Below, in pieces: positions 1 through 58,809 of a stretch of DNA of 58,809 nucleotides. This DNA is from Isoptericola halalbus (lineage in GTDB: Bacteria; Actinomycetota; Actinomycetes; Actinomycetales; Cellulomonadaceae). Position 1 is the stretch's first letter, and each line of letters starts with the position of its first letter. Where the stretch lies: assembly GCA_009663185.1 (NCBI GenBank), contig VJZX01000019.1:1-58809 (forward strand), in the 5' to 3' direction. The position numbers and the translations under genes are program-made. The notes beneath the pieces were generated by a model. The model did no database searches. It worked only from the letters and a program-made list of their open reading frames with translations, and was not told the origin of the DNA.

Positions 1-152
1 CGATCCTCTTCATCGACGACACCACCGCCAACGTGGACGGGGCACGAACCGCCGGTCTCGAGGCGGTGCAGTGGGACGTCGAGCACAGTCCAACGACTCT
101 TGTCGAGCTGCTCGCGCAGCACGGAGTAGACGCGCGCCTGACCGTTGAGTGA
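1..152 (+). CDS. HAD-superfamily hydrolase, C-terminal fragment
   Basis: Only the last 49 codons lie in the window, read from base 3 to the TGA at 150-152. They contain FIDDTTANVDGARTAG, the usual HAD motif IV (an acidic pair followed by a small-residue helix reading N-x-x-G/A-A-x-x-x-G), which positions the catalytic magnesium. HAD proteins of this type are cytosolic phosphatases or dehalogenases. The catalytic DxD motif and cap domain are off the window, so the substrate cannot be named. The gene ends just upstream of the KmtR-like sensor promoter; a link to metal resistance is not evident. Confidence 0.75.
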   Translation, partial: ILFIDDTTANVDGARTAGLEAVQWDVEHSPTTLVELLAQHGVDARLTVE

Positions 153-175
153 GCCCGGTGGCGGCACGCATCCCT

Positions 176-200
176 TACTATCTGCGTATGCGCGAAGATA
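176..200 (+). promoter_or_regulatory. -10 box and ArsR-type operator of the kmtR-like gene
   Basis: A TACTAT hexamer (176-181) ends six bases before the ATG at 188, the spacing expected for a leaderless actinobacterial mRNA. An inverted repeat, TATCT (179-183) with AGATA (196-200), overlaps the -10 box and the start codon. A metal-free ArsR-family dimer bound there would block transcription. The assignment rests on position and symmetry only. Confidence 0.5.
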
Positions 201-553
201 CGAAGAGATGCGGGTTAGACGTCGACAGCCCGTACGTCGAGCTCGCGGCCGAGGTCTTCTCGCTGCTCGCCGACGCGACGCGCGTGCGCATCGTCCTCGC
301 CCTGCGTGACGAAGAGCTCTCGGTCAACCACCTCGCCGACATCGTCGACAAGTCGCCGACCGCGGTGTCGCAGCATCTCGCCAAGCTGCGGTGGGGGCGC
401 ATCGTCAAGACGCGGCAGGAGGGCACCCGCGTCTTCTACTCGCTCGTCGACGAGCACGCCCGCAACCTCGTGACCCAGGCCGTCTTCCAGGCGCAGCACG
501 CCGTGGACGAACGGCCCGCGCACCACCACGGACACCCGGGGACGGACTCATGA
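188..553 (+). CDS. kmtR: ArsR/SmtB-family metal sensor, KmtR-like (Ni/Co)
   Basis: A 121-residue winged-helix repressor. The core LADATRVRIVLAL and the recognition region SPTAVSQHLAKLR (about residues 56-68) are typical of SmtB/ArsR proteins. The C-terminus closely resembles Mycobacterium tuberculosis KmtR, which senses Ni(II)/Co(II) and represses a CDF exporter. The KmtR-type ligands map to His90, His104 and the His112-114 cluster, but the Glu ligand preceding the middle His is Gln103 here. ATG 188 is chosen over an upstream GTG at 149 because a -10 box sits six bases before it. The stop overlaps the start of the CDF exporter (ATGA, 550-553), so the two are translationally coupled, matching the KmtR-cdf pairing in mycobacteria. 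Metal specificity is inferred from similarity. Confidence 0.85.
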   Translation: MREDTKRCGLDVDSPYVELAAEVFSLLADATRVRIVLALRDEELSVNHLADIVDKSPTAVSQHLAKLRWGRIVKTRQEGTRVFYSLVDEHARNLVTQAVFQAQHAVDERPAHHHGHPGTDS

Positions 554-1596
554 CCGGCGTCGAGCGCACCCACCCGGATGCGCCACACCCGCACCCGCAC
601 GAGCACACGCACCAATCCGGCCTCAAGGGCTGGCTGCACGAGGTCTTCGTGCCGCACTCGCACGACGCGGCCGACTCGGTCGACGACGCCCTCGAGGCCA
701 GCGTGCAGGGCGTCCGCGCCGTGAAGGTCAGCCTCGTCGTGCTCGGCCTGACGGCGCTCGCGCAGCTCGTCATCGTCGCGGTGAGCGGGTCGGTCGCGCT
801 CCTGGCCGACACGATCCACAACTTCTCGGACGCGCTCACGGCCGTACCGCTGTGGATCGCGTTCGTCCTCGGCCGGCGCGCCGCCACGCGCCGCTACACG
901 CACGGCTACGGCCGCGCGGAGGACCTCGCCGGGCTCTTCATCGTCGCCATGATCGCGCTGTCGGCCGTGGTCGCGGGCGTGGAGTCGGTCCGGCGGCTGC
1001 TCGACCCGCCGCCCCTCGAGCACCTCGGCTGGGTCGCCGCCGCGGGTGTCGTCGGCTTCGCGGGCAACGAGGCCGTGGCGACCTACCGCATCCGGGTCGG
1101 GCGCAGGATCGGGTCGGCCGCGCTCGTCGCCGACGGCGTCCATGCGCGGACGGACGGCTTCACCTCGCTCGCCGTCGTGCTCGGAGTCATCGGCGTGTGG
1201 CTCGGGTTCCGGCAGGCCGACCCGGTCGTCGGCCTGGCCATCACGGCCGCGATCGTCGTCCTGCTGTGGGGTACGGCGCGCGACGTCGGGCGGCGGCTGC
1301 TCGACGGCGTCGACCCCGACCTCGTCGATCGCGCCGGGTGCGCGCTCGCGCACGTGCCCGACGTCGAGCGGGTCGAGGACGTTCGCCTGCGCTGGACGGG
1401 CCATCGGCTCGTCGCGCAGGCGCGGCTCGCCGTCCCGCCCCAGCTGACGGTGTCCGACGGTGGTCGGGTCGTCGCCGACGCCGAGGCCCGGCTGCGTGCG
1501 GCGCTGCCGTCGGTCGGGCGCATCGACCTGGCACTCGTCTCCGCTTGGCGGGAATACTCGAAGAGAGGCTCCGGTTCACTGGCGATATACCCCTAG
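550..1596 (+). CDS. Cation diffusion facilitator (CDF) metal exporter
   Basis: A 348-residue inner-membrane proton/metal antiporter. It has a His-rich N-terminal tail (HPHPHEHTH, about residues 13-21), transmembrane segments from about residue 60, and a cytoplasmic C-terminal domain. The two metal-binding HxxxD motifs are intact: His90/Asp94 in DTIHNFSD and His198/Asp202 in DGVHARTD. It overlaps the KmtR-like sensor by four bases, so it is probably the Ni/Co exporter that sensor controls. Its TAG stop (1594-1596) is the three-base centre of the palindrome preceding the copper ATPase gene. Zn or Mn cannot be excluded as substrate. Confidence 0.9.
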   Translation: MTGVERTHPDAPHPHPHEHTHQSGLKGWLHEVFVPHSHDAADSVDDALEASVQGVRAVKVSLVVLGLTALAQLVIVAVSGSVALLADTIHNFSDALTAVPLWIAFVLGRRAATRRYTHGYGRAEDLAGLFIVAMIALSAVVAGVESVRRLLDPPPLEHLGWVAAAGVVGFAGNEAVATYRIRVGRRIGSAALVADGVHARTDGFTSLAVVLGVIGVWLGFRQADPVVGLAITAAIVVLLWGTARDVGRRLLDGVDPDLVDRAGCALAHVPDVERVEDVRLRWTGHRLVAQARLAVPPQLTVSDGGRVVADAEARLRAALPSVGRIDLALVSAWREYSKRGSGSLAIYP

Positions 1597-1604
1597 GGGG
1601 TATA
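1586..1604. promoter_or_regulatory. CsoR-type copper operator before copB
   Basis: A perfect inverted repeat with 8-base arms, TATACCCC-TAG-GGGGTATA. It matches the GC-tract-flanked-by-AT pattern bound by Cu(I)-responsive CsoR repressors. The spacer is the stop codon of the upstream CDF gene. It lies 25 bp before the copper ATPase start. No csoR gene is in the window, so the repressor must act in trans. Confidence 0.8.
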
Positions 1605-1628
1605 GCCTGCGGACGAAGGGAGAGTGCG

Positions 1629-3818
1629 ATGAAGAGCGACCAGCATGCTGACGGGGTACACGGCGCGCACGCCGGCCACGAGCTCCACACGCACGCCGAG
1701 CACGCGCAGCACGGCGGCGACGAGGTGACCACGACCAACGCAGGCCACGCAGGCCACGAGCACGCAGGCCACGAGCACCACGCCGGGCACACGGCCACGA
1801 TGACAGCCCGCGAGGAGCACGCGGCGCACGGCGCCCACGCGGCCTCGGGCCACACGGGGCACGGCGACCACGTGGAGCAGTTCCGCCGGCTGTTCTGGAT
1901 CATGCTCGCCCTGGCCGTGCCGGTCGTCGCGTTCTCCGGCATGTTCGCCATGATCCTGGGCTACGAGCTGCCCGACGCCGCGTGGGCGCGGTGGGTCTCT
2001 CCGGTCCTCGGCACGATCATCTTCGCCTGGGGCGGTCGGCCGTTCCTCGTCGGAGCGGTCTCGGAGATCCGCGCGCAGCGGCCAGGGATGATGCTCCTCG
2101 TCGGCCTCGCGATCACCGTCGCGTTCGTCGCGTCCGCGGGCGCGAGCCTGGGCCTGCTCGACCACCAGCTCGAGTTCTGGTGGGAGCTCTCCCTCCTGGT
2201 CGTCATCATGCTGCTCGGCCACTGGATCGAGATGCGCTCGCTGGCGCGCACGACGTCGGCGCTCGACTCGCTCGCCGAGCTCCTGCCGGACACCGCCGAG
2301 CGTGTCGAGGGCGACCAGCTCGTCGTGGTGGCGCCGTCGGAGCTCGCGGTCGGCGACCTCGTTCTCGTCCGGCCCGGCGGCAGCGTGCCTGCCGACGGCC
2401 GCGTCGTCGACGGCCAGGCCGAGATGGACGAGTCGATGATCACGGGAGAGTCGCGCACGGTCGCGCGCGGCGCCGGCGACCAGGTCACGGCCGGCACGGT
2501 CGCGACCGACTCGGGCCTGCGGGTCGAGGTCACCGCGACGGGCGACGACACCGCGCTCGCCGGCATCCGCAAGCTCGTCGCCGACGCGCAGGCATCGTCG
2601 TCGCGGGCGCAGCGCCTCGCGGACGTCGCGGCCGGCCTGCTGTTCTGGTTCGCACTCGGAGCGGCCGCGGTCACCGCGGTCGCGTGGTCGTTGCTCGGGC
2701 TGCCCGGTGCCGCGGTCGTGCGGACCGTGACCGTCCTGGTCATCGCCTGCCCCCACGCGCTCGGCCTGGCGATCCCGCTCGTCGTCTCGATCGCGACGGA
2801 GCGCGCGGCCCGCGCCGGCGTGCTCGTCAAGGACCGCCTCGCGCTCGAGAGCATGCGCACGGTCGACGTCGTCCTCTTCGACAAGACCGGCACGCTCACC
2901 CGCGGCGAGCCCGCGGTGATCGACATCGCGACCGCGGACGAGCTCGACGCCGACGGCGTCCTGGCGCTCGCGGCCGCCGCCGAGTCGGACAGCGAGCACC
3001 CGCTCGCCCGCGCGATCGTCGCCGAGGCCGCCGCGCGCGGTGTGCCGGTGCCGCGGGCCGGCGGCTTCACGTCGGCACCGGCCGTGGGTGTCACCGCCAA
3101 GGTGGACGGGTCCGAGGTCCGCGTGGGCGGTCCGCGCCTTCTCGAGGAGCGGTCGCTCGACGAGGTGCCGGAGGCGGAGGCGTGGCGCGGCGAGGGCGCG
3201 ATCGTCCTGCACGTCGTCCGCGACGGAACCGTCGTCGGCGCGCTGCGGCTCGCCGACCAGGTGCGGCCTGAGTCGGCCGACGCCGTCGCCCAGCTGCACG
3301 AGCGCGGCGTCCAGGTCGTCATGATCACCGGCGACGCGGAGGCCGTGGCGCGCTCGGTCGCCACCGAGATCGGCGTCGACCGCTGGTTCGCCGGCGTTCG
3401 GCCCGAGGACAAGGCGGCGACGGTCGCCGGCCTGCAGGCCGAGGGGCGGCGCGTGGCGATGGTCGGGGACGGCGTCAACGACGCCCCGGCGCTCGCCCAG
3501 GCCGACGTCGGGATCGCCATCGGTGCAGGCACCGACGTCGCGATCGGGTCGGCCGGGGTCATCCTGGCCGGCGACGACCCGCGCGCGGTGCTGTCCGTCG
3601 TCGACCTGTCCCACGCGAGCTACCGCAAGATGAAGCAGAACCTGTGGTGGGCGGCGGGGTACAACCTGCTGGCCGTGCCGCTCGCGGCGGGCGTGCTGGC
3701 CCCGGTCGGGTTCGTCCTGCCGATGTCGGTCGGTGCGCTGCTCATGTCGCTGTCGACCGTCGTCGTCGCGCTCAACGCCCAGCTCCTGCGCCGGCTGGAC
3801 CTGCGCCCGTCCCGCTGA
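1629..3818 (+). CDS. copB: P1B-type copper-transporting ATPase, CopB class
   Basis: A 729-residue heavy-metal ATPase. The N-terminal ~85 residues are a His-rich tail with repeated AGHEH/HAGH units instead of a CxxC domain. The membrane metal site is CPH (Cys374-Pro-His376), the hallmark of the P1B-3/CopB class. Other motifs are TGES, the phosphorylated Asp418 in DKTGT, SEHPLA, and the hinge GDGVNDAPAL. This class moves copper out of the cytosol or into enzyme maturation. ATG 1629 follows GGGAG at a good distance. Expression is probably de-repressed by Cu(I) through the CsoR-type site upstream. A multicopper oxidase at 18354 may act in the same detoxification. Confidence 0.95.
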   Translation: MKSDQHADGVHGAHAGHELHTHAEHAQHGGDEVTTTNAGHAGHEHAGHEHHAGHTATMTAREEHAAHGAHAASGHTGHGDHVEQFRRLFWIMLALAVPVVAFSGMFAMILGYELPDAAWARWVSPVLGTIIFAWGGRPFLVGAVSEIRAQRPGMMLLVGLAITVAFVASAGASLGLLDHQLEFWWELSLLVVIMLLGHWIEMRSLARTTSALDSLAELLPDTAERVEGDQLVVVAPSELAVGDLVLVRPGGSVPADGRVVDGQAEMDESMITGESRTVARGAGDQVTAGTVATDSGLRVEVTATGDDTALAGIRKLVADAQASSSRAQRLADVAAGLLFWFALGAAAVTAVAWSLLGLPGAAVVRTVTVLVIACPHALGLAIPLVVSIATERAARAGVLVKDRLALESMRTVDVVLFDKTGTLTRGEPAVIDIATADELDADGVLALAAAAESDSEHPLARAIVAEAAARGVPVPRAGGFTSAPAVGVTAKVDGSEVRVGGPRLLEERSLDEVPEAEAWRGEGAIVLHVVRDGTVVGALRLADQVRPESADAVAQLHERGVQVVMITGDAEAVARSVATEIGVDRWFAGVRPEDKAATVAGLQAEGRRVAMVGDGVNDAPALAQADVGIAIGAGTDVAIGSAGVILAGDDPRAVLSVVDLSHASYRKMKQNLWWAAGYNLLAVPLAAGVLAPVGFVLPMSVGALLMSLSTVVVALNAQLLRRLDLRPSR

Positions 3819-3858
3819 CTGTCGAGGCGCGCTCGACGCGACCGCTTGGTAGGTTCAT

Positions 3859-3888
3859 GGTGCCCAGCGCGGGGCGGCGCTGGGCACC
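3859..3888 (+). terminator. Hairpin terminator after copB
   Basis: Perfect 12-base arms (GGTGCCCAGCGC at 3859-3870 and its complement at 3877-3888) with a six-base loop. It sits 40 bp after the ATPase stop and before the esterase ribosome site. There is no U-tract, as is common in high-GC actinobacteria. Confidence 0.6.
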
Positions 3889-3908
3889 ACTGATCTCAGG
3901 GGGCTTCG

Positions 3909-5171
3909 ATGAGGAGTCGCAGCTTCGCCGCTGTTCTGGCTGCCACGACGATGACGACGATGATGGCCGCCGGGCTCGCCGTACCGAGCACCGCCGCACC
4001 GCGCGACGAGCCGCCGGGCAGGGTCGCCGGGGCGACGTTCACCCTGGGCGCCGAGGTGCTCGACGGCGGGGAGCAGGTGACGTCGCTGACCATCGACGGC
4101 AGCCGTCTGCGCGGCGTGCGCGCCGAGTCGGTGCGACCGGAGTCCTTCGCCGTCCACGCCACGGGCCGGTACCCGGACGGCGTCGACCTTGGCGGCGCGG
4201 GACAGGTGGTCTTCGACGCCGGCCGTACCGTCACGTCGGCGAGCCGCACGCCGTCGGGGGACATCCGGCTCGAGCTCGAGCGTGGCGCCGCCGGGGCGAC
4301 CCTGGCGTACCTCGGCCCGAGGTCGCGCAACGTCATGCCCGAGCTGACGTACACGGTGGAGCAGATCGCGCCGCTCGAGCTGCGCAACGGCGCGCGCGTC
4401 ACGATCGACGAGCTGCGCCAGGGCAGCCTCGTCGACCCCGAGGTCGACGCGTTCGCCTCCCGCACCTCCGCGGACGGCATGCGGTACCGGCTGTACGCCC
4501 CGCACGGCGCGGCCGGCGCACGGCCCCTCGTGGTGTGGCTGCACGGCAACGGCGAAGGCGGGCTGCCCGGCTACTACGACGGCGAGTCGCCGCTGCGGGC
4601 CAACCGGGGCGCGCTCGGCCCGGCGACGGCCGAGGCGCAGGCGGTGTTCGGCGGCGCCTACGTCGTCGCGCCGCAGGTGCCCGACGAGTGGTACCGGGCC
4701 GACGAGGCCGGGTACCAGGCACGACTGCGTTCCCTCATCGAGGAGGTCGCCGAGCGCCACCCGGTCGACACGTCCCGCATCCACGTGATGGGCGCCTCCG
4801 CGGGCGGCCTCATGGCGACGCGCCTGGTGGCGGCCTACCCCGACGACTTCGCCTCCGTCGTCGTGTCCGCCCCCGCCTACTACCTGAACCGGACGGGCAC
4901 GTACATGATCGACGCCGCCGAGGTCCGGCGGCTCGCGGGCACGCCGACCTGGTTCGTCCACGCGAAGGACGACGCGACCGTCCCGCACGACCTGACCAGC
5001 GTGTGGGCGCACGACCTCGTGCCGGGCTCGCTCCTGTCCTCGTACGACGGCGTGACCTGGGAAGGCGTCTCCTACCCGGGTCACTTCGCCTGGGTCTACA
5101 CGGCGCGGAACGCCCCGACGACGCCCGACGGCCAGCACCTGTGGGACTGGATGGCAGGGCAGTCCCGCTGA
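3909..5171 (+). CDS. Secreted alpha/beta-hydrolase esterase (PHB-depolymerase/feruloyl-esterase-like)
   Basis: A 420-residue protein with a Sec signal peptide (positive start, hydrophobic core, cut near AAPRDE at about residue 31). Residues ~40-180 look like a beta-rich, Ig-like N-terminal domain. The rest is an alpha/beta hydrolase with oxyanion region VVWLHGNGEGG, nucleophile elbow GASAGG (Ser297), acid Asp354/355 in HAKDDATVPH and His392 in YPGHFAW. This layout is that of extracellular short-chain, PHB or acylated-polysaccharide esterases. The substrate is not evident. ATG 3909 follows AGGGGG. It is a single-gene unit with a terminator before it. Confidence 0.8.
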   Translation: MRSRSFAAVLAATTMTTMMAAGLAVPSTAAPRDEPPGRVAGATFTLGAEVLDGGEQVTSLTIDGSRLRGVRAESVRPESFAVHATGRYPDGVDLGGAGQVVFDAGRTVTSASRTPSGDIRLELERGAAGATLAYLGPRSRNVMPELTYTVEQIAPLELRNGARVTIDELRQGSLVDPEVDAFASRTSADGMRYRLYAPHGAAGARPLVVWLHGNGEGGLPGYYDGESPLRANRGALGPATAEAQAVFGGAYVVAPQVPDEWYRADEAGYQARLRSLIEEVAERHPVDTSRIHVMGASAGGLMATRLVAAYPDDFASVVVSAPAYYLNRTGTYMIDAAEVRRLAGTPTWFVHAKDDATVPHDLTSVWAHDLVPGSLLSSYDGVTWEGVSYPGHFAWVYTARNAPTTPDGQHLWDWMAGQSR

Positions 5172-5224
5172 CGTCGCGCCGCCTGTGTCCAGGAGCCCTA
5201 GCCTGACCGGGGGAGGGGGAGTCG

Positions 5225-6445
5225 ATGGCTGAGGTGAAAGGCGCGAGCGGCACGGTCGTGGGCGTGGTCGGCGCCGGGATCGTCGGACTCGCGGTCGCGC
5301 GTGAGCTCCAGCGGCGCAGCCCCGGCACACAGGTGCTCGTCCTCGAGAAGGAGGACCGGGTCGGGATGCATCAGACCGGCCACAACTCCGGCGTCGTGCA
5401 CGCGGGCCTCTACTACCGGCCGGGCAGCCTCAAGGCCGGCCTGTGCACCCGCGGGCGCGCGATGCTGCGTGAGTACTGCGCCGACAAGGGCGTGCCGTAC
5501 GTCGAGCGCGGCAAGCTCGTCGTCGCGGTCGACGACGCCGAGCTGTCGCGGTTCGAGGCACTCGAGCGCACCGCCCGCGAGAACGGCGTCCCCGGCCTGC
5601 GGCGGCTCGACCGGCAGCAGATCCGCGAGGTCGAGCCCCACGTCGCCGGCATTGCGGCGCTCCACTCGCCGCACACCGCGGTGACCGACTTCGGGGCGGT
5701 CGCCGCGGCGCTCGCGGCCGACGTCGAGACGGGCGGCGGCCGGATCCTGCTCGGCGCCGAGGTGACCGGCATCGAGCGGCGCGAGGGCCGCATCGACGTC
5801 GCCGCCGGGCACGACCGGTTCGCCGTCGACCGGCTGGTGCTGTGCGCGGGCGCCCAGTCGGACCGGCTCGCCCTCCGCACCGGCGGCGACCGCTCGCCCG
5901 CGATCGTGCCGTTCCGCGGCGAGTACCTCACGGTGCGCGAGGACGCGGGGCGTGAGCTCGTGCGCGGCCTCGTGTACCCCGTCCCGGACCCGCGCTACCC
6001 GTTCCTCGGGGTCCACCTCACGCGCGGCATCGACGGGACGCTCCAGCTCGGACCGAACGCGCTGCTCGCCCTGCACCGGGAGTCGGAGAGCCGGCTCGCG
6101 GTCCGCCCGGCCGACGTCGCCGCGGTCGTGCGCTGGCCGGGGACGTGGCGCATGGCGGCGCGCCACTGGCGCACAGGCCTGGCCGAGCTGCGCGACTCGG
6201 CGTGGATCGGCGCCGCGGTCGGCGCCGCGCAGCGGTACGTGCCCGAGCTGCGCCGGACCGACGTCGAGCGCGGCCGTACCGGCGTGCGCGCGCAGGCCGT
6301 CGCGCGCGACGGCACGCTCGTCGACGACTTCGTCGTCGAGGAGTCCGACGGCGTCACGAGCCTCCGCAACGCGCCGTCACCGGCCGCGACGTCGAGCCTG
6401 GCGATCGCCGAGCACGTCGTCGACCGGGTGCTCGAGCGCCTGTGA
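5225..6445 (+). CDS. lhgO: FAD-dependent L-2-hydroxyglutarate oxidase
   Basis: A 406-residue member of the DAO family. The N-terminus holds a Rossmann FAD site (VVGAGIVGLAVAREL). The stretches HQTGHNSGVVHAGLYY, VPFRGEYLT and the C-terminal SPAATSSLAIAEHV are signatures of LhgO/L2HGDH. These enzymes oxidise L-2-hydroxyglutarate to 2-oxoglutarate and pass electrons to oxygen or the quinone pool. It is probably metabolite repair or lysine/glutarate catabolism; no pathway partners are adjacent. It converges with the VIT-family gene six bases downstream, and no terminator fits in that gap. Confidence 0.9.
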   Translation: MAEVKGASGTVVGVVGAGIVGLAVARELQRRSPGTQVLVLEKEDRVGMHQTGHNSGVVHAGLYYRPGSLKAGLCTRGRAMLREYCADKGVPYVERGKLVVAVDDAELSRFEALERTARENGVPGLRRLDRQQIREVEPHVAGIAALHSPHTAVTDFGAVAAALAADVETGGGRILLGAEVTGIERREGRIDVAAGHDRFAVDRLVLCAGAQSDRLALRTGGDRSPAIVPFRGEYLTVREDAGRELVRGLVYPVPDPRYPFLGVHLTRGIDGTLQLGPNALLALHRESESRLAVRPADVAAVVRWPGTWRMAARHWRTGLAELRDSAWIGAAVGAAQRYVPELRRTDVERGRTGVRAQAVARDGTLVDDFVVEESDGVTSLRNAPSPAATSSLAIAEHVVDRVLERL

Positions 6446-6451
6446 CCACCC

Positions 6452-7192
6452 TCAGACCATGCCCGACATGCCCAGCAGCGACCCGATCGCGAACGTCGCA
6501 CCGAGCGCGAGGCCGCCGCCGACGACAACCCGGGCGATCGCCCGCAGGCGCGGGGCGTCGCCGAGCCACGCGGCCAGGCCGCCGGTCAGCGCGAGCGCGG
6601 CGAGCACGGCGAGGAACGTGGCGACGATCTTGGCCGGCTCGGGGATGAGCAGGACCGCGGCGAGCGGCAGGATGCCGCCCACGGTGAAGGCCGCGAAGGA
6701 CGCGAACGCCGCGTGCCACGGGCTGACGACGTCGTCGGCGTCGATGTTGAGCTCCGCGGACAGGTGCGCGGCGAGCGCGTCGTGCTCGGTGAGCTCGACC
6801 GCGACCTGGCGCGCGGTCGCGTCCGAGAGGCCCTTGGAGCGGTAGATCTCGGTGAGCTCGGCGAGCTCCTCGGCCGGCATGGTCGCGAGCTCGTGCTTCT
6901 CGAGCGCGATGAGCGCCTTCTCGGAGTCGGACTGGCTCGAGACCGAGACGTACTCGCCGAGCGACATCGAGACCGCGCCGCCCACGAGGGCAGCCAGGCC
7001 GGCGGTGAGGATCGCGGCGTGCGACGGCGTGGCCGCGGCGACGCCGACGACGACCGCCGCCACGGACACGATGCCGTCGTTCGCACCGAGGACGCCGGCG
7101 CGGAGCCAGTTGAGACGCTGGGCGAGCCCGCCGCCGGCGTGCGGCTCGTCGGGGTGATGCTCCTGCCGGCGCACGCCTTCACCGATCGACAT
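6452..7192 (-). CDS. VIT1/CCC1-family Fe(II)/Mn(II) transporter
   Basis: A 246-residue membrane protein. It carries the family pattern: LRAGVLGANDGIVSVAAVVVGVA in the first helix, GAVSMSLGEYVSVSSQ in the second, a cytosolic metal-binding linker rich in Glu (about residues 90-150), and three C-terminal helices. In other organisms these proteins move Fe(II) or Mn(II) out of the cytosol. ATG 7192 is chosen because it begins the conserved region with a short polar tail; a much longer reading-frame extension upstream would run into the divergent lacI promoter. Regulation is not visible. Confidence 0.88.
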   Translation of the reverse strand: MSIGEGVRRQEHHPDEPHAGGGLAQRLNWLRAGVLGANDGIVSVAAVVVGVAAATPSHAAILTAGLAALVGGAVSMSLGEYVSVSSQSDSEKALIALEKHELATMPAEELAELTEIYRSKGLSDATARQVAVELTEHDALAAHLSAELNIDADDVVSPWHAAFASFAAFTVGGILPLAAVLLIPEPAKIVATFLAVLAALALTGGLAAWLGDAPRLRAIARVVVGGGLALGATFAIGSLLGMSGMV

Positions 7193-7278
7193 GGTCCCAG
7201 GAGACCACCGCCGTCGTCGGGCCGCCAGCAAGGCAAGGCTGGCCGTAGCGGGCCCGCCGGAGACGGAGGCCGGCGGGT

Positions 7279-7301
7279 GAGAGCGCTCTCTCTGGTAGTT
7301 T
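7279..7301 (+). promoter_or_regulatory. LacI-type operator and -10 box of the lacI gene at 7320
   Basis: GAGAGCGCTCTC (7279-7290) is a perfect palindrome with the central CG typical of LacI-family sites and close to the CebR-type site TGGGAGCGCTCCCA. A TAGTTT -10 box follows at 7296-7301. A bound repressor would cover the core promoter, so autoregulation is likely. Confidence 0.7.
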
Positions 7302-7319
7302 CCACAGGTGTGATGGGCC

Positions 7320-8324
7320 ATGCGTGACTCGACGGTGACGATCCACGACGTCGCGCGCCACGCCGGCGTCTCCGCGGCGTCGGTGTCCAACTACCTCAAC
7401 TGGCCCGACCGCCTCTCGGCCCGCATGAAGCGCCGCGTCGAGGCGTCGATCGCCGAGCTGGGCTTCGTCCCCAGCATGCCCGCCCGCCAGCTGCGCCGCG
7501 GGCGCAGCGGCATCGTGGGCCTGTCCGTGGTCAACGCGTCCAACCCGTACTTCGCGGGCATCGCGACCGCCGTCGAGCAGGTCGCCGCCGACGCCGGCCT
7601 CGCCGTCGTGACCGGCAGCTCGCACGAGTCGGCGAGCCAGCAGGAGCAGTTCCTCACCCTGTTCGAGCAGCTCCGGTTCGACGGCGTGGTCGTCGCCCCT
7701 TCCGACGACGAGCTCGAGGCGCTGCGCCGCAGGCGGGAACGGGGCACTCCCGTCGTGCTGGTCGACCACGACGACCCGGAGGGCCGGCTCTCGTCCGTGT
7801 CGGTCGACCACCGCGAGGGCGGCCGGCTCGCGGCCCGGCACCTGCTCGACTCCGGCCGACGGCACCTGCTCTTCGCGGCCGGTCCGGAAGGCGTACGGCA
7901 GATCGACAGCCGCATCGACGGGTGCCACGACGTGGTGGCCGAGGTACCCGGGGCCACGCTCGACGTCGTCCGCTCGCCCGACCTCGACCTCGAGGTGGGG
8001 CAGGAGGTCGGCCGCCGGGTCGCCGACCTGCCCGCCGGTCGCCGCCCCGACGCGATCTTCGCCGGCAACGACCTGCACGCCATCGGCATCGTCAACGCGC
8101 TGACCGGTGCGGGGATCCGCGTGCCCGACGACGTCGCCGTCGTCGGGTACGACGACATCCCGTTCGCGGCCATGGCGTCCGTGCCGCTCACGACCGTGCG
8201 GCAGCCGATCGCCGAGATCGGCACCGCCGCCGCACGGCTGTTGCTCGACGAGATCGCCGAGCCCGGTCGCGAGCCCCGCGACGTCGTCTTCCCGCCCGAG
8301 CTGGTGATCCGCGCGAGCGGCTGA
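7320..8324 (+). CDS. LacI-family transcriptional regulator (orphan)
   Basis: A 334-residue repressor. The N-terminal helix-turn-helix VTIHDVARHAGVSAASVSNYL (about residues 6-26) is followed by the hinge helix and a periplasmic-binding-like sensor domain (NASNPYFAGIATAVEQ, PDAIFAGNDLHAIG, VVGYDDIPFAAM). Such proteins usually sense a sugar. No transport or sugar gene is beside it, so its targets lie elsewhere or are limited to itself through the palindrome at 7279. It diverges from the VIT-family gene, which shares the 127-bp intergenic region. Confidence 0.92.
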   Translation: MRDSTVTIHDVARHAGVSAASVSNYLNWPDRLSARMKRRVEASIAELGFVPSMPARQLRRGRSGIVGLSVVNASNPYFAGIATAVEQVAADAGLAVVTGSSHESASQQEQFLTLFEQLRFDGVVVAPSDDELEALRRRRERGTPVVLVDHDDPEGRLSSVSVDHREGGRLAARHLLDSGRRHLLFAAGPEGVRQIDSRIDGCHDVVAEVPGATLDVVRSPDLDLEVGQEVGRRVADLPAGRRPDAIFAGNDLHAIGIVNALTGAGIRVPDDVAVVGYDDIPFAAMASVPLTTVRQPIAEIGTAAARLLLDEIAEPGREPRDVVFPPELVIRASG

Positions 8325-8639
8325 AGCGGAACCTGCCTGGCCCAGGTGGACCTCAACCGACCTCTTGGAGGCGGACCAGAGCGCACACGCCACGCCTGGC
8401 GAGGCCGTGCGGTCACCATTGACGTTGACAACACCCTGGCCTTCCAGGCGTGCCCCCGGCGTCATCCTGGAAGACGAACCCGGAGGGAAACTCGCCCGAA
8501 GGAACTATTGCCCGTCGCTGCTTGGTGACCCTAGCCTCGTACTTAAGACACATTCCCGCCGCGCAACGACGCGCCTGGTGACGCCCTCCGACGCCCCTCT
8601 CACGCGTGCGTGACAGGACTCGGCCGAGGGAGGGAACCC
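8325..8639 (+). other. Intergenic region with one candidate promoter
   Basis: A stretch of 315 bp without a convincing gene. A small CCTGGCCCAGG-type stem lies just after the lacI stop. A possible promoter is TTGCCC (8508-8513), an 18-base spacer, and TAGCCT (8532-8537), about 100 bases before the oxidoreductase start. Nothing else is recognisable. Confidence 0.35.
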
Positions 8640-10022
8640 ATGGACAACGCCACGACGACCGCCCTGCGTGAGGAGATCAGGGGAGCGGTCACGACGCCCG
8701 ACGACGCGGAGTACGACGAAGCCCGCAAGGTCCGCAACGGGATGATCGACAAGCGGCCGGCGGTGATCGTACGCCCCGCCAACGCCGGCGACGTGATGAC
8801 GGCGGTCCGCTTCGCCGCCGACAACGACCTGAGCGTCGCCGTGCGTGGCGGCGGCCACAGCGTCCCGGGCTTCGGCACCTGCGACGACGGCGTCGTCATC
8901 GACCTGTCGTCCATGCGCGAGGTGCGGGTCGATCCACGCACCCGCACTGCCCACGTCTCCGGCGGCGCGACCTGGGGCGACCTGAACGCCGCGACGTACC
9001 CGTTCGGGCTCGCAACGACCGGCGGGATCATCTCCACCACCGGCGTCGGTGGCCTGACCCTGGGCGGCGGCATCGGCTACCTCGCCAGAGGACTCGGGTT
9101 GGCGCTCGACAACCTGCTCGCGGCGGACGTGGTCACCGGCGACGGAACCTTCCACGTCGCGAGCGAGGAGGACGACGCAGACCTCTTCTGGGCGATCCGC
9201 GGTGGCGGCGGGAACTTCGGCGTCGTGACGTCCTTCGAGTTCCGGCTCAGCCCGGTCAAGGACATCTACGGCGGGCCGATGTTCTACGAGCTCGACGAGG
9301 CCGGCGATCTGTTCAGGTTCTACCGCGAGTTCATCGCCGACGCTCCGGAGGAGTTCGGCGGCTTCCCGGCTTACCAGATCGCGCCGCCGCTGCCGTTCAT
9401 CCCCGAAGAGCGCCACGGCAAGCCTCATGCGCTCATGGTCACCTGCTGGAGCGGCGACCTGGACAAGGGCGAGCAGATGCTCAAGCCGTTCCACGACCTC
9501 GCCCCGGTCGTCGCGGAGATGGTGGGCCCGATGCCGTACCCGGCCCTCAACAGCGCCTTCGACGCGCTCTACCCGCCGGGACTGCGGCACTACTGGAAGA
9601 CGAACTTCGTCAGGGAGCTCACCGACGACGCGGTCGCCGCACACATCGAGCACGGCTCCAAGGTGCCCGAGCTCACGTCGACGATGCACATCTACCCGAT
9701 CAACGGCGCCTGCAACCGCGTGGCGCCCGAGGCGACGGCCTTCGCATACCGTGACGCCACCTTCGCGACGGTGATCGCCGGCATGTGGCCCGATGCCAAG
9801 GACGACGAGGCAAACATCGCCTGGGTCCGCGACTACTACGAGGCAACGGCGCCGCACTCGGAGGAGGGGGGCTACATCAACTTCATGGCCGAGGACGACC
9901 AGGGCAGGATCCGGGCCAACTACAAGAGCAACTACGACAGGTTGTCCGAGCTCAAGCGCCGCTACGATCCGGGCAACCTGTTCCGGCACAACCAGAACAT
10001 CGCCCCGGCCGGCACCGCATAG
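8640..10022 (+). CDS. FAD-linked oxidoreductase, berberine-bridge-enzyme type
   Basis: A 460-residue flavoprotein of the PCMH/BBE class. The FAD domain has VAVRGGGHSVPGF, whose His is the usual 8-alpha-histidyl FAD attachment point, then TTGGIISTTGVGGLTLGGG and IRGGGGNFGVVTSFEF. The C-terminal BBE segment is present (YDPGNLFRHNQNI). The Cys that gives a second covalent bond in berberine bridge enzyme is missing from the GVGGLTLGGG segment, so mono-covalent FAD is expected. Relatives oxidise sugars, alkaloids or antibiotic intermediates; the substrate here is unknown. ATG 8640 follows GAGGGAGGG. It converges with a CDF gene. Confidence 0.85.
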   Translation: MDNATTTALREEIRGAVTTPDDAEYDEARKVRNGMIDKRPAVIVRPANAGDVMTAVRFAADNDLSVAVRGGGHSVPGFGTCDDGVVIDLSSMREVRVDPRTRTAHVSGGATWGDLNAATYPFGLATTGGIISTTGVGGLTLGGGIGYLARGLGLALDNLLAADVVTGDGTFHVASEEDDADLFWAIRGGGGNFGVVTSFEFRLSPVKDIYGGPMFYELDEAGDLFRFYREFIADAPEEFGGFPAYQIAPPLPFIPEERHGKPHALMVTCWSGDLDKGEQMLKPFHDLAPVVAEMVGPMPYPALNSAFDALYPPGLRHYWKTNFVRELTDDAVAAHIEHGSKVPELTSTMHIYPINGACNRVAPEATAFAYRDATFATVIAGMWPDAKDDEANIAWVRDYYEATAPHSEEGGYINFMAEDDQGRIRANYKSNYDRLSELKRRYDPGNLFRHNQNIAPAGTA

Positions 10023-10055
10023 CCAGAGTGCCCGCTCGGTCCCCCCGGCGCAGGC

Positions 10056-10976
10056 TCAGTCGTGTGTCGGGTGCTCGTGCTCCGGGTGCGTGTGCGGCTC
10101 GACCTGGAACGTCGAGTGCTCGACCGACACCGCGAAGTGCGTCGCCACGCACTCCTGCAGCTCGTCGAGGATGCGCCCGGCGTGGCCGTCGGTGAAGCAG
10201 TCGGCGTCGACGACGACGTGCGCGCTGAGCGTGGGCAGCCCCGTGGCGATGAGCGAGGCGTGGACGTCGTGCACCGACCGCACGTGCTCGACGCCCATCA
10301 GGTGCGCCCGCACCTCCTCGAGGTCGAGCCCGGGCGGCGTCGACTCGAGCAGGACGCTCGACGTCTCGTGCAGCAGCCGCAGCGCCCGCGGCACGATGAG
10401 CGCGCCGATCGCGAGCGCCGCCACGGTGTCGGCGCGCTGCCAGCCGGTCGTCGCGATGACGACCGCGGCGACGATGACCGCCAACGAGCCCAGCGCGTCG
10501 TTGAGCACCTCGAGGAACGCCGCGCGCAGGTTGAAGCTCGCCGACCTTCGCCCCGCGAGCACGAGCAACGCGGCGATGTTCCCGGTCAGGCCGACGGCGC
10601 CGAAGACGACGAGCGCCGTCGACGGGATCTCGGGCGGGTCGGCGAACCGACGCACGGCCTCCACGACGACGAAGATCCCCACCGCGAGCAGCACCGCCGC
10701 CTGGGCGAGTGCCGCCAGCACCTCGGCCCGGCGGAACCCCCAGGTGCGTCGCGGCGACGGTGGCCGCAGCGACAGGTGCGCCGCGAACAGCGCGAGGCCG
10801 AGCCCGCCGGCGTCGGTCAGCAGGTGCGCGGTGTCGACGAGCAGCGCAAGGCTGCCCGTGACGATCGCGCCGACGACCTGCGCGACGACGATCGCGGCGG
10901 TGATGGCGAACGCGGCCGTCAGCCGCCGGCGGTCCTCCGCGATCCCCGCGTGGCTGTGGTCGTGAGCGTGCCCCAT
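10056..10976 (-). CDS. CDF zinc/cadmium exporter, ZitB/CzcD type
   Basis: A 306-residue six-helix transporter with His-rich ends (MGHAHDHSHAG at the start, PHTHPEHEHPTHD at the end). The first metal motif LVDTAHLLTDAGG supplies His and Asp. In the second, FLEVLNDALGS, the usual His is Glu, so this half-site is ExxxD. The cytosolic domain shows VHDVHASLIATGLPTLSAHV, typical of ZitB-like proteins. ATG 10976 starts the His-rich tail. No sensor gene is adjacent. A repeat element lies just upstream. Confidence 0.88.
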   Translation of the reverse strand: MGHAHDHSHAGIAEDRRRLTAAFAITAAIVVAQVVGAIVTGSLALLVDTAHLLTDAGGLGLALFAAHLSLRPPSPRRTWGFRRAEVLAALAQAAVLLAVGIFVVVEAVRRFADPPEIPSTALVVFGAVGLTGNIAALLVLAGRRSASFNLRAAFLEVLNDALGSLAVIVAAVVIATTGWQRADTVAALAIGALIVPRALRLLHETSSVLLESTPPGLDLEEVRAHLMGVEHVRSVHDVHASLIATGLPTLSAHVVVDADCFTDGHAGRILDELQECVATHFAVSVEHSTFQVEPHTHPEHEHPTHD

Positions 10977-11020
10977 GGGTCCAGTCTCACCGTTGCTTCG
11001 CCGCGGAGACACCTCGGTGA

Positions 11021-11094
11021 GTCGTGAGGTCGGTGGTCTGGGGCGAGGTCGGTGACCCGGGCCGCCGATCTCACGACGGATCACCGACCTCACG
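11021..11094. repeat. REP-like imperfect palindrome
   Basis: A 16-base arm (CGTGAGGTCGGTGGTC, 11023-11038) reappears inverted at 11079-11094 with one mismatch. A second nested pair, GTCGTGAG (11021-11028) with CTCACGAC (11070-11077), and an extra direct copy of GAGGTCGGTGAC (11045-11056) lie between. It sits in an intergenic gap between two minus-strand genes, as bacterial REP/BIME elements do. Confidence 0.5.
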
Positions 11095-11119
11095 TCGGAC
11101 CGCCTACGGGTGCGGGTCC

Positions 11120-11518
11120 TCAGCCGCCCATCACGTGGCCGTCGACCCACTGCTCGAGGGACGGCACCAGCAGCAGCACGAAGATCCCGGCCAGCATGAA
11201 CACGTGGACCGCGGCATTCCACGTCGCCGTCCCCGTCGTCTCACCGCCGCTGATGGCCGCGAGAAGGTACGGGACGAGCGCGATCAACCCGACGGCCGCC
11301 GAGCCGAGCGCGACGGTCTCCCACCAGGTCTGACGCGCGAACAGCCCCCAGGTCGCCACCAAGAAGCCGGCCACCGTGAGCAGGGAGAGCACGCGGGTGA
11401 TCGCCCACGCCGCCCCGGACGTCGAGACTCCCCGGGTGGCGAACGCCGGCGTGAGCCACAACCACGTGCTGCCGGCGAGGAGCAGTGCCACCCCGCCGAG
11501 ATTGCGAATCGTGAACAT
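11120..11518 (-). CDS. Four-helix membrane protein of unknown function
   Basis: A 132-residue hydrophobic protein with four predicted helices (LGGVALLLAGSTWLWL, ITRVLSLLTVAGFLVATW, TVALGSAAVGLIALVPYLL and VHVFMLAGIFVLLLVPSLEQW). ATG 11518 is supported by a strong GGAGGTGA ribosome site. It lies 85 bp downstream of the CDF-like transporter gene on the same strand and could be co-transcribed with the Cd/Pb sensor operon, but no metal motif is visible. The family is not recognised. Confidence 0.7.
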   Translation of the reverse strand: MFTIRNLGGVALLLAGSTWLWLTPAFATRGVSTSGAAWAITRVLSLLTVAGFLVATWGLFARQTWWETVALGSAAVGLIALVPYLLAAISGGETTGTATWNAAVHVFMLAGIFVLLLVPSLEQWVDGHVMGG

Positions 11519-11603
11519 GACCTTCACCTCCGGTACCAGGCTCTGCCCGCCACGGGCGGCGGGTGTAGGGACCAAGGTCGCAGGATGTCCAGGCCGTTCG
11601 GGC

Positions 11604-12257
11604 TCAGTCGTCGTGCTCGACGAGCTCGCCCTCCCACGCCTCGCGGCCCTCGTGGATCGCGAACGCGGCGATGACGAACCCCGCGACCGGGTCGAGCCAG
11701 GCCGCGCCCGTGAGCTGGAACGCGACCAGACCGGCGAGCGTCGAGACCGACAGCAGCACGCAGATCCGCGTCTCCGCGGCGTCGGCCAGGATGAGCGGGT
11801 CGTTCCCGAGCGCCCGGCCGACGCGCGTCTTGGCTGCGGCGAGCAGCGGCATGACGACCAGCGACGCCACGAGCACGCCGACGCCGAGGGGTGAGGAGTC
11901 GGGGGTCTCGCCGGCCGCGAGCGACCGGATTCCCTCGACCGTGACCCAGGCCGCGAGCAGGAAGAACGTGACGGCGACGAGGCGCAGGGCACGGCGCTCG
12001 CGGCGCTCGTCGCGCTCGCTCGGCTCGGTGCGGCCGTCGCGCAGGCGGGCCGCCAGGCGCAGCGCGACGAGCACGCCCGCGATCGACTCGATCCCCGAGT
12101 CGATGCCGAAACCGACGACCGAGACTAGACCGGCGGCTAGGCCGGCGGCGATGGCGACGGCGCCCTCGACCACGTTGTAGGCGACGGTGAACTGGGCCAG
12201 GCGAAGCCCGCGGCGCGTGAGGGCGTGCGTCGTCGCGACGGCCCGGGTGTCGCTCAC
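11604..12257 (-). CDS. CDF-like cation transporter with non-canonical metal motifs
   Basis: A 217-residue membrane protein resembling the transmembrane part of CDF proteins. The HxxxD motifs are replaced by acidic ones: DSGIES in the helix-2 position and ADAAET in the helix-5 position. It also lacks the C-terminal cytosolic metal domain, ending in EGELVEHDD. Proteins of this subgroup are often encoded after ArsR-type sensors in actinobacteria. Its GTG start (12257) overlaps the sensor stop by four bases (GTGA), so the pair is one operon. Cd/Pb/Zn export is the likely job, inferred from the sensor. Confidence 0.8.
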   Translation of the reverse strand: MSDTRAVATTHALTRRGLRLAQFTVAYNVVEGAVAIAAGLAAGLVSVVGFGIDSGIESIAGVLVALRLAARLRDGRTEPSERDERRERRALRLVAVTFFLLAAWVTVEGIRSLAAGETPDSSPLGVGVLVASLVVMPLLAAAKTRVGRALGNDPLILADAAETRICVLLSVSTLAGLVAFQLTGAAWLDPVAGFVIAAFAIHEGREAWEGELVEHDD

Positions 12258-12637
12258 GCGGCCGCCTCCGTCCCGGTGTCGCTGCCCGTGCCCGACGCCG
12301 GTGCACCGGCCGCGCACGTGCAGTCCGGTCCGCAGCAGTCCGGGTCGACGACGAGCGCGAGCCGGAGCAGGTCCCCGAGGGCGTGCGCCAGGTGAGGATC
12401 GGCGAGGCGGTACTCGGTGCGGCGGCCGTCGGGCCGGGTCGCGACGAGCCCGCAGCCGCGCAGGCACGCGAGCTGGTTCGACATGACCTGGCGCGAGACG
12501 CCGATCGCCGCGGCGAGGTCGGAGGGATAGCCGGGCGCCTCGCGCAGCGCGAGCAGGATCCGCGCGCGGGTCGGGTCCCCGAGCGCGTGGCCGAGCCGCG
12601 CCAGGGCGGCAGTGTGCGTCAACGTCACCGTCTCCAT
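12254..12637 (-). CDS. cmtR: ArsR-family Cd(II)/Pb(II) sensor, CmtR-like
   Basis: A 127-residue winged-helix repressor very like M. tuberculosis CmtR (ALARLGHALGDPTRARILLAL, then VSRQVMSNQLACLRGCGLV). CmtR binds Cd/Pb with two Cys of the recognition helix plus a C-terminal Cys. All three positions exist here: CLRGC, and the Cys-rich tail DPDCCGPDCTC, which offers extra thiols. ATG 12637 lies seven bases after a TACTGT -10 box, so the mRNA is probably leaderless. Its operator is the large palindrome at 12650-12679. It controls the coupled CDF-like transporter. Confidence 0.9.
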   Translation of the reverse strand: METVTLTHTAALARLGHALGDPTRARILLALREAPGYPSDLAAAIGVSRQVMSNQLACLRGCGLVATRPDGRRTEYRLADPHLAHALGDLLRLALVVDPDCCGPDCTCAAGAPASGTGSDTGTEAAA

Positions 12638-12644
12638 GGGCGCA

Positions 12645-12679
12645 ACAGTACACGGATCCCTGAATTCAGGGAACCGTGT
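12645..12679 (-). promoter_or_regulatory. CmtR-type promoter and 30-bp operator
   Basis: On the minus strand the -10 box TACTGT occupies 12650-12645, seven bases before the sensor ATG. Directly upstream, 12650-12679 is a 30-bp inverted repeat: perfect core TCCCTGAATTCAGGGA (12657-12672), single A/A mismatches, then ACACGG/CCGTGT outer arms. The core contains TGAATTCA, an ArsR-family half-site pair. It also contains the stop codon (12666-12668) of the hydrolase gene upstream. Confidence 0.75.
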
Positions 12680-13376
12680 GCTCGGCCTCCACCCAAGCCA
12701 CCTCGCGCACGACGGTGTCCACGAGCAGGGGATGACCGAGCGGCCGGAAGTGGCCTGACAGCGGGAGCTCGATGTTGCGCGCGCCGGGGAGCTCGCCGGA
12801 CTCCGGGATGTGCGGGTCGAAGTGTGGGTACACGGCCGTGATGCGCTCGTTGACGAGGAGCTCGCCCGCGAGCGCCAGCAGCACCGGGTCGCGCGGGTGG
12901 AACGACCGCAGCGGCCGAGAGAGCATGTACCGCGCCCAGCGTGAGCCGGCGAAGGGTGTCGCGATCGCGACCATGCCCAGCACCCGCTCGCCCGCGTGCG
13001 ACAGCATCACGCGCTTGCCGATCAGGCCGCCCTTGCTGTGCGCCACGAGCACGACGCCGGTCAGCCCGGCCCGTTCGAGGTGGTCGACCACGACGTCGGC
13101 CGACTCGGGGACGGGCCGGGCGTTGTGCTTCAGGCCCGGGACCGCATGGACCGGGTGGCCCGCGCGGGCGAGCGCGGTCGCCACGGGGGCCAGGAACGCC
13201 CACGTCTCGTAGATGCCGGGCAGGAGCACGATGGGCGCACGGTCGCCCGCACCGGTGGGCACCGGCGAGCGGCGCAGGAGGGCGCGCAGCTGCCGGTCGG
13301 TGGCCCAGGCGTAGTCGGCGCCCCACGCACCGAGCCGCGCGAGGATCCCGCCGGGGGAGCGGTGCCGCTCGGTCAC
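12666..13376 (-). CDS. Alpha/beta-hydrolase, lipase/esterase type
   Basis: A 236-residue hydrolase with oxyanion region APIVLLPGIYETW, nucleophile elbow VLVAHSKGGLIG (Ser in AHSKG rather than GxSxG) and a C-terminal GHFRPLGHPLL supplying the His. It resembles lipase class 2/triacylglycerol esterase-like cytosolic proteins. The GTG start (13376) overlaps the stop of the upstream hydrolase by four bases, so the two are co-translated. Its final codons lie inside the CmtR-type operator. The substrate is unknown. Confidence 0.75.
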   Translation of the reverse strand: MTERHRSPGGILARLGAWGADYAWATDRQLRALLRRSPVPTGAGDRAPIVLLPGIYETWAFLAPVATALARAGHPVHAVPGLKHNARPVPESADVVVDHLERAGLTGVVLVAHSKGGLIGKRVMLSHAGERVLGMVAIATPFAGSRWARYMLSRPLRSFHPRDPVLLALAGELLVNERITAVYPHFDPHIPESGELPGARNIELPLSGHFRPLGHPLLVDTVVREVAWVEAEHTVP

Positions 13377-14158
13377 CCGACGCCCCGCTCGGCCGACTGC
13401 CATGCCTCGAGGACGATCTCGGCCACGCCGTCGGGGTCGGCGTCCATGGCGTGGTGGCGGCCCCGCACGGTGCGGTGCTCCCCGAACGGGGCGCGGGCCG
13501 CGAGCAGCTCGATCCACGGTCCGGACGTCACGGCGTCGCGCGCGCCGCGAACCACGACGACCGGGACGGTGGTGCGGGGCAGGACGTCCTCCAGCCGGTG
13601 CCCGACGACGTGACGCAGCTGGGCGAGGTAGTACGGGATGCGGCAGCGCAGCAGGGCGTCGACGAGCAGCACCCCGACGGTGCGCGGCGGCTCGCCCAGC
13701 GCGTCCATCGCGAGGCGTGCCCCCTGGTGCCCGATGGTGCGCGTGTCGGGTACCGCCGTCGGGCCGACGAGGACGCCGGCGCACGCGGTGTCGGGATGGT
13801 CGGCGAGCAGCTGACCCACGACCTGCGCGCCCATCGAGTGGCCGACGACGACGGGCGCCGGCCGACCGGCGTCGAGCACGTGCTCCTGGACGTACCGCGC
13901 GACGACGGCCGCGTGATCGGCGATCGTGACCTCCCGGCTCACGTGCGGGGACGATCCGAAACCGGGCAGGTCGACCGCGTGCACCGCGCCGTGCGCCACG
14001 AGGCGGTCGCCGAGCTTGCGGTAGGCACGCGCCGACGAGCCCACGCCGTGCACGAGCACGACCGCCCGGCTCGCGTCGAGCGGTGCGCGCACGTGCCCGA
14101 CGACGGTGAGGTCGCCGACGCTGGACCGGTTCTTGTGGCGCGCGGTGGTGCCGGGCAT
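13373..14158 (-). CDS. Alpha/beta-hydrolase fold protein
   Basis: A 261-residue cytosolic hydrolase. Visible motifs are AVVLVHGVGSSARAY (oxyanion), VDLPGFGSSP, the elbow VVVGHSMGAQ (GHSMG), VPVVVVRGARDAVT (acid region) and GRHHAMDADP (His). This is the MhpC/BioH-like layout. ATG 14158 is chosen because the fold begins soon after; a further-upstream ATG would read through a repeat element. It pairs with the next hydrolase by a GTGA overlap. The substrate cannot be told. Confidence 0.8.
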   Translation of the reverse strand: MPGTTARHKNRSSVGDLTVVGHVRAPLDASRAVVLVHGVGSSARAYRKLGDRLVAHGAVHAVDLPGFGSSPHVSREVTIADHAAVVARYVQEHVLDAGRPAPVVVGHSMGAQVVGQLLADHPDTACAGVLVGPTAVPDTRTIGHQGARLAMDALGEPPRTVGVLLVDALLRCRIPYYLAQLRHVVGHRLEDVLPRTTVPVVVVRGARDAVTSGPWIELLAARAPFGEHRTVRGRHHAMDADPDGVAEIVLEAWQSAERGVG

Positions 14159-14193
14159 GCGGCCAGCATGGGCGAACGCGCCCCCGCGCGCCT

Positions 14194-14283
14194 GGCGAGG
14201 TTGAACCCCGCTCCGCGAGGTGGAAGCGAATCCGACGACGTGGACGCGCAACGCTTCTACCCGCGGGGTTTCGTTCTACCTCG
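14194..14283. repeat. Imperfect inverted repeat built of GGT-n-GAA units
   Basis: Bases 14194-14227 (GCGAGGTTGAACCCCGC, then TCCGCGAGGTGGAAGCG) recur inverted with small indels at 14251-14283. Four GGTnGAA units result, two on each strand. The element fills most of the gap between the response regulator and the hydrolase gene. It differs in sequence from the REP-like element at 11021. Confidence 0.45.
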
Positions 14284-14316
14284 GCGGCGTGCCGCAGTCC
14301 GTGTTCCCGGGATTTC

Positions 14317-14973
14317 TCAGCCGCCGGGGCGCACCAGGCCCGTCTCGTACGCGAGCACGACGAGCGCGGCCCGGTCGCGCGCGTCGAGCTTGGTCAGCAG
14401 CCGGCTCACATAGGTGCGCGCCGTGGCCGGGCTCAGGTAGAGCTCGCGCGCGATCTCGTCGTTGGTCAGCCCGCGCCCGACCTGCTCGAGCACGTCGCGC
14501 TCGCGCTCGGTCAGTTCGCCCAGCCGACCGTCGTCGGACGTCCGCGGCCCGGTGGCGGCCGCGCGCATGACCGTCGCGGTGACCGACGGCGACAGGAGCG
14601 AGTCACCCGCCGCGACCGTACGGATCGCGGCGCGCAGGTCGGCCGGCGAGAGGTCCTTCAGCAGGTACCCCGACGCCCCCGCGCGGATCGCGGCGAACAC
14701 GTGCTCGTCCTCGTCGAACGTCGTCAGGACGAGCACGCGGACGTCCGACAAGGCCGGGTCCGCGACGATCGCGCGCGTCGCCTCCAGCCCGTCCATCCGC
14801 GGCATCCGCACGTCCATGAGCACGACGTCGGGGCGCAGCTCGCGCACGAGTGCCAGGCCCGCGCGGCCGTCGCCCGCCTCCCCGACGACCTCGATGTCGC
14901 CGTCGTGCTGGGCCAGCGGGCGCAGGCCGGCGCGGACGAGCTCCTGGTCGTCGACCAGCACGATCCGGATCAT
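14317..14973 (-). CDS. NarL/FixJ-family response regulator
   Basis: A 218-residue regulator. The receiver domain has the acidic pair VDDQ (Asp8/9), phospho-acceptor Asp54 (VVLMDVRMPRMDG), Thr in LVLTTFDED and Lys in YLLKDLSP. The C-terminal LuxR-type helix-turn-helix is LTERERDVLEQVGRGLTNDE with ATARTYVSRLLTKL. It is encoded with, and overlaps by four bases (14970-14973), the histidine kinase, so the two form a dedicated pair. The regulated genes are not evident. Confidence 0.93.
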   Translation of the reverse strand: MIRIVLVDDQELVRAGLRPLAQHDGDIEVVGEAGDGRAGLALVRELRPDVVLMDVRMPRMDGLEATRAIVADPALSDVRVLVLTTFDEDEHVFAAIRAGASGYLLKDLSPADLRAAIRTVAAGDSLLSPSVTATVMRAAATGPRTSDDGRLGELTERERDVLEQVGRGLTNDEIARELYLSPATARTYVSRLLTKLDARDRAALVVLAYETGLVRPGG

Positions 14974-16178
14974 GCGCCCAGTCTCGCGGGAAGGTCGGCG
15001 ACGACGGTGAACCCGCCGTCCGGTGCGTCGCCCACGGTGAGCGTTCCACCGAGCAGGGCGGCACGCTCTCGCATGCCCGGGATCCCGGACCCGTGAGCGC
15101 CGTCGGGCGAGGTGGCGCCGGTCCCGCGTCCGTCGTCGGCCACCTCGACACGTAGCTGCCCGTCGTCGACGGCAGCCAACACCCGGACGCGGCGGGCGTC
15201 GGCGTGCCGCAGCACATTGGTGAGGGACTCCTGCACGATCCGGAACGCGGCGGCGTCGACCGTGGCGTCGAGGGTGCCGGGCGGCACGTCGACGTCCACC
15301 TCGACGTCGAGGCCAGTCGCGCGCGCCGGGCCGACGAGCGCGTCGAGCCCCGCGAGCCCGGTCGACGCGGCGGGTGGTGCGTCGCGCCGGTTCGCGGGTC
15401 CCGAGGCGGTGCTGTCGACCGGCCGCCGCAGCAGCTTCACGGTGGCGCGCAGCTCGTGCAGCGTGCCCGACGTCGCGGTCCGCACGTGCTCGAGCGCGGC
15501 GCGCGCCGCGGCGTCGTCGCGGCCGACGGCCTCCGACGCGACCCCGGCGTGCAGCGCCACGACGGAGAGGTTGTGCCCGACGACGTCGTGCAGGTCGCGG
15601 GCGAGGTGCATGCGCTCGGCCTGGATCCGCTGCTCGGCCGCGAGCGACTGCTCGGCGGCGGCCAGGACGCGCACCCGCTCGGCATCCGCGCGGGCCTGGC
15701 GCGTCAACCTGACCGCGACCCCGAGCGCGATCGCCGCCGCGACCAGCGCGACGTTGGTCACCAGCTCGTAGCCGTACAGATATGCCGTCGGCTGGCCGTC
15801 GACGATGCGGAAGTACCCGGAGACGGCCACGAGCACGGTCCCGGCACCGGCGGCCCACCACGTGAAGCCGAGCTCGGCCGCGGAGTAGAGGGCCGCGACC
15901 GCCGGCAGCGCGATGCCGATCACGGGGAAGCCCAGCGCGTAGTACGCGAAGATGCCCAGCAGCGTCAGGACGAGCATGGTCCGCGGTGCGCGCCGCCGGA
16001 CCGCGACGAGCACGCCGAAGCCGACGGCGAAGAGGTACGCGGCCGGGCTGGAGCTGCGCGCGCCCTCGAAGTTCGCCGCGATGACGACGCCGATCGCGAG
16101 CGTCATCGCGATCGCCAGCACCAGGTCGACGACGCGCGGGTCCGCGCCACCCGGGGCTCTTGTCACGTCCGTGACCAC
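14970..16178 (-). CDS. Sensor histidine kinase, HisKA_3 (DesK/NarX-like) type
   Basis: A 402-residue membrane kinase. About five to six transmembrane helices occupy residues ~18-165 with little periplasmic loop, so it may sense the membrane or an internal cue. A short coiled segment leads to the HisKA_3 box ARDLHDVVGHNLSVVALH (phosphorylated His in DLHD), then an ATPase domain with QESLTNVLRHA (N box) and VADDGRG plus GSGIPGMRERAALLGG (G boxes). Start GTG 16178. It is divergent from the hipB-like gene, sharing an ~80-bp promoter region. Confidence 0.92.
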   Translation of the reverse strand: MVTDVTRAPGGADPRVVDLVLAIAMTLAIGVVIAANFEGARSSSPAAYLFAVGFGVLVAVRRRAPRTMLVLTLLGIFAYYALGFPVIGIALPAVAALYSAAELGFTWWAAGAGTVLVAVSGYFRIVDGQPTAYLYGYELVTNVALVAAAIALGVAVRLTRQARADAERVRVLAAAEQSLAAEQRIQAERMHLARDLHDVVGHNLSVVALHAGVASEAVGRDDAAARAALEHVRTATSGTLHELRATVKLLRRPVDSTASGPANRRDAPPAASTGLAGLDALVGPARATGLDVEVDVDVPPGTLDATVDAAAFRIVQESLTNVLRHADARRVRVLAAVDDGQLRVEVADDGRGTGATSPDGAHGSGIPGMRERAALLGGTLTVGDAPDGGFTVVADLPARLGA

Positions 16179-16202
16179 GTGGCCAGCCTAGGTGACGCTG
16201 AT

Positions 16203-16238
16203 AACGTAGTCACCGCGACTGACTACCGAAACGTAGTC
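16203..16238. promoter_or_regulatory. GTAGTC half-site array upstream of hipB
   Basis: Three copies of the hexamer GTAGTC occur as direct and inverted repeats: forward at 16206-16211, inverted (GACTAC) at 16221-16226, and forward at 16233-16238. Two lie in the longer direct repeat AACGTAGTC. HipB-type proteins bind spaced inverted half-sites before their own gene, so this is a plausible autoregulatory operator. It could also affect the divergent kinase gene. Confidence 0.5.
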
Positions 16239-16257
16239 GAGGTACGAGGTGACCGCG

Positions 16258-16497
16258 ATGCACTACACCGGGAAGGTCACGAGCCCTGAGTCCCTGGGCC
16301 GGATCCTCCAGCAAGCGCGCCTGCTCAACGGGTGGAGCCAGCGTGAGCTCGCAGCGCGCATCGGCACGACGCAGCGTTACATCTGGGAGATCGAGTCGGG
16401 CAAGCCCTCGATCTTCGTGGACCGGCTCTTCGCGGTGCTGCGCGAGACCGGCACGGAGCTATCGGCGACGATCCGGGCCGAGGACTCCGATGGGTGA
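16258..16497 (+). CDS. hipB: HipB-like XRE-family antitoxin/regulator
   Basis: A 79-residue Cro/CI-type DNA-binding protein (LGRILQQARLLNGWSQRELA, then AARIGTTQRYIWEIESGKP). The family pairs with HipA kinase toxins, binding DNA as a dimer and inhibiting HipA. ATG 16258 is preferred over GTG 16249 because GAGG lies eight bases upstream. Its stop overlaps the hipA start codon (ATG at 16490), the usual hipBA arrangement. Because hipA is truncated, hipB is now an orphan that may survive as a regulator. Confidence 0.8.
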   Translation: MHYTGKVTSPESLGRILQQARLLNGWSQRELAARIGTTQRYIWEIESGKPSIFVDRLFAVLRETGTELSATIRAEDSDG

Positions 16498-16609
16498 CCT
16501 CGTCGTCGAGCTCTACGACATCCGGGTGGGGAACCTTGCGGGACGCGGTCAGGACCTCGACTTCGTCGTGGTGTGGAAGAGCTGGCTGTGTGTAGCATCC
16601 GGGGCATGA
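16490..16609 (+). pseudogene. hipA: hipA remnant, N-terminal ~27 codons only
   Basis: MGDLVVELYDIRVGNLAG is the normal beginning of HipA serine/threonine kinase toxins, read from an ATG overlapping hipB. Similarity fades after about residue 26 (GQDLDFV), and the frame closes at TGA 16607-16609 after 39 residues. A HipA is normally about 400-440 residues. The break point near 16567-16590 is where the trp-leader promoter begins, so hipA was probably cut by arrival of the trpL-trpD segment or by a deletion. No 3' part of hipA is seen downstream. Confidence 0.7.
16593..16605 (+). promoter_or_regulatory. -10 box of the leaderless trp leader transcript
   Basis: TAGCAT (16593-16598) is followed by exactly seven bases and then the ATG of the leader peptide. 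Transcription would therefore start at or next to the A of the start codon, giving a leaderless mRNA. A good -35 box is not obvious. Confidence 0.5.
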
Positions 16610-16644
16610 ACCCGCATTCGACCAGCTGGCGGCCCGCCCCGTAG
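16606..16644 (+). CDS. trpL: Trp-type leader peptide (trpL)
   Basis: A 12-codon frame, MNPHSTSWRPAP, ending in TAG at 16642-16644. It resembles actinobacterial trp leader peptides, for example the HST-then-Trp pattern of Streptomyces leaders, but has only one Trp codon (TGG, 16627-16629) instead of a run. It has no Shine-Dalgarno and is probably translated from the 5' end of a leaderless mRNA. Its position relative to the hairpins is what attenuation requires: the TGG lies just before the pause stem, and the stop codon lies at the start of segment 2. Confidence 0.7.
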   Translation: MNPHSTSWRPAP

Positions 16645-16703
16645 GCGGCCCCTGCCTGATCGAGACTTCACCTGGCCGCCTCGTCGAGGCGGCCTTCTCT
16701 CTT
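16631..16703 (+). promoter_or_regulatory. Transcription attenuator: pause, antiterminator and terminator stems
   Basis: Four segments are visible. Segment 1 is 16631-16638 (GGCC-C-GCC, one bulged C). Segment 2 is AGGCGGCC at 16643-16650. Segment 3 is GGCCGCCT at 16674-16681. Segment 4 is AGGCGGCC at 16687-16694, followed by TTCTCTCTT. Segments 2 and 4 are identical, so 3 can pair with either. A ribosome stalled on TGG covers segment 1 and lets 2:3 form (read-through). A ribosome reaching TAG masks segment 2, so the 3:4 terminator forms. This is the classic tryptophan attenuation logic, here upstream of trpD. Confidence 0.8.
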
Positions 16704-16746
16704 CCTGCGCCGGCTCGTCGGGTCTGGCTCCTACCCAAGGACAGCC

Positions 16747-17796
16747 GTGACTCATACCAGCCTTTGGAACACGATCCTGCAGCTCCTCATCGAGGGTCAA
16801 GACCTCACGACGCGTGACGCTGTCTGGGCGATGAGCCAGATCGTGAGCGGGGAGGCGACGGACGCTCAGACCGCTGCCTTTCTGACGGGACTTCGGATCA
16901 AGGGTGAGTCCGCCGTCGAAGTCGCCGGCTTCGTCGCAGCCCTGCGATCCCACGGCGTCGACGTGGATATCCCCGGGGCGATCGTCGACATTGCGGGAAC
17001 TGGCGGTGATGGCACCGGTGCGGTGAACATCTCGACGATGGCTGCCGTCGTCGCCGCTGCAGCGGGGGTCACCGTCGTGAAGCACGGTGGACGCTCGGCG
17101 TCCTCGTCCACCGCAGGATCCGCCGACCTCCTCGAGCATCTGGGTGTGACTCTGGATCTCACCCCGGAGCAGGTGGTGCGAGTCGCAGGAGACGCCGGCA
17201 TGGCCTATGTGTTCGCACCCAGGTTCAACCCCGGGCTGCGCCACGCGGCGCCTGTGCGACGGCAGCTGGGGATCGCAACCGTGTTCAACGCTGTCGCGCC
17301 CCTTCTCAACCCCGCGGATCCACAGCATCAAGTGGTCGGAGTCGCAGACCGACGTCTGGCTCCGGTGCTCGCGGATGCCATGGCAGCGATGGGGCGCACC
17401 GGTCTGGTCGTCCGGGGCCGCGACGGCCTGGACAATCTCACCACCGTCAGCGTGTCGGACGTTCTGGTTGTGCGCGACGGGAGCGTCACCGGGACAACGC
17501 TGGATCCGCGTGACCTCGGCATCCCGCTCGCCGACCCAAGGCTGTTGCGAGGCGGGGCACCCGAGCACAACGCCACCATCTTCCACTCCGTGCTCGATGG
17601 CGTGCACGGACCGGTCCGTGATGCTGTACTGCTCAACGCCGCCGCGGTCTTGGTGGCGGCGCATCCGTTGATGGGATCTCTCGTCGAGGAGATCGACCTC
17701 GCCCGAACCCGGTGCGCCGAAGCGATTGACAGCGGCGCGGCCAAGGCGAAGCTCAACCGCTTCGTCAGGGCCAGCCGCAGCGCTGTCGAGTCCTAG
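16747..17796 (+). CDS. trpD: TrpD-family (anthranilate phosphoribosyltransferase-like) protein, divergent active site
   Basis: A 349-residue protein of normal TrpD length and fold: the PRPP loop GTGGDG (84-89), NISTMAAVVAAAAG, FAPRFNPGLRHAAPVRRQLG and LNAAAVLVA. TrpD joins anthranilate to PRPP in tryptophan synthesis. Two near-invariant positions differ: the anthranilate-contacting Asn of KHGN is Gly115 (KHGGR), and the second metal acid of DGLDE is Asn230 (DGLDN). It may therefore use another aromatic acceptor or be impaired. It starts at GTG 16747. The gene stands alone, without trpE, trpC or trpG, behind its own attenuator. Its codon third positions look less GC-rich than its neighbours', consistent with transfer. 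Confidence 0.8.
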   Translation: MTHTSLWNTILQLLIEGQDLTTRDAVWAMSQIVSGEATDAQTAAFLTGLRIKGESAVEVAGFVAALRSHGVDVDIPGAIVDIAGTGGDGTGAVNISTMAAVVAAAAGVTVVKHGGRSASSSTAGSADLLEHLGVTLDLTPEQVVRVAGDAGMAYVFAPRFNPGLRHAAPVRRQLGIATVFNAVAPLLNPADPQHQVVGVADRRLAPVLADAMAAMGRTGLVVRGRDGLDNLTTVSVSDVLVVRDGSVTGTTLDPRDLGIPLADPRLLRGGAPEHNATIFHSVLDGVHGPVRDAVLLNAAAVLVAAHPLMGSLVEEIDLARTRCAEAIDSGAAKAKLNRFVRASRSAVES

Positions 17797-17803
17797 ACAG
17801 AAT

Positions 17804-17820
17804 GGGATCGAACAGATCCC
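17804..17820 (+). terminator. Short hairpin after trpD
   Basis: GGGATC (17804-17809) and GATCCC (17815-17820) with a five-base loop, directly after the trpD stop. The stem is only six base pairs and lacks a U-tract, so it is a weak candidate. Confidence 0.35.
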
Positions 17821-17952
17821 CGACCTGCGGTGACGAGGGTTTGCCCAGGGTCGACGTCGCCCCGAGGCGACACCGACCATCGCCCGCTGACGCACCCAGA
17901 AGACGCCCCCGGGCCGATGTCGCACCGGGGTCCGGACCGGCATCGTCGAGGC

Positions 17953-18357
17953 ATGACCTCACCCCGGTACTCGCCCACCACGACGCCGGCCGTCCAGTGG
18001 CCGCTCGTTCTCGGCCTCGGCTCGATGGCCCTGCTGTGGCCGCTCACGGCCCTCACCGGCGTCGGCGGCACCGGCGCACCTCGCGCCCTGGGCATCGTCG
18101 GCCTGACCGCGCTCGTGTGGATCGGCGTCGTCGGGTTCGGACGCGTCGCCCGCCCGGTCCTGACCCTGACCCTCGCCGGACTGGTCTTCGGTCTGGTCGC
18201 GACGGCGATGTCATTCGCCTTCGGCGGCGTCGGCCTGCCCGGCGAGAACGCCGCCGCGTGGACGGTGATCCCCGCGCTCGCGGTGGACTCCCTCTGGGGC
18301 TTCGTCGCGGGCCTGATCGCCCTCGCCGTCCAGAACGCCCGGGGGGAGGCACGATGA
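17953..18357 (+). CDS. Small four-helix membrane protein next to multicopper oxidase
   Basis: A 134-residue hydrophobic protein with about four helices (PLVLGLGSMALLWPLTAL, LGIVGLTALVWIGVVGF, LTLTLAGLVFGLVATAM and PALAVDSLWGFVAGLIALAV). No family motif is recognised. ATG 17953 is chosen as the first Met before the helices. Its stop overlaps the ATG of the multicopper oxidase (ATGA, 18354-18357), so the two are coupled and a role alongside that oxidase is likely but unproven. Confidence 0.7.
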   Translation: MTSPRYSPTTTPAVQWPLVLGLGSMALLWPLTALTGVGGTGAPRALGIVGLTALVWIGVVGFGRVARPVLTLTLAGLVFGLVATAMSFAFGGVGLPGENAAAWTVIPALAVDSLWGFVAGLIALAVQNARGEAR

Positions 18358-19949
18358 GGCGCAAGAGGGCGGTCCTCGTCTCGGCGCTCGCGGGCGCGGT
18401 CGCGCTCGCCGCGGGCGGGTGCGCGATCATCCCGGGCTCGGTCACGCCGGTCGACGAGGTGGAGTTCACGAACGAGCTCGCGATCCCGCCGCTCGCGGAG
18501 TCGCGCGTCGTCGACGGCGTGCGGACGTTCTCGCTCACCGCGCAGGAGGGCACGACGTCGTTCGCGCCCGCGACGGCCGACGGCACCCGGACCCGCACCT
18601 GGGGCTTCGACGGCGCCCACCTCGGCCCGACGCTGCGCGCCGAGCGCGGAGAGCGCGTCGCCGTCGAGGTCACGAACGACCTCGACGAGCCCACGAGCGT
18701 GCACTGGCACGGCATGCACCTGCCCGCGGCGATGGACGGCGGGCCGCACCAGGAGGTCGCGCCCGGCGAGACGTGGCGGCCCACCTGGGAGATCGACCAG
18801 CCAGCCGCGACGCTCTGGTACCACCCGCACCCGCACGGGGCGACCGAAGAGCACGTGTACCGCGGGCTCGCGGGCCTGTTCCTGCTCGACGACGACGCCT
18901 CGCGGAAGGCAGACCTGCCGCAGGAGTACGGCGTCGACGACGTGCCCGTCGTCGTGCAGGACAAGGTGTTCGACGACGACGGTCAGCTCGAGCTCCAGGA
19001 CAACGGCAGCGAGCCGGGCACTCTCGGGGAGACCGTCCTGACCAACGGCACCGTCGGCGCGTATCACGAGGTCACGACCGAGCGCGTGCGGCTGCGGCTG
19101 CTCAACGGGTCGACCGCGCGCACCTACCAGCTCGGGTTCACCGACCGGGAGATGGACCTGGTCGCGACCGACGGCGGGCTGCTCGACGGGCCGGTCCGGC
19201 TCGAGCAGGTGCGGCTCGCGCCGGGCGAGCGCGCCGAGGTCGTCGTCGAGCTCGGGCCGGGGGAGACCACGCGCCTGCACTCGTTCGAGGCCGAACTGGG
19301 CGGCGTCGTCGTCCCGTTCGCGATGGGCGGCAACGATGCGTTCGACGTGCTCGAGCTGCGGGCCGCCGACGAGCTGGCACCGTCGCCCGAGCCCGCCTGG
19401 GAGCCGTCGGTCCATGCGGCTGCGGACGCGCTGCACTCCGGCGACGCGACCGTCACCCGCACGTTCGAGCTCGACGACCGCCAGATCAACGGGCGGCGCA
19501 TGGACATGTCCCGCATCGACGAGGTCGTCAGCGTGGGCAGCACCGAGGCGTGGGAGGTTCGCAGCATCGTGCCCATGCCGCACAGCTTCCACGTGCACGA
19601 CGTCCAGTTCCGCATCCTGTCCGTCGACGGCGACCCGCCGCCGCCCGAGCTCGCCGGGCCCAAGGACACGGTGTACCTCGAGCCGGAGCGCACGTACCGG
19701 CTGCTCCTGCGGTTCGACGACTACACCGACCCGGCGGTGCCGTACATGTTCCACTGCCACATGCTGCTGCACGAGGACGAGGGGATGATGGGCCAGCTCG
19801 TCGTCGTCGAGCCGGGGCAGGAGGACGCCGTCGGGAGGGTCCCGCACTCCGGGCACGCAAGCGACCATGACGACCACGCCGGGCCGGAGGTGCCGTCCGG
19901 GTCGGGGCCCGACGCGACCGCCGTGCTCGGCCACGGCAGCCACCACTGA
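18354..19949 (+). CDS. Lipoprotein multicopper oxidase (CueO/CotA-like)
   Basis: A 531-residue exported oxidase with a lipobox (LAAGGC, lipidated Cys23). All four copper-ligand blocks are present: HWHG (117-120), HPHPHG (157-162), HSFHVH (410-415) and the T1/trinuclear block HCHMLLHEDEGMM (from 467, axial Met478). Cupredoxin domains 1 and 3 are clear. Such enzymes oxidise Cu(I) or phenols at the cell surface. The His-rich tail (HSGHASDHDDHAG) may bind copper. It complements the CopB ATPase at 1629, although no CsoR-type operator is seen here. Confidence 0.93.
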   Translation: MRRKRAVLVSALAGAVALAAGGCAIIPGSVTPVDEVEFTNELAIPPLAESRVVDGVRTFSLTAQEGTTSFAPATADGTRTRTWGFDGAHLGPTLRAERGERVAVEVTNDLDEPTSVHWHGMHLPAAMDGGPHQEVAPGETWRPTWEIDQPAATLWYHPHPHGATEEHVYRGLAGLFLLDDDASRKADLPQEYGVDDVPVVVQDKVFDDDGQLELQDNGSEPGTLGETVLTNGTVGAYHEVTTERVRLRLLNGSTARTYQLGFTDREMDLVATDGGLLDGPVRLEQVRLAPGERAEVVVELGPGETTRLHSFEAELGGVVVPFAMGGNDAFDVLELRAADELAPSPEPAWEPSVHAAADALHSGDATVTRTFELDDRQINGRRMDMSRIDEVVSVGSTEAWEVRSIVPMPHSFHVHDVQFRILSVDGDPPPPELAGPKDTVYLEPERTYRLLLRFDDYTDPAVPYMFHCHMLLHEDEGMMGQLVVVEPGQEDAVGRVPHSGHASDHDDHAGPEVPSGSGPDATAVLGHGSHH

Positions 19950-20178
19950 CGTGTGGCGCCGCCACCGGAAGGAATTCATCGATGTGATTTAACGGCGCCG
20001 GTCCCGAACCGTCGGACGTCCTATGGCCCCCAGGGTGCACGTGTTATTCACCGATAGCCACCTGTCCCTCCACAAGTAGCGAGTCAGAGGAAGGTGGGTA
20101 ACGTCCAATTCATGCGGCGGGGGGCAGCGCATCGATGCCTGAGCGGGCACCGAGATCCGTCCAGGGAGGACGTCGAAG

Positions 20179-21501
20179 ATGGACATCGCGGAAGATTATG
20201 ACTGGGCCGGGATCCTAGGGACGGTACTCATCGTCGTCGTGATCCTCGTCGTCACGTGGATCGTCGCCCGGCTTGTCAGGTGGGCCGTCGCCAAGCTGGT
20301 GGGGCGCATCGGATTCCTGCAGCACGAGGGTGCGGACGGCCGGGACGTCGGCACGTCGATCGGGCAGATCGCCGCGCTCCTCGTCTGGCTGTTCGGCCTC
20401 ATCGCCGTGCTCCAGGTGCTGGAGCTCGAACAGGTGCTGGCGCCGCTCCAGGGCATGCTCGACACGATCCTGGCGTACCTGCCGAACATCATCGGTGCGG
20501 CGATCGTGTTCTTCATCGGCTATCTCATCGCCAAGATTGTCAAGCAGATCCTCCTGGCGGCCCTCGGGGCGGTCAACTTCGCCGGTGTCTTCGGTCGGGC
20601 CAAGTCCGCGGCCGTCCGGACGACCGGGACCGAGACATCCGAGTCCGGCAGCACCTACGACCCGGTGACGGGTGAATACACCACCACGACGGACGACACC
20701 GAGAACCAGGACCGGGAGACCAACGCCCGTATCGCGTCGGTCCTCGCCAACCTGGTCTTTGCCGTGATCATCATCGTCGTCGCGATCGCGGCGCTGCAGA
20801 TTCTCGGCATCTCGGCGATCTCCGACCCGGCCCAGGAGATGCTGAGCCTGATCCTGGGTGCGATCCCGGCAATCATCGCGGCGCTCATCCTCCTGGGTAT
20901 CGGCTATCTCATCGCTCGGTTCGTCGCCGATCTCCTGGAGAGCACTCTCGTGGGCATCGGCACCGACCGTGCGGTCCGGAACGTCGGGGTCTCGACCGGC
21001 CAGGTCAGCCCGTCGACGATCATCGCGAAGATCGTCCAGGTCGCAATCCTGATCTTCTTCGCGATCATGGCCGCGCAGCTTCTGGGCTTCGCCGCGATCA
21101 CCGACATCCTCAACGAGGTGCTGGCACTGGCCGGCCGCGTCCTGTTCGGCGGCGCGATCATCGCCGTCGGCTTCTTCGTGGCCAACCTGATCGGCCGTGC
21201 GGTCGGGCGGAGCACCGCCGGCACGGTCTTCCGGTACGCGACGATCATCTTGTTCGTGGCCATCGGCCTGCAGTACATGGGGCTGGCGGACGCGATCATC
21301 AACCTGGCCTTCGGCGCGATCGTCGTCGGTGCCGCGCTGGCCGCTGCCCTGGCCTACGGCCTTGGCGGTCGCGACGTCGCGCACCGTTCGCTCGAGCGGC
21401 TGGAGCGCCGGATGGAGGCATCGCCGACGTCGCCGTCGTTGACGACGCCGCCTTCGACGACGCCGCCTCCCACCACGCCGCCGGGCGGTTCCGCCTACTG
21501 A
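20179..21501 (+). CDS. Multi-helix TM-repeat protein, CmpX/mechanosensitive-channel-associated type
   Basis: A 440-residue membrane protein with about ten helices arranged as repeats. Similar blocks recur: LPNIIGAAIVFFIGYLIAKIV, then IPAIIAALILLGIGYLIARFV, then GRVLFGGAIIAVGFFVANLIG. These are conserved TM-helix repeats found in CmpX and some MscS-related proteins. No MscS beta-domain follows the last helix; instead there is a short charged stretch and a Thr/Pro-rich tail (about residues 415-436). It may be a stress or osmotic channel component. ATG 20179 follows AGGGAGG. It is monocistronic, with a clear terminator. Confidence 0.8.
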   Translation: MDIAEDYDWAGILGTVLIVVVILVVTWIVARLVRWAVAKLVGRIGFLQHEGADGRDVGTSIGQIAALLVWLFGLIAVLQVLELEQVLAPLQGMLDTILAYLPNIIGAAIVFFIGYLIAKIVKQILLAALGAVNFAGVFGRAKSAAVRTTGTETSESGSTYDPVTGEYTTTTDDTENQDRETNARIASVLANLVFAVIIIVVAIAALQILGISAISDPAQEMLSLILGAIPAIIAALILLGIGYLIARFVADLLESTLVGIGTDRAVRNVGVSTGQVSPSTIIAKIVQVAILIFFAIMAAQLLGFAAITDILNEVLALAGRVLFGGAIIAVGFFVANLIGRAVGRSTAGTVFRYATIILFVAIGLQYMGLADAIINLAFGAIVVGAALAAALAYGLGGRDVAHRSLERLERRMEASPTSPSLTTPPSTTPPPTTPPGGSAY

Positions 21502-21515
21502 CGCACGTCGGCACA

Positions 21516-21550
21516 CAGGGCGCTCGCGGACCCCGACCGCGGGCGCCCTG
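21516..21550 (+). terminator. Strong hairpin terminator after the TM-repeat gene
   Basis: A 14-bp stem: CAGGGCGC-T-CGCGG (21516-21529) pairs with CCGCG-G-GCGCCCTG (21537-21550), with one T/G wobble and a seven-base loop, followed by TCACGTTCTC. It lies 15 bases after the stop codon. Confidence 0.75.
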
Positions 21551-21568
21551 TCACGTTCTCGGGTGACC

Positions 21569-22050
21569 ATGGGACGCGTTCTGGTGACGGGCGGCACGGG
21601 CACGCTGGGCTCGCGCGTGGTGCCACAGCTGGTCGCGGCGGGCAGGACGTGCGCGTGCTGAGCCGCCGGGCCGGCGCGACGGTGGCCGACGTTGGCGTCG
21701 AGCTCTTGGGGGCGACCTCGCCACAGGCGAGGGCATCGCCGCGGCGGTGGCCGGTGCCGACGTCGTCCTGCATCTGGCGGGCGGCAGCTCCGGCGACGAC
21801 GTCACCACGGCGACCTCGTCGACGCGGCACGCAGGGCCGGGACGGCGCACCTGGTCTACATCTCCGTGGTCGGCGCCGGCGAGGTGCCCTTGCGGTCTCG
21901 GTTCGAGCGGGCGGCGTTCGGCTACTTCGCCGACAAGCGGGCCGCCGAGCTCGTCGTCGAGAGGTCTGGTCTGCCGTGGACCACGCTCCGGGCCACGCAG
22001 TTCCGCGACTTCGTGCAGTTCCTCGCCGAGCGGTACCCAGGCGGTAAGTG
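21569..22050 (+). pseudogene. Frameshifted NmrA-like NAD(P)-binding protein
   Basis: A recognisable SDR/NmrA-type gene is spread over changing frames. MGRVLVTGGTGTLGSRVV opens at 21569, with the GxxGxxG nucleotide site. VRVLSRRAGATVADVG is in a second frame from about 21649, AGADVVLHLAGGSSGDD in a third near 21750, and AHLVYISVVGAGEVPL to DFVQFLAERYPGG in the first frame again from about 21847. At least three indels are needed, and the 3' end is cut where the opposing GNAT gene begins. It is either a decayed gene or a locally error-rich assembly. Confidence 0.8.
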
Positions 22051-22683
22051 TCAGAAGTCGATCCGCATGACGGAGCGGCGGGCGGTGGGCCGGCTGACCT
22101 CGTGGAAGCCGGCGTCGAGGAACACCGACGGCGCCCCGACGTACAGCTCGCCCCAGGTGCTCGGTGTGCCGGGCGGCAGGTGGAGGGGGTACCCCTCGAG
22201 CGCTCGCGCCCCGCGCGAGCGCGCGAAGTCGACCGCCGCCACGGCGAGCGCCGCGCTGACGCCGCGCCGCCGGTAGCCGGTGCGGGTCACGAAGCACACG
22301 ACCGACCAGACGCCGTCGTCCTCGGGGTCCTCGTCACGACCCGCCCACGGCACGCGCATGGTGCGCAGGTGCCGGTACACAGGACGCGGCTCGACGGCGC
22401 ACCAGCCGACCGGGGTGCCGTCGAGGTAGGCGACGAGCCCGCTCGTGCTCGCGGCGCCGGGCTCGCCGCACCGGGTCTGCGTGCGCAGCCGTTCGGCCCG
22501 GTCTTCGAGGGACTCCGACTTCCACTCGGAGGCCGGCGTCTGGAACCACTGGCACTGGCACCGGTGCGGCTCGCCGGACGTCCCGAAGACCGCCTGGAGG
22601 TCCTCCCACGAGGCCTCGTTCGCGGGCACGACGACGAGGTGCCCGGCCTGTGGGCCGGTCCCCTCCGTCGTCGCGCGGGTCAT
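22051..22683 (-). CDS. GNAT-family N-acetyltransferase
   Basis: A 210-residue protein with a GNAT core: GLVAYLDGTPVGWCAVEPR (beta strands), VWSVVCFVTRTGYRRRGVSAAL (acetyl-CoA loop RRRGVS) and FLDAGFHEVSRP near the C-terminus. The N-terminus contains a Cys/His patch (HRCQCQWF). The acceptor is unknown. ATG 22683 overlaps the stop of the upstream GNAT gene by four bases, so the pair is an operon. Confidence 0.85.
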   Translation of the reverse strand: MTRATTEGTGPQAGHLVVVPANEASWEDLQAVFGTSGEPHRCQCQWFQTPASEWKSESLEDRAERLRTQTRCGEPGAASTSGLVAYLDGTPVGWCAVEPRPVYRHLRTMRVPWAGRDEDPEDDGVWSVVCFVTRTGYRRRGVSAALAVAAVDFARSRGARALEGYPLHLPPGTPSTWGELYVGAPSVFLDAGFHEVSRPTARRSVMRIDF

Positions 22684-23255
22684 GGCGTCATCCACTCCTC
22701 GTCGAGCATCCCGTACACCAGGGTGTCGGTCCACTCGCCCTTGGACCACCAGTCCCGGCGCAGATGACCCTCGTGCCGCATCCCGACGCGCTCGCACAAG
22801 CGCGCCGACCGATCGTTGCGGGCGTCGAGCTGCGCGACCACGCGGTGCATGCCGTAGAAGTCGAAGGCGAGCCCCAGCAGTGCGCGCACCGCCTCGGTCG
22901 CGAAGCCCTGTCCCGTGTGCCCGGGGTGGAAGACCCAGCCCACCTCGCCGCGCGAGGCGGTGTCGCCCGTCGTCCACAGCGCGACGTCGCCGACGACGGC
23001 GCCCTCGTGCTCGACGACGAGCGCGACGCCCGAGCCCGGCCCGTCGATGCCGGAACGCGCGATCCGCTTCGCGATCTTGTGCTCGGCGTCCTCGGGCGTC
23101 CACGGCTCTTCGAGCAGGAAGCGCGCGACCTCGGGGTCGGCGTAGTACTCGAGGCTGGCCTTGAGGTCCTCGAGGCGGTAGGGGCGCAGGGTCAGCCGCC
23201 CGGTCGTCAGGGGCACGGGCGTGGCGTCGGCGCCGGGTGGGGAGTCGTTCGTCAC
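22680..23255 (-). CDS. RimJ/RimL-type GNAT acetyltransferase
   Basis: A 191-residue acetyltransferase. It has the RimJ/RimL pattern LTTGRLTLRPYRLEDL at the start, EVGWVFHPGHTGQGFATEAVRALL (acetyl-CoA site GQGFAT) and RNDRSARLCERVGMRHEGHL, then WSKGEWTDTLVYGML. These enzymes acetylate protein N-termini or small molecules such as antibiotics. The GTG start at 23255 is inferred from the conserved beginning. It is divergent from the AlkZ-like gene, 57 bp away. Confidence 0.85.
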   Translation of the reverse strand: MTNDSPPGADATPVPLTTGRLTLRPYRLEDLKASLEYYADPEVARFLLEEPWTPEDAEHKIAKRIARSGIDGPGSGVALVVEHEGAVVGDVALWTTGDTASRGEVGWVFHPGHTGQGFATEAVRALLGLAFDFYGMHRVVAQLDARNDRSARLCERVGMRHEGHLRRDWWSKGEWTDTLVYGMLDEEWMTP

Positions 23256-23312
23256 GAGTGAAGACGGTAGTCGCCCGAGCAGACATTCGGGGACGTGGGC
23301 CACACTCGACCC

Positions 23313-24473
23313 ATGACCGTCACCCCGCGGGAGCTCAACCGCGCCACGCTGGTGCGTCAGCTCCTGCTGACCCGCGTGCCCGCCCAGGGACCCGACGCCG
23401 TCGCGGAGACAGTTCGCCGCGTCGTCGCGCTCCAGGCCCAGCACGTGGCCTCGCCGTACGTCGCGCTGTGGAACCGGGTCGACGATCTCGATCCTGCCGA
23501 CGTCGACGCCGCGTTCGTCAAGGGGCGGCTCGTGCGCTCCACGCTGCTGCGGATCACGCTCCACACCGTGCACGCGGCCGACCACCGCCCGTTCCGTGCC
23601 GCGATGCAGCCGACGCTGCGCGGTGCGCGGCTGAACGACCGGCGCTTCACGAGCACCGGCTTCACGGCGGAGCGGGCCGACGCGCTCGTGCCAGGCCTCC
23701 TGGAGTACCTCGGCGAGCCGCACGGCGGGCCCGAGGTCGAGGCATGGATCGAGGAGCGCCACCCCGGGCACGGCAGGATCGCGTGGTGGGCGCTGCGGCA
23801 CTACGGCCCGTTCGTGCACGCGCCGAGGGACGCGCCGTGGTCGTTCGGCCCGCGAGCGTGGTGGCTGCCCGCACCGGGCCACGACGGCGAGCTGGACCCC
23901 GACGCCGCGCTGCCCGGGCTCGTGCGCCGGTACCTCGAGGGGTTCGGCCCCGCGACGGTGGCCGACCTCTGGCAGTTCCTCATGGTCCACCGGCCGCGGG
24001 TGCGCGCCGCGCTCGCTGCGTTGGGGGACGAGGTCGAGGTGCTCGAGGGTCCGGACGGCGCGGTGCTGCTCGACGTCGTCGGCGCGCCCCGACCCGCCGA
24101 GGAGACGCCGGCGCCGCCCCGGCTCCTGGGCATGTGGGAGCAGGTGCTGCTCGCCTACGCCGACCGCGGCCGCGTCGTCCCGGAGGCCTACCGGAAGGAG
24201 GTGACGCGGGTCAACGGCGACGTGCTGCCGGCCATCCTCGTGGACGGGTACGTGGCCGGGGTGTGGCGCACCGTCGACGGGCCCGACGGCGACCCGCGCG
24301 TCGAGGTGCACGCCTTCGAGCCGCTGACCGACGACGTGTGGTCGGCGCTCGCGGCCGAGGCGGCGTCGCTGCTGACGATGCTCGCCGATCGCGATCCGCA
24401 CCCGTACCGGCGGTACGACCGGTGGTGGGAACGCCTGCCGGAGCCCGCCCAGCGGCAACTGCTTCCGGAGTGA
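23313..24473 (+). CDS. Winged-helix DNA-binding protein, AlkZ/HTH_42 family
   Basis: A 386-residue protein of the AlkZ/YcaQ-like superfamily (tandem winged helices). The N-terminus LNRATLVRQLLLTRVPAQ and the block VALQAQHVASPYVALW contain the Q-x-Q motif (QAQ) that is catalytic in AlkZ DNA glycosylases. Later blocks LRITLHTVHAAD and FGPATVADLWQF are family signatures. Members unhook interstrand crosslinks or remove alkylated bases, often as self-resistance. Here there is no toxin cluster nearby, so a housekeeping repair role is more likely. ATG 23313 is the first Met before the conserved start. Confidence 0.8.
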   Translation: MTVTPRELNRATLVRQLLLTRVPAQGPDAVAETVRRVVALQAQHVASPYVALWNRVDDLDPADVDAAFVKGRLVRSTLLRITLHTVHAADHRPFRAAMQPTLRGARLNDRRFTSTGFTAERADALVPGLLEYLGEPHGGPEVEAWIEERHPGHGRIAWWALRHYGPFVHAPRDAPWSFGPRAWWLPAPGHDGELDPDAALPGLVRRYLEGFGPATVADLWQFLMVHRPRVRAALAALGDEVEVLEGPDGAVLLDVVGAPRPAEETPAPPRLLGMWEQVLLAYADRGRVVPEAYRKEVTRVNGDVLPAILVDGYVAGVWRTVDGPDGDPRVEVHAFEPLTDDVWSALAAEAASLLTMLADRDPHPYRRYDRWWERLPEPAQRQLLPE

Positions 24474-24520
24474 GGCGAAATTCCGTGGCGCGCGGGGACG
24501 CGCAGGTGCAGCGTGAGGCT

Positions 24521-25672
24521 ATGACCTCACCAGCACGGCAGGCGGAGGCGGGCACGAGGACGTGGCGGGTGATCCCCGCGCCGCATGCGACCTCCCTCGA
24601 CGAGGCCGACGCGTGGGCGTACCGCGGCATCGCAGAGGTGGAGAGCGCGGCGGCGATCGAGGAGTTCGGCGACGACGACATCGCGCCGCGCGCGATCGAC
24701 GTCCTGGTCGGCATGAACCACCAGGACTACATCCGGCGCGAACGGCTCGTTGCCGTGGTGGCCGATCCCGACAGGGCGCCGCGGGTGGTCGGGCACGGCG
24801 TGCTGTTCTTGCCGATGGCCGACAACCGGCACCGCGCGGACGTCCGCGTCGTCGTGTCGCCGAAGCACCGCCGCCGCGGCATCGGGACCGCCCTGTACGA
24901 GCCGCTGCGCCGTCGCGCACAGGAGGAGGGCCGGACCACGCTGCTCGGCGACGTCGACTTCGCCGCCGAGCCCGACGCCGGTGCACCCGACGCGCTGCGA
25001 CCGCCGTCGGGCAACGGCAGCGTGTCCGCGGCGCTGCCCGGCGTCGCATTCGCGCGGCGCGCGGGCCTGGACCTCGAGCTCGTGGGGCGACGCTCGGTCC
25101 TCGACCTGCCGCTTCCCGACGGTGCGGCCGAGCGCTTCGAGGCGGAGGCGCGCGGCGCCGCGGGTGAGGCGTACCGGACGCACACCTGGGTCGACGAGAT
25201 TCCCGACGCGTGGATCGACCAGTACGCGGCGCTCGAGGAGCGCCTGAGCATGGACGAGCCGAACGGAGGCCTCGACCTCGAGCCCGAGCACTGGGACGCC
25301 ACGCGGACGCGCGAGGTGCTCGCGCGCATCGCGGAGCGCGGCCAGGGCTTCGTCGTCACCGTCGCCGAGCACGTGCCGACGGGCGAGCTCGCGGGCATGA
25401 CGCAGCTCGTCTACGTGCGTGACAGGCTCGCCTTCACCGACCAGGAGAGCACTGTCGTCCTGCCGGCCCACCGCGGGCACCGGCTCGGGATGCTCGTCAA
25501 GGCCGTCAACCTCCAGGCGCACGCGCGCCTGCGCCCGGCCACGCGACGCATCTACACCTGGAACAACGAGGACAATGCCCACATGCTTGCGATCAATGTG
25601 GCGCTAGGGTTCCGGCCCGCGGGCGGGTCCGCGGAGATGCAGGCCAAGCTGGCGGACCTCCCCGCGAGGTAG
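24521..25672 (+). CDS. Tandem GNAT acetyltransferase
   Basis: A 383-residue protein with two GNAT halves. The first (about 30-200) shows RVVVSPKHRRRGIGTALYEPL, a good acetyl-CoA loop. The second (about 205-383) has ELAGMTQLVYV, STVVLPAHRGHRLGMLVKAV and TWNNEDNAHMLAINVALGFRP. Such two-domain GNATs (Eis/MshD-like layout) are common in actinobacteria; the substrate is not evident. It follows the AlkZ-like gene by 47 bases and could share its transcript. Confidence 0.82.
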   Translation: MTSPARQAEAGTRTWRVIPAPHATSLDEADAWAYRGIAEVESAAAIEEFGDDDIAPRAIDVLVGMNHQDYIRRERLVAVVADPDRAPRVVGHGVLFLPMADNRHRADVRVVVSPKHRRRGIGTALYEPLRRRAQEEGRTTLLGDVDFAAEPDAGAPDALRPPSGNGSVSAALPGVAFARRAGLDLELVGRRSVLDLPLPDGAAERFEAEARGAAGEAYRTHTWVDEIPDAWIDQYAALEERLSMDEPNGGLDLEPEHWDATRTREVLARIAERGQGFVVTVAEHVPTGELAGMTQLVYVRDRLAFTDQESTVVLPAHRGHRLGMLVKAVNLQAHARLRPATRRIYTWNNEDNAHMLAINVALGFRPAGGSAEMQAKLADLPAR

Positions 25673-25703
25673 CGCGTTCGCGGCCGACCGGGCCGACGGG
25701 GGC

Positions 25704-26564
25704 TTACCTGGCTGCTGCAGGGGCCCGTCGCGCCTGCAGGCGCAGCAGGCCGCCGTGGGGGCTGAGGAGGTGCGCCAGGGCGAAGACGCTGCCTTGGACC
25801 ACGACGACGAGCCCGCCCGGGGCGGCGTCGAGCCAGTAGCTGAGGTAGATGCCCGCGACCGAGCAGGTGGCCGAGAGGATCGGTGCGATCACGAGCATGC
25901 GGCCGAACCGGTCGGTCAGGAGCCTGGCGGTCGCTCCGGGAATGATGAGCATGGCGACGACGAGGATGACGCCGACGACCTGGAGCGCGACCACGGCGGT
26001 CAGGGCGAGCAGGCCGAGGAGCAGCGCGCCCAGCCGCCGGGGCGACAGGCCGATGGCGTGGGCGTGGGCGGGGTCGAAGGCGTACAGCGTCAGGTCGCGG
26101 CGCTTGAGGACCAGCACGGTGAACGCGATCCCGGCCAGGACGGCGACCTGGGCCAGCTCTGCCGGTGACACGCCCAGGATGTTGCCGAAGATGATGTGGT
26201 TGAGGTCGGTCTGGCTCGGGGTGACGGAGATGAGGACGAGGCCCAACGCGAACAGCGTGGTGAACACGATTCCGATCGCGGCGTCCTCCCTGATCCGTCC
26301 GCTGTCCCGCACGACGCCGATGAGAATGACGGCCAGGACGCCGAACACGAGCGCGCCGAGCGCGAACGGTGCGCCCACGACGTAGGCCAGGACCACGCCG
26401 GGCAGCACGGCGTGCGAGACGGCGTCGCCCATGAGGGACCAGCCGACGAGGATGAGCCAGCACGACAGCAGTGCGCACACCACGGAAGCGAGCACCGTCG
26501 TGGCCAGGGCCCGGACCATGAAGTCGTACTGCAAGGGCTCCAGGAGCAGGTCGAGCAGGGTCAC
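25704..26564 (-). CDS. Metal ABC transporter permease (Mn/Zn/Fe type)
   Basis: A 286-residue permease of the ABC-3 family, with eight to nine helices and hallmark segments WSLMGDAVSHAVLPGVVLAY, EDAAIGIVFTTLFALG and LTAVVALQVVGVILVVAMLI. It forms the channel of a MntABC/SitABCD-type importer. GTG 26564 overlaps the stop of the ATPase gene (GTGA), completing a three-gene operon in the order binding protein, ATPase, permease. Confidence 0.93.
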   Translation of the reverse strand: MTLLDLLLEPLQYDFMVRALATTVLASVVCALLSCWLILVGWSLMGDAVSHAVLPGVVLAYVVGAPFALGALVFGVLAVILIGVVRDSGRIREDAAIGIVFTTLFALGLVLISVTPSQTDLNHIIFGNILGVSPAELAQVAVLAGIAFTVLVLKRRDLTLYAFDPAHAHAIGLSPRRLGALLLGLLALTAVVALQVVGVILVVAMLIIPGATARLLTDRFGRMLVIAPILSATCSVAGIYLSYWLDAAPGGLVVVVQGSVFALAHLLSPHGGLLRLQARRAPAAAR

Positions 26565-27313
26565 GCGACCACCACCTTCCCGCCCAGGTCGAGGCCCGTG
26601 TCGAGGCCGAAGGCGCGCGCGAGGCGCTCCGGGCGCAACGCGTCGGTGGTGGGCCCGTGGAAGAGGACCCGGTGCAGCAGCAGGATCGACTCGTCGGCGA
26701 GCTGCGGCAGGGCGTGCAGGTCGTGCGTGGAGACCAGGATCGTGCGTCCGTCGTCGGCGAGCTCCCGCAGCAGCCGCACGATCGTCGCCTCGGTGCGCTT
26801 GTCCACCCCGGCGAACGGTTCGTCGAGCAGCAGGACCGGCGCCTCCTGTGCGATGCCGCGGGCGACGAATGCGCGTTTGCGCTGCCCGCCGGAGAGCTGC
26901 CCGATCTGTCGACCGGCGAGCTCGCTCAGCTCGACCCGGTCGAGGGCCTCGTCCACGGCCGTGTGGTCGGCGAGCCGGGGGCGCCGGGTGAGGCCCTGGT
27001 GGCCGTAGCGACCCATCATCACCACCTCGCGGACCGAGACCGGAAACCCCCAGTCGATCCCGTCGCTCTGTGGGACGTACCCGACGACGCCGCGCCTGCG
27101 CGCTGCGTCAGGATCGGTGCCGAGGACGCGCACCCGGCCCTGGTCGGGGCGGACCAACCCCATGATCGTCTTGAAGAGGGTCGACTTGCCCGAGCCGTTC
27201 ATGCCGACCAGGCCGGTCACCCGCCCTGGCCGCACGGTCAGCGACGCGCCGTCGAGCGCGAGCACGTCCCCGTACCGGACCACGACGTCGTCGACTTCGA
27301 CGGCGGCCGTCAC
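26561..27313 (-). CDS. Metal ABC transporter ATP-binding protein
   Basis: A 250-residue ATPase: Walker A GMNGSGKST, Q-loop YVPQSDGIDW, signature LSGGQRKR, Walker B VLLLDEPFAGVD and switch His in STHDL. The sequence VDWxFPV-like after the Q-loop (GIDWGFPVSVREVVMMGRYG) is typical of Mn/Zn importers such as MntA/SitB. It overlaps both neighbours by four bases. It is the only ABC ATPase gene in the window and belongs to the metal importer, not to the sugar importers. Confidence 0.94.
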   Translation of the reverse strand: MTAAVEVDDVVVRYGDVLALDGASLTVRPGRVTGLVGMNGSGKSTLFKTIMGLVRPDQGRVRVLGTDPDAARRRGVVGYVPQSDGIDWGFPVSVREVVMMGRYGHQGLTRRPRLADHTAVDEALDRVELSELAGRQIGQLSGGQRKRAFVARGIAQEAPVLLLDEPFAGVDKRTEATIVRLLRELADDGRTILVSTHDLHALPQLADESILLLHRVLFHGPTTDALRPERLARAFGLDTGLDLGGKVVVA

Positions 27314-28260
27314 GACGCCCGCCCGGCAAGCGCGTCGAGAATGGTGCGGGCGTCGTACCGGATCAGGTCGAGGTAGGTCGGCACGGGGCCGTCGGCAGCA
27401 GAGAGCGAGTCGACGTACAGCACGCCACCGAACGGCACGCCGGCGGCGTCCACGACCTGCCGCATCGGCCGGTCGGACACCGTGGACTCGCAGAACACGG
27501 CCGGAACGTCGTTCTCCTTCACGAACTCGATCACCGAGGCGATCTGCTGCGGCGTGGCCTGTTGCTCGGCGTTCACCGGCCAGATGTACACCTCCGTCAA
27601 CCCCGCGTCCCGTGCCAGGTAGGAGAACGCCCCCTCGCAGGTGACCAGGGCCCGCTGGTCCTCCGGGAGCGCCGAGAGCCCCGCGGCCAGCTCGTCGTGC
27701 ACCGTCTGCAGCTCAGCCTTGTAGGCCTCGCCGTTGGCGGCGAAGTCTGCCGCGTGCGCCGGGTCCAGGTCGCTGAACGCCTCCACCAGGTTGTCGACAT
27801 ACCTCTGGACGTTGAGCGGGCTCATCCATGCGTGCGGGTTGGGGGTGCCCGCGTAGGCGTCCGCCGTGATGTCCATGACCTCCACCCCGTCGGAGACGAC
27901 GACGTGCGGCGCGTCCAGCCCCTCCACGAACTGCGCGAACCACGCCTCCAGGTTCAGCCCGTTGTCCACGACCAGGTCGGCCGCTGCGGCTTTGCGGATG
28001 TCGCCCGGCGTCGGCTCGTACCCGTGGATCTCCGCCCCCGGCTTCGTGATCGACTCCACCACGAGGTGCTCGCCGCCCACGTTCCGTGCGATGTCTGCCA
28101 GCACCGTGAACGTCGTCAGGACCACGGGCCGATCGTCCTCGACCGCAGGAGCAGACCCCGCTGCGCACGACCCGGCACCCAGGAGCACCAGAGGCACTAC
28201 CAGGGCGGTCGCGAGCAGACGTCCGAGGCGGGGCAGTCGACGAAGAGGCACCGATGTCAT
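27310..28260 (-). CDS. Metal-binding ABC transporter lipoprotein (Mn/Zn/Fe)
   Basis: A 316-residue cluster A-I binding protein. A signal peptide ends at the lipobox-like LGAGSC. Predicted ligands are His in KPGAEIHGYEPTP, His in GTPNPHAWMSP, Glu in FCESTVSDR and Asp in LYVDSLS, i.e. the His-His-Glu-Asp set of manganese/iron binders such as MntC/SitA. ATG 28260 lies seven bases after a TAGTCT -10 box, suggesting a leaderless mRNA. An inverted repeat overlaps that promoter. It is the first gene of a three-gene import operon. Confidence 0.93.
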   Translation of the reverse strand: MTSVPLRRLPRLGRLLATALVVPLVLLGAGSCAAGSAPAVEDDRPVVLTTFTVLADIARNVGGEHLVVESITKPGAEIHGYEPTPGDIRKAAAADLVVDNGLNLEAWFAQFVEGLDAPHVVVSDGVEVMDITADAYAGTPNPHAWMSPLNVQRYVDNLVEAFSDLDPAHAADFAANGEAYKAELQTVHDELAAGLSALPEDQRALVTCEGAFSYLARDAGLTEVYIWPVNAEQQATPQQIASVIEFVKENDVPAVFCESTVSDRPMRQVVDAAGVPFGGVLYVDSLSAADGPVPTYLDLIRYDARTILDALAGRAS

Positions 28261-28267
28261 GTCCACG

Positions 28268-28291
28268 AGACTAAAAGTTCGGTGACCCGAA
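28268..28291 (-). promoter_or_regulatory. -10 box and inverted-repeat operator of the metal ABC operon
   Basis: On the minus strand TAGTCT (28273-28268) precedes the ATG by seven bases. Just upstream, TTCGG-TGAC-CCGAA (28278-28291) is a perfect five-base inverted repeat in an A/T-rich context within the -10/-35 spacer. A DtxR/MntR- or Fur/Zur-type repressor site is plausible from the regulated genes; the sequence does not decide which. Confidence 0.45.
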
Positions 28292-28344
28292 AACAAGGAT
28301 GCGTCGAGGGAAAGAGCGCGCCCATGGCTCCGAGGTGCTCCTGG

Positions 28345-28385
28345 TTGTCCGTGGGTACCGCGGTCGGCTAGCGTGAAGGTTCACG
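28345..28385 (+). promoter_or_regulatory. Promoter and sugar operator of GH95-lacI
   Basis: TTGTCC (28345-28350), an 18-base spacer and TAGCGT (28369-28374) make a good promoter. The operator CGTGAAGGTTCACG (28372-28385; arms CGTGAA/TTCACG, two-base centre) overlaps the end of the -10 box and the start site. The same arrangement recurs at 31798-31857. Confidence 0.75.
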
Positions 28386-28406
28386 GACGACTCAGCAGGA
28401 GACCTC

Positions 28407-30758
28407 TTGCCACACGAACCCCAGCACGACGACCGGGCGATCACTCTGCATCGACCGGCCGAGGCGTTCCATGACGCGTTCCTGCTCGGCAACGGCTCGC
28501 TCGGCGCGACGGTCTACGGACGACCGGGCATCGAGGAGTTCGACCTGAACCTCGACACCGTCTGGTCCGGCGGTCCAGGTCGAGCGCCGCTGAACGAGGT
28601 GCGTCCTGGGACCCTCGACGACCTGCGCACGGCGATCGCGGCCGGCGATCACCGGAGAGCCGACAAGCTGGCCCGAGAGCTCCAAGCCCAGGGCTGGAGC
28701 GAGTCGTACCAGCCGCTCGGGCGGCTGTCCTGGCGGTGGGGTTCGGACGGCGAGTCGGGTCCTTGTCGGCGGCGACTCGATCTGGCCTCGGCCACCGCCC
28801 GGGTCGACACCGGATCAGGGTCGATGGAGACGTATGTCAGCGCCCCGGACGGCGTGATGGTCGCCGAGGCCCGCGGCGCCGAGGGTCCGCCCGGCGCCAC
28901 GATCGACTTCCGCTCGCCCCACCCAGGTGTCGACGTCACCGTGTCCACGTCGGACGGCGTCACATGGCTCGTGGCCGTCGGACGCGCGCCGAGCCGGGCG
29001 CTGCCGAACTACGTCGCGACCGACGACGCACTGATGTACGACCGGGGCGCGCCGACCGCGGACGGCACCGTCGACGCCGGCATGGGCTGGGCGGTCGCCG
29101 CCGCCCTCACCGACGAGCGGCGGCTGGTCGCGAGCGCCGTGAGCGGCTTCCGCGGTCCGCGCGAACGCCCGAGCGCCGACCTCGCGGCCCTCGCGGGAGA
29201 GGCGACCGTGCGAGTCCGCGCCGCGTTGGCGCTGGAGCCCGCCGACCTGCGACGGCGCCACGTCGAGGACTACTCCGCACTCTTCGACCGCGTGCGGCTC
29301 GACCTGTCGGCATCGGAAGATCCCCAGGCCACCGCCGCGGAGCGGTACTTCGACTTCGGCCGGTACCTGCTCATCTCCAGCAGCCGCCCCGGGACTCAGG
29401 CGGCGAACCTCCAAGGCATCTGGAACGCGGATGTCCGTCCCGGCTGGAGCTCGAACTACACGGCCAACATCAACGTCGAGATGAACTACTGGGGCGCCGA
29501 GGTGATCGGGCTCCCAGAGCTCCACGGGCCGCTGTTCGACCTGGCCCGCGACCTGGCCGAGACCGGCCGCGCCACCGCCCAGGCGGTCTATGGCGCCGCC
29601 GGAGCGACGACGCACCACAACACCGACCTGTGGCGGTTCACCGAAGCCGTCTCCGGCGAACCGCAGTGGGCCAACTGGCAGCTCGGGCTGGCGTGGATCG
29701 CTGCGCACCTCGGCGATCACCTCGACCATCGCTGGGACGAGGACTTCGCCCGCGCCACCGCGCTGCCGGTCATCCGAGCGGTCGTGGAGTTCGCGCTCGA
29801 CCAGCTCGTGGAGACACCGGACGGGCGTCTCGTGGTCAGTCCTTCGACCTCTCCGGAGCACAGGTTCGTCGCCGGGACCGAACTCGGGACCGTCACCCGG
29901 GGCGCGACCCTCGACCAGGAGCTCACCGCGCAAGCGCTCGGACGCTACGTCGCGCTCGCGGACGCGCTCGGTGACGACGGCGGGCTCGCCGCCCGCTGCC
30001 GGGAGGCCCTCGCGCGGCTCCATCTGCCCGACCCCGACGAGCACGGGCGCCTGCGTGAATGGGCGGACGCATGGGAGCCGAGCGAGCTCGACCACCGGCA
30101 CCTGTCCCACCTGTATGGCGTCTTCCCCGGTGACCGCATCACGGAGACAACCGAACCCGAGGCGTTCGTAGCGGCGAAGCGGGCACTGGACTTCCGTCTG
30201 GAACACGGCAGCGGCTACACGGGCTGGAGCCAGGCCTGGGTGCTGTGCCTCGCCGCGAGGTTTCGCGACGCGGCCCTCGCCGAACGCGCGATCGAGACGT
30301 TGGTCGACGACCTCAGCTCCGTGTCGCTGCTCGACCTGCACCCGCTCGACGGGTGGCCCGGCGGTGCGATCTTCCAGATCGACGGGAACCTCGGCGCCGT
30401 CGCCGGCATCGCAGAGCTCCTCGTGCAGAGCCACGCCGGCGCGGTCTCGCTGCTGCCGACACTGCCGCCGTCGTGGCCGCGCGGCAGCGTCCGGGGCGTG
30501 CGCGCCCGGGGGGAGCGCACGGTCGATCTCGACTGGGACGCCGGCAGGCTGGTGAGCGCCCGCCTGCACTGCCGGACCACCGGGCGGCTCGTCGTCGAGA
30601 CCGATGGTTCCGTCCGGTTCTCGGTCACGGACGAGGCAGGCACTCGTGTGGTTCCCGAGCCGGCGACGGCGGCCCCGCCCGACAGGGCCCGCTGGGCCTG
30701 GGAGGCGGAGTCAGGGCGAACGTACGTCCTCCAGGCCGTTCCCAACGCAAGTCAATAG
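28407..30758 (+). CDS. Glycoside hydrolase family 95 (alpha-L-fucosidase/L-galactosidase)
   Basis: A 783-residue, apparently cytosolic enzyme (no signal peptide). GH95 landmarks: AEAFHDAFLLGNGSLGATVYG at the start, NLQGIWNADVRPGWSSNYTANINVEMNYWGAE (catalytic Asn pair in N-x-N), THHNTDLW and GGAIFQIDGNLGAVAGIAELL. The family removes terminal alpha-1,2-L-fucose or alpha-L-galactose with inversion, on xyloglucan, rhamnogalacturonan or milk glycans. The start is a TTG at 28407, supported by AGGAGA six bases upstream; the first ATG would be far inside the fold. It shares an operon with the lacI gene nine bases downstream and is probably repressed by it. Confidence 0.88.
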   Translation: MPHEPQHDDRAITLHRPAEAFHDAFLLGNGSLGATVYGRPGIEEFDLNLDTVWSGGPGRAPLNEVRPGTLDDLRTAIAAGDHRRADKLARELQAQGWSESYQPLGRLSWRWGSDGESGPCRRRLDLASATARVDTGSGSMETYVSAPDGVMVAEARGAEGPPGATIDFRSPHPGVDVTVSTSDGVTWLVAVGRAPSRALPNYVATDDALMYDRGAPTADGTVDAGMGWAVAAALTDERRLVASAVSGFRGPRERPSADLAALAGEATVRVRAALALEPADLRRRHVEDYSALFDRVRLDLSASEDPQATAAERYFDFGRYLLISSSRPGTQAANLQGIWNADVRPGWSSNYTANINVEMNYWGAEVIGLPELHGPLFDLARDLAETGRATAQAVYGAAGATTHHNTDLWRFTEAVSGEPQWANWQLGLAWIAAHLGDHLDHRWDEDFARATALPVIRAVVEFALDQLVETPDGRLVVSPSTSPEHRFVAGTELGTVTRGATLDQELTAQALGRYVALADALGDDGGLAARCREALARLHLPDPDEHGRLREWADAWEPSELDHRHLSHLYGVFPGDRITETTEPEAFVAAKRALDFRLEHGSGYTGWSQAWVLCLAARFRDAALAERAIETLVDDLSSVSLLDLHPLDGWPGGAIFQIDGNLGAVAGIAELLVQSHAGAVSLLPTLPPSWPRGSVRGVRARGERTVDLDWDAGRLVSARLHCRTTGRLVVETDGSVRFSVTDEAGTRVVPEPATAAPPDRARWAWEAESGRTYVLQAVPNASQ

Positions 30759-30767
30759 CATGAGCGG

Positions 30768-31778
30768 ATGCGCAGAGAGGGTGACCGAGTGGGCAGCCGC
30801 GTGACGATCCTGGACGTCGCGTCCGAGGCAGGGGTGTCGCGCCAGACGGTCACCCGGGCGATGAACGACATGGCGGACATCAGCGAGGCCACCCGCAAGC
30901 GGGTCCTCGAGGCCGCCGAGCGTCTGGGGTACCGGCCGAGCCGTTTCGCGCGGAACCTGGTGAACCGTCAGAAGACGCACGCTCTCGGCCTCGTGGTGGC
31001 CTCGTTCCGCAACCCGTACTACACCGACATCGCTGCCGACATGCTGTCGGGCGCGGCCAAACGCGGCTGGCAGGTGATGATTGCGGCCCCGGACGGCGAG
31101 CTCGAGGACGTCCTGGGCGTTCTGTCTGCACAGGTCGACGTGCTGGTCGGGCACTTCGGCGGGCCCGAGGCCGACCTCCGCGAGGCAGGCCGTGGCCTCC
31201 CGGTCGTGAACCTCGAGCTGGTGAGCACCCTGCCAGGCGTCCACTCGGTCCACGTCGACCTCGAGTCGGGGATCGTGGAGGCGGTCGGAGCGTTGCGCGA
31301 GCGCGGGGCACGTCGGTTCGGCATGGTGGACTCGGCGTACACGCAGCGATTCTCCCGTGCCTACGAACCCTCGCCCCGGAGGGAATGGTTCGAGCGGGCG
31401 GCGGGGAGTCAGCTGACCGGCGTCGTCGTCGGCGAGGAGACGATCTCCGGGGGCGGCCAGGCGTTCGCAGAGCTCCTACGCAGGCACCCGGACACTGACG
31501 CCGTCCTGATGTTCAACGACCTCATGGCCCTCGGCGCGGTGCAGAACGCACACGCCTTGGGCATCGACGTCCCGGGCCGCGTCCGCATCGTCGGCGTCGA
31601 CGGCCTCTCCCTGGGCGAGGCCGTCGACCCGCAACTCACGACGATCTCCCTCGACCGGCAGGGGATCGCGTCGAACACGCTGGACATCGCCGAAATCCTT
31701 GCGAAGGCCGATTTCGCCCCGATCGCCCCGATTCATCGCAGCGTCCGCACCCAGATGCTCTGGCGCGGCTCGGCCTGA
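30768..31778 (+). CDS. LacI-family regulator of the GH95/ABC locus
   Basis: A 336-residue repressor: helix-turn-helix VTILDVASEAGVSRQTVTRAM (about residues 12-32), hinge, then a sugar-binding domain (GLVVASFRNPYYTDIAADM, DAVLMFNDLMALGAVQ and VRIVGVDGLSLGEAVDPQLT). It is the second gene of the GH95 operon. The operator shared by 28372 and the two sites at 31824-31857 flanks this gene, so it is the natural candidate to bind CGTGAA-N2-TTCACG. The inducer is probably a fucosyl or galactosyl sugar. Confidence 0.92.
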   Translation: MRREGDRVGSRVTILDVASEAGVSRQTVTRAMNDMADISEATRKRVLEAAERLGYRPSRFARNLVNRQKTHALGLVVASFRNPYYTDIAADMLSGAAKRGWQVMIAAPDGELEDVLGVLSAQVDVLVGHFGGPEADLREAGRGLPVVNLELVSTLPGVHSVHVDLESGIVEAVGALRERGARRFGMVDSAYTQRFSRAYEPSPRREWFERAAGSQLTGVVVGEETISGGGQAFAELLRRHPDTDAVLMFNDLMALGAVQNAHALGIDVPGRVRIVGVDGLSLGEAVDPQLTTISLDRQGIASNTLDIAEILAKADFAPIAPIHRSVRTQMLWRGSA

Positions 31779-31797
31779 TCTCCGGCACCCGCCGGTC

Positions 31798-31857
31798 TTG
31801 ACACGCCTGGCGACCCGTCCCTACCGTGAACCTTCACGGTCCCGTGAAGGTTCACGG
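31798..31857 (+). promoter_or_regulatory. Promoter with tandem LacI-type operators, ABC operon
   Basis: TTGACA (31798-31803), an 18-base spacer and TACCGT (31822-31827). Two operators follow: CCGTGAACCTTCACGG (31824-31839) and CCGTGAAGGTTCACGG (31842-31857), with perfect seven-base arms and two bases between them. The two sites have complementary centres (CC and GG), so the whole 34-bp block is itself a near-perfect inverted repeat. The first overlaps the -10 box, as at 28372. Confidence 0.8.
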
Positions 31858-31875
31858 AACGATCGCAAGGGAGCG

Positions 31876-31905
31876 ATGATGACGATGAAGGCGACGGCCC
31901 GATGA
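31876..31905 (+). CDS. Nine-codon leader ORF coupled to permease gene
   Basis: MMTMKATAR with a good GGGAG ribosome site; its TGA overlaps the permease ATG (ATGA, 31902-31905). The permease itself lacks a ribosome site, so this mini-ORF probably serves for translational coupling. No similarity is recognised. Confidence 0.45.
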   Translation: MMTMKATAR

Positions 31906-32873
31906 CCGCCGTGCTTGACCGCGAGGCGGCGGCACGGCCGGGCGGGCAAGACCTCCGCAGGACGAGCCGCAGGCGGTCCCTGCGACACCGCCTGCGGCGC
32001 CACTGGCAGCTCTACGCGCTGCTCATCCTCCCCGTGGCCTGGTTCGTCACCTTCAGCTACATCCCGATGGCGAACAACGTGATCGCGTTCAAGGACTACA
32101 ACGTGGTCGACGGGATCTGGGGCAGCCCCTGGGTCGGGTTCGAGCACTTCGAGCGGTTCTTCGCCAACCCGGTCGCGTGGGACCTCATCCGCAACACGCT
32201 GTTCCTGAGCCTGTACGGCTTCGTGGCCGGGTTTCCCATCCCGGTCATCCTGGCCCTGGCCCTCAACGAGGTGCGTCTGCGGTTCTTCAAGCGGACCGTC
32301 CAGCTGGTTACCTATGCGCCCCACTTCCTCTCGACGGTCATCGTCGTGTCGATGATCATCCTGATCTTCTCGCCGCGGATCGGGTTCATGGCCGACGTCC
32401 TCGGTTTCTTCGGCATGTCCACGAACCTCCTCGCCGACCCGGACTCCTTCAGGCACGTCTACGTCTGGAGCGACATCTGGCAGACCGCCGGGTACTCGGC
32501 GATCATCTTCATGGCCGCGCTCGCCGGCATCGACCCGAGCCTGTACGAGGCCGCCCGCCTCGACGGAGCCAACCGCCTGCAGAAGATCTGGCACATCGAC
32601 CTGCCAGGGATCGCGCCGACAGTCGTGGTCGTGATGATCCTGAGCGTCGGAAGCATCATGGCGATCGGCTTCGAGAAGGCGTTCCTGCTGCAGAACCCTC
32701 TCAATCTCTCGCAGTCGGAGATCATCGCGACCTACACCTACAAGATCGGCCTGCTCAGCGCCGACTTCAGCCTCGCGACGGCGATCGGGCTGTTCAACTC
32801 CGTCATCAATCTCATCCTGCTCCTTGCCGTCAACACCGTTTCCAAGCGCGTGACCGGTAACGGGCTGTGGTGA
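31902..32873 (+). CDS. Carbohydrate ABC transporter permease, LplB/YteP type
   Basis: A 323-residue six-helix permease. It has the N-terminal helix LYALLILPVAWFVTFSYIPM, the typical RTVQLVTYAPHFLSTVIVV and the EAA loop YEAARLDGANRLQKIWHIDLPGIAP. LplB/YteP-type permeases import di- and oligosaccharides such as pectin or host-glycan fragments. It probably pairs with the permease 14 bases downstream and the lipoprotein at 33894. No ATPase gene accompanies them. Confidence 0.93.
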   Translation: MTAVLDREAAARPGGQDLRRTSRRRSLRHRLRRHWQLYALLILPVAWFVTFSYIPMANNVIAFKDYNVVDGIWGSPWVGFEHFERFFANPVAWDLIRNTLFLSLYGFVAGFPIPVILALALNEVRLRFFKRTVQLVTYAPHFLSTVIVVSMIILIFSPRIGFMADVLGFFGMSTNLLADPDSFRHVYVWSDIWQTAGYSAIIFMAALAGIDPSLYEAARLDGANRLQKIWHIDLPGIAPTVVVVMILSVGSIMAIGFEKAFLLQNPLNLSQSEIIATYTYKIGLLSADFSLATAIGLFNSVINLILLLAVNTVSKRVTGNGLW

Positions 32874-32887
32874 AGGGAGAGCATGCA

Positions 32888-33847
32888 ATGACCTTCGCGA
32901 CCGCGACCCGACCGGACTTTGCGGCCGAGCCGGAGTCCGAACGCCGCAAGGCGCGCCGCCGCCCCATCCAGATGCGCGACACCGGCTTCGACCGCGTCTT
33001 CATGGTGGGGGTCTACCTCCTCCTGACGACCTTCCTGCTCATCGTGCTCGTGCCGCTGATCAACATCGTGGCCAGCTCCTTCTCGAGCCCGGCGGCGGTG
33101 TCGGGCGGACGGGTGTTCCTGCGGCCCGTCGACTTCACGTTCAACGGATACCGAGCGGTGCTGAGCAACTCCGCCATCCTCACCGGCTTTGGCAACTCGC
33201 TGTTCTACGTCGTCGTCGGGACCCTGATCAGCCTCGCCCTGACCGTCATGATCGCCTACCCGCTCTCGCGCTCTGACCTCGTAGGGCGGCGTGCGCTGAT
33301 CGGGGGCGTCCTGTTCACGATGCTGTTCAGCGGGGGGCTGATCCCGACCTACATGGTCGTGCGGTCGCTCGGGATGCTGGACACCCGGTGGGCGATGACC
33401 ATCCCCGCCGCGCTCGGGGCCTGGCAGGTGCTGATCGCGATGACGTACTTCCGGTCCTCGATTCCCGGCGAGCTCTACGAGGCCGCCCAGCTCGACGGCG
33501 CCAGCGATCTGCGGTTCCTGTGGTCGGTGGTGCTGCCGCTGTCGAAGCCGCTGCTGGCAGTCATCGCGCTCATGTACGGCATCGGGCAGTGGAACCAGTA
33601 CTTCAGCGCACTGATCTACCTGCGCAGCGAGGACCTGTATCCGTTGCAGCTTGTGCTGCGGAACATCTTGATCCTCAACAACAACAGCGGCGGGATGGAC
33701 CTCGCGAACCAGCTGCAGCGAGAGCAGCTCGCCGACCTCATGAAGTTCTCGCTCATCGTCGTCTCCACCGTGCCGGTCATGCTCGTGTACCCGTTCGTGG
33801 CCCGCCACTTCACCAAGGGCGTGATGATCGGCTCGGTCAAGGGCTGA
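32888..33847 (+). CDS. Carbohydrate ABC transporter permease, LplC/YtcP type
   Basis: A 319-residue permease with six helices and the EAA loop YEAAQLDGASDLRFLWSVVLPLSKP. The C-terminal FVARHFTKGVMIGSVKG is a signature of the LplC/YtcP subfamily. ATG 32888 is chosen because GGGAG lies about nine bases upstream; a GTG at 32867 would overlap the previous gene. It is the second half of the heterodimeric channel. Confidence 0.93.
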   Translation: MTFATATRPDFAAEPESERRKARRRPIQMRDTGFDRVFMVGVYLLLTTFLLIVLVPLINIVASSFSSPAAVSGGRVFLRPVDFTFNGYRAVLSNSAILTGFGNSLFYVVVGTLISLALTVMIAYPLSRSDLVGRRALIGGVLFTMLFSGGLIPTYMVVRSLGMLDTRWAMTIPAALGAWQVLIAMTYFRSSIPGELYEAAQLDGASDLRFLWSVVLPLSKPLLAVIALMYGIGQWNQYFSALIYLRSEDLYPLQLVLRNILILNNNSGGMDLANQLQREQLADLMKFSLIVVSTVPVMLVYPFVARHFTKGVMIGSVKG

Positions 33848-33893
33848 ATCACCCTTTCAATCCCCTCGGCACGTCAAGGAAAGGCAGTCAAAG

Positions 33894-35537
33894 ATGACCA
33901 GCAGATTCACCCGGGCGGCAGCGGCCGGAGCGGCGTTGGCCGTATCGGCGGGCGCGCTCGCCGCCTGCTCGCCCGCGGGGCCCGAGACCTCACCCGACGA
34001 CGTGATCACCCTCTTCGCCCCCCAGGGCGATCACGATCTGGACGAGAACGCGTTCACCAAGGTGATCGAAGAGAAGTTCGACGTCGACCTCCAGTTCGAG
34101 ACGACGACGTATGACGGGACCGCGGCCGGCGAAAAGCGGCAGGTCTCTCTCGCCAGCGGCGACTATCCCGATGCCTACCTACTGATCCCGTGGGTCAACC
34201 AGTTCTCCAACGACGAGCTGGTCAAGCTCGGCAAGCAGGGCGTCATCGTCCCGCTCGACGACCTGATCGGCGAGGAAACGCCGAACATCACCGCCGCGTT
34301 CGAGGACGAGCCCGACTACAAGCGGGCGGCGACGGCCTCGGACGGGACCATCTGGGGTCTTCCGCAGTGGAACGAGTGCTACCACTGCTCGTACGGCCAG
34401 AAGCTGTGGATGAACTCGACCTGGCTCGAGACGCTCGGACTCGAGCAGCCGACCACGCCTGACGAGCTGCGGACCGTGCTGGAGGCCTTCAAGACGAAGG
34501 ACCCCAACGGCAACGGGAAGGCCGACGAGATCCCCCTCTCGGGGTCGACCGGCAACCCGATCCTCCCGTACCTGCTGAACCCGTTCGTCTACACGGCGGG
34601 CGCGAATGCCGGGACCACCATCCCCAACTCGCTCGGAGCCGGCGGCGACGAGGTCGTCCTGCAGCCCACCCTGGACGAGTGGCGGGAGGGGATCTCCTAC
34701 GTCGCCTCCCTGTACGAGGACGGCCTGATCGACGAGGGCGCCTTCACCCAGGACGGCGATGCGCTCAATGCCAAGGGCAACAGCGCGGACGGCGTGATCC
34801 TCGGATCGGTCACCTCCCTGCACCCTGCACCCTTCGTCGCCCTCGACAGCAAGGACGGGCGCGCCAAGCAGTACGACGCCGTCCCGCCGCTGACCGGCCC
34901 GAACGGCAGCGACACGACCTGGGCCGGCCCTGCCGCCGCGGGAGGTGCGACGTTCGTGATCACGAACCGGGCCAGCGAGGCCAAGCAGCGCAAGCTCATG
35001 CAGATCATGGACTTCATCTTCACGTCCGAGGGGCACCTCCAGGGCGAGTTCGGCGTCGAAGGCGTCAACTGGGCCGGGCCCGAGGAAGGCGACGTGGCCC
35101 TCGACGAGACCGTGGAGCCGCTGTTCAAGACGCTCACGCCGCCCGAGGGCGAGGGTGTGAACAACGCCTGGGGCGCAACGACGCAATACTTCAGCGACGA
35201 GACCTTCCGCGGCGGCCAGATCGTGCCGACCGACATCTACGACCCTGCCGGCTACGAGCGGCGCCTGTTCGAGGCCACGAAGCTCTACGAGGGCAACGAG
35301 TCCGACGAGGCGTTCCCGTTCTGGGAGGCCTCGGTGGCCGGCGACACCGCCACGGAGCTGGCGACGGTCCAGACCAACGTGGAGAACTTCATCGTCCAGG
35401 CGAGCGCCGAGTTCGTCACGGGCGTCCGCGACATCGAGAGCGACAAGGACTGGGCCGAGTTCCAGCAGAACCTCACCGATCTGGGCGCAGACCGCTACGT
35501 CGAGATCTACCAGGAAGCCTGGGACGCCTCCAAGTAG
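33894..35537 (+). CDS. Extracellular sugar-binding lipoprotein (LipO/LplA type)
   Basis: A 547-residue family-1 binding protein. Signal peptide with lipobox ALAAC (Cys at about residue 25). The LipO/LplA-type calcium loop KDPNGNGKADEIP is present near residue 204. Large size and paired permeases of the LplB/LplC type suggest an oligosaccharide rather than a monosaccharide. A hairpin follows at 35556 and may protect or adjust the transcript. Confidence 0.93.
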   Translation: MTSRFTRAAAAGAALAVSAGALAACSPAGPETSPDDVITLFAPQGDHDLDENAFTKVIEEKFDVDLQFETTTYDGTAAGEKRQVSLASGDYPDAYLLIPWVNQFSNDELVKLGKQGVIVPLDDLIGEETPNITAAFEDEPDYKRAATASDGTIWGLPQWNECYHCSYGQKLWMNSTWLETLGLEQPTTPDELRTVLEAFKTKDPNGNGKADEIPLSGSTGNPILPYLLNPFVYTAGANAGTTIPNSLGAGGDEVVLQPTLDEWREGISYVASLYEDGLIDEGAFTQDGDALNAKGNSADGVILGSVTSLHPAPFVALDSKDGRAKQYDAVPPLTGPNGSDTTWAGPAAAGGATFVITNRASEAKQRKLMQIMDFIFTSEGHLQGEFGVEGVNWAGPEEGDVALDETVEPLFKTLTPPEGEGVNNAWGATTQYFSDETFRGGQIVPTDIYDPAGYERRLFEATKLYEGNESDEAFPFWEASVAGDTATELATVQTNVENFIVQASAEFVTGVRDIESDKDWAEFQQNLTDLGADRYVEIYQEAWDASK

Positions 35538-35555
35538 TCGCACCCAAGTCAACGG

Positions 35556-35589
35556 AGGCGGGCTGTCCACGCGTTGGCGCGGCCCGCCT
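35556..35589 (+). terminator. Intercistronic hairpin after the binding-protein gene
   Basis: AGGCGGGC (35556-35563) pairs with GCCCGCCT (35582-35589) over an 18-base loop. It lies between the lipoprotein and GH2 genes of one apparent operon, so it is probably a partial terminator or mRNA stabiliser. Confidence 0.5.
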
Positions 35590-35620
35590 GTCGCACCGAC
35601 AGCCTGAGAGGCCCGACCGC

Positions 35621-38047
35621 ATGATCCGCGAGCAACGCTTCATCAACGACGACTGGACGTTCGACTATGGCGAGCACCCCGGCGCCGAGCTCGAGCCCCT
35701 GAACCCCGAGTGGTACGACGTCGGCCTGCCGCACTCGTTCGACCTGCCGGACTTCCGCGAGCCCCGGTTCTACGTCGGGCACGGCTGCTACCGCAGGCGC
35801 ATCGAGGTGCCCGAGACGTGGGCCGGAAAGTGGATCGCCCTGGAGTTTCTCGGCGTGTTCCAGGTCGCCGAGGTGTTCGTCAACGGCCACCTCGTCGGGC
35901 GCCACGAGGGCGGTTACACGCCGTTCGTCGTCGACATCTCCGAGGCGGTCGCCGCCGGGCCCAACGACGTCTTCGTGCGCGTGGACAACCACTGGAACCC
36001 GCGCCTCGCACCGCGCGCCGGGGACTACAGCTTCGCCGGGGGCATCTACCGCGACGTCAGCCTGATCGTCGCCGACCGGGTCCGCATCGACTGGCACGGC
36101 ATCGGGGTGACCACCCCGGTCGTCGACCCCCAGCGGGCCGAGGTGAACGCCACGATCGAGATCGTCAACGACGAGCCCCGGCCGGTCGAGGTCGCCGTCG
36201 CGGCCGTCGTCTCCAACGAGGACCGTCCGGTCGCGCCGTTCGCCCACGTTCGCCGCACGATCCCGGCCGGCACGACGGCGGTGGTCGAGCTCGCGGGGGC
36301 TGTCGACCAGCCGCTGCTGTGGCACCCGGACCATCCACACCGCTACACGCTGAGCGCGTCGGTCGTCGTCGACGGCAGGATGCGCGACCTGCAGACGACC
36401 ACGTTCGGCATCCGCCGGTTCGAGTTCACCGCCGACCGCGGGTTCTTCCTCAACGGCGAGCACCTCGACCTGCACGGCGCCAACGTGCACCAGAACCGGG
36501 GCGGCTGGGGCGACGCGGGCACCCGCTCAGCGATCCGCCGGGACATCGCCATGGTCAAGGACCTGGGCATGAACATCATCCGCGGCTCTCACTACCCCCA
36601 CCACCCCTACTTCGCCGAGGAGTGCGACCGTCAAGGGCTCCTCTTCTGGTCCGAGCTGCACTTCTGGGGCATCGGTGGCGAGAACGTCGAGGGCTACTGG
36701 TTCGCCAGCGCCTACCCGGTGAACCCGGAGGACGAGCCCGAGTTCGAGGAGAGCTTGCGCCGGGCGCTACGCGAGATGATTCGGACCCACCGCAACCACC
36801 CCAGCATCGTCACCTGGAGCATCGGCAACGAGGCGTTCTTCAGCGACGACCACGTGATCGGCAAGGCGAAGGCGTTGACGACCGAGCTGGTGGACCTCGC
36901 GCACCAGCTCGACCCGACCCGTCCGGCCGCGGTCGGTGGCGCACAACGCAAGGGCTTCGACGTCCTGGGAGACATCGCCGGCTACAACGGCGACGGGGCC
37001 GAGATCTTCCACGACCCCGGCGTGCCGAACCTCGTCTCGGAGTACCACGGCGTCCGCGGTCGTGGCCCAGGGGAGTACGAGGTCACCTGGGAGCACGGCG
37101 TCGAGGTCGACCATCCGTGGCGCTCGGGCAAGATCCTGTGGTGCGCCTTCCACTACAAGTCGATCGCCGAGGGCGCCGGCCTCCAGGGCCTCGTCGACTA
37201 CTTCCGCATGCCGCGGCGACCGTACTACTGGTACCGCGAGAAGCTGCGCGGCATCGCCCCGCCGGTATTCTCCGAACCAGGGACGGCGGTCGCACTGCGC
37301 CTGAGCTCCGACTCCGAGACGATGCCGACGGACGGCACGGGCGACGTGCGGCTCCTGGTGGAGCTGGTCGACTCCCGCGGTGTCCGCGTCGCCGACGACC
37401 GGGCGGTGACCCTCACCGTCGTCGACGGCGATGGGCTGTTCCCCTCGGGTCGCAGCATCACGCTGTCCCCTGAGACCGACAGCCTGTGGGGCGGGGCAGG
37501 AGCGATCGAGCTCCGCACGTACGCACCCGGAACACAACGCATCCGTGCGACGTCAGACGGCGTCACGTCCGCCGAGCTGGCCGTGGTCGCAACGGGGCCG
37601 GCCAAGCCGCAGCGAGCGTGGCGGCTCGCACCGCCCGCTCCGTGGGTCACCGAACCTCCCGCGGGCACGGGCGAGGTCTCGTTGACCGCGTACCGGCCCG
37701 TCGCCGTGAGCAGTGCGGCGCCCCGATTCGAGGGCGGCAACGTGACCGCCCTGGGTAGCGGCACGTACTGGAGGGCGGCCTCGCAGAAACCGGGGGAGTG
37801 GATAGCGGCGAGTCTGGAGTTCCCCTACGAGATCCGCCGGATCGTGATCGTGTTCGCCGAGATCCCGAAGCAGCCGTGGCTGATCGAGACCAGCACGGAC
37901 GGCCGGGCGTTCGAGCCGCTCCATGAGGTCGGCCCGGGTGGTGAGGAGCTGGCGGTCCGGCTCGAGTTCGAGCCGCGCCCAGCCTCGACCGTGCGCCTGA
38001 CCTTCCCCGAGGCTCCGGTGGACGTGGAGGAGATCCGCGTCTACTGA
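35621..38047 (+). CDS. Glycoside hydrolase family 2 enzyme with C-terminal discoidin-like domain
   Basis: An 808-residue protein without signal peptide. Order: sugar-binding jelly roll (about 1-160, ending SFAGGIYRDVSLIV), Ig-like domain, and a TIM barrel with NIIRGSHYPHHPYFAEECDRQG. The acid/base Glu is in TWSIGNEAF, the nucleophile Glu in NLVSEYHGV. A further Ig-like segment follows, then a discoidin/F5-8-like domain (about 690-808). The NxK motif of glucuronidases is absent, so beta-galactosidase- or mannosidase-type activity is more likely. It lies in the ABC operon and should act on imported oligosaccharides. Confidence 0.87.
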   Translation: MIREQRFINDDWTFDYGEHPGAELEPLNPEWYDVGLPHSFDLPDFREPRFYVGHGCYRRRIEVPETWAGKWIALEFLGVFQVAEVFVNGHLVGRHEGGYTPFVVDISEAVAAGPNDVFVRVDNHWNPRLAPRAGDYSFAGGIYRDVSLIVADRVRIDWHGIGVTTPVVDPQRAEVNATIEIVNDEPRPVEVAVAAVVSNEDRPVAPFAHVRRTIPAGTTAVVELAGAVDQPLLWHPDHPHRYTLSASVVVDGRMRDLQTTTFGIRRFEFTADRGFFLNGEHLDLHGANVHQNRGGWGDAGTRSAIRRDIAMVKDLGMNIIRGSHYPHHPYFAEECDRQGLLFWSELHFWGIGGENVEGYWFASAYPVNPEDEPEFEESLRRALREMIRTHRNHPSIVTWSIGNEAFFSDDHVIGKAKALTTELVDLAHQLDPTRPAAVGGAQRKGFDVLGDIAGYNGDGAEIFHDPGVPNLVSEYHGVRGRGPGEYEVTWEHGVEVDHPWRSGKILWCAFHYKSIAEGAGLQGLVDYFRMPRRPYYWYREKLRGIAPPVFSEPGTAVALRLSSDSETMPTDGTGDVRLLVELVDSRGVRVADDRAVTLTVVDGDGLFPSGRSITLSPETDSLWGGAGAIELRTYAPGTQRIRATSDGVTSAELAVVATGPAKPQRAWRLAPPAPWVTEPPAGTGEVSLTAYRPVAVSSAAPRFEGGNVTALGSGTYWRAASQKPGEWIAASLEFPYEIRRIVIVFAEIPKQPWLIETSTDGRAFEPLHEVGPGGEELAVRLEFEPRPASTVRLTFPEAPVDVEEIRVY

Positions 38048-38110
38048 CCGCGAACCGACCCCCATCGCCGCAGCATCTGTCGAACGATCCCGAGAGGCTG
38101 GATCTCCCCG

Positions 38111-38191
38111 ATGAACCCTGATGGAGCACGCCCACAGCCCGAGTACGCGGGCTACCTCTATGCGCACTTCAAGCGCGAGTTCTGGGCATGA
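38111..38191 (+). pseudogene. Possible GH43 N-terminal remnant
   Basis: A 26-codon frame from ATG 38111 includes EYAGYLYAHFKREFW, similar to the opening strand of GH43-type arabinosidases (GYLFAHF-type) before it breaks off at TGA. There is no good ribosome site. It follows the GH2 gene on the same strand. The similarity is short, so this is tentative. Confidence 0.3.
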
Positions 38192-38270
38192 GGGAGCCGC
38201 CGGCGCTTGGGGGCGCTTCCTGGTCCAGGGTCGCGGCACTCACACGTGGAGCCCGCTCCGCACTGGATCG

Positions 38271-38388
38271 TGGGATATCGATATCACCGCACTCTGGGCC
38301 GCCCCGGCCGCGGCGGTGTCCCACGAGAGTGCGTCTTGCCAGCAAATGCCCCCACCGACTATCATCCCAGGTGGGATAACGATATCCC
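38271..38388 (+). promoter_or_regulatory. Promoter with two distant GGGATA/TATCCC operators before the lyase gene
   Basis: TTGCCA (38336-38341), an 18-base spacer and TATCAT (38360-38365). Operator 1 is GGGATAACGATATCCC (38373-38388; arms GGGATA/TATCCC) at the predicted start site, overlapped by a second repeat ATCCCA-GG-TGGGAT (38364-38377). Operator 2, containing the perfect palindrome GATATCGATATC (38274-38285), lies about 100 bp upstream, a distance suited to DNA looping. A related GGTGATATCGGTATGCC occurs at about 38562 inside the gene start. The wider stretch 38048-38533 otherwise holds only the two small frames listed separately. Confidence 0.65.
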
Positions 38389-38411
38389 GCCTGCTCTGTG
38401 AGGACTGTGCA

Positions 38412-38504
38412 ATGACGCAAGTCAGACACCGCGGACGATTCACGGACTACCGGCTCCCCGAAGACCCCTGCCACGGCGTCGTGCTGCCGGTTACCGCCGC
38501 CTGA
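38412..38504 (+). CDS. 30-codon upstream ORF, possibly a GH43 C-terminal remnant
   Basis: MTQVRHRGRFTDYRLPEDP followed by CHGVVLPVTAA, with GAGG before the ATG, located in the predicted leader of the lyase mRNA. Its end resembles the HG-x-V-x-P-x-T close of some GH43 enzymes. With the fragment at 38111 it could mark an internally deleted GH43 gene; alternatively it is a translated leader ORF. Both readings are uncertain. Confidence 0.3.
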   Translation: MTQVRHRGRFTDYRLPEDPCHGVVLPVTAA

Positions 38505-38533
38505 CCATCCAACGAAGAAGGGTCCGAACATTC

Positions 38534-41500
38534 ATGCGTTCTCTACCAGCCGCCACCGGCGGTGATATCGGTATGCCCGGGAGGCTCAGGGCCGTCGCGC
38601 TCGCCGTGACGCTCGCCCTCGTCCTCGGAGTCCTTCAGCTGGCCCCGGCCGTCGTCGAACCGGCCCGCGCCGCTGAGGGGGCCGGCTCCTGCGACGTCCA
38701 GTTCCACAGGACCGTCAGCGAGCAGGGCTTCACCCATCCCGGCGTCGGCCTGACCGAGCCGATCATCCAGAACGTGCGCGAGCAGATCGCTGCCGGAGCC
38801 GAGCCGTGGACGTCCTCGTTCGAGGCGATGAAGAGCCACCCTGCCGCAGGCGAGAGCGTGCGCTCGTCCAACGCGGGATCCGACCCGACCAAGCCGGCCT
38901 CGGACGCGTTCAACAGCCAGGGCTTCAACGGGCGCTTCAGGGCTGACGGCCAGAAGGCCTACACGCAGGCGGTCATGTACGCGCTCACCGGGAAGGAGGT
39001 CCACCGCAAGAACGCGCTGGACATCGTCCGCATCTGGGCGCAGATGGACCCCGCGAAGTACGAGTACTTCACCGACTCGCACATCCACACCGGGGTCCCG
39101 CTCTTCCGCATCGTCTCCGCTGCCGAGCTGCTGCGGTACACCAGCTGCGGCGAGGACGAGGCCTACCCGTGGACCGACGCCGACACCCAGGCCCTCACCG
39201 AGAACCTGATCAAGCCCACGATCGCGACGTTCATGTCCTCCCCGGACCACTTCATGAACCAGCACAACTACCCGCTGATGGGCTCGATGGCCGGGGCGAT
39301 CTTCATGGACGACACGGCCCTGTACGAGGAGAAGGTCGAGTGGTTCACCGTCAACTCGACCGCCAAGGACCGGGGCTTCAACGGTTCCATCAAGTGGCTC
39401 CTGAGGTGGGTCGACAAGAACGACAAGACCGGTGAGCCCATCGACGACCCGCACGTGCAGCACGTCGAGATGGGGCGCGACCAGGCTCACGGCGGCGGCG
39501 ACATCACGAACTTCGCGGTCCTGTCCCGCATGCTGCTCGCCCAGGGCACCACGGTGGACCCGGTCGACGGCACGGTCTCGACCGCCGAGGACGCAGTAGG
39601 GCCGTATGAGTTCCTGGACGACCGGATCCTGCACGCCGCCGACTACTTCTGGCAGTTCATGCTCGGCCACGACCCCGAGTGGACGCCGGTCGCCTACGCG
39701 ATCTCGCCTGACGGCACGATCCGCGACACCTACAACCACATCTCCGGCGCCTACCGCGGCCGGTACGCGACCGCGAGCTTCTGGGAGATCTACTACCACT
39801 ACAGGTTCGCTCGGGGCGAGAACCTCGAGCAGGTCGCTCCCTTCCTCGCCGAGGCCTACGCCAAGCGCCCCGGCCCGCTGTACTACCGCGGTGGCGGAGT
39901 GAACAACTCCTGGGGAGGCATGGACGGCGAGGGCGACTCGTGGCTGTTCGCACCGGCCGAGGCAGCCGGCGACTCGACTCCGCCGCTGGGTGACGACCCC
40001 AACATCCACGAGGTCGAGGAGCGGTACACCCACCTGGCCGGTGACGTCGAGGTGGGCGACGGCTATGTGCGCATGGCCGACGGGTCGAAGATCGCCTACC
40101 TCAGCGGCGCGACCAACCGCCCGCAGCTCGGATTCCGGGTCCGCACCGACGGCGAGGCCCTGATCCACCTGGGCGGCGGCAGCCGCGGCAACACCGTCAA
40201 GCGTGACAGCACCGTGATCGTCCCGGACACCGGTGGCGAATGGCGCTACGTCACGGCCGAACGGTCCATGGGCGACATCCTGTTCATCGAGACCGAGGGC
40301 GCGGCCGTCGACATCGACCACATCACCATCGACGCCGAGCTCACCGGGCCGGCCTTCGGAGAGGACGCCGCCGACCGGACCGTCGGCTGGACCGGCTCCG
40401 CCGTCGCCGTCGACCTCGCGGCGACCGCCGGCGAGGGCACGACCTACACCGCCACCGAGCTTCCCCAGGGTGCGGCGCTCGACCGGAACACGGGCACGTT
40501 GACCTGGACCCCGGGCAAGGCCGGCTCCTGGACGGTCACCGTCGCGGCCGACGACGGCACTACCGTCGCCGCCCGCCGCGTCACCCTCGCCGCAGCGAAG
40601 GACCGAAAGGGCGCCATCGCCCTCGCGTCGGACGGGTACGACCCCAATGCCAGGTACGAGTCCGCGACCAAGGCCGCCTTCATCGATGCCCGCGAGGCCG
40701 CGCTGGCACTGCACACGAAGGGAACCGACTCCCAGTTCGCGGCCGCGCTGACCGGCCTCGTCGCGGCGGTCGACGGCCTGCGTCTGCTGTCGCCGAAGAC
40801 CAACGTGGACGGCAGCCTCGACTACTCGGTCGTCGTGGTCTCCTCGACGGGCGGCGGGAACATCGGGAACTGGGTCGACGGCGACAACCAGACCGGCATC
40901 TGGTTCGGCGCGGCCGTCAATAGGTCGCACACCTTCGACTTCGGCCCCGACTACCGGGTCTCGGCGAAGAAGTTCGGGTTCCAGAGCAACATCTTCGCCG
41001 ACCGCCTCGCCAACTCGACCATGTTCGGCTCCGACGACGGCACCACCTGGACCCGGATCACCCCCGGGGTCACGGCTTTCACCCAGGACTTCAACACCCT
41101 GGACGTCGCCGAGGAGTTCGAGGACGTCCAGTTCCGTTACCTGAAGGTCCAGATGCTCGAGCCGCTACCGGACGTCCTCTACGGGAAGGTGCGGGACCTG
41201 TTCGAGATGAACGAGTTCCACATCTGGGGCGAACGCCATGAGATCGGCAACCTGATCGAGTCGGCCTCGATCGCGTCCGGCGACGCGATCGCGGGCAAGG
41301 TCGCCAACGGCGACACCGTGGACGTGACGGTCACCGCGAAGCAGCCCATCAGCGCCGTCTCGGTGAACGTGATGGGCAAGGCCGCGGAGGCCACCTCGAC
41401 CGACGGCGTCACCTGGACGGCAGCCGTGCTGCTCGACGGCGTCGAGACCGGCCCGGTCACCCTCACGGTCGACTACACCGGTGCCGACGGCACGGCCGGA

Positions 41501-42790
41501 CCGACCCTCTACGGCGTCACCGACGGGTCCGGCCTGTACGTCGGCGGCAACCGTGCCCAGCGGATCGACGTCGCCGGCTGGGCCGACGTCGTCGCCTCCG
41601 ACAAGCAGTGGCCCGGCAACGGACTCAGCGCCGAGGAGGTCGGCTACCTGCTGTTCGACGGCGACGCCGACACGGCCGGCGACCTCAACTCGGGGGGCGC
41701 GTACTACACGCTGGACTTCGGCGAAGGCGCGTCCGTCGATCTCGACGAGACATTCCTCCTGCCGCGCTCCTGCTGCGTCAGCCGGGCCAACGGCGTCGTC
41801 GTCCAAGGCTCGAACGACAAGCAGTCCTGGACGACCCTGACCGATCCGGTGAGCGGCGCCAGCGCCGGCACCTGGACGCGTCGGACCGTCGCCGACGACA
41901 CGCACTACCGCTACTTCCGGATCTACAACCCGAACACCTGGAACGGCAACCTCGCCGAGGTCGAGCTCTACGGCGAGTTCACGTTCGACGACGCCTACTT
42001 CGAGTCGAGGGTGCGCGACACCAGCACCTCCACCAGAGCCAGCGCCTACCTGTACGAGGAGGAGGTCGCCCGCATCCGGGAGGTCCTCGGAAACGAGGAC
42101 GCCGACCGGGCCGCGCTCCTGCAAGACCTGATCGCGGCCGCGGACCTGCTCGTGCCGCAGGCGACGCTGTTCCCCGAGCTCGAGGTCCGGCCGTCGCAGG
42201 TGGTCGCGTCCAGCGTCTCGTGGGACGGCACGGCCGACGCTGCGGCCAACGGCTGGCGGGCTTTCGACGGCGACCCCACCACGTCGACCGACACGAAGAC
42301 CGCCACAGGCTGGGTGCAGGTCGACCTCGGGTCCGGCCGCGCCGTCGAGCTCTCGGGGGTGAAGTACCTGCCGCGCGCCAGCCACCCCCTGCGCGCCAAC
42401 GGAGCGCAGATCCAGGGCTCCAACGACGGCCAGAGCTGGGAGACGCTCGCGACGATCTCGGGCGTGACGAAGGCCGAGTGGGGCAGCGTGCCCGTCACGA
42501 GCACGAGCACGTTCCGCTACCTGCGGTACTACACGAGCAACTCGAACGCCAACATCGCGGAGCTCGTGTTCGTCGAGCGGGCGGTCGACCGTACCCTGCT
42601 CGACCTCCTGCTCGGCCGCGCCGCGCTCCTCGACGAGGCCGACTGGACCCCGGAGTCGTGGGGCACGCTCGCGGATGCCGTCACCGAGGGCGAAGCGCTC
42701 CTCGCGGACACCGAGGCGAGGCAGGGCACGGTGGACTCCGCGACCGACGCGATCGACGCCGCGATCGCCGGCCTGGTGGGACGTGCCTGA
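38534..42790 (+). CDS. Large secreted polysaccharide-lyase-like protein with discoidin-type modules
   Basis: A 1418-residue exported protein. The signal peptide (AVALAVTLALVLGVLQLAPAV) ends near PARAAEGA. Residues ~55-480 form an alginate-lyase-family (alpha/alpha-toroid) domain with FNGRFRADGQKAYTQAVMY, HRKNALDIVRIWAQ, FMNQHNYPLMGSMAG and HVEMGRDQAHGGGDITN. Beta-sandwich and cadherin/Ig-like segments follow, then at least three discoidin-like repeats (about 760-900, 1000-1150, 1210-1350). No LPxTG anchor or SLH domain is visible, and it ends in a short helical segment. Family members cleave uronic-acid polymers. ATG 38534 is used; ATG 38573 is a serious alternative because it begins the signal peptide directly. 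Confidence 0.8.
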   Translation: MRSLPAATGGDIGMPGRLRAVALAVTLALVLGVLQLAPAVVEPARAAEGAGSCDVQFHRTVSEQGFTHPGVGLTEPIIQNVREQIAAGAEPWTSSFEAMKSHPAAGESVRSSNAGSDPTKPASDAFNSQGFNGRFRADGQKAYTQAVMYALTGKEVHRKNALDIVRIWAQMDPAKYEYFTDSHIHTGVPLFRIVSAAELLRYTSCGEDEAYPWTDADTQALTENLIKPTIATFMSSPDHFMNQHNYPLMGSMAGAIFMDDTALYEEKVEWFTVNSTAKDRGFNGSIKWLLRWVDKNDKTGEPIDDPHVQHVEMGRDQAHGGGDITNFAVLSRMLLAQGTTVDPVDGTVSTAEDAVGPYEFLDDRILHAADYFWQFMLGHDPEWTPVAYAISPDGTIRDTYNHISGAYRGRYATASFWEIYYHYRFARGENLEQVAPFLAEAYAKRPGPLYYRGGGVNNSWGGMDGEGDSWLFAPAEAAGDSTPPLGDDPNIHEVEERYTHLAGDVEVGDGYVRMADGSKIAYLSGATNRPQLGFRVRTDGEALIHLGGGSRGNTVKRDSTVIVPDTGGEWRYVTAERSMGDILFIETEGAAVDIDHITIDAELTGPAFGEDAADRTVGWTGSAVAVDLAATAGEGTTYTATELPQGAALDRNTGTLTWTPGKAGSWTVTVAADDGTTVAARRVTLAAAKDRKGAIALASDGYDPNARYESATKAAFIDAREAALALHTKGTDSQFAAALTGLVAAVDGLRLLSPKTNVDGSLDYSVVVVSSTGGGNIGNWVDGDNQTGIWFGAAVNRSHTFDFGPDYRVSAKKFGFQSNIFADRLANSTMFGSDDGTTWTRITPGVTAFTQDFNTLDVAEEFEDVQFRYLKVQMLEPLPDVLYGKVRDLFEMNEFHIWGERHEIGNLIESASIASGDAIAGKVANGDTVDVTVTAKQPISAVSVNVMGKAAEATSTDGVTWTAAVLLDGVETGPVTLTVDYTGADGTAGPTLYGVTDGSGLYVGGNRAQRIDVAGWADVVASDKQWPGNGLSAEEVGYLLFDGDADTAGDLNSGGAYYTLDFGEGASVDLDETFLLPRSCCVSRANGVVVQGSNDKQSWTTLTDPVSGASAGTWTRRTVADDTHYRYFRIYNPNTWNGNLAEVELYGEFTFDDAYFESRVRDTSTSTRASAYLYEEEVARIREVLGNEDADRAALLQDLIAAADLLVPQATLFPELEVRPSQVVASSVSWDGTADAAANGWRAFDGDPTTSTDTKTATGWVQVDLGSGRAVELSGVKYLPRASHPLRANGAQIQGSNDGQSWETLATISGVTKAEWGSVPVTSTSTFRYLRYYTSNSNANIAELVFVERAVDRTLLDLLLGRAALLDEADWTPESWGTLADAVTEGEALLADTEARQGTVDSATDAIDAAIAGLVGRA

Positions 42791-42828
42791 CCGGGACGCC
42801 TCGACGAGATTCACCGCCTGACCGGCTC

Positions 42829-42855
42829 GCGGGCCGAGGTCACTCCTCGGCCCGC
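42829..42855. terminator. Bidirectional hairpin terminator between convergent genes
   Basis: A perfect 11-bp stem, GCGGGCCGAGG (42829-42839) with CCTCGGCCCGC (42845-42855), and a five-base loop. It separates the plus-strand lyase gene from the minus-strand symporter gene and can end both. Confidence 0.75.
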
Positions 42856-42869
42856 GGCCGCGGTCGGCG

Positions 42870-44414
42870 CTACACCTGGCCGCGTGCGGCGACCAGCTCG
42901 TCCTCCGGGGCGCGGCTCGTCCAGAAGGTGGCGCCGACGATACCCAGCGGCACCGGGTCGAAGACCGGGTCGAGCCCGAGCTTCTTCTGGCGCTCGTAGT
43001 CGTCCAGGGCCTTCAGTGCCGGCCGCTGCAGGATCAGGATCCCGATGATGTTGAGCCAGGCCATGAGCCCCACCCCGATGTCTCCGGCCGTCCAGGCCTC
43101 GTCGGCCGTGGTGACCGCGCCGATCACGACCGCCACGAGGATGAGCACCTGGAGCGCCATCGTCGTGAGTCGTCCGACGCTCGTGCGCAGCACCGGCAGG
43201 CGAAGCGTGGAGGTACGGCCGAGAACGAACCGCAGGTTCGTCTCGGCCATGTAGTAGTACGCGATGATCGTCGTCAGGCAGAAGAACGCCAGCGACACGG
43301 CGATGAACGAGGCGCCCACCCCGGGGAACAGGGTGTCGAAGCCGCTCTGCGCGTAGAGCGGACCGACCTCGGCCGAGGCCGCGAGCACGCCGCCGTCGGC
43401 GATCACCTCGCCGTCCGCCGAGCCGCCGGAGAATACCCGGTAGGCACCCGTCGAGAGGATGAGGAAGCCCGTCGTGGAGCAGATGAACAGCGTGTCGATG
43501 TACACGGCGAACGCCTGCACGAGTCCTTGCTTCGCCGGGTGCGAGACCTCGGCCGCGGCCGCAGCGTGCGGGCCGGTGCCCTGGCCGGCCTCGTTCGAGT
43601 AGATGCCACGCTTGACGCCCCACATCACCGCGAGTCCCACGATCGCGCCGAACGTCGAGTCAAGGCCGAACGCGCTCGAGACCACCTGCGCGATGACCCC
43701 CGGGATCTGCCCCGCGTTCGCGAAGACGATGACGAGGGAGACCAGGATGTACGCGACGGCCATGAACGGGACGACGACGGAAGCGAAGCCGGCGATGCGC
43801 TTCACGCCGCCGATGATGACGAAGGCGAGCACGATCACCATTCCGACTGCCACCGTCCACTTCGGGACGTCCCAGGCGTTGCTCATCGCGACTGCCATCG
43901 AGTTCGACTGCACGCCGGGCATCAGCAGGCCGCAGGCGAGCACCGTGACGGCGGCGAAGACGGCCGCGTAGACCTTGAAGAGCGTGGCTCTACGTGTGTG
44001 CGCCATCGCGCGGCTGAGGTAGTAGGCAGGTCCGCCGCGGTACTCGCCGGTGAGCGGATCGCGGGTCTTGTAGATCTGGCCGAGCGTGCACTCGATGAAG
44101 GAGGTGGATGCCCCGAGGAAGGCGACCGCCCACATCCAGAACATCGCGCCCGGTCCGCCAAACGCGATCGCCGTCGCGACGCCGGCGATGTTGCCCGTGC
44201 CCACACGGCCGGAGAGCGACATCGCGAGGGCCTGGAATGACGAGACCCCCGCGTCCGACTTCTTTCCGTGCGTGAGGAGCCGGATCATCTCCGGCACGTG
44301 CCTGACCTGCACGAAGCGTGAGCGCAGCGAGAAGTACACGCCTGCGGCGAGGCAGAGATAGACGAGCCAGTCGCTCCAGACGAACTCGTTGACGGTCTCG
44401 AGGAAGACACGCAT
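42870..44414 (-). CDS. Sodium:alanine/glycine symporter (AGCS family)
   Basis: A 514-residue transporter with about eleven helices. AGCS signatures: SLSGRVGTGNIAGVATAIAFGGPGAMFWMW, GGPAYYLSRA and MWGVKRGIYSNEAGQGTGPHAAAAAEVSHPAKQG. The family couples Na+ entry to uptake of alanine, glycine or D-amino acids. Its first-helix region is normal length. It lies downstream of the pectin-type operon on the same strand but 131 bp away, so it may be separately expressed. Confidence 0.94.
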   Translation of the reverse strand: MRVFLETVNEFVWSDWLVYLCLAAGVYFSLRSRFVQVRHVPEMIRLLTHGKKSDAGVSSFQALAMSLSGRVGTGNIAGVATAIAFGGPGAMFWMWAVAFLGASTSFIECTLGQIYKTRDPLTGEYRGGPAYYLSRAMAHTRRATLFKVYAAVFAAVTVLACGLLMPGVQSNSMAVAMSNAWDVPKWTVAVGMVIVLAFVIIGGVKRIAGFASVVVPFMAVAYILVSLVIVFANAGQIPGVIAQVVSSAFGLDSTFGAIVGLAVMWGVKRGIYSNEAGQGTGPHAAAAAEVSHPAKQGLVQAFAVYIDTLFICSTTGFLILSTGAYRVFSGGSADGEVIADGGVLAASAEVGPLYAQSGFDTLFPGVGASFIAVSLAFFCLTTIIAYYYMAETNLRFVLGRTSTLRLPVLRTSVGRLTTMALQVLILVAVVIGAVTTADEAWTAGDIGVGLMAWLNIIGILILQRPALKALDDYERQKKLGLDPVFDPVPLGIVGATFWTSRAPEDELVAARGQV

Positions 44415-44545
44415 CGATCAGGCCTCCGTGGACAGGCGGGCGCTCCCGCGCGGGATGGGTACGACCCCGCGATCCTGCCAGGTCGGTGTTTCGCCGTGAA
44501 AAATCCGGGGTTTCGCGGCGTGGCGCGGCGCACGGACGCCGAGGA

Positions 44546-45124
44546 CTACGGCATGCGCTCCGGCTCGTCGCCGGGGTCGACGTCGTAGGCAGGCAGCCCG
44601 TCGATGCTCGCCAGGTTCTTGCGACGCCGGTACTCGCGCGAGCCGACCGCGCCCTTGCGCTCGAAGTACGGCCCGAGCAGGTCACGCTCGCCCTCGTACG
44701 ACATGAGCGGCACACCCCAGCCGCAGCTGTCGGAGATGCGCTCGACGTCGACCACGATCACCGCGCGGGCGCCGGGCACCTCGGCGAACCGGCTCGCCAG
44801 CTCGGGGTACTCCTCGTCGTACAGCGTCACGACGCGGCCGGTCCCGTGGAGCCGGACGATGTTCGGCGGGCCCTCGAAGGCGCAGAACATCACGGTGATC
44901 CGGCCGTTCTCCCGCAGGTGCGCGATGGTCTCGCTGCCGCTGCCCGTGCCGTCGAGCCAGGCGAACGTGCGCTCGTCGAGCACCGCGAAGGTCCCCGGGA
45001 GCCCACGCGGCGAGACGTTGACGTGCCCGTCCGCCGCGAGCGGCGCCGTCGCGACGAAGAACATCCGCTGCCGCTCGACGAACTCGCGCAGCCGGCCGTC
45101 GATCCGTTCGTAGACCTTCCCCAT
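44546..45124 (-). CDS. Pyridoxamine-5'-phosphate-oxidase-fold flavoprotein
   Basis: A 192-residue PNPOx-like split-barrel protein: MFFVATAPLAADGHVNVSPRG, FAWLDGTGSGSETIAHLREN and VMFCAFEGPPNIVRLHGTG match the flavin/F420-binding family. These small cytosolic proteins reduce or bind FMN, F420 or haem; the exact substrate is unknown. It follows the alpha/beta hydrolase gene by 16 bases on the same strand. Length is typical. Confidence 0.85.
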   Translation of the reverse strand: MGKVYERIDGRLREFVERQRMFFVATAPLAADGHVNVSPRGLPGTFAVLDERTFAWLDGTGSGSETIAHLRENGRITVMFCAFEGPPNIVRLHGTGRVVTLYDEEYPELASRFAEVPGARAVIVVDVERISDSCGWGVPLMSYEGERDLLGPYFERKGAVGSREYRRRKNLASIDGLPAYDVDPGDEPERMP

Positions 45125-45140
45125 GGACGGATGCTGTCAC

Positions 45141-46052
45141 TCACGCCTCTCGGCCCGCCAGGTGCGCCCGGAGCGCGGGCAGGAGCGCGGGCCAGCACGC
45201 GGGCGGCGGCGCCTGGTGGCCCATCCCGTCGAGCTCGAGGAGCCGCGTCTGCGAGATCTCGGCTGCGAGCGCCGCGCCGTGCCCGGGGAACAGGGGGTCG
45301 TCCGAGCCGTGGACGACGAGCCTCGGCGCCGTGACGTCGGCGAGGCTCCCGCGCACCGGAGGACCGTCGTCGGCGAGGAGGTGGTTGCCGGCGGCGGCCG
45401 GGTCGAGCGTCCGACCGACCGCACGGGTCGCGACGGCGCGTGTGCGAGCCTCGACGAATCCGCGTTCCCTGCTCAGCGCGCGGTCCTCGGCGACGAGCGC
45501 CTCGACGACGGCGGACCGGTCGGCCGGGTCGGGTCCTGGCCGCGTCCAGAGCCCGTCCAGGGCCGGGGACGCCGGCGGCAGCGGGGTGGCGGGCGACGCG
45601 ACGGCGCGGGTCGTCGCGATCAGCGTGAGCGTCGCGACCCGGCGCGGGTGCTCGACGGCGAGCCGCTGCGCGAGGGCGCCGCCCATGGAGACTCCCATCA
45701 GGTGCGCGGCCCGGACGTCGAGCGAGTCGAGCACGCGCAGCGCGTCCTGCGCGAGGTCGGCACCGGTGTACGGCGGTTTGCCCGGAGGGTAGGTGGTGGA
45801 CCGGCCGGTGTCCCGGTGGTCGTAGCGCACGACGGAGAACCCGAGCGAGGCGATCGCCGCGCACAGGTCGGCGGGCCACCAGTCCATCGACGCCGCCAGT
45901 CCGCCGACGAGCAGCACCGTCGGGTCCGCCGGGTCGCCGACGGTCTGGAAGCACAGCCGCACGTCGCCGTCGTCGGCGAACCTGTCGGGGCCGAGCGCGT
46001 CGTCCGGTCGAATGTCCATGCGTACGAGACGCCGGGAGCCATGCGGACTCAT
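45141..46052 (-). CDS. Alpha/beta-hydrolase, TAP-like
   Basis: A 303-residue hydrolase: TVLLVGGLAASMDWW (oxyanion), VRYDHRDTGRSTTY, elbow LMGVSMGGALAQRL (GVSMG), RLVVHGSDDPLFPG (acid) and LELDGMGHQAP (His). ATG 46052 has GAGG eight bases upstream, inside the end of the lyase gene; an alternative ATG is 46019. Only 14 bases separate it from the YetA-like gene, so it is probably the tail of that operon. An esterase acting on acylated pectic fragments is possible but not shown. Confidence 0.8.
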   Translation of the reverse strand: MSPHGSRRLVRMDIRPDDALGPDRFADDGDVRLCFQTVGDPADPTVLLVGGLAASMDWWPADLCAAIASLGFSVVRYDHRDTGRSTTYPPGKPPYTGADLAQDALRVLDSLDVRAAHLMGVSMGGALAQRLAVEHPRRVATLTLIATTRAVASPATPLPPASPALDGLWTRPGPDPADRSAVVEALVAEDRALSRERGFVEARTRAVATRAVGRTLDPAAAGNHLLADDGPPVRGSLADVTAPRLVVHGSDDPLFPGHGAALAAEISQTRLLELDGMGHQAPPPACWPALLPALRAHLAGREA

Positions 46053-46066
46053 CGCCTGTGCCTCGA

Positions 46067-48703
46067 TCAGCCGGGCGGCAGCCGGTCTCCGATGAGCGCC
46101 AGGTTCTGGATCGTCGCGAGCCCGCACTGCGCGGCGTCGTTGGTCGACAGCGTGCGCGCCTCGTCCACCGGGCTCAGCACCTCGGGCGGGGAGATCCGCA
46201 CCGCGGTGAACGCATCGTCGCCCATGAACTCGCCCCCGCGGAAGTAGGCGCGCCAGGCCCGGTCGGCCAGCGCGTCGTCGCCGAGCCGGTGCGCCGCGTA
46301 CGCGGCGAGGCGTGAGTGCGCCTGCTCGAGGTTGGTGCCGGTGAGCACGGTGCCGAGCTCGGCCTCCTGCTCCGCGGGCTCCGCCAGGTAGAGCCGGCAG
46401 TACTGCAGCCAGGCGTCCCGGAACCCGGGAGCCTCGACGTCGCCGTCGTCGACGAGGTCCACGAGCTCGCTGCAGATCTCCACGAGGCCGAACACCGCCG
46501 ACAGGTGCGACACGGTCACGCGGTCGCGCGTGGTGTCGAGGCGCCCGGTGTCGAGGTCGTAGAGCGCCTCGCCCGTGAAGAACCCCTGGGGCAGTGCCCC
46601 GATGTCGGCCATCGTGCCGAGCAGCCGGTCGCGCGAGCGCTCGTCGCCCGTGAGCTCCCAGTCGGCCAGCCAGGTGGCCGCCAGCGCGCTCCAGTCGGTG
46701 CCGAGCCCGACGGCGAGCGCGCCGCGCTGCGGCGCGTACGTGGCGGCGTCGGGCCGGACCTTGCGCGTGGGGTCGAGCGCCAGGAACGTCGCGTCGGAGT
46801 CGCGCAGCTCGAGCATGAGGTCGCGCGTGTGCTCGTCGCCCGTGAGGAAGTAGCAGGGCCGCCGGTACGCGGGGGTCGAGATGCGCAGCTGCTTGGCGCT
46901 GCACCCCCAGTGCTGCACGTTGTGCCGGCTGCCGAGCCCCTTCCACGGGCCGAGGTGGTAGACGTCGACGTCGCCCGTGTGCCGTGTCATCCGCTCCGCG
47001 AGCCGGAAGACGTCGGCCCGACCGGTCCGCATGAACGACGTCCACAGCCACAGGTCGGGCGAGAGCTCGGAGTTGTCCCAGGCGTAGCCGCCGACGTCGT
47101 ACCGCCACGTGTGCCGGTCGCGGTCGTAGGCGTGCATGACGTCGCCGAAGTGCCAGAAGCCGTACCAGGACCGCTGGTCGACCTGACCGACGTAGAAGTC
47201 GAGCAGGAAGTCGAGCCGGTCCTCGAGCTCGGCCCGCTCGGGCGTGCTGCGGTCCGGCAGGTCCCAGTCGCCGAGCACGCGCGCGGCGTGCAGCGCCTCG
47301 GGGGTCGGGACCAGCTGCGGGCGCGTGGCGGTGCCGCGGGCCAGCCGGGCCAGCTCCGCCACGGGCGGCGTGGCCGGGTACGGCGTCACCGTGAGCTCGT
47401 GCGTGCGCCCGATGCCGTGCGCCGAGCCGAAGCCGGGCTCGTAGTCCTCGTAGGTGATGTCGAGTGCGTCGAGCTGGTCGGCGTGGTCCTGCTGCCCGAG
47501 CCCGCCGTGGTAGAACCGCAGGTCCATCGGCGCGGCGTCGGGCGACCACAACCAGACCGTGAGCGTCGCGACGTCGGACGCGGCATCGCTGACGTCGATC
47601 CCGGTGGGGTGGGACTGCCAGAAGCCCGTCAGCCCGACGGCGAGCCCGCCGCCGACATCGCCTATGTACGCGAGGCCGTCGGCGCGCGTGCCCTGCGCGA
47701 CGTCGATCCACGGCCGGTCGGGAGACGTGCGCTTGTGGATGGTGAACCCGTTCGCGCCTGGCTGGCGCAGCGAGTAGTCCGGCCAGCTGGGCACCCACCG
47801 CACGAGCCGCCCGACGTCGTGCCGCCAGGTCTCGGGAGGCGGCGTCGGGCGCCCGGCGAGCTGCGCGGTACGGACCTCGGCGCCCGGGTCGCGGCGCAGG
47901 CCTGTCAGGCCCTGGACGGCCTCGCGCAGGAACCCGCCGTCCGCGCCCGCGAGGCGTACATGCCGGTCGTACGGCGCGGCCCGCAGGGGCACGGTGAATC
48001 GCAGGCCGAGCGAGCAGAGGAAGTCACGGTCGGGGTCGCCGTCCCAGACGAACGAGTGCACGACGCGGAACGTCGGCGCACCCGCGGCGAAGACGAGCCG
48101 GAGCGTGAACGGCAGCCACTCGCGCCCGCCGTCGTCCTCGCGGTGCGCTCCCGTCACGCGCACGACGGCACGGACCGGGCCCGCCTGCTCGACGACGCAC
48201 CCCGTGACGATGCCGACGGCGTCCCGGCGGTCACGGTGGGATTGCTCGGGGTGGTCCTGGCGGCTCGAGACGAGCCGCCCGGCGCACGCCACCTCGGCGT
48301 CCCCCACGTGGACCGAGCGCACGACGTCCTGCCCGGACCGGCCGACCACGACGCGCGCCGCGCCGGTGTCGACCGTGACACCGGCGCGGTCCTCTGTGAC
48401 CCGCACCGCGAGACCCTGCGCGGGGGCCGGTGACCCGGCGTGCACCACCCGGTACCCTGGCTCGGGCACGCGGCTGGCTCCCAGCGCGACGCCCGACCAC
48501 TTCACGCTGCCGTCCGGCCACGTCGCGAGCGGCCAGCACTGCGCCGGAACGGGCGAGCCTGCGGCGTCGAGCACCCGTAGCCCCGCGGCGTCGGGCACGA
48601 CGCCGCGGAGGAGCGGGACGCCGCACGTGACGCCCGCGATACCGAGGTCGGCGGGGACGTCGTCGAGCCAGCGCAGGGGGACGTCTACCTCCGATGCCGT
48701 CAT
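46067..48703 (-). CDS. yetA: Exo-rhamnogalacturonan lyase, PL26 (PcRGLX/YetA-like)
   Basis: An 878-residue, signal-less protein matching the YetA/PcRGLX three-domain layout: N-terminal barrel (VPLRWLDDVPADLGIAGVTCGVPLLRG, WPDGSVKWSGVA), central beta-sandwich, and C-terminal alpha/alpha toroid (YGFWHFGDVMHAYDRDRHTWRYDVGGYAWDNSE, HNVQHWGCSAKQ). PL26 enzymes cut rhamnogalacturonan-I from its end, releasing unsaturated GalA-Rha. Cytosolic location agrees with oligosaccharide import by this operon. The second ATG (48703) is preferred over 48712 because GGGGGAG is nine bases upstream. Family assignment is from remembered sequence features. Confidence 0.8.
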   Translation of the reverse strand: MTASEVDVPLRWLDDVPADLGIAGVTCGVPLLRGVVPDAAGLRVLDAAGSPVPAQCWPLATWPDGSVKWSGVALGASRVPEPGYRVVHAGSPAPAQGLAVRVTEDRAGVTVDTGAARVVVGRSGQDVVRSVHVGDAEVACAGRLVSSRQDHPEQSHRDRRDAVGIVTGCVVEQAGPVRAVVRVTGAHREDDGGREWLPFTLRLVFAAGAPTFRVVHSFVWDGDPDRDFLCSLGLRFTVPLRAAPYDRHVRLAGADGGFLREAVQGLTGLRRDPGAEVRTAQLAGRPTPPPETWRHDVGRLVRWVPSWPDYSLRQPGANGFTIHKRTSPDRPWIDVAQGTRADGLAYIGDVGGGLAVGLTGFWQSHPTGIDVSDAASDVATLTVWLWSPDAAPMDLRFYHGGLGQQDHADQLDALDITYEDYEPGFGSAHGIGRTHELTVTPYPATPPVAELARLARGTATRPQLVPTPEALHAARVLGDWDLPDRSTPERAELEDRLDFLLDFYVGQVDQRSWYGFWHFGDVMHAYDRDRHTWRYDVGGYAWDNSELSPDLWLWTSFMRTGRADVFRLAERMTRHTGDVDVYHLGPWKGLGSRHNVQHWGCSAKQLRISTPAYRRPCYFLTGDEHTRDLMLELRDSDATFLALDPTRKVRPDAATYAPQRGALAVGLGTDWSALAATWLADWELTGDERSRDRLLGTMADIGALPQGFFTGEALYDLDTGRLDTTRDRVTVSHLSAVFGLVEICSELVDLVDDGDVEAPGFRDAWLQYCRLYLAEPAEQEAELGTVLTGTNLEQAHSRLAAYAAHRLGDDALADRAWRAYFRGGEFMGDDAFTAVRISPPEVLSPVDEARTLSTNDAAQCGLATIQNLALIGDRLPPG

Positions 48704-48743
48704 CCTGGCCATCTCCCCCTTCGGTGCTCAGTCGCGGGCTCGT

Positions 48744-50510
48744 TCAGTCCCGGGCTCGGGCCGCCGGAATCGCGTGCCGACGGCGGTAGGAGTCGAAGGC
48801 CTGCCGCACCGTCTCGTACGCCAGCTTGGGGCGCCTGTACTCGTCGACGACGCCCTTGTTGTTCCGGGTGCGCGGGCGCTCCCGGAACAAGCCCTCGGTC
48901 ACGCGGCAGTCGGCGAACTGCCAGATGTAGACGCCGGTGACCTCCTCGAGCCCGCACACGTGCCCGAGCTGCTCGGAGAGGATGTCGGCCTGGCGCTCCT
49001 CGCTCCACTTCGGGCGGCGGGTGTCCCGGAACCCCGGGATCGCGCCCGCACCGATCTCGCTCACGATGAGCGGCTTCCCGCCGCCGGGGGAGGAGCGCAC
49101 GAAGTCGAGAACCTCGCCCATGTACTCGGCCACGCCGGCGGCCCTGTACCACAGCGGGTAGACGTTCACCGAGACGATGTCGGGCAGGTCGAGACAGATG
49201 TCGGTCGGGAAGTTGCAGGTGGCCGACGTCGTCGGACGGCTCGGGTCCAGCTCGCGCAGCCGCTCGTACATCGATACGTAGATGGACCGCCCGTACTCGG
49301 TGTTGCTCTCGTACTCGTTGAGGATGCCCCACGTGTAGATCGACGGGTGGTTGAAGTGCTGAGTGACCATTTCCGTCAGGCTGGTCAGCGACTGACCGAG
49401 GAAGCGCGGGTTGTGCTCGTCCTCCGGTCCGCGTGCGTGCGCCTCCTCCCAGACCAGCAGCCCGAGCTCGTCGCACAGGTCGAGGAAGCGCTCGTCGTTC
49501 GGGTAGTGCGAGGTGCGCACGCTCGTCGCCCCGAGGTCCCGGAGGATGTTGAGGTCACGCATCATGGCCTCGACCGGCAGGGCGCACCCGAACACCGGGT
49601 CGTCCTCGTGCCGGTTGAAGCCGACGAACCGGATCGGCTCGTCGTTCAGGAGCACCGTGTCGCCCTCGACCCGGACGTCGCGGAAGCCGAACCGGTCGAT
49701 CAGGTCGTCGACCTCGCTGCCGTCCTGGACGAGCACGGCCTGGACGTACGTCAGGTGCGGGGCGTCGGGGGTCCACGGGACGGCGTCGGGGACGTCGAGG
49801 ACGCACCGGTAGACGAGCGGGTCCTCGGTCGCGTCGGCGGCGGTCAGCGTGCGGACGTCACGGCCGTCGAGACGCAGGACGATCCCGTCCACCGTTCCCG
49901 GCTCGCCCGTGCCGAGGCGCTCGCGGCAGCTCGCGACGCGGACCTCGACGCGCGCCCGCCAGGCGCCGTCCTGCCGGATCGGCGTCACGTGGATCCAGTC
50001 GACGTACCGCTCGGGCACGAGCTCGGCGAGAACCGGCCGGGTGACACCCCCGTAGCTGTAGTAGTCGTTCTCGCGGTGCAGCGCGGACCGTTCCGAGAAC
50101 CGGTTGTCGGCGTCGATCGTGATCGTCCGCGGACCTGGGCGGTGCTCGATCAGCCCGTCGAACGCGGTGAAGGCGTCCTCGTGGTGCGCCACGGGCGTGC
50201 CGTCGACGGACACGTCGGCCATGTGGCTCACGCCCTTGCACGCCACCCTGAGGTAGCGCTCGTCGTCGTGCGAGCCCTCGAGCGATCCCGCGTCGAAGGT
50301 CCGCTCGTACCGCGCGACGCCACGGAACGTCTCCGCCCCGGGGATCGACTCCACGCAGCTCGGGACGAGCACGCGCACGGTACGCCCGCCGGCGAGCGTG
50401 TCCACGGGTGGGTCGCCCGCACCGTCACCGGCACCGTCCAGCGTGACCGTCCATAGCCCGTCCAGCTCCTGGAGGGGCCGGATGTCGTGCGTGCTGAAGA
50501 GCCGTTCCAT
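48744..50510 (-). CDS. Glycoside hydrolase family 2 beta-uronidase (glucuronidase-like)
   Basis: A 588-residue GUS-type enzyme: jelly roll (about 1-170, ending NDYYSYGGVTRPV), Ig-like domain, barrel with VRTSHYPNDERFLDLCDELG. Acid/base Glu in TWGILNEYES, nucleophile Glu in LIVSEIGAGAIPG. The tail carries WQFADCRV and the N-x-K motif (RNNKG) that clamps the uronate carboxylate in beta-glucuronidases. It should remove beta-linked glucuronate or galacturonate from pectic fragments. ATG 50510 is used; GTG 50513 is in frame directly before it. It overlaps the 18-codon ORF. Confidence 0.87.
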   Translation of the reverse strand: MERLFSTHDIRPLQELDGLWTVTLDGAGDGAGDPPVDTLAGGRTVRVLVPSCVESIPGAETFRGVARYERTFDAGSLEGSHDDERYLRVACKGVSHMADVSVDGTPVAHHEDAFTAFDGLIEHRPGPRTITIDADNRFSERSALHRENDYYSYGGVTRPVLAELVPERYVDWIHVTPIRQDGAWRARVEVRVASCRERLGTGEPGTVDGIVLRLDGRDVRTLTAADATEDPLVYRCVLDVPDAVPWTPDAPHLTYVQAVLVQDGSEVDDLIDRFGFRDVRVEGDTVLLNDEPIRFVGFNRHEDDPVFGCALPVEAMMRDLNILRDLGATSVRTSHYPNDERFLDLCDELGLLVWEEAHARGPEDEHNPRFLGQSLTSLTEMVTQHFNHPSIYTWGILNEYESNTEYGRSIYVSMYERLRELDPSRPTTSATCNFPTDICLDLPDIVSVNVYPLWYRAAGVAEYMGEVLDFVRSSPGGGKPLIVSEIGAGAIPGFRDTRRPKWSEERQADILSEQLGHVCGLEEVTGVYIWQFADCRVTEGLFRERPRTRNNKGVVDEYRRPKLAYETVRQAFDSYRRRHAIPAARARD

Positions 50511-50566
50511 CACCGGGCCCCCTGCGTGGTCAGGGTTTCGTACATGGGGCGGGGTGTGTCGGTCAT
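50510..50566 (-). CDS. 18-codon ORF bridging yesU-like and GH2 genes
   Basis: MTDTPRPMYETLTTQGAR begins in ATGA overlap with the upstream stop (50563-50566) and ends in overlap with the GH2 start (GTGATGG, 50513-50508). It carries ribosomes across an otherwise untranslated gap. It may be the remnant of a lost gene or a coupling device; no family is recognised. Confidence 0.45.
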   Translation of the reverse strand: MTDTPRPMYETLTTQGAR

Positions 50567-51219
50567 GAGAGCGGAGTCACCTCGAGGTTGCGGTAGTGGG
50601 CCACGAGCGGGGACATCTGGCGGAAGCCGATCCGTCCGCCGCCGAGCGGTTCCGGGTCGTGATACGTGAAGAGCGCCAGGTCGTCGATCGCGAACGCGAC
50701 GTCGTGCCCGTGTTTGGTCACCCGCACACGGTAGTGGCCGTCGGCGTTCTCGGGGGCGGGCAGCGGGTCGGCGCCCTGCGCCACGAGCTGGAAGCCGGGG
50801 CTCTTGCGCAGGTTGCACGTGCGGAAGCGGCGTTCGGTCGGCCACTTACGTCGCAGGTAGGACACGTGCAGCGTCGAGACGTCGCCCGAGTGGTACTGCG
50901 GGTAGTGGCCGGTGCGCGGCGCGAGCGACGGGTCGAAGAGGTCCTCGCCGCCCACCCCGGTCGCGGCGAAGAAGAGCATGGCGAGCCCCTCGCCGGCCAG
51001 CGGCCGGAAGTCCCACGCGATCTCGATGTCGGCGCCGAACACCTCGGGGCACCAGAACGTGAAGTGGGCGTGCTCGCCGCGACCCTCGGCGTCGAGCGCG
51101 GCCTCGTCCGCGGTGCTGGACAGCATGAGCCCGCCGTCGCGGTGCTCGATCCCGACGGGACCCTCGGCGACCCACCCGGTGAGGTCCGTCGGCGCGGCGA
51201 GGGGGTTGCGGTAGGTCAC
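50563..51219 (-). CDS. yesU: YesU-like DUF1961 protein
   Basis: A 218-residue beta-sandwich protein: HFTFWCPEVFGADIEIAWDFRPL, GLAMLFFAATGVGGEDLF, YHSGDVSTLHVSYLRRKW and FRTCNLRKSPGFQLVAQGADP match B. subtilis YesU (DUF1961), encoded in the rhamnogalacturonan cluster there. The concanavalin-like fold suggests glycan binding or cleavage; the true activity is not known to me. GTG 51219 overlaps the upstream esterase stop (GTGA). Confidence 0.8.
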   Translation of the reverse strand: MTYRNPLAAPTDLTGWVAEGPVGIEHRDGGLMLSSTADEAALDAEGRGEHAHFTFWCPEVFGADIEIAWDFRPLAGEGLAMLFFAATGVGGEDLFDPSLAPRTGHYPQYHSGDVSTLHVSYLRRKWPTERRFRTCNLRKSPGFQLVAQGADPLPAPENADGHYRVRVTKHGHDVAFAIDDLALFTYHDPEPLGGGRIGFRQMSPLVAHYRNLEVTPLS

Positions 51220-51917
51220 GGCTGGACCAGCCACGCCCCGAGCGGCTCGTGGTCGGCGCCGACGCCGTCGAGCGCCCGCAGGCTCTCGGCGACGAAGCGC
51301 GCGACGGCGCGGGCCCCGGCCGTCGTGTAGTGCGTGTTGTCCCTGGCCAGCTCCGGGCTGACCTCGACGCCGGCCGCAGCGGCCGCCCCGTGCACGAAGA
51401 GCTCGGCGGACGCGGCCTGGCCCATCCAGGTGTAGAGCCACCGGGTGAAGACGTTCAGGTCGATGATGGGCACGTCGAGCTCGTGGCCAAGCGCCCGTAC
51501 GACGGCGGGGTACGGCCCGTGCGAGTACCGCAGCGCGCCGTCGTCGAACAGGCGGCGCTCGACGCTCGTCGCGAGCACGGGGCGCGCGCCCGCCGCGCGC
51601 ACCTCGCCGATGAACTCGCCGAGCCGGCGCCGGTACCCGCCGTCGGGGGAAAGCTCGTCCGGGCGCTTCTGGTCGTTGTGCCCGAACTGGATGATGACGG
51701 TGTCGCCCGGGCGCAGGGCCGCGGTCACCTTCTCCCAGTGGCCCTCGTCGCGGAACGACATCGTCGTCGCGCCGCCGATCGCGCAGTTGTGCACGTCGTC
51801 GTCGACGAGCTCGGCGAGCAGGTCGCCCCAGCCGAGCAGCGGCAGGTCCGGGCGGCCGGAGGTGGCGCCGTGGTCGGTGGGGGCGACCGTGGAGTCGCCC
51901 GCGAGATGGATCGTCAT
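51216..51917 (-). CDS. Rhamnogalacturonan acetylesterase-like SGNH hydrolase, CE12
   Basis: A 233-residue GDSL/SGNH enzyme: GDSTVAP with nucleophile Ser9, Gly in CAIGGATTMSF, IQFGHNDQKRP (Asn of block III) and the Asp/His block LARDNTHYTTAGA. This is the CE12 layout of YesT/YesY and fungal RGAE, which remove acetyl groups from GalA in rhamnogalacturonan-I. No signal peptide, so it works on imported fragments. Overlaps: TGATG with the permease before it, GTGA with the gene after. Confidence 0.88.
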   Translation of the reverse strand: MTIHLAGDSTVAPTDHGATSGRPDLPLLGWGDLLAELVDDDVHNCAIGGATTMSFRDEGHWEKVTAALRPGDTVIIQFGHNDQKRPDELSPDGGYRRRLGEFIGEVRAAGARPVLATSVERRLFDDGALRYSHGPYPAVVRALGHELDVPIIDLNVFTRWLYTWMGQAASAELFVHGAAAAAGVEVSPELARDNTHYTTAGARAVARFVAESLRALDGVGADHEPLGAWLVQP

Positions 51918-52801
51918 CAGCCCTTCACGCTTCCTATCAGCATTCCTTTGGCGAAGTGTTTCTGGAGGAACGGGTACGCCAGGAGCACGGGGATCGTCGC
52001 GATGACCACGACGGCGAACTTGATGCCCTGTGCGGGCGGCGGCACGTCGGTGCCCAGGTCCTCGGCCGTCAGGCTTGCCGACGCGGTCACCTGGCGCAGG
52101 ATCATCTGCAGCGTCCACATGCTCTGATCATTCAGGTAGAGCAGCGGCGACATGTAGTCGTTCCAGATACCGACCGCGTAGAACAGCGCGAACGTCGCGA
52201 GCACGGGCTTCGACAGGGGGACGACGACGTGGCGCAGGACCTGGAGCTCGTTCGCGCCGTCGATCCTGGCCGACTCCTCCAGCTCGTGCGGGAGCTGCTC
52301 GAAGAAGTTCTTGATGATGATGAGGCTGAACGGGTTGATCGCCATCGGCAGCACCAGCGCCCAGTAGCTGTCGAGCAGACCGAGCTCCTTGACGATGAGG
52401 AACGTCGGGATCATGCCCGCGCTGAACACCATGGTGAAGATGACCAGGCTCAGGATCGTCCGCCGCCCGGGCAGGTCGACCTTGGACAGCGGGTACGCCA
52501 TGAGCGCCGTCAGGGTGAGCTGGATGGTCGTGCCCACCAGTGTCACGAGCACGGTCGTGACGAACGCGCGCACGAACGCGCCCGACGACAGGATCGACGC
52601 GTACGACGCGGTCGTGACCTCCGACGGCCAGAGGAAGAACGGGCGCGTGGTGATCTCGAGCTCGGTGGCGAACGAGCCGGCGAGGACGTAGACGAAGGGC
52701 AGGACGGCGAGCAGGCCGACGCCGACGAGCAGCAGGACGTTGACGACGTCGAAAACGCGCCCCGCGGGGGTGTTGAACCGCTTGTGGGCAGCCGCAGACA
52801 T
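51917..52801 (-). CDS. Carbohydrate ABC transporter permease, LplC/YtcP type
   Basis: A 294-residue permease of six helices, with EAA-type loop EESARIDGANELQVLRHVVVPLSKP and the subfamily ending KHFAKGMLIGSVKG. Its ATG overlaps the stop of the preceding permease (TGATG at 52799-52803). The pair forms the channel for the binding protein at 53838. Confidence 0.93.
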   Translation of the reverse strand: MSAAAHKRFNTPAGRVFDVVNVLLLVGVGLLAVLPFVYVLAGSFATELEITTRPFFLWPSEVTTASYASILSSGAFVRAFVTTVLVTLVGTTIQLTLTALMAYPLSKVDLPGRRTILSLVIFTMVFSAGMIPTFLIVKELGLLDSYWALVLPMAINPFSLIIIKNFFEQLPHELEESARIDGANELQVLRHVVVPLSKPVLATFALFYAVGIWNDYMSPLLYLNDQSMWTLQMILRQVTASASLTAEDLGTDVPPPAQGIKFAVVVIATIPVLLAYPFLQKHFAKGMLIGSVKG

Positions 52802-53778
52802 CAGAAGATCCCTTGCTGGTTGAATCGCTTGGCGAGCCAGTTGGTCCCGAAGATGAGGATCAGGCCCACGATGGCCTTGGCGAGGCCGACCGCCGTGGAG
52901 TAGCTGTAGGCGCCCTGCTGGATGCCCACGAAGTACACGTAGGTGTCGAACACGTCCGCGACCGTGCGGTTCAGGGCGTTCGACATGAGGTAGATCTGCT
53001 CGAACCCGGTGTTGAGGATCTGCCCGGTCTGCAGGATGAGCATGATGATGATCGTCGGCCGGATCGACGGCAGCGTGATGTGCCAGACGCGGTCCCAGCG
53101 CCCCGCGCCGTCGATGATCGCGGCCTCATACTGCTCCTGGTCCACGCCGGCGAGCGCGGCCAGGAAGATGATCGTTCCCCAGCCCGTGTTCTTCCAGACG
53201 TCCTGCAGCAGGATGAGTGGCCGGAACCACGTCGGGTCGGTCAGGAAGTTCGCGTCGCTGCCCAGGACGCCGTTGAGGAGTGTCCACAACGGACCGGACC
53301 CGACGGCGAACAGCAGGCCCGTGAGCGAGACGACGACGGTCCACGACAGGAAGTGCGGGATGTAGACGAGGGTCTGCACCGTGCGCTTGAGGATCTGCAG
53401 GCGCAGCTCGTTGAGCACCAACGCAAGCACGATCGTGAGCGGGAACGCGATGAACAGGCTCAGTGCCGCGAGGATGAGGGTGTTGGCCAGCAGCCGCGGG
53501 AAGTCCGGGTTGGTGAAGAAGTCCTCGAAGTGCTGCATCCCGACCCACTCGCTGCCCTCGATGCCGAGGAACGGGATGTAGTTGCGGAACGCGATCTGCG
53601 CTCCGTACATGGGCCAGAACCGGAACAGCGCGAAGTACACGATGCCCGGCAGCAGGAGGAGGAACATCCACCGGTAGCGCGAGACCGTGGCGGCCAGCCG
53701 GTGCCGCCGGCGTCGCGGGGGCCGTGCGGCGTCCGTGACCGCGGCCGGGGCGGCCGCGGCGTCCGTGAGGGTCGTCAC
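52801..53778 (-). CDS. Carbohydrate ABC transporter permease, LplB/YteP type
   Basis: A 325-residue permease (FLLLLPGIVYFALFRFWPMY at the first helix, LKRTVQTLVYIPHFLSWTVV, EAA loop YEAAIIDGAGRWDRVWHITLPSIRP). GTG 53778 has the ribosome site GGAAGGAG seven bases upstream. The residue pattern is of the YteP/LplB group that imports rhamnogalacturonan fragments in Bacillus. Confidence 0.93.
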   Translation of the reverse strand: MTTLTDAAAAPAAVTDAARPPRRRRHRLAATVSRYRWMFLLLLPGIVYFALFRFWPMYGAQIAFRNYIPFLGIEGSEWVGMQHFEDFFTNPDFPRLLANTLILAALSLFIAFPLTIVLALVLNELRLQILKRTVQTLVYIPHFLSWTVVVSLTGLLFAVGSGPLWTLLNGVLGSDANFLTDPTWFRPLILLQDVWKNTGWGTIIFLAALAGVDQEQYEAAIIDGAGRWDRVWHITLPSIRPTIIIMLILQTGQILNTGFEQIYLMSNALNRTVADVFDTYVYFVGIQQGAYSYSTAVGLAKAIVGLILIFGTNWLAKRFNQQGIF

Positions 53779-53798
53779 CGTGAGTCTCCTTCCGCGTC

Positions 53799-53832
53799 GG
53801 TGCGGGTGCGGGAGGAGTCCGGCACCCGCACC
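53799..53832 (-). terminator. Intercistronic hairpin after the second binding-protein gene
   Basis: Eleven-base arms (GGTGCGGGTGC at 53799-53809 and GCACCCGCACC at 53822-53832) with a 12-base loop, between the binding-protein stop and the permease start. As at 35556, it may let the binding protein be made in excess of the permeases. Confidence 0.55.
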
Positions 53833-53837
53833 GTTGC

Positions 53838-55385
53838 TCAGTCGAGCTGGGCGTACAGCTCGTTGATCTCCGCGGTGACCTGGTCGCCACCGGTGTCGCG
53901 CCAGCGCTGGATCGCGGCGTCGACGCCGGCCTCGTCGATCTGTCCGGCGATGTACTGGATGCGGGCGTCACCGATGATGTTGTCGAGCTGGGTGCCCGTC
54001 GACATGTAGGTCTCGGACACCAGCGACGCGGCCGGGTTGAACACGGCGTTCTCGAGGTCCTCGGCCTGCAGGTCGAGGCGGAGCTGGGCGAGCTGCTCGT
54101 CGTACTCCGTCTGCGGCTTGGGCGAGTAGCCCTCGTACCCGGCGACGTTCATGCCGAGCTGCGCCCACGCGCCGGTGACCTGGTCGGTGAAGTCCTGCTT
54201 CGACTCGTCGTAGACGGCGAACCCGTCCTCGACCGTGAAGTTGTCGCCCTCGATCCCGTTGTTCATGAGGATCTGTGCCTCGGTGCTGTTGAGCTTGTCG
54301 AGGATCGCGAGCACCTGGTGCAGCTGCTCCTCGGTCTGGACGTTCGAGCGCGGGATCGCCAGGAAGCCGGCGTAGCCGGCCGTCGGCAGCGCGTATGTGC
54401 CGTTCGGGCCCTCGAGCTGGCCGGCGAGGGCGACGTACTGGTCGTAGTTCTCCGGGTCCTGCTCGCGGAACAGCTCGGCGAGCTGGGCGGCGCGGGACTG
54501 GACGTCGATGATGATGCCGCCCTCGCCGTTGAGGAACGGCTCGTTCCACGTGGCGGGGTCCATGGTCGCGAAGTCGGGGTTGATGTACCCGCTCTGGACG
54601 AGGTCGCGCTCGTACTCGAGTGCCTGGCGCCACTCGTCGGTCGTGAAGGCCGGGACGAGCTCACCGCCCTCGTCGCGCCAGACGTTGCCCGCGCCGTGCC
54701 AGACCTCGATCGCGTCGTAGGGGCTGGCCGTGCCGATGCCGCCCGGCCACTGGGGCGCGATGAGGCCGTAGGTGTCGTTCTTGCCGTTGCCGTCCGGGTC
54801 GTCCTCGGTGAAGGCCCGCGCGATCTCGCGCAGGTCGTCGGTGGTCTCGGGCAGGTCGAGACCCAGGTTCTCGAGCCAGTCCGCACGCAGGATGACGCAC
54901 GTGCGGATCACGTCCCGCGCCCGGTAGACCCCGTAGACGCGGCCGTTGACGCTCGCGGCCTCCTGGACCTCGGGGTTCTCGGCCACGAGGTTGGGGTACT
55001 CGCCCGAGGCGAGGTGGTCGGTGAGGTCCCAGAACCCGCCCGCCTCGGCGGTCGAGACGAAGCTCTGGTCCTTGCCGGAGATCACCATGACGTCGGGGAT
55101 GTCGTCGCCGGCGAGGACCACGTTGGTGCGCTCGCCGTAGTCCGAGTTCGGCACCCAGCGGACGTCGATCGGGACGCCCGCGAGCTCGCTCAGGGCGGTG
55201 CCGACCGGGTCGTCGGACTCGGGTGGCACGGCGGCGAAGTACGGCGCCATGATGGTCAGCGAGTCGAGGGCCTCGCCCTCGCCGCCGGCGCCTCCGTCGC
55301 CGTCTCCGTTACCGCCGCCGCACGCGGCGAGCGCGAGGCTGCCGGCGGCGAGCATGGCCAGAGGGGCCAGCCGTCGTGTCTTCAT
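53838..55385 (-). CDS. Extracellular sugar-binding lipoprotein (LipO/YtcQ type)
   Basis: A 515-residue family-1 binding protein. Lipobox LALAAC (Cys22) is followed by a Gly/Asp linker (GGGNGDGDGGAGGEG). The calcium loop DDPDGNGKNDTYG occurs near residue 193, as in the paralogue at 33894. It belongs with the two permeases downstream. ATG 55385 has AAAGGA upstream. The likely ligand is an unsaturated or short rhamnogalacturonan fragment, from the neighbouring enzymes. Confidence 0.93.
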   Translation of the reverse strand: MKTRRLAPLAMLAAGSLALAACGGGNGDGDGGAGGEGEALDSLTIMAPYFAAVPPESDDPVGTALSELAGVPIDVRWVPNSDYGERTNVVLAGDDIPDVMVISGKDQSFVSTAEAGGFWDLTDHLASGEYPNLVAENPEVQEAASVNGRVYGVYRARDVIRTCVILRADWLENLGLDLPETTDDLREIARAFTEDDPDGNGKNDTYGLIAPQWPGGIGTASPYDAIEVWHGAGNVWRDEGGELVPAFTTDEWRQALEYERDLVQSGYINPDFATMDPATWNEPFLNGEGGIIIDVQSRAAQLAELFREQDPENYDQYVALAGQLEGPNGTYALPTAGYAGFLAIPRSNVQTEEQLHQVLAILDKLNSTEAQILMNNGIEGDNFTVEDGFAVYDESKQDFTDQVTGAWAQLGMNVAGYEGYSPKPQTEYDEQLAQLRLDLQAEDLENAVFNPAASLVSETYMSTGTQLDNIIGDARIQYIAGQIDEAGVDAAIQRWRDTGGDQVTAEINELYAQLD

Positions 55386-55415
55386 GGTCGTCCTTTCACC
55401 AGTGGGCTTCGTCGG

Positions 55416-56132
55416 TCACTCGGTCGAGGTCGGTCCGGTCGGGGTGGTCGGCGGTGGTCGAAGGTTGCGGTCGTTGGCGGCGTAGAAGGACAGGCACAGG
55501 GCAGTGCACAGATACGTCCACGCACCGATCGACACCACGGGCAGCAGCCCGGGCACGAACGCGGTGGCGGTCACGACGAGCGCGGTGATGGCCGCCAGGA
55601 GCAGGGGCGCGCCGGGGAAGCGCACCATGAACGTCCACGCCAGCCGTATGGTCCGGGCCGGGCGGACGTCGTAGTGGGCGTCCATCGTGAGCACGAGGAC
55701 GAGGTGGGCCAGGCACACGCCGCCGGCGGCGGTGAGCCCTGCCGTGAGCCAGCCGGCGCCTGGCCGGCCCCCGAACGCGACGAGGCTCGTCGCGAGGAGG
55801 GCGAGCCCGGCGGCAGGCGGTGCTGCTAGCACGTTCGCGCGGACGAGCTGCCGCCGCCACGCGCCGGCGAAGGTGCGGATGAGGCGCTGGGTGTCGCCGC
55901 GCAGGCGCGTCCGGCTGCACGACGTCGCGGCGGCGAGCGCGGGTGCCCAGCCTGCGACGATCCCGCCGGCGAGCGTGAACGCCAGGATCAGCAGGTTGAG
56001 CAGACCGATGAAGGCGATCGTGTCGACGACGGAGAACCAGCGTTCGGTCCGGTTGACCGCTCCCGCGAGGGGCGGGGACGAGGCCATCGGGCCGTCCGGT
56101 CTCGTGCGCGCCGAGGTGTGCACGGTCGTCAC
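55416..56132 (-). CDS. yesL: YesL-like DUF624 membrane protein
   Basis: A 238-residue protein with about five helices (IAFIGLLNLLILAFTLAGGI, VLAAPPAAGLALLATSLVAF, LVLVLTMDAHYDVRPART). DUF624/YesL proteins typically accompany LplB/LplC-type sugar importers, as in the B. subtilis yes cluster; their exact role is unknown. GTG 56132 is the first plausible start. It heads the large minus-strand operon, downstream of the operators at 56177-56208. Confidence 0.85.
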   Translation of the reverse strand: MTTVHTSARTRPDGPMASSPPLAGAVNRTERWFSVVDTIAFIGLLNLLILAFTLAGGIVAGWAPALAAATSCSRTRLRGDTQRLIRTFAGAWRRQLVRANVLAAPPAAGLALLATSLVAFGGRPGAGWLTAGLTAAGGVCLAHLVLVLTMDAHYDVRPARTIRLAWTFMVRFPGAPLLLAAITALVVTATAFVPGLLPVVSIGAWTYLCTALCLSFYAANDRNLRPPPTTPTGPTSTE

Positions 56133-56176
56133 GTCTGGTCCCCCTCACATCTTCGTCGATGCGGCCGCCTCATCGT

Positions 56177-56208
56177 TGAATCGGTTCACAGAGTGTGAAT
56201 GGATTCAC
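56177..56208 (-). promoter_or_regulatory. Paired operators before the yesL-like operon
   Basis: GTGAATGGATTCAC (56195-56208) is an inverted repeat with arms GTGAAT/ATTCAC. A weaker one, TGAA-TCGG-TTCA (56177-56188), lies next to it. Half-sites match the GTGAA/TTCAC half-sites at 28372 and 31824, but the gap between half-sites is four bases, not two. Located about 45-75 bp upstream of the yesL-like start, they are likely repressor sites. Confidence 0.6.
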
Positions 56209-56385
56209 CGTAGGTGGTGAGGTCGACCGAGTCAACCGTTCCCGGTGCTGACGGACCGTCGGGCGTCGTGGGTAGCCGGCGCGGGCTGCGCGTGGCGCCG
56301 GATCGGCGGGGGAGTGCGTCCGGGTGACGTCTGGGCCAGACTTTTCGGGGGGCCGCGAACGCACCGAGCGCCGACGGGGGTTCAC

Positions 56386-57135
56386 ATGGCTGACGAGTCC
56401 GACCGCGTCGCGATCGTGACCGGGGCGAGCAGCGGGCTCGGGCGGGACACCGCCGTCCGGCTCGCGGCCGACGGGTTCGGCGTGGCGCTCGTCGCCCGCG
56501 GCGCCGAGATGCTGGCCGAGGTGGCGGACCAGATCCGTGGCATGGGCGCCGAGGCGCTGGCCGTCCCGACCGACCTGGCCGACGGCGCGGCGACGCACGA
56601 CGCGGTCAAGGTCGTCACTGAGGCGTGGGGCCGTGTGGATGCCGTCGTCAACGCGGCCGCGACGGACGCCCCAGGCCCGGTCACCGCCACCGGGGACGAG
56701 GCATGGAACCGCGTGCTCGCCGTGAACCTCACGGCACCGTTCGTCCTGGCGCGAGCGGCGTTCCCGCTCATGCGGGCCCAGGGCGGCGGGACGATCGTCA
56801 ACGTCTCGTCCGTCGCCGGGCGGCGAGGGTGGGCGAACGCCGCCGCCTACTGCTCCACCAAGTTCGCCCTGACCGGGCTGACGCAGGCGCTCGCCGCCGA
56901 GGGGCGGCCGCACCACATCCGCGCGTGCGTGCTCTACCCAGGCGCGATGGCGACGTCGTGGGGTGTGTGGACGCCGGACGAGCGGCAGAGCCAGGACCGG
57001 TCCACGCCGCCCCCGGAGGACGCGCTTCCTGCCGCTGACGTGGCCGAGCTCATCGCCTGGCTGGTGAACAGCCCGAAGCACCTGGTGCTGAACGAGGTCA
57101 CGATCACCCCGCTGCACGAGCAGGGATGGCCGTGA
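56386..57135 (+). CDS. Short-chain dehydrogenase/reductase
   Basis: A 249-residue classical SDR: cofactor site VTGASSGLG (TGxxxGxG), NAAAT, catalytic Ser in VNVSSVAG, and YCSTK (Tyr-x-x-x-Lys). The Arg after the first strand pair (VARGAEML) suggests NADP(H). The start at ATG 56386 has GGGGG before it. It is divergent from the yesL-like operon and overlaps the next gene by four bases. A sugar- or uronate-reductase role is possible from position only. Confidence 0.9.
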
Positions 57136-58809
57136 ACCGCCTGGCGAGCGCGACAAGCCCCTACCTGCTCCAGCACGCGGACAACCCCGTCGACTGGTGG
57201 GAGTGGGGCGAGGCCGCCTTCGCCGAGGCGCGGCAGCGTGACGTGCCGGTGCTCCTCTCGGTCGGGTACGCGGCGTGCCACTGGTGCCACGTCATGGCGC
57301 ACGAGTCATTCGAGGACGACGACGTCGCCGCGGCGATGAATGCCCGCTTCGTCGCGGTCAAGGTCGACCGCGAGGAGCGACCCGACGTCGACGCCGTCTA
57401 CATGACCGCGACCACCGCGCTGACGGGGCAGGGCGGCTGGCCCATGACCTGCTTCCTGACCCCGGACGGCGAGCCGTTCTACTGCGGCACGTACTACCCG
57501 CGCGAGCACTTCCTCGCGCTGCTCGACGCCATCACCGAGACGTGGACAGAGCGTCGTGACGCCGTCGCGCAACAGGGCGCGGCGATCACCGCGGCGGTCG
57601 CGCGCACCTCCTCGCGGCTGATGCCCGAGATGCTCGACGACGCCGCGCTCGACCGCGCGGTGCGTCTCGTGGCCCGCGACGCCGACCCGGCCCGCGGGGG
57701 GTTCGGCGGCGCACCCAAGTTCCCGCCGTCGATGACGCTCGAGCACCTCCTGCGCCACCATGCGCGCACCGGCGACACGGGAGACACAGGGGCGCTGCGC
57801 CTCGTCGAGCGCACGTGCGAGGGCATGGCCCGCGGCGGCATCTACGACCAGGTCGCCGGCGGGTTCGCGCGCTACGCGGTCGACGCCGCGTGGGTCGTGC
57901 CGCACTTCGAGAAGATGCTGTACGACAACGCGCAGCTCCTGCGCGTCTACCTGCACCTGCACCGCGCGACAGGGTCGGAGCTCGCCGAGCGCGTCGCCCG
58001 CGAGACCGCCGACTTCCTCCGCGCGGACCTGCGCACGCCCGAGGGCGGGTTCGCCTCCGCGCTCGACGCCGACACCGACGGCGTCGAGGGGCTCACCTAC
58101 GTCTGGACGCCCGAGCAGCTCGCGGACGTCCTTGGGCCCGCCGACGGCGCACGCGCCGCGGAAGCCCTGTCCGTCACGCTCGAGGGCACGTTCGAGCAGG
58201 GCACCTCCACGCTCCAGCTGCGCGAGGACCCCGACCCGGACTGGTGGACCGGGGTGCGAGCGAGGCTTGCCGAGGCCCGCGCCGCGCGGCGCCAGCCTGC
58301 CCGCGACGACAAGGTCGTCACCGCGTGGAACGGGCTGGCGATCGCGGCGCTCGCGGAGGCGGGCGCGCTGCTCGGCGTCCCCGGCTACGTCGACGCCGCA
58401 CGGGACTGCGCCGACCTTGTCCTGCGCCTCCACCGCGTCGACGGGCGGCTGCGGCGCGCGTCGCGCGACGGCGTCGTGGGAACGGCGCCCGGCGTCGCGG
58501 CCGACCACGGCGACCTCGCCGAGGGTCTGCTCGCGCTGCACCAGGCGACGGGCGAGACGCGCTGGCTCGAGGCCGCGAGCGAGCTGCTCGACGTCGCGCT
58601 CGCGCGCTTCGGCGACGGCGCCGGCGGCTTCTTCGACGTCGCCGACGACGCCGAGCGGCTCGTGAGCCGGCCCAAGGACCCCACCGACGGGCCCGAGCCG
58701 TCCGGGCAGTCGTCGCTCGCGGGCGCGCTCGCGACCTACGCAGCGCTCACGGGGTCGCCTCGGCATCGCCAGGCCGCGGAGACGGCGGTCGCCGCGGCGG
58801 GCGGGCTCG
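57132..58809 (+). CDS. Thioredoxin-like DUF255 (YyaL/SSP411) protein, partial
   Basis: An open frame running off the window end; 559 codons are visible of a usual ~650-700. The N-terminus [20 protein letters not shown] and thioredoxin-like motif [15 protein letters not shown] (CxxC) are the YyaL/SPATA20 signature. They are followed by an (alpha/alpha) toroid resembling N-acylglucosamine epimerases ([32 protein letters not shown]). Its function is unknown; a redox or sugar-linked role is guessed in this family. GTG 57132 overlaps the SDR stop (GTGA) with CAGGG six bases upstream; ATG 57126 is an alternative. Confidence 0.92.

Follow-up and report, generated by a model that had tools for sequence, protein, structure and literature searches.

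Introduction

The closest described systems to the locus reported here are the anthranilate phosphoribosyltransferase TrpD and the trp attenuators of actinobacteria. In the TrpD of M. tuberculosis Glu252 ligates both Mg ions and Asp251 the second, and Asn138 touches the anthranilate carboxylate, where yeast has Gly (PMC9835598, available portion of the text). The same portion reports that substitutions at the KHGN loop and at M. tuberculosis Arg193 impair catalysis. The accessible part of PMC5537072 describes the DE motif as invariant among TrpDs of known structure. The yeast mutant trp4-S121A, without the Ser that coordinates active-site Mg, still grows without tryptophan (PMC12750150, available text), so conservation of a metal ligand does not make it indispensable in vivo. 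Attenuators before actinobacterial trp operons (Streptomyces, Corynebacterium) and before trpS2 are published, as the available part of PMC1262725 states.

The locus lies in a window of 58,809 nucleotides from Isoptericola halalbus, the window being the whole stretch of DNA that was analysed. A sequence-only reading had described it as a trpD-family gene with an altered active site behind a complete attenuator.

Organization of the Locus

The features of the unit and of the block that holds it are as follows.

16195..17896, strand not assigned: block missing from congener G016, with HipB-like gene, HipA-like fragment, attenuator and trpD
16258..16497, plus strand: HTH_3 protein, HipB-like (HTH match from Pfam)
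16490..16609, plus strand: HipA-like N-terminal fragment, cut off, its stop overlapping the leader ATG
16593..16598, plus strand: -10 box TAGCAT, 7 nt 5' of the leader start
16606..16644, plus strand: leader peptide MNPHSTSWRPAP and stop, 12 codons, single Trp codon
16631..16638, plus strand: segment 1 (GGCCCGCC), beginning just 3' of the Trp codon
16643..16650, plus strand: segment 2 (AGGCGGCC), overlapping the leader stop codon
16674..16680, plus strand: segment 3 (GGCCGCC)
16687..16694, plus strand: segment 4 (AGGCGGCC), the same octamer as segment 2
16674-16694, plus strand: 3:4 terminator hairpin of nine pairs, then TTCTCTCTTCC
16737..16741, plus strand: ribosome-binding site AAGGA of the trpD-like gene, by eye
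16747..17796, plus strand: TrpD-family ORF, 349 aa, GTG start, intact

The sole Trp codon of the leader is the TGG at 16627-16629. The codon after it is CGG in the window and TGG in aligned relatives. The earlier description of a 12-codon leader with one Trp codon and four exclusive segments, the second and fourth identical, was confirmed by the coordinates, by folding and by a covariance model. The description of a lone, intact trpD-family gene reading KHGG and DGLDN also held, the protein matching the TIGR01245 trpD model over its whole length with 328 bits (cut-off 199).

We take the names HipB-like (16258..16497) and HipA-like (16490..16609) as an assumption; the fragment 16490..16609 had no match in the Pfam scan. 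The HipA-like gene ends after about 30 codons, directly 5' of the attenuator (window 16258-16609). Similar Hip-like loci occur at other sites in congeners G012 and G007 and continue there into a longer HipA-like frame.

Eight other window neighbours, part of the genes in 8.6-21.5 kb and counted apart from the HipB/HipA-like pieces, were scanned with Pfam. Seven belonged to non-trp families and one had no match, in line with the earlier remark that no other trp gene is adjacent.

The Attenuator

The features of a classical trp attenuator were found, namely a short leader with a Trp codon at segment 1 and mutually exclusive 1:2, 2:3 and 3:4 helices. The terminator hairpin at 16674-16694 with its tail folded at -19.4 kcal/mol (z -4.6), and none of 200 shuffles was as low. 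It was the sole terminator-like site in 16400-16800, where 0.1 was expected. Its tail TTCTCTCTTC is U-rich by the scan rule of 5 T in 8, and is pyrimidine-rich with no pure T run. The region 16606-16705 folded better than shuffles (z -3.0). The whole 161-nt stretch 16590-16750 showed no such advantage (z -1.0), and 30 of 200 shuffles reached a value as low.

With the window left out, 23 relatives gave a covariance model that matched 16609-16706 with 66.3 bits (E 4e-15). Across 22 loci around TrpDs without a noted attenuator the best match of the same model had an E of 0.024, and it found no such attenuator at the genome's own canonical trpD locus. No Rfam family matched at its gathering threshold.

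Base pairing was examined in alignment A4, which has 36 leaders (34 distinct) after removal of L148, L188, L189, L190 and duplicate loci; 23 of these leaders form alignment A6. Pairing was kept in 99.7% of the A4 cells of the 3:4 terminator, with two pairs changed on both sides, in 99.6% of those of the 1:2 hairpin (34 distinct leaders) and in 99.6% of those of the 2:3 antiterminator. The clearest two-sided change was antiterminator column 40 with 81 (AU in 24, GC in 10). The 1:2 and 2:3 helices each had 1 two-sided changed pair, not above shuffles, and 7 and 10 changed cells, respectively, above shuffles. These counts overstate the number of independent events because the leader sequences are related. 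Segment 2 contributes the same letters to 1:2 and to 2:3, and the conservation of both helices therefore supports mutually exclusive pairing. This anatomy and covariation, from which we infer transcriptional attenuation itself at the window locus, support together with the comparison of relatives the tryptophan-responsive control proposed earlier.

A second possible hairpin was seen by eye between the terminator and the trpD start in L033 (5922-5970), L034 (5932-5979) and other leaders. It would mask the ribosome-binding site and is weaker, by eye, in the window.

A further model, R1, had matches in 91 of 394 genomes of the class, training genomes included. More than 100 matches were listed and 30 loci were examined. 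Four of the 30 precede TrpD (ORFs of at least 150 aa near the match) and all four are training members. Ten others, identified by eye from their translations, are presumably seven anthranilate-synthase fusions and three trpS genes. The remaining 16 of the 30 gave no match to TrpD.

The -10 Box and the Probable Start of the Leader mRNA

Each of the 37 leaders has a TANNNT box that ends 6 or 7 nt 5' of a leader start codon. Shuffled upstream sequence had TANNNT at 4-9 nt in about 3%, an approximate contrast, as the real set was given several start codons per locus and the control one. At this spacing the mRNA probably begins at the leader start codon and would thus be leaderless. A strict sigma-70 scan predicted no promoter at the window attenuator.

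The TrpD-Like Protein

The window protein carries VVKHGG (KHGG being residues 112-115) and GRDGLDN, in which Asn230 replaces the Mg-binding Glu. It has one extra residue in the beta2-alpha6 (PRPP) loop. Against the YbiB (TrpD2) model it scored 67.8 bits, below the cut-off of 185. The PRPP ligands are kept in the window and in the clade described below (GTGGD, NxST, the Lys of KHG, the loop Ser pair and the Gly of GSAD). The anthranilate Arg (Arg193 of the M. tuberculosis enzyme) is kept, in VRR, in the window and in intact clade rows. The ligand roles behind this reading of the sites are those given in the available portions of PMC9835598 and PMC5537072. A structure prediction run with three sequences reached a pLDDT of 68.6 and a pTM of 0.70, and the loops were too poor to place Asn230.

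The sequence-only reading had taken KHGN and DGLDE to be near-invariant, and the two motifs fared differently. In each of G324, G171 and G670 (99, 97 and 100% complete) the single TrpD that was detected has KHGG, and yeast has Gly at the same position (PMC9835598, available text), so that Gly is compatible with function. The Asn of KHGN is a poor marker of function, and KHGG was rejected as the key marker. The change need not be neutral, since substitutions in the loop impair catalysis. Matches to the KHGG pattern in G386, in G165 C56 and in G732 (L149) were rejected as not TrpD, and a second match in G745 lies outside its TrpD matches. The conservation of DGLDE was borne out, the Glu being kept in 25 of 25 canonical rows and in 11 of 11 KHGG rows outside the clade. 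Of 26 canonical rows tried, 25 entered the tree; L099 was left out and reads KHGN/DGLDE.

In place of the DE motif the window has DN and 36 relatives read (4 non-Kribbella, 32 Kribbella) have DK. As the motif is missing, we classify the window protein as a homologue of TrpD and do not regard it as a proven anthranilate phosphoribosyltransferase. Judged by the alignments, the real oddity is the loss of the predicted Mg-binding Glu (Lys in the clade, Asn in the window), not KHGG. Since the Glu that ligates both Mg ions belongs to a motif called invariant, the activity of the window and clade proteins may be lost or changed.

A change of acceptor had been proposed earlier. KHGG is no evidence for it; what stands is the loss of the Glu. 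The corresponding alternative, a substrate-shifted TrpD that, when tryptophan is short, would turn an aromatic amine into a different N-riboside, is unlikely. It would account for coordinated changes at the PRPP/anthranilate site (KHGG, the loop residue, Glu to Lys), for the replacement, in many members, of the Thr before VN in the GGD loop by Ala and for the frequent change of FHP to FNP. It fits poorly with the anthranilate Arg kept in intact clade rows, with control by Trp, which points to tryptophan metabolism, and with KHGG being ordinary in sole TrpDs and in yeast (PMC9835598, available text). The neighbouring genes also speak against it. At six clade loci (L033, L034, L077, L078, L147, L150) 24 roughly called ORFs included no trp-pathway family. 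Twenty-two of them matched Pfam families, which differ between loci apart from a sigma factor and a glycosyl-hydrolase-16 gene common to L033 and L034. The suggestion of a specialised pathway was not sustained by these loci.

A specialised-metabolite cluster was considered and rejected as the context. The TrpDs of Streptomyces plasmids (L058, L059, L061, L062) read KHGN/DGLDE, L058 and L061 fall outside the clade in the tree, and the clade loci share no pathway neighbours. The cluster is seen in the three annotated plasmid records (L058, L059, L062), which carry tryptophan halogenase, anthranilate synthase and trpD; L061 is unannotated. Just 5' of trpD in these plasmids (L058 7526-7948, L059 7621-7947, L062 7669-7947, also L061) lies a gene for a small protein ending in DDPWHP repeats, which by eye resembles a repeated Trp-containing precursor peptide. 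Plasmid and phage carriage were likewise rejected. The 97 plasmid records matched were all below 60% identity, and the five TrpDs read among the 20 of these records that were listed were all KHGN. Viral contigs held no relative in a scan resting on two peptide patterns.

Relatives and Phylogeny

Searching genome contigs yielded three close relatives, all of them Kribbella. Among 38 Kribbella genomes the KHGG pattern was present in 32, a second TrpD beside the first in 33 and a single TrpD in 5. All 33 second copies read KHGG, and 32 of the 33 have the extra residue between KHGGRxAS and GSAD. DGLDK was found in all 32 that could be read, one copy being broken before the motif. A Trp-Trp leader with hairpin precedes all 33, L188 having been judged by eye. 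L188 (G774) has DGLDK and the attenuator without the loop insertion, with extra residues before VTVVKHGG instead, so the Lys may be older than the insertion. In G026 the second TrpD (L035/L182) is broken into two pieces behind an intact leader and hairpin. Four further loci (L077, L078, L147, L150; family groups f27 and f44) are clade members. All four have Lys and three have the leader, the hairpin of L147 showing one mismatch in the alignment. L078 is the member without an attenuator and sits between IS66-type and DDE_Tnp_4-type transposase genes.

In a maximum-likelihood tree of 70 proteins the check by alignment and tree, proposed with the original observation, gave a separate TrpD clade with support of 100/97. 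The window lies beside Kribbella (97/87) on a long branch (0.64). When the trait columns were removed the clade was kept at an SH-aLRT of 85, and the place of the window beside Kribbella was unstarred, having been starred in the full tree. The tree includes 8 of the 17 congener TrpDs, and motifs were read in all 17. L188 is absent from it, and L163 and L165 (from the genomes of L034 and L033) and the broken L035/L182 were excluded from tree and dN/dS. L148, the sister of the clade, combines an intact DGLDE with a Trp-Trp-Trp leader and hairpin. As it carries this leader with the Glu in place, the comparison suggests that Trp control predates the Glu change.

The Kribbella second copies had a median dN/dS of 0.135 (range 0.06-0.37; 221 pairs with dS of 0.1-1), which indicates that the clade is under purifying selection. 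The earlier idea of a decayed enzyme does not suit a clade in which 33 of 38 Kribbella genomes keep the copy. Strong conservation despite a lost metal ligand would fit a partner of little or no catalytic activity that joins canonical TrpD by way of the dimer helices common to both and modulates it in starvation, as would the presence of another TrpD in every clade genome searched (the window's own, 33 Kribbella, G272, G219, G685, G725). Such a role is improbable, given that PRPP ligands and the anthranilate Arg are kept.

Decay can also be considered for the window copy by itself, after transfer, with the clade functional. The copy has Asn for the clade Lys, CGG for TGG in the leader and the long branch, and of the 79 columns that are invariant among the other clade rows it deviates at 10. 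Its frame, -10 box, attenuator and ribosome-binding site are nevertheless intact. Only 2 of 63 family-wide conserved columns are changed, within the range of 0-3 in the eleven other clade rows tested, and dN to L033 is about 0.36 against a dS of about 1.4, the latter near saturation. We regard decay of the window copy as a slim chance.

Second Copy and Origin of the Block

The search for a second canonical trpD, also proposed earlier, succeeded. The genome has another TrpD with KHGN and DGLDE, so the window gene is not its only trpD. Each of the 17 other congeners has one TrpD above the cut-off, all with KHGN and DGLDE. In a sample of 297 genomes of the order the KHGG pattern was found in one, that of the window.

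Congener G016 has both flanks, which end at 16194 and resume at 17897. In G016 138 other bases separate them, so that about 1.7 kb is extra in the window genome. The first part of the block, with the HipB-like and cut HipA-like genes, resembles loci elsewhere in three congeners (76-79%), and this similarity stops at 16568, just 5' of the attenuator. GC3 of the window trpD is 0.78, that of the genome's canonical trpD 0.96 and that of three neighbours 0.91-0.94. Four Kribbella clade copies have a GC3 of 0.73-0.80 and L078, L147 and L150 one of 0.89-0.90. The closest relative of the window protein has 57% identity. The extra block, the rarity of KHGG in the order, the GC3 and the distant best relative together point to horizontal acquisition of the window trpD unit, putatively from an unsampled donor.

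A long near-perfect inverted repeat was seen by eye in L183, the uninterrupted site of a congener that matches 16194/17897.

Proposed Function

The most likely reading, to which we give about an even chance, is a starvation-induced isozyme of anthranilate phosphoribosyltransferase with a rebuilt metal site. With charged tRNA-Trp present the ribosome would reach the leader stop and cover segment 2, the 3:4 hairpin would form and transcription would end. With charged tRNA-Trp low the ribosome would stall at the Trp codon on segment 1, 2:3 would form and trpD would be read. The one-gene transcript would then provide capacity beyond that of the canonical TrpD for making phosphoribosyl-anthranilate from PRPP, with anthranilate as the presumed acceptor. 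The PRPP/metal site would have been rebuilt by Glu to Lys (Asn in the window) and one loop residue, and Lys could, speculatively, supply the charge otherwise provided by a metal ion. The window's CGG for the second Trp codon and its Asn for Lys may each be a single-base change. A leader with one Trp codon should give a less sensitive switch.

Several observations stand against the isozyme. The window copy has neither the Lys of the clade nor a second Trp codon, and it departs at the clade-invariant columns noted above. In addition, a second copy is missing from 5 of 38 Kribbella genomes and broken in another, and no attenuator precedes L078. A broader proposal is a Lys-for-Glu lineage of starvation TrpDs that would carry out transfer with fewer or no metals, or to another acceptor, and spread between actinobacterial families as a promoter-attenuator-gene cassette. 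This is a tentative suggestion. The conserved Lys branch, apparently wired to tryptophan starvation, would be a natural test of the role of the metal in the TrpD class, and the window unit looks like a transferable one-gene, self-regulated tryptophan unit.

Comparison With Known Systems

The literature searched held nothing on an attenuated lone trpD, and a 2015 paper on actinobacterial tryptophan attenuators by Korolev and others may list cases. It also held nothing on Glu-less TrpDs. The attenuator is of a known type, and the branch of attenuated, Glu-less TrpDs is apparently undescribed.

With TrpD (TIGR01245; class IV phosphoribosyltransferase) the window protein shares whole-length homology, the PRPP motifs and the anthranilate Arg. 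It differs in the Asn in place of the DE Glu (Lys in its kin), in the extra PRPP-loop residue and in being a second copy. TrpD2/YbiB is a related fold family, and the window protein falls below its cut-off.

A further comparison is with the duplicated KHGG/DGLDE TrpDs of other Actinomycetes (L082, L084, L085, L088, L089; L086, L087), which have KHGG and two TrpDs per genome. L086 and L087 have an attenuator of the same kind as the window. Unlike the window protein, these TrpDs keep the metal Glu, have no extra loop residue and lie outside the clade.

The features common to the window and the actinobacterial trp attenuators in the available text of PMC1262725 are Trp codons in a short leader, a GGCC/GCC complementary triple, and a terminator with antiterminator. 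In contrast to the attenuators in that text, the window unit would drive a lone trpD and its leader mRNA is probably leaderless. The window has one Trp codon, whereas the other attenuated clade members read have two adjacent ones.
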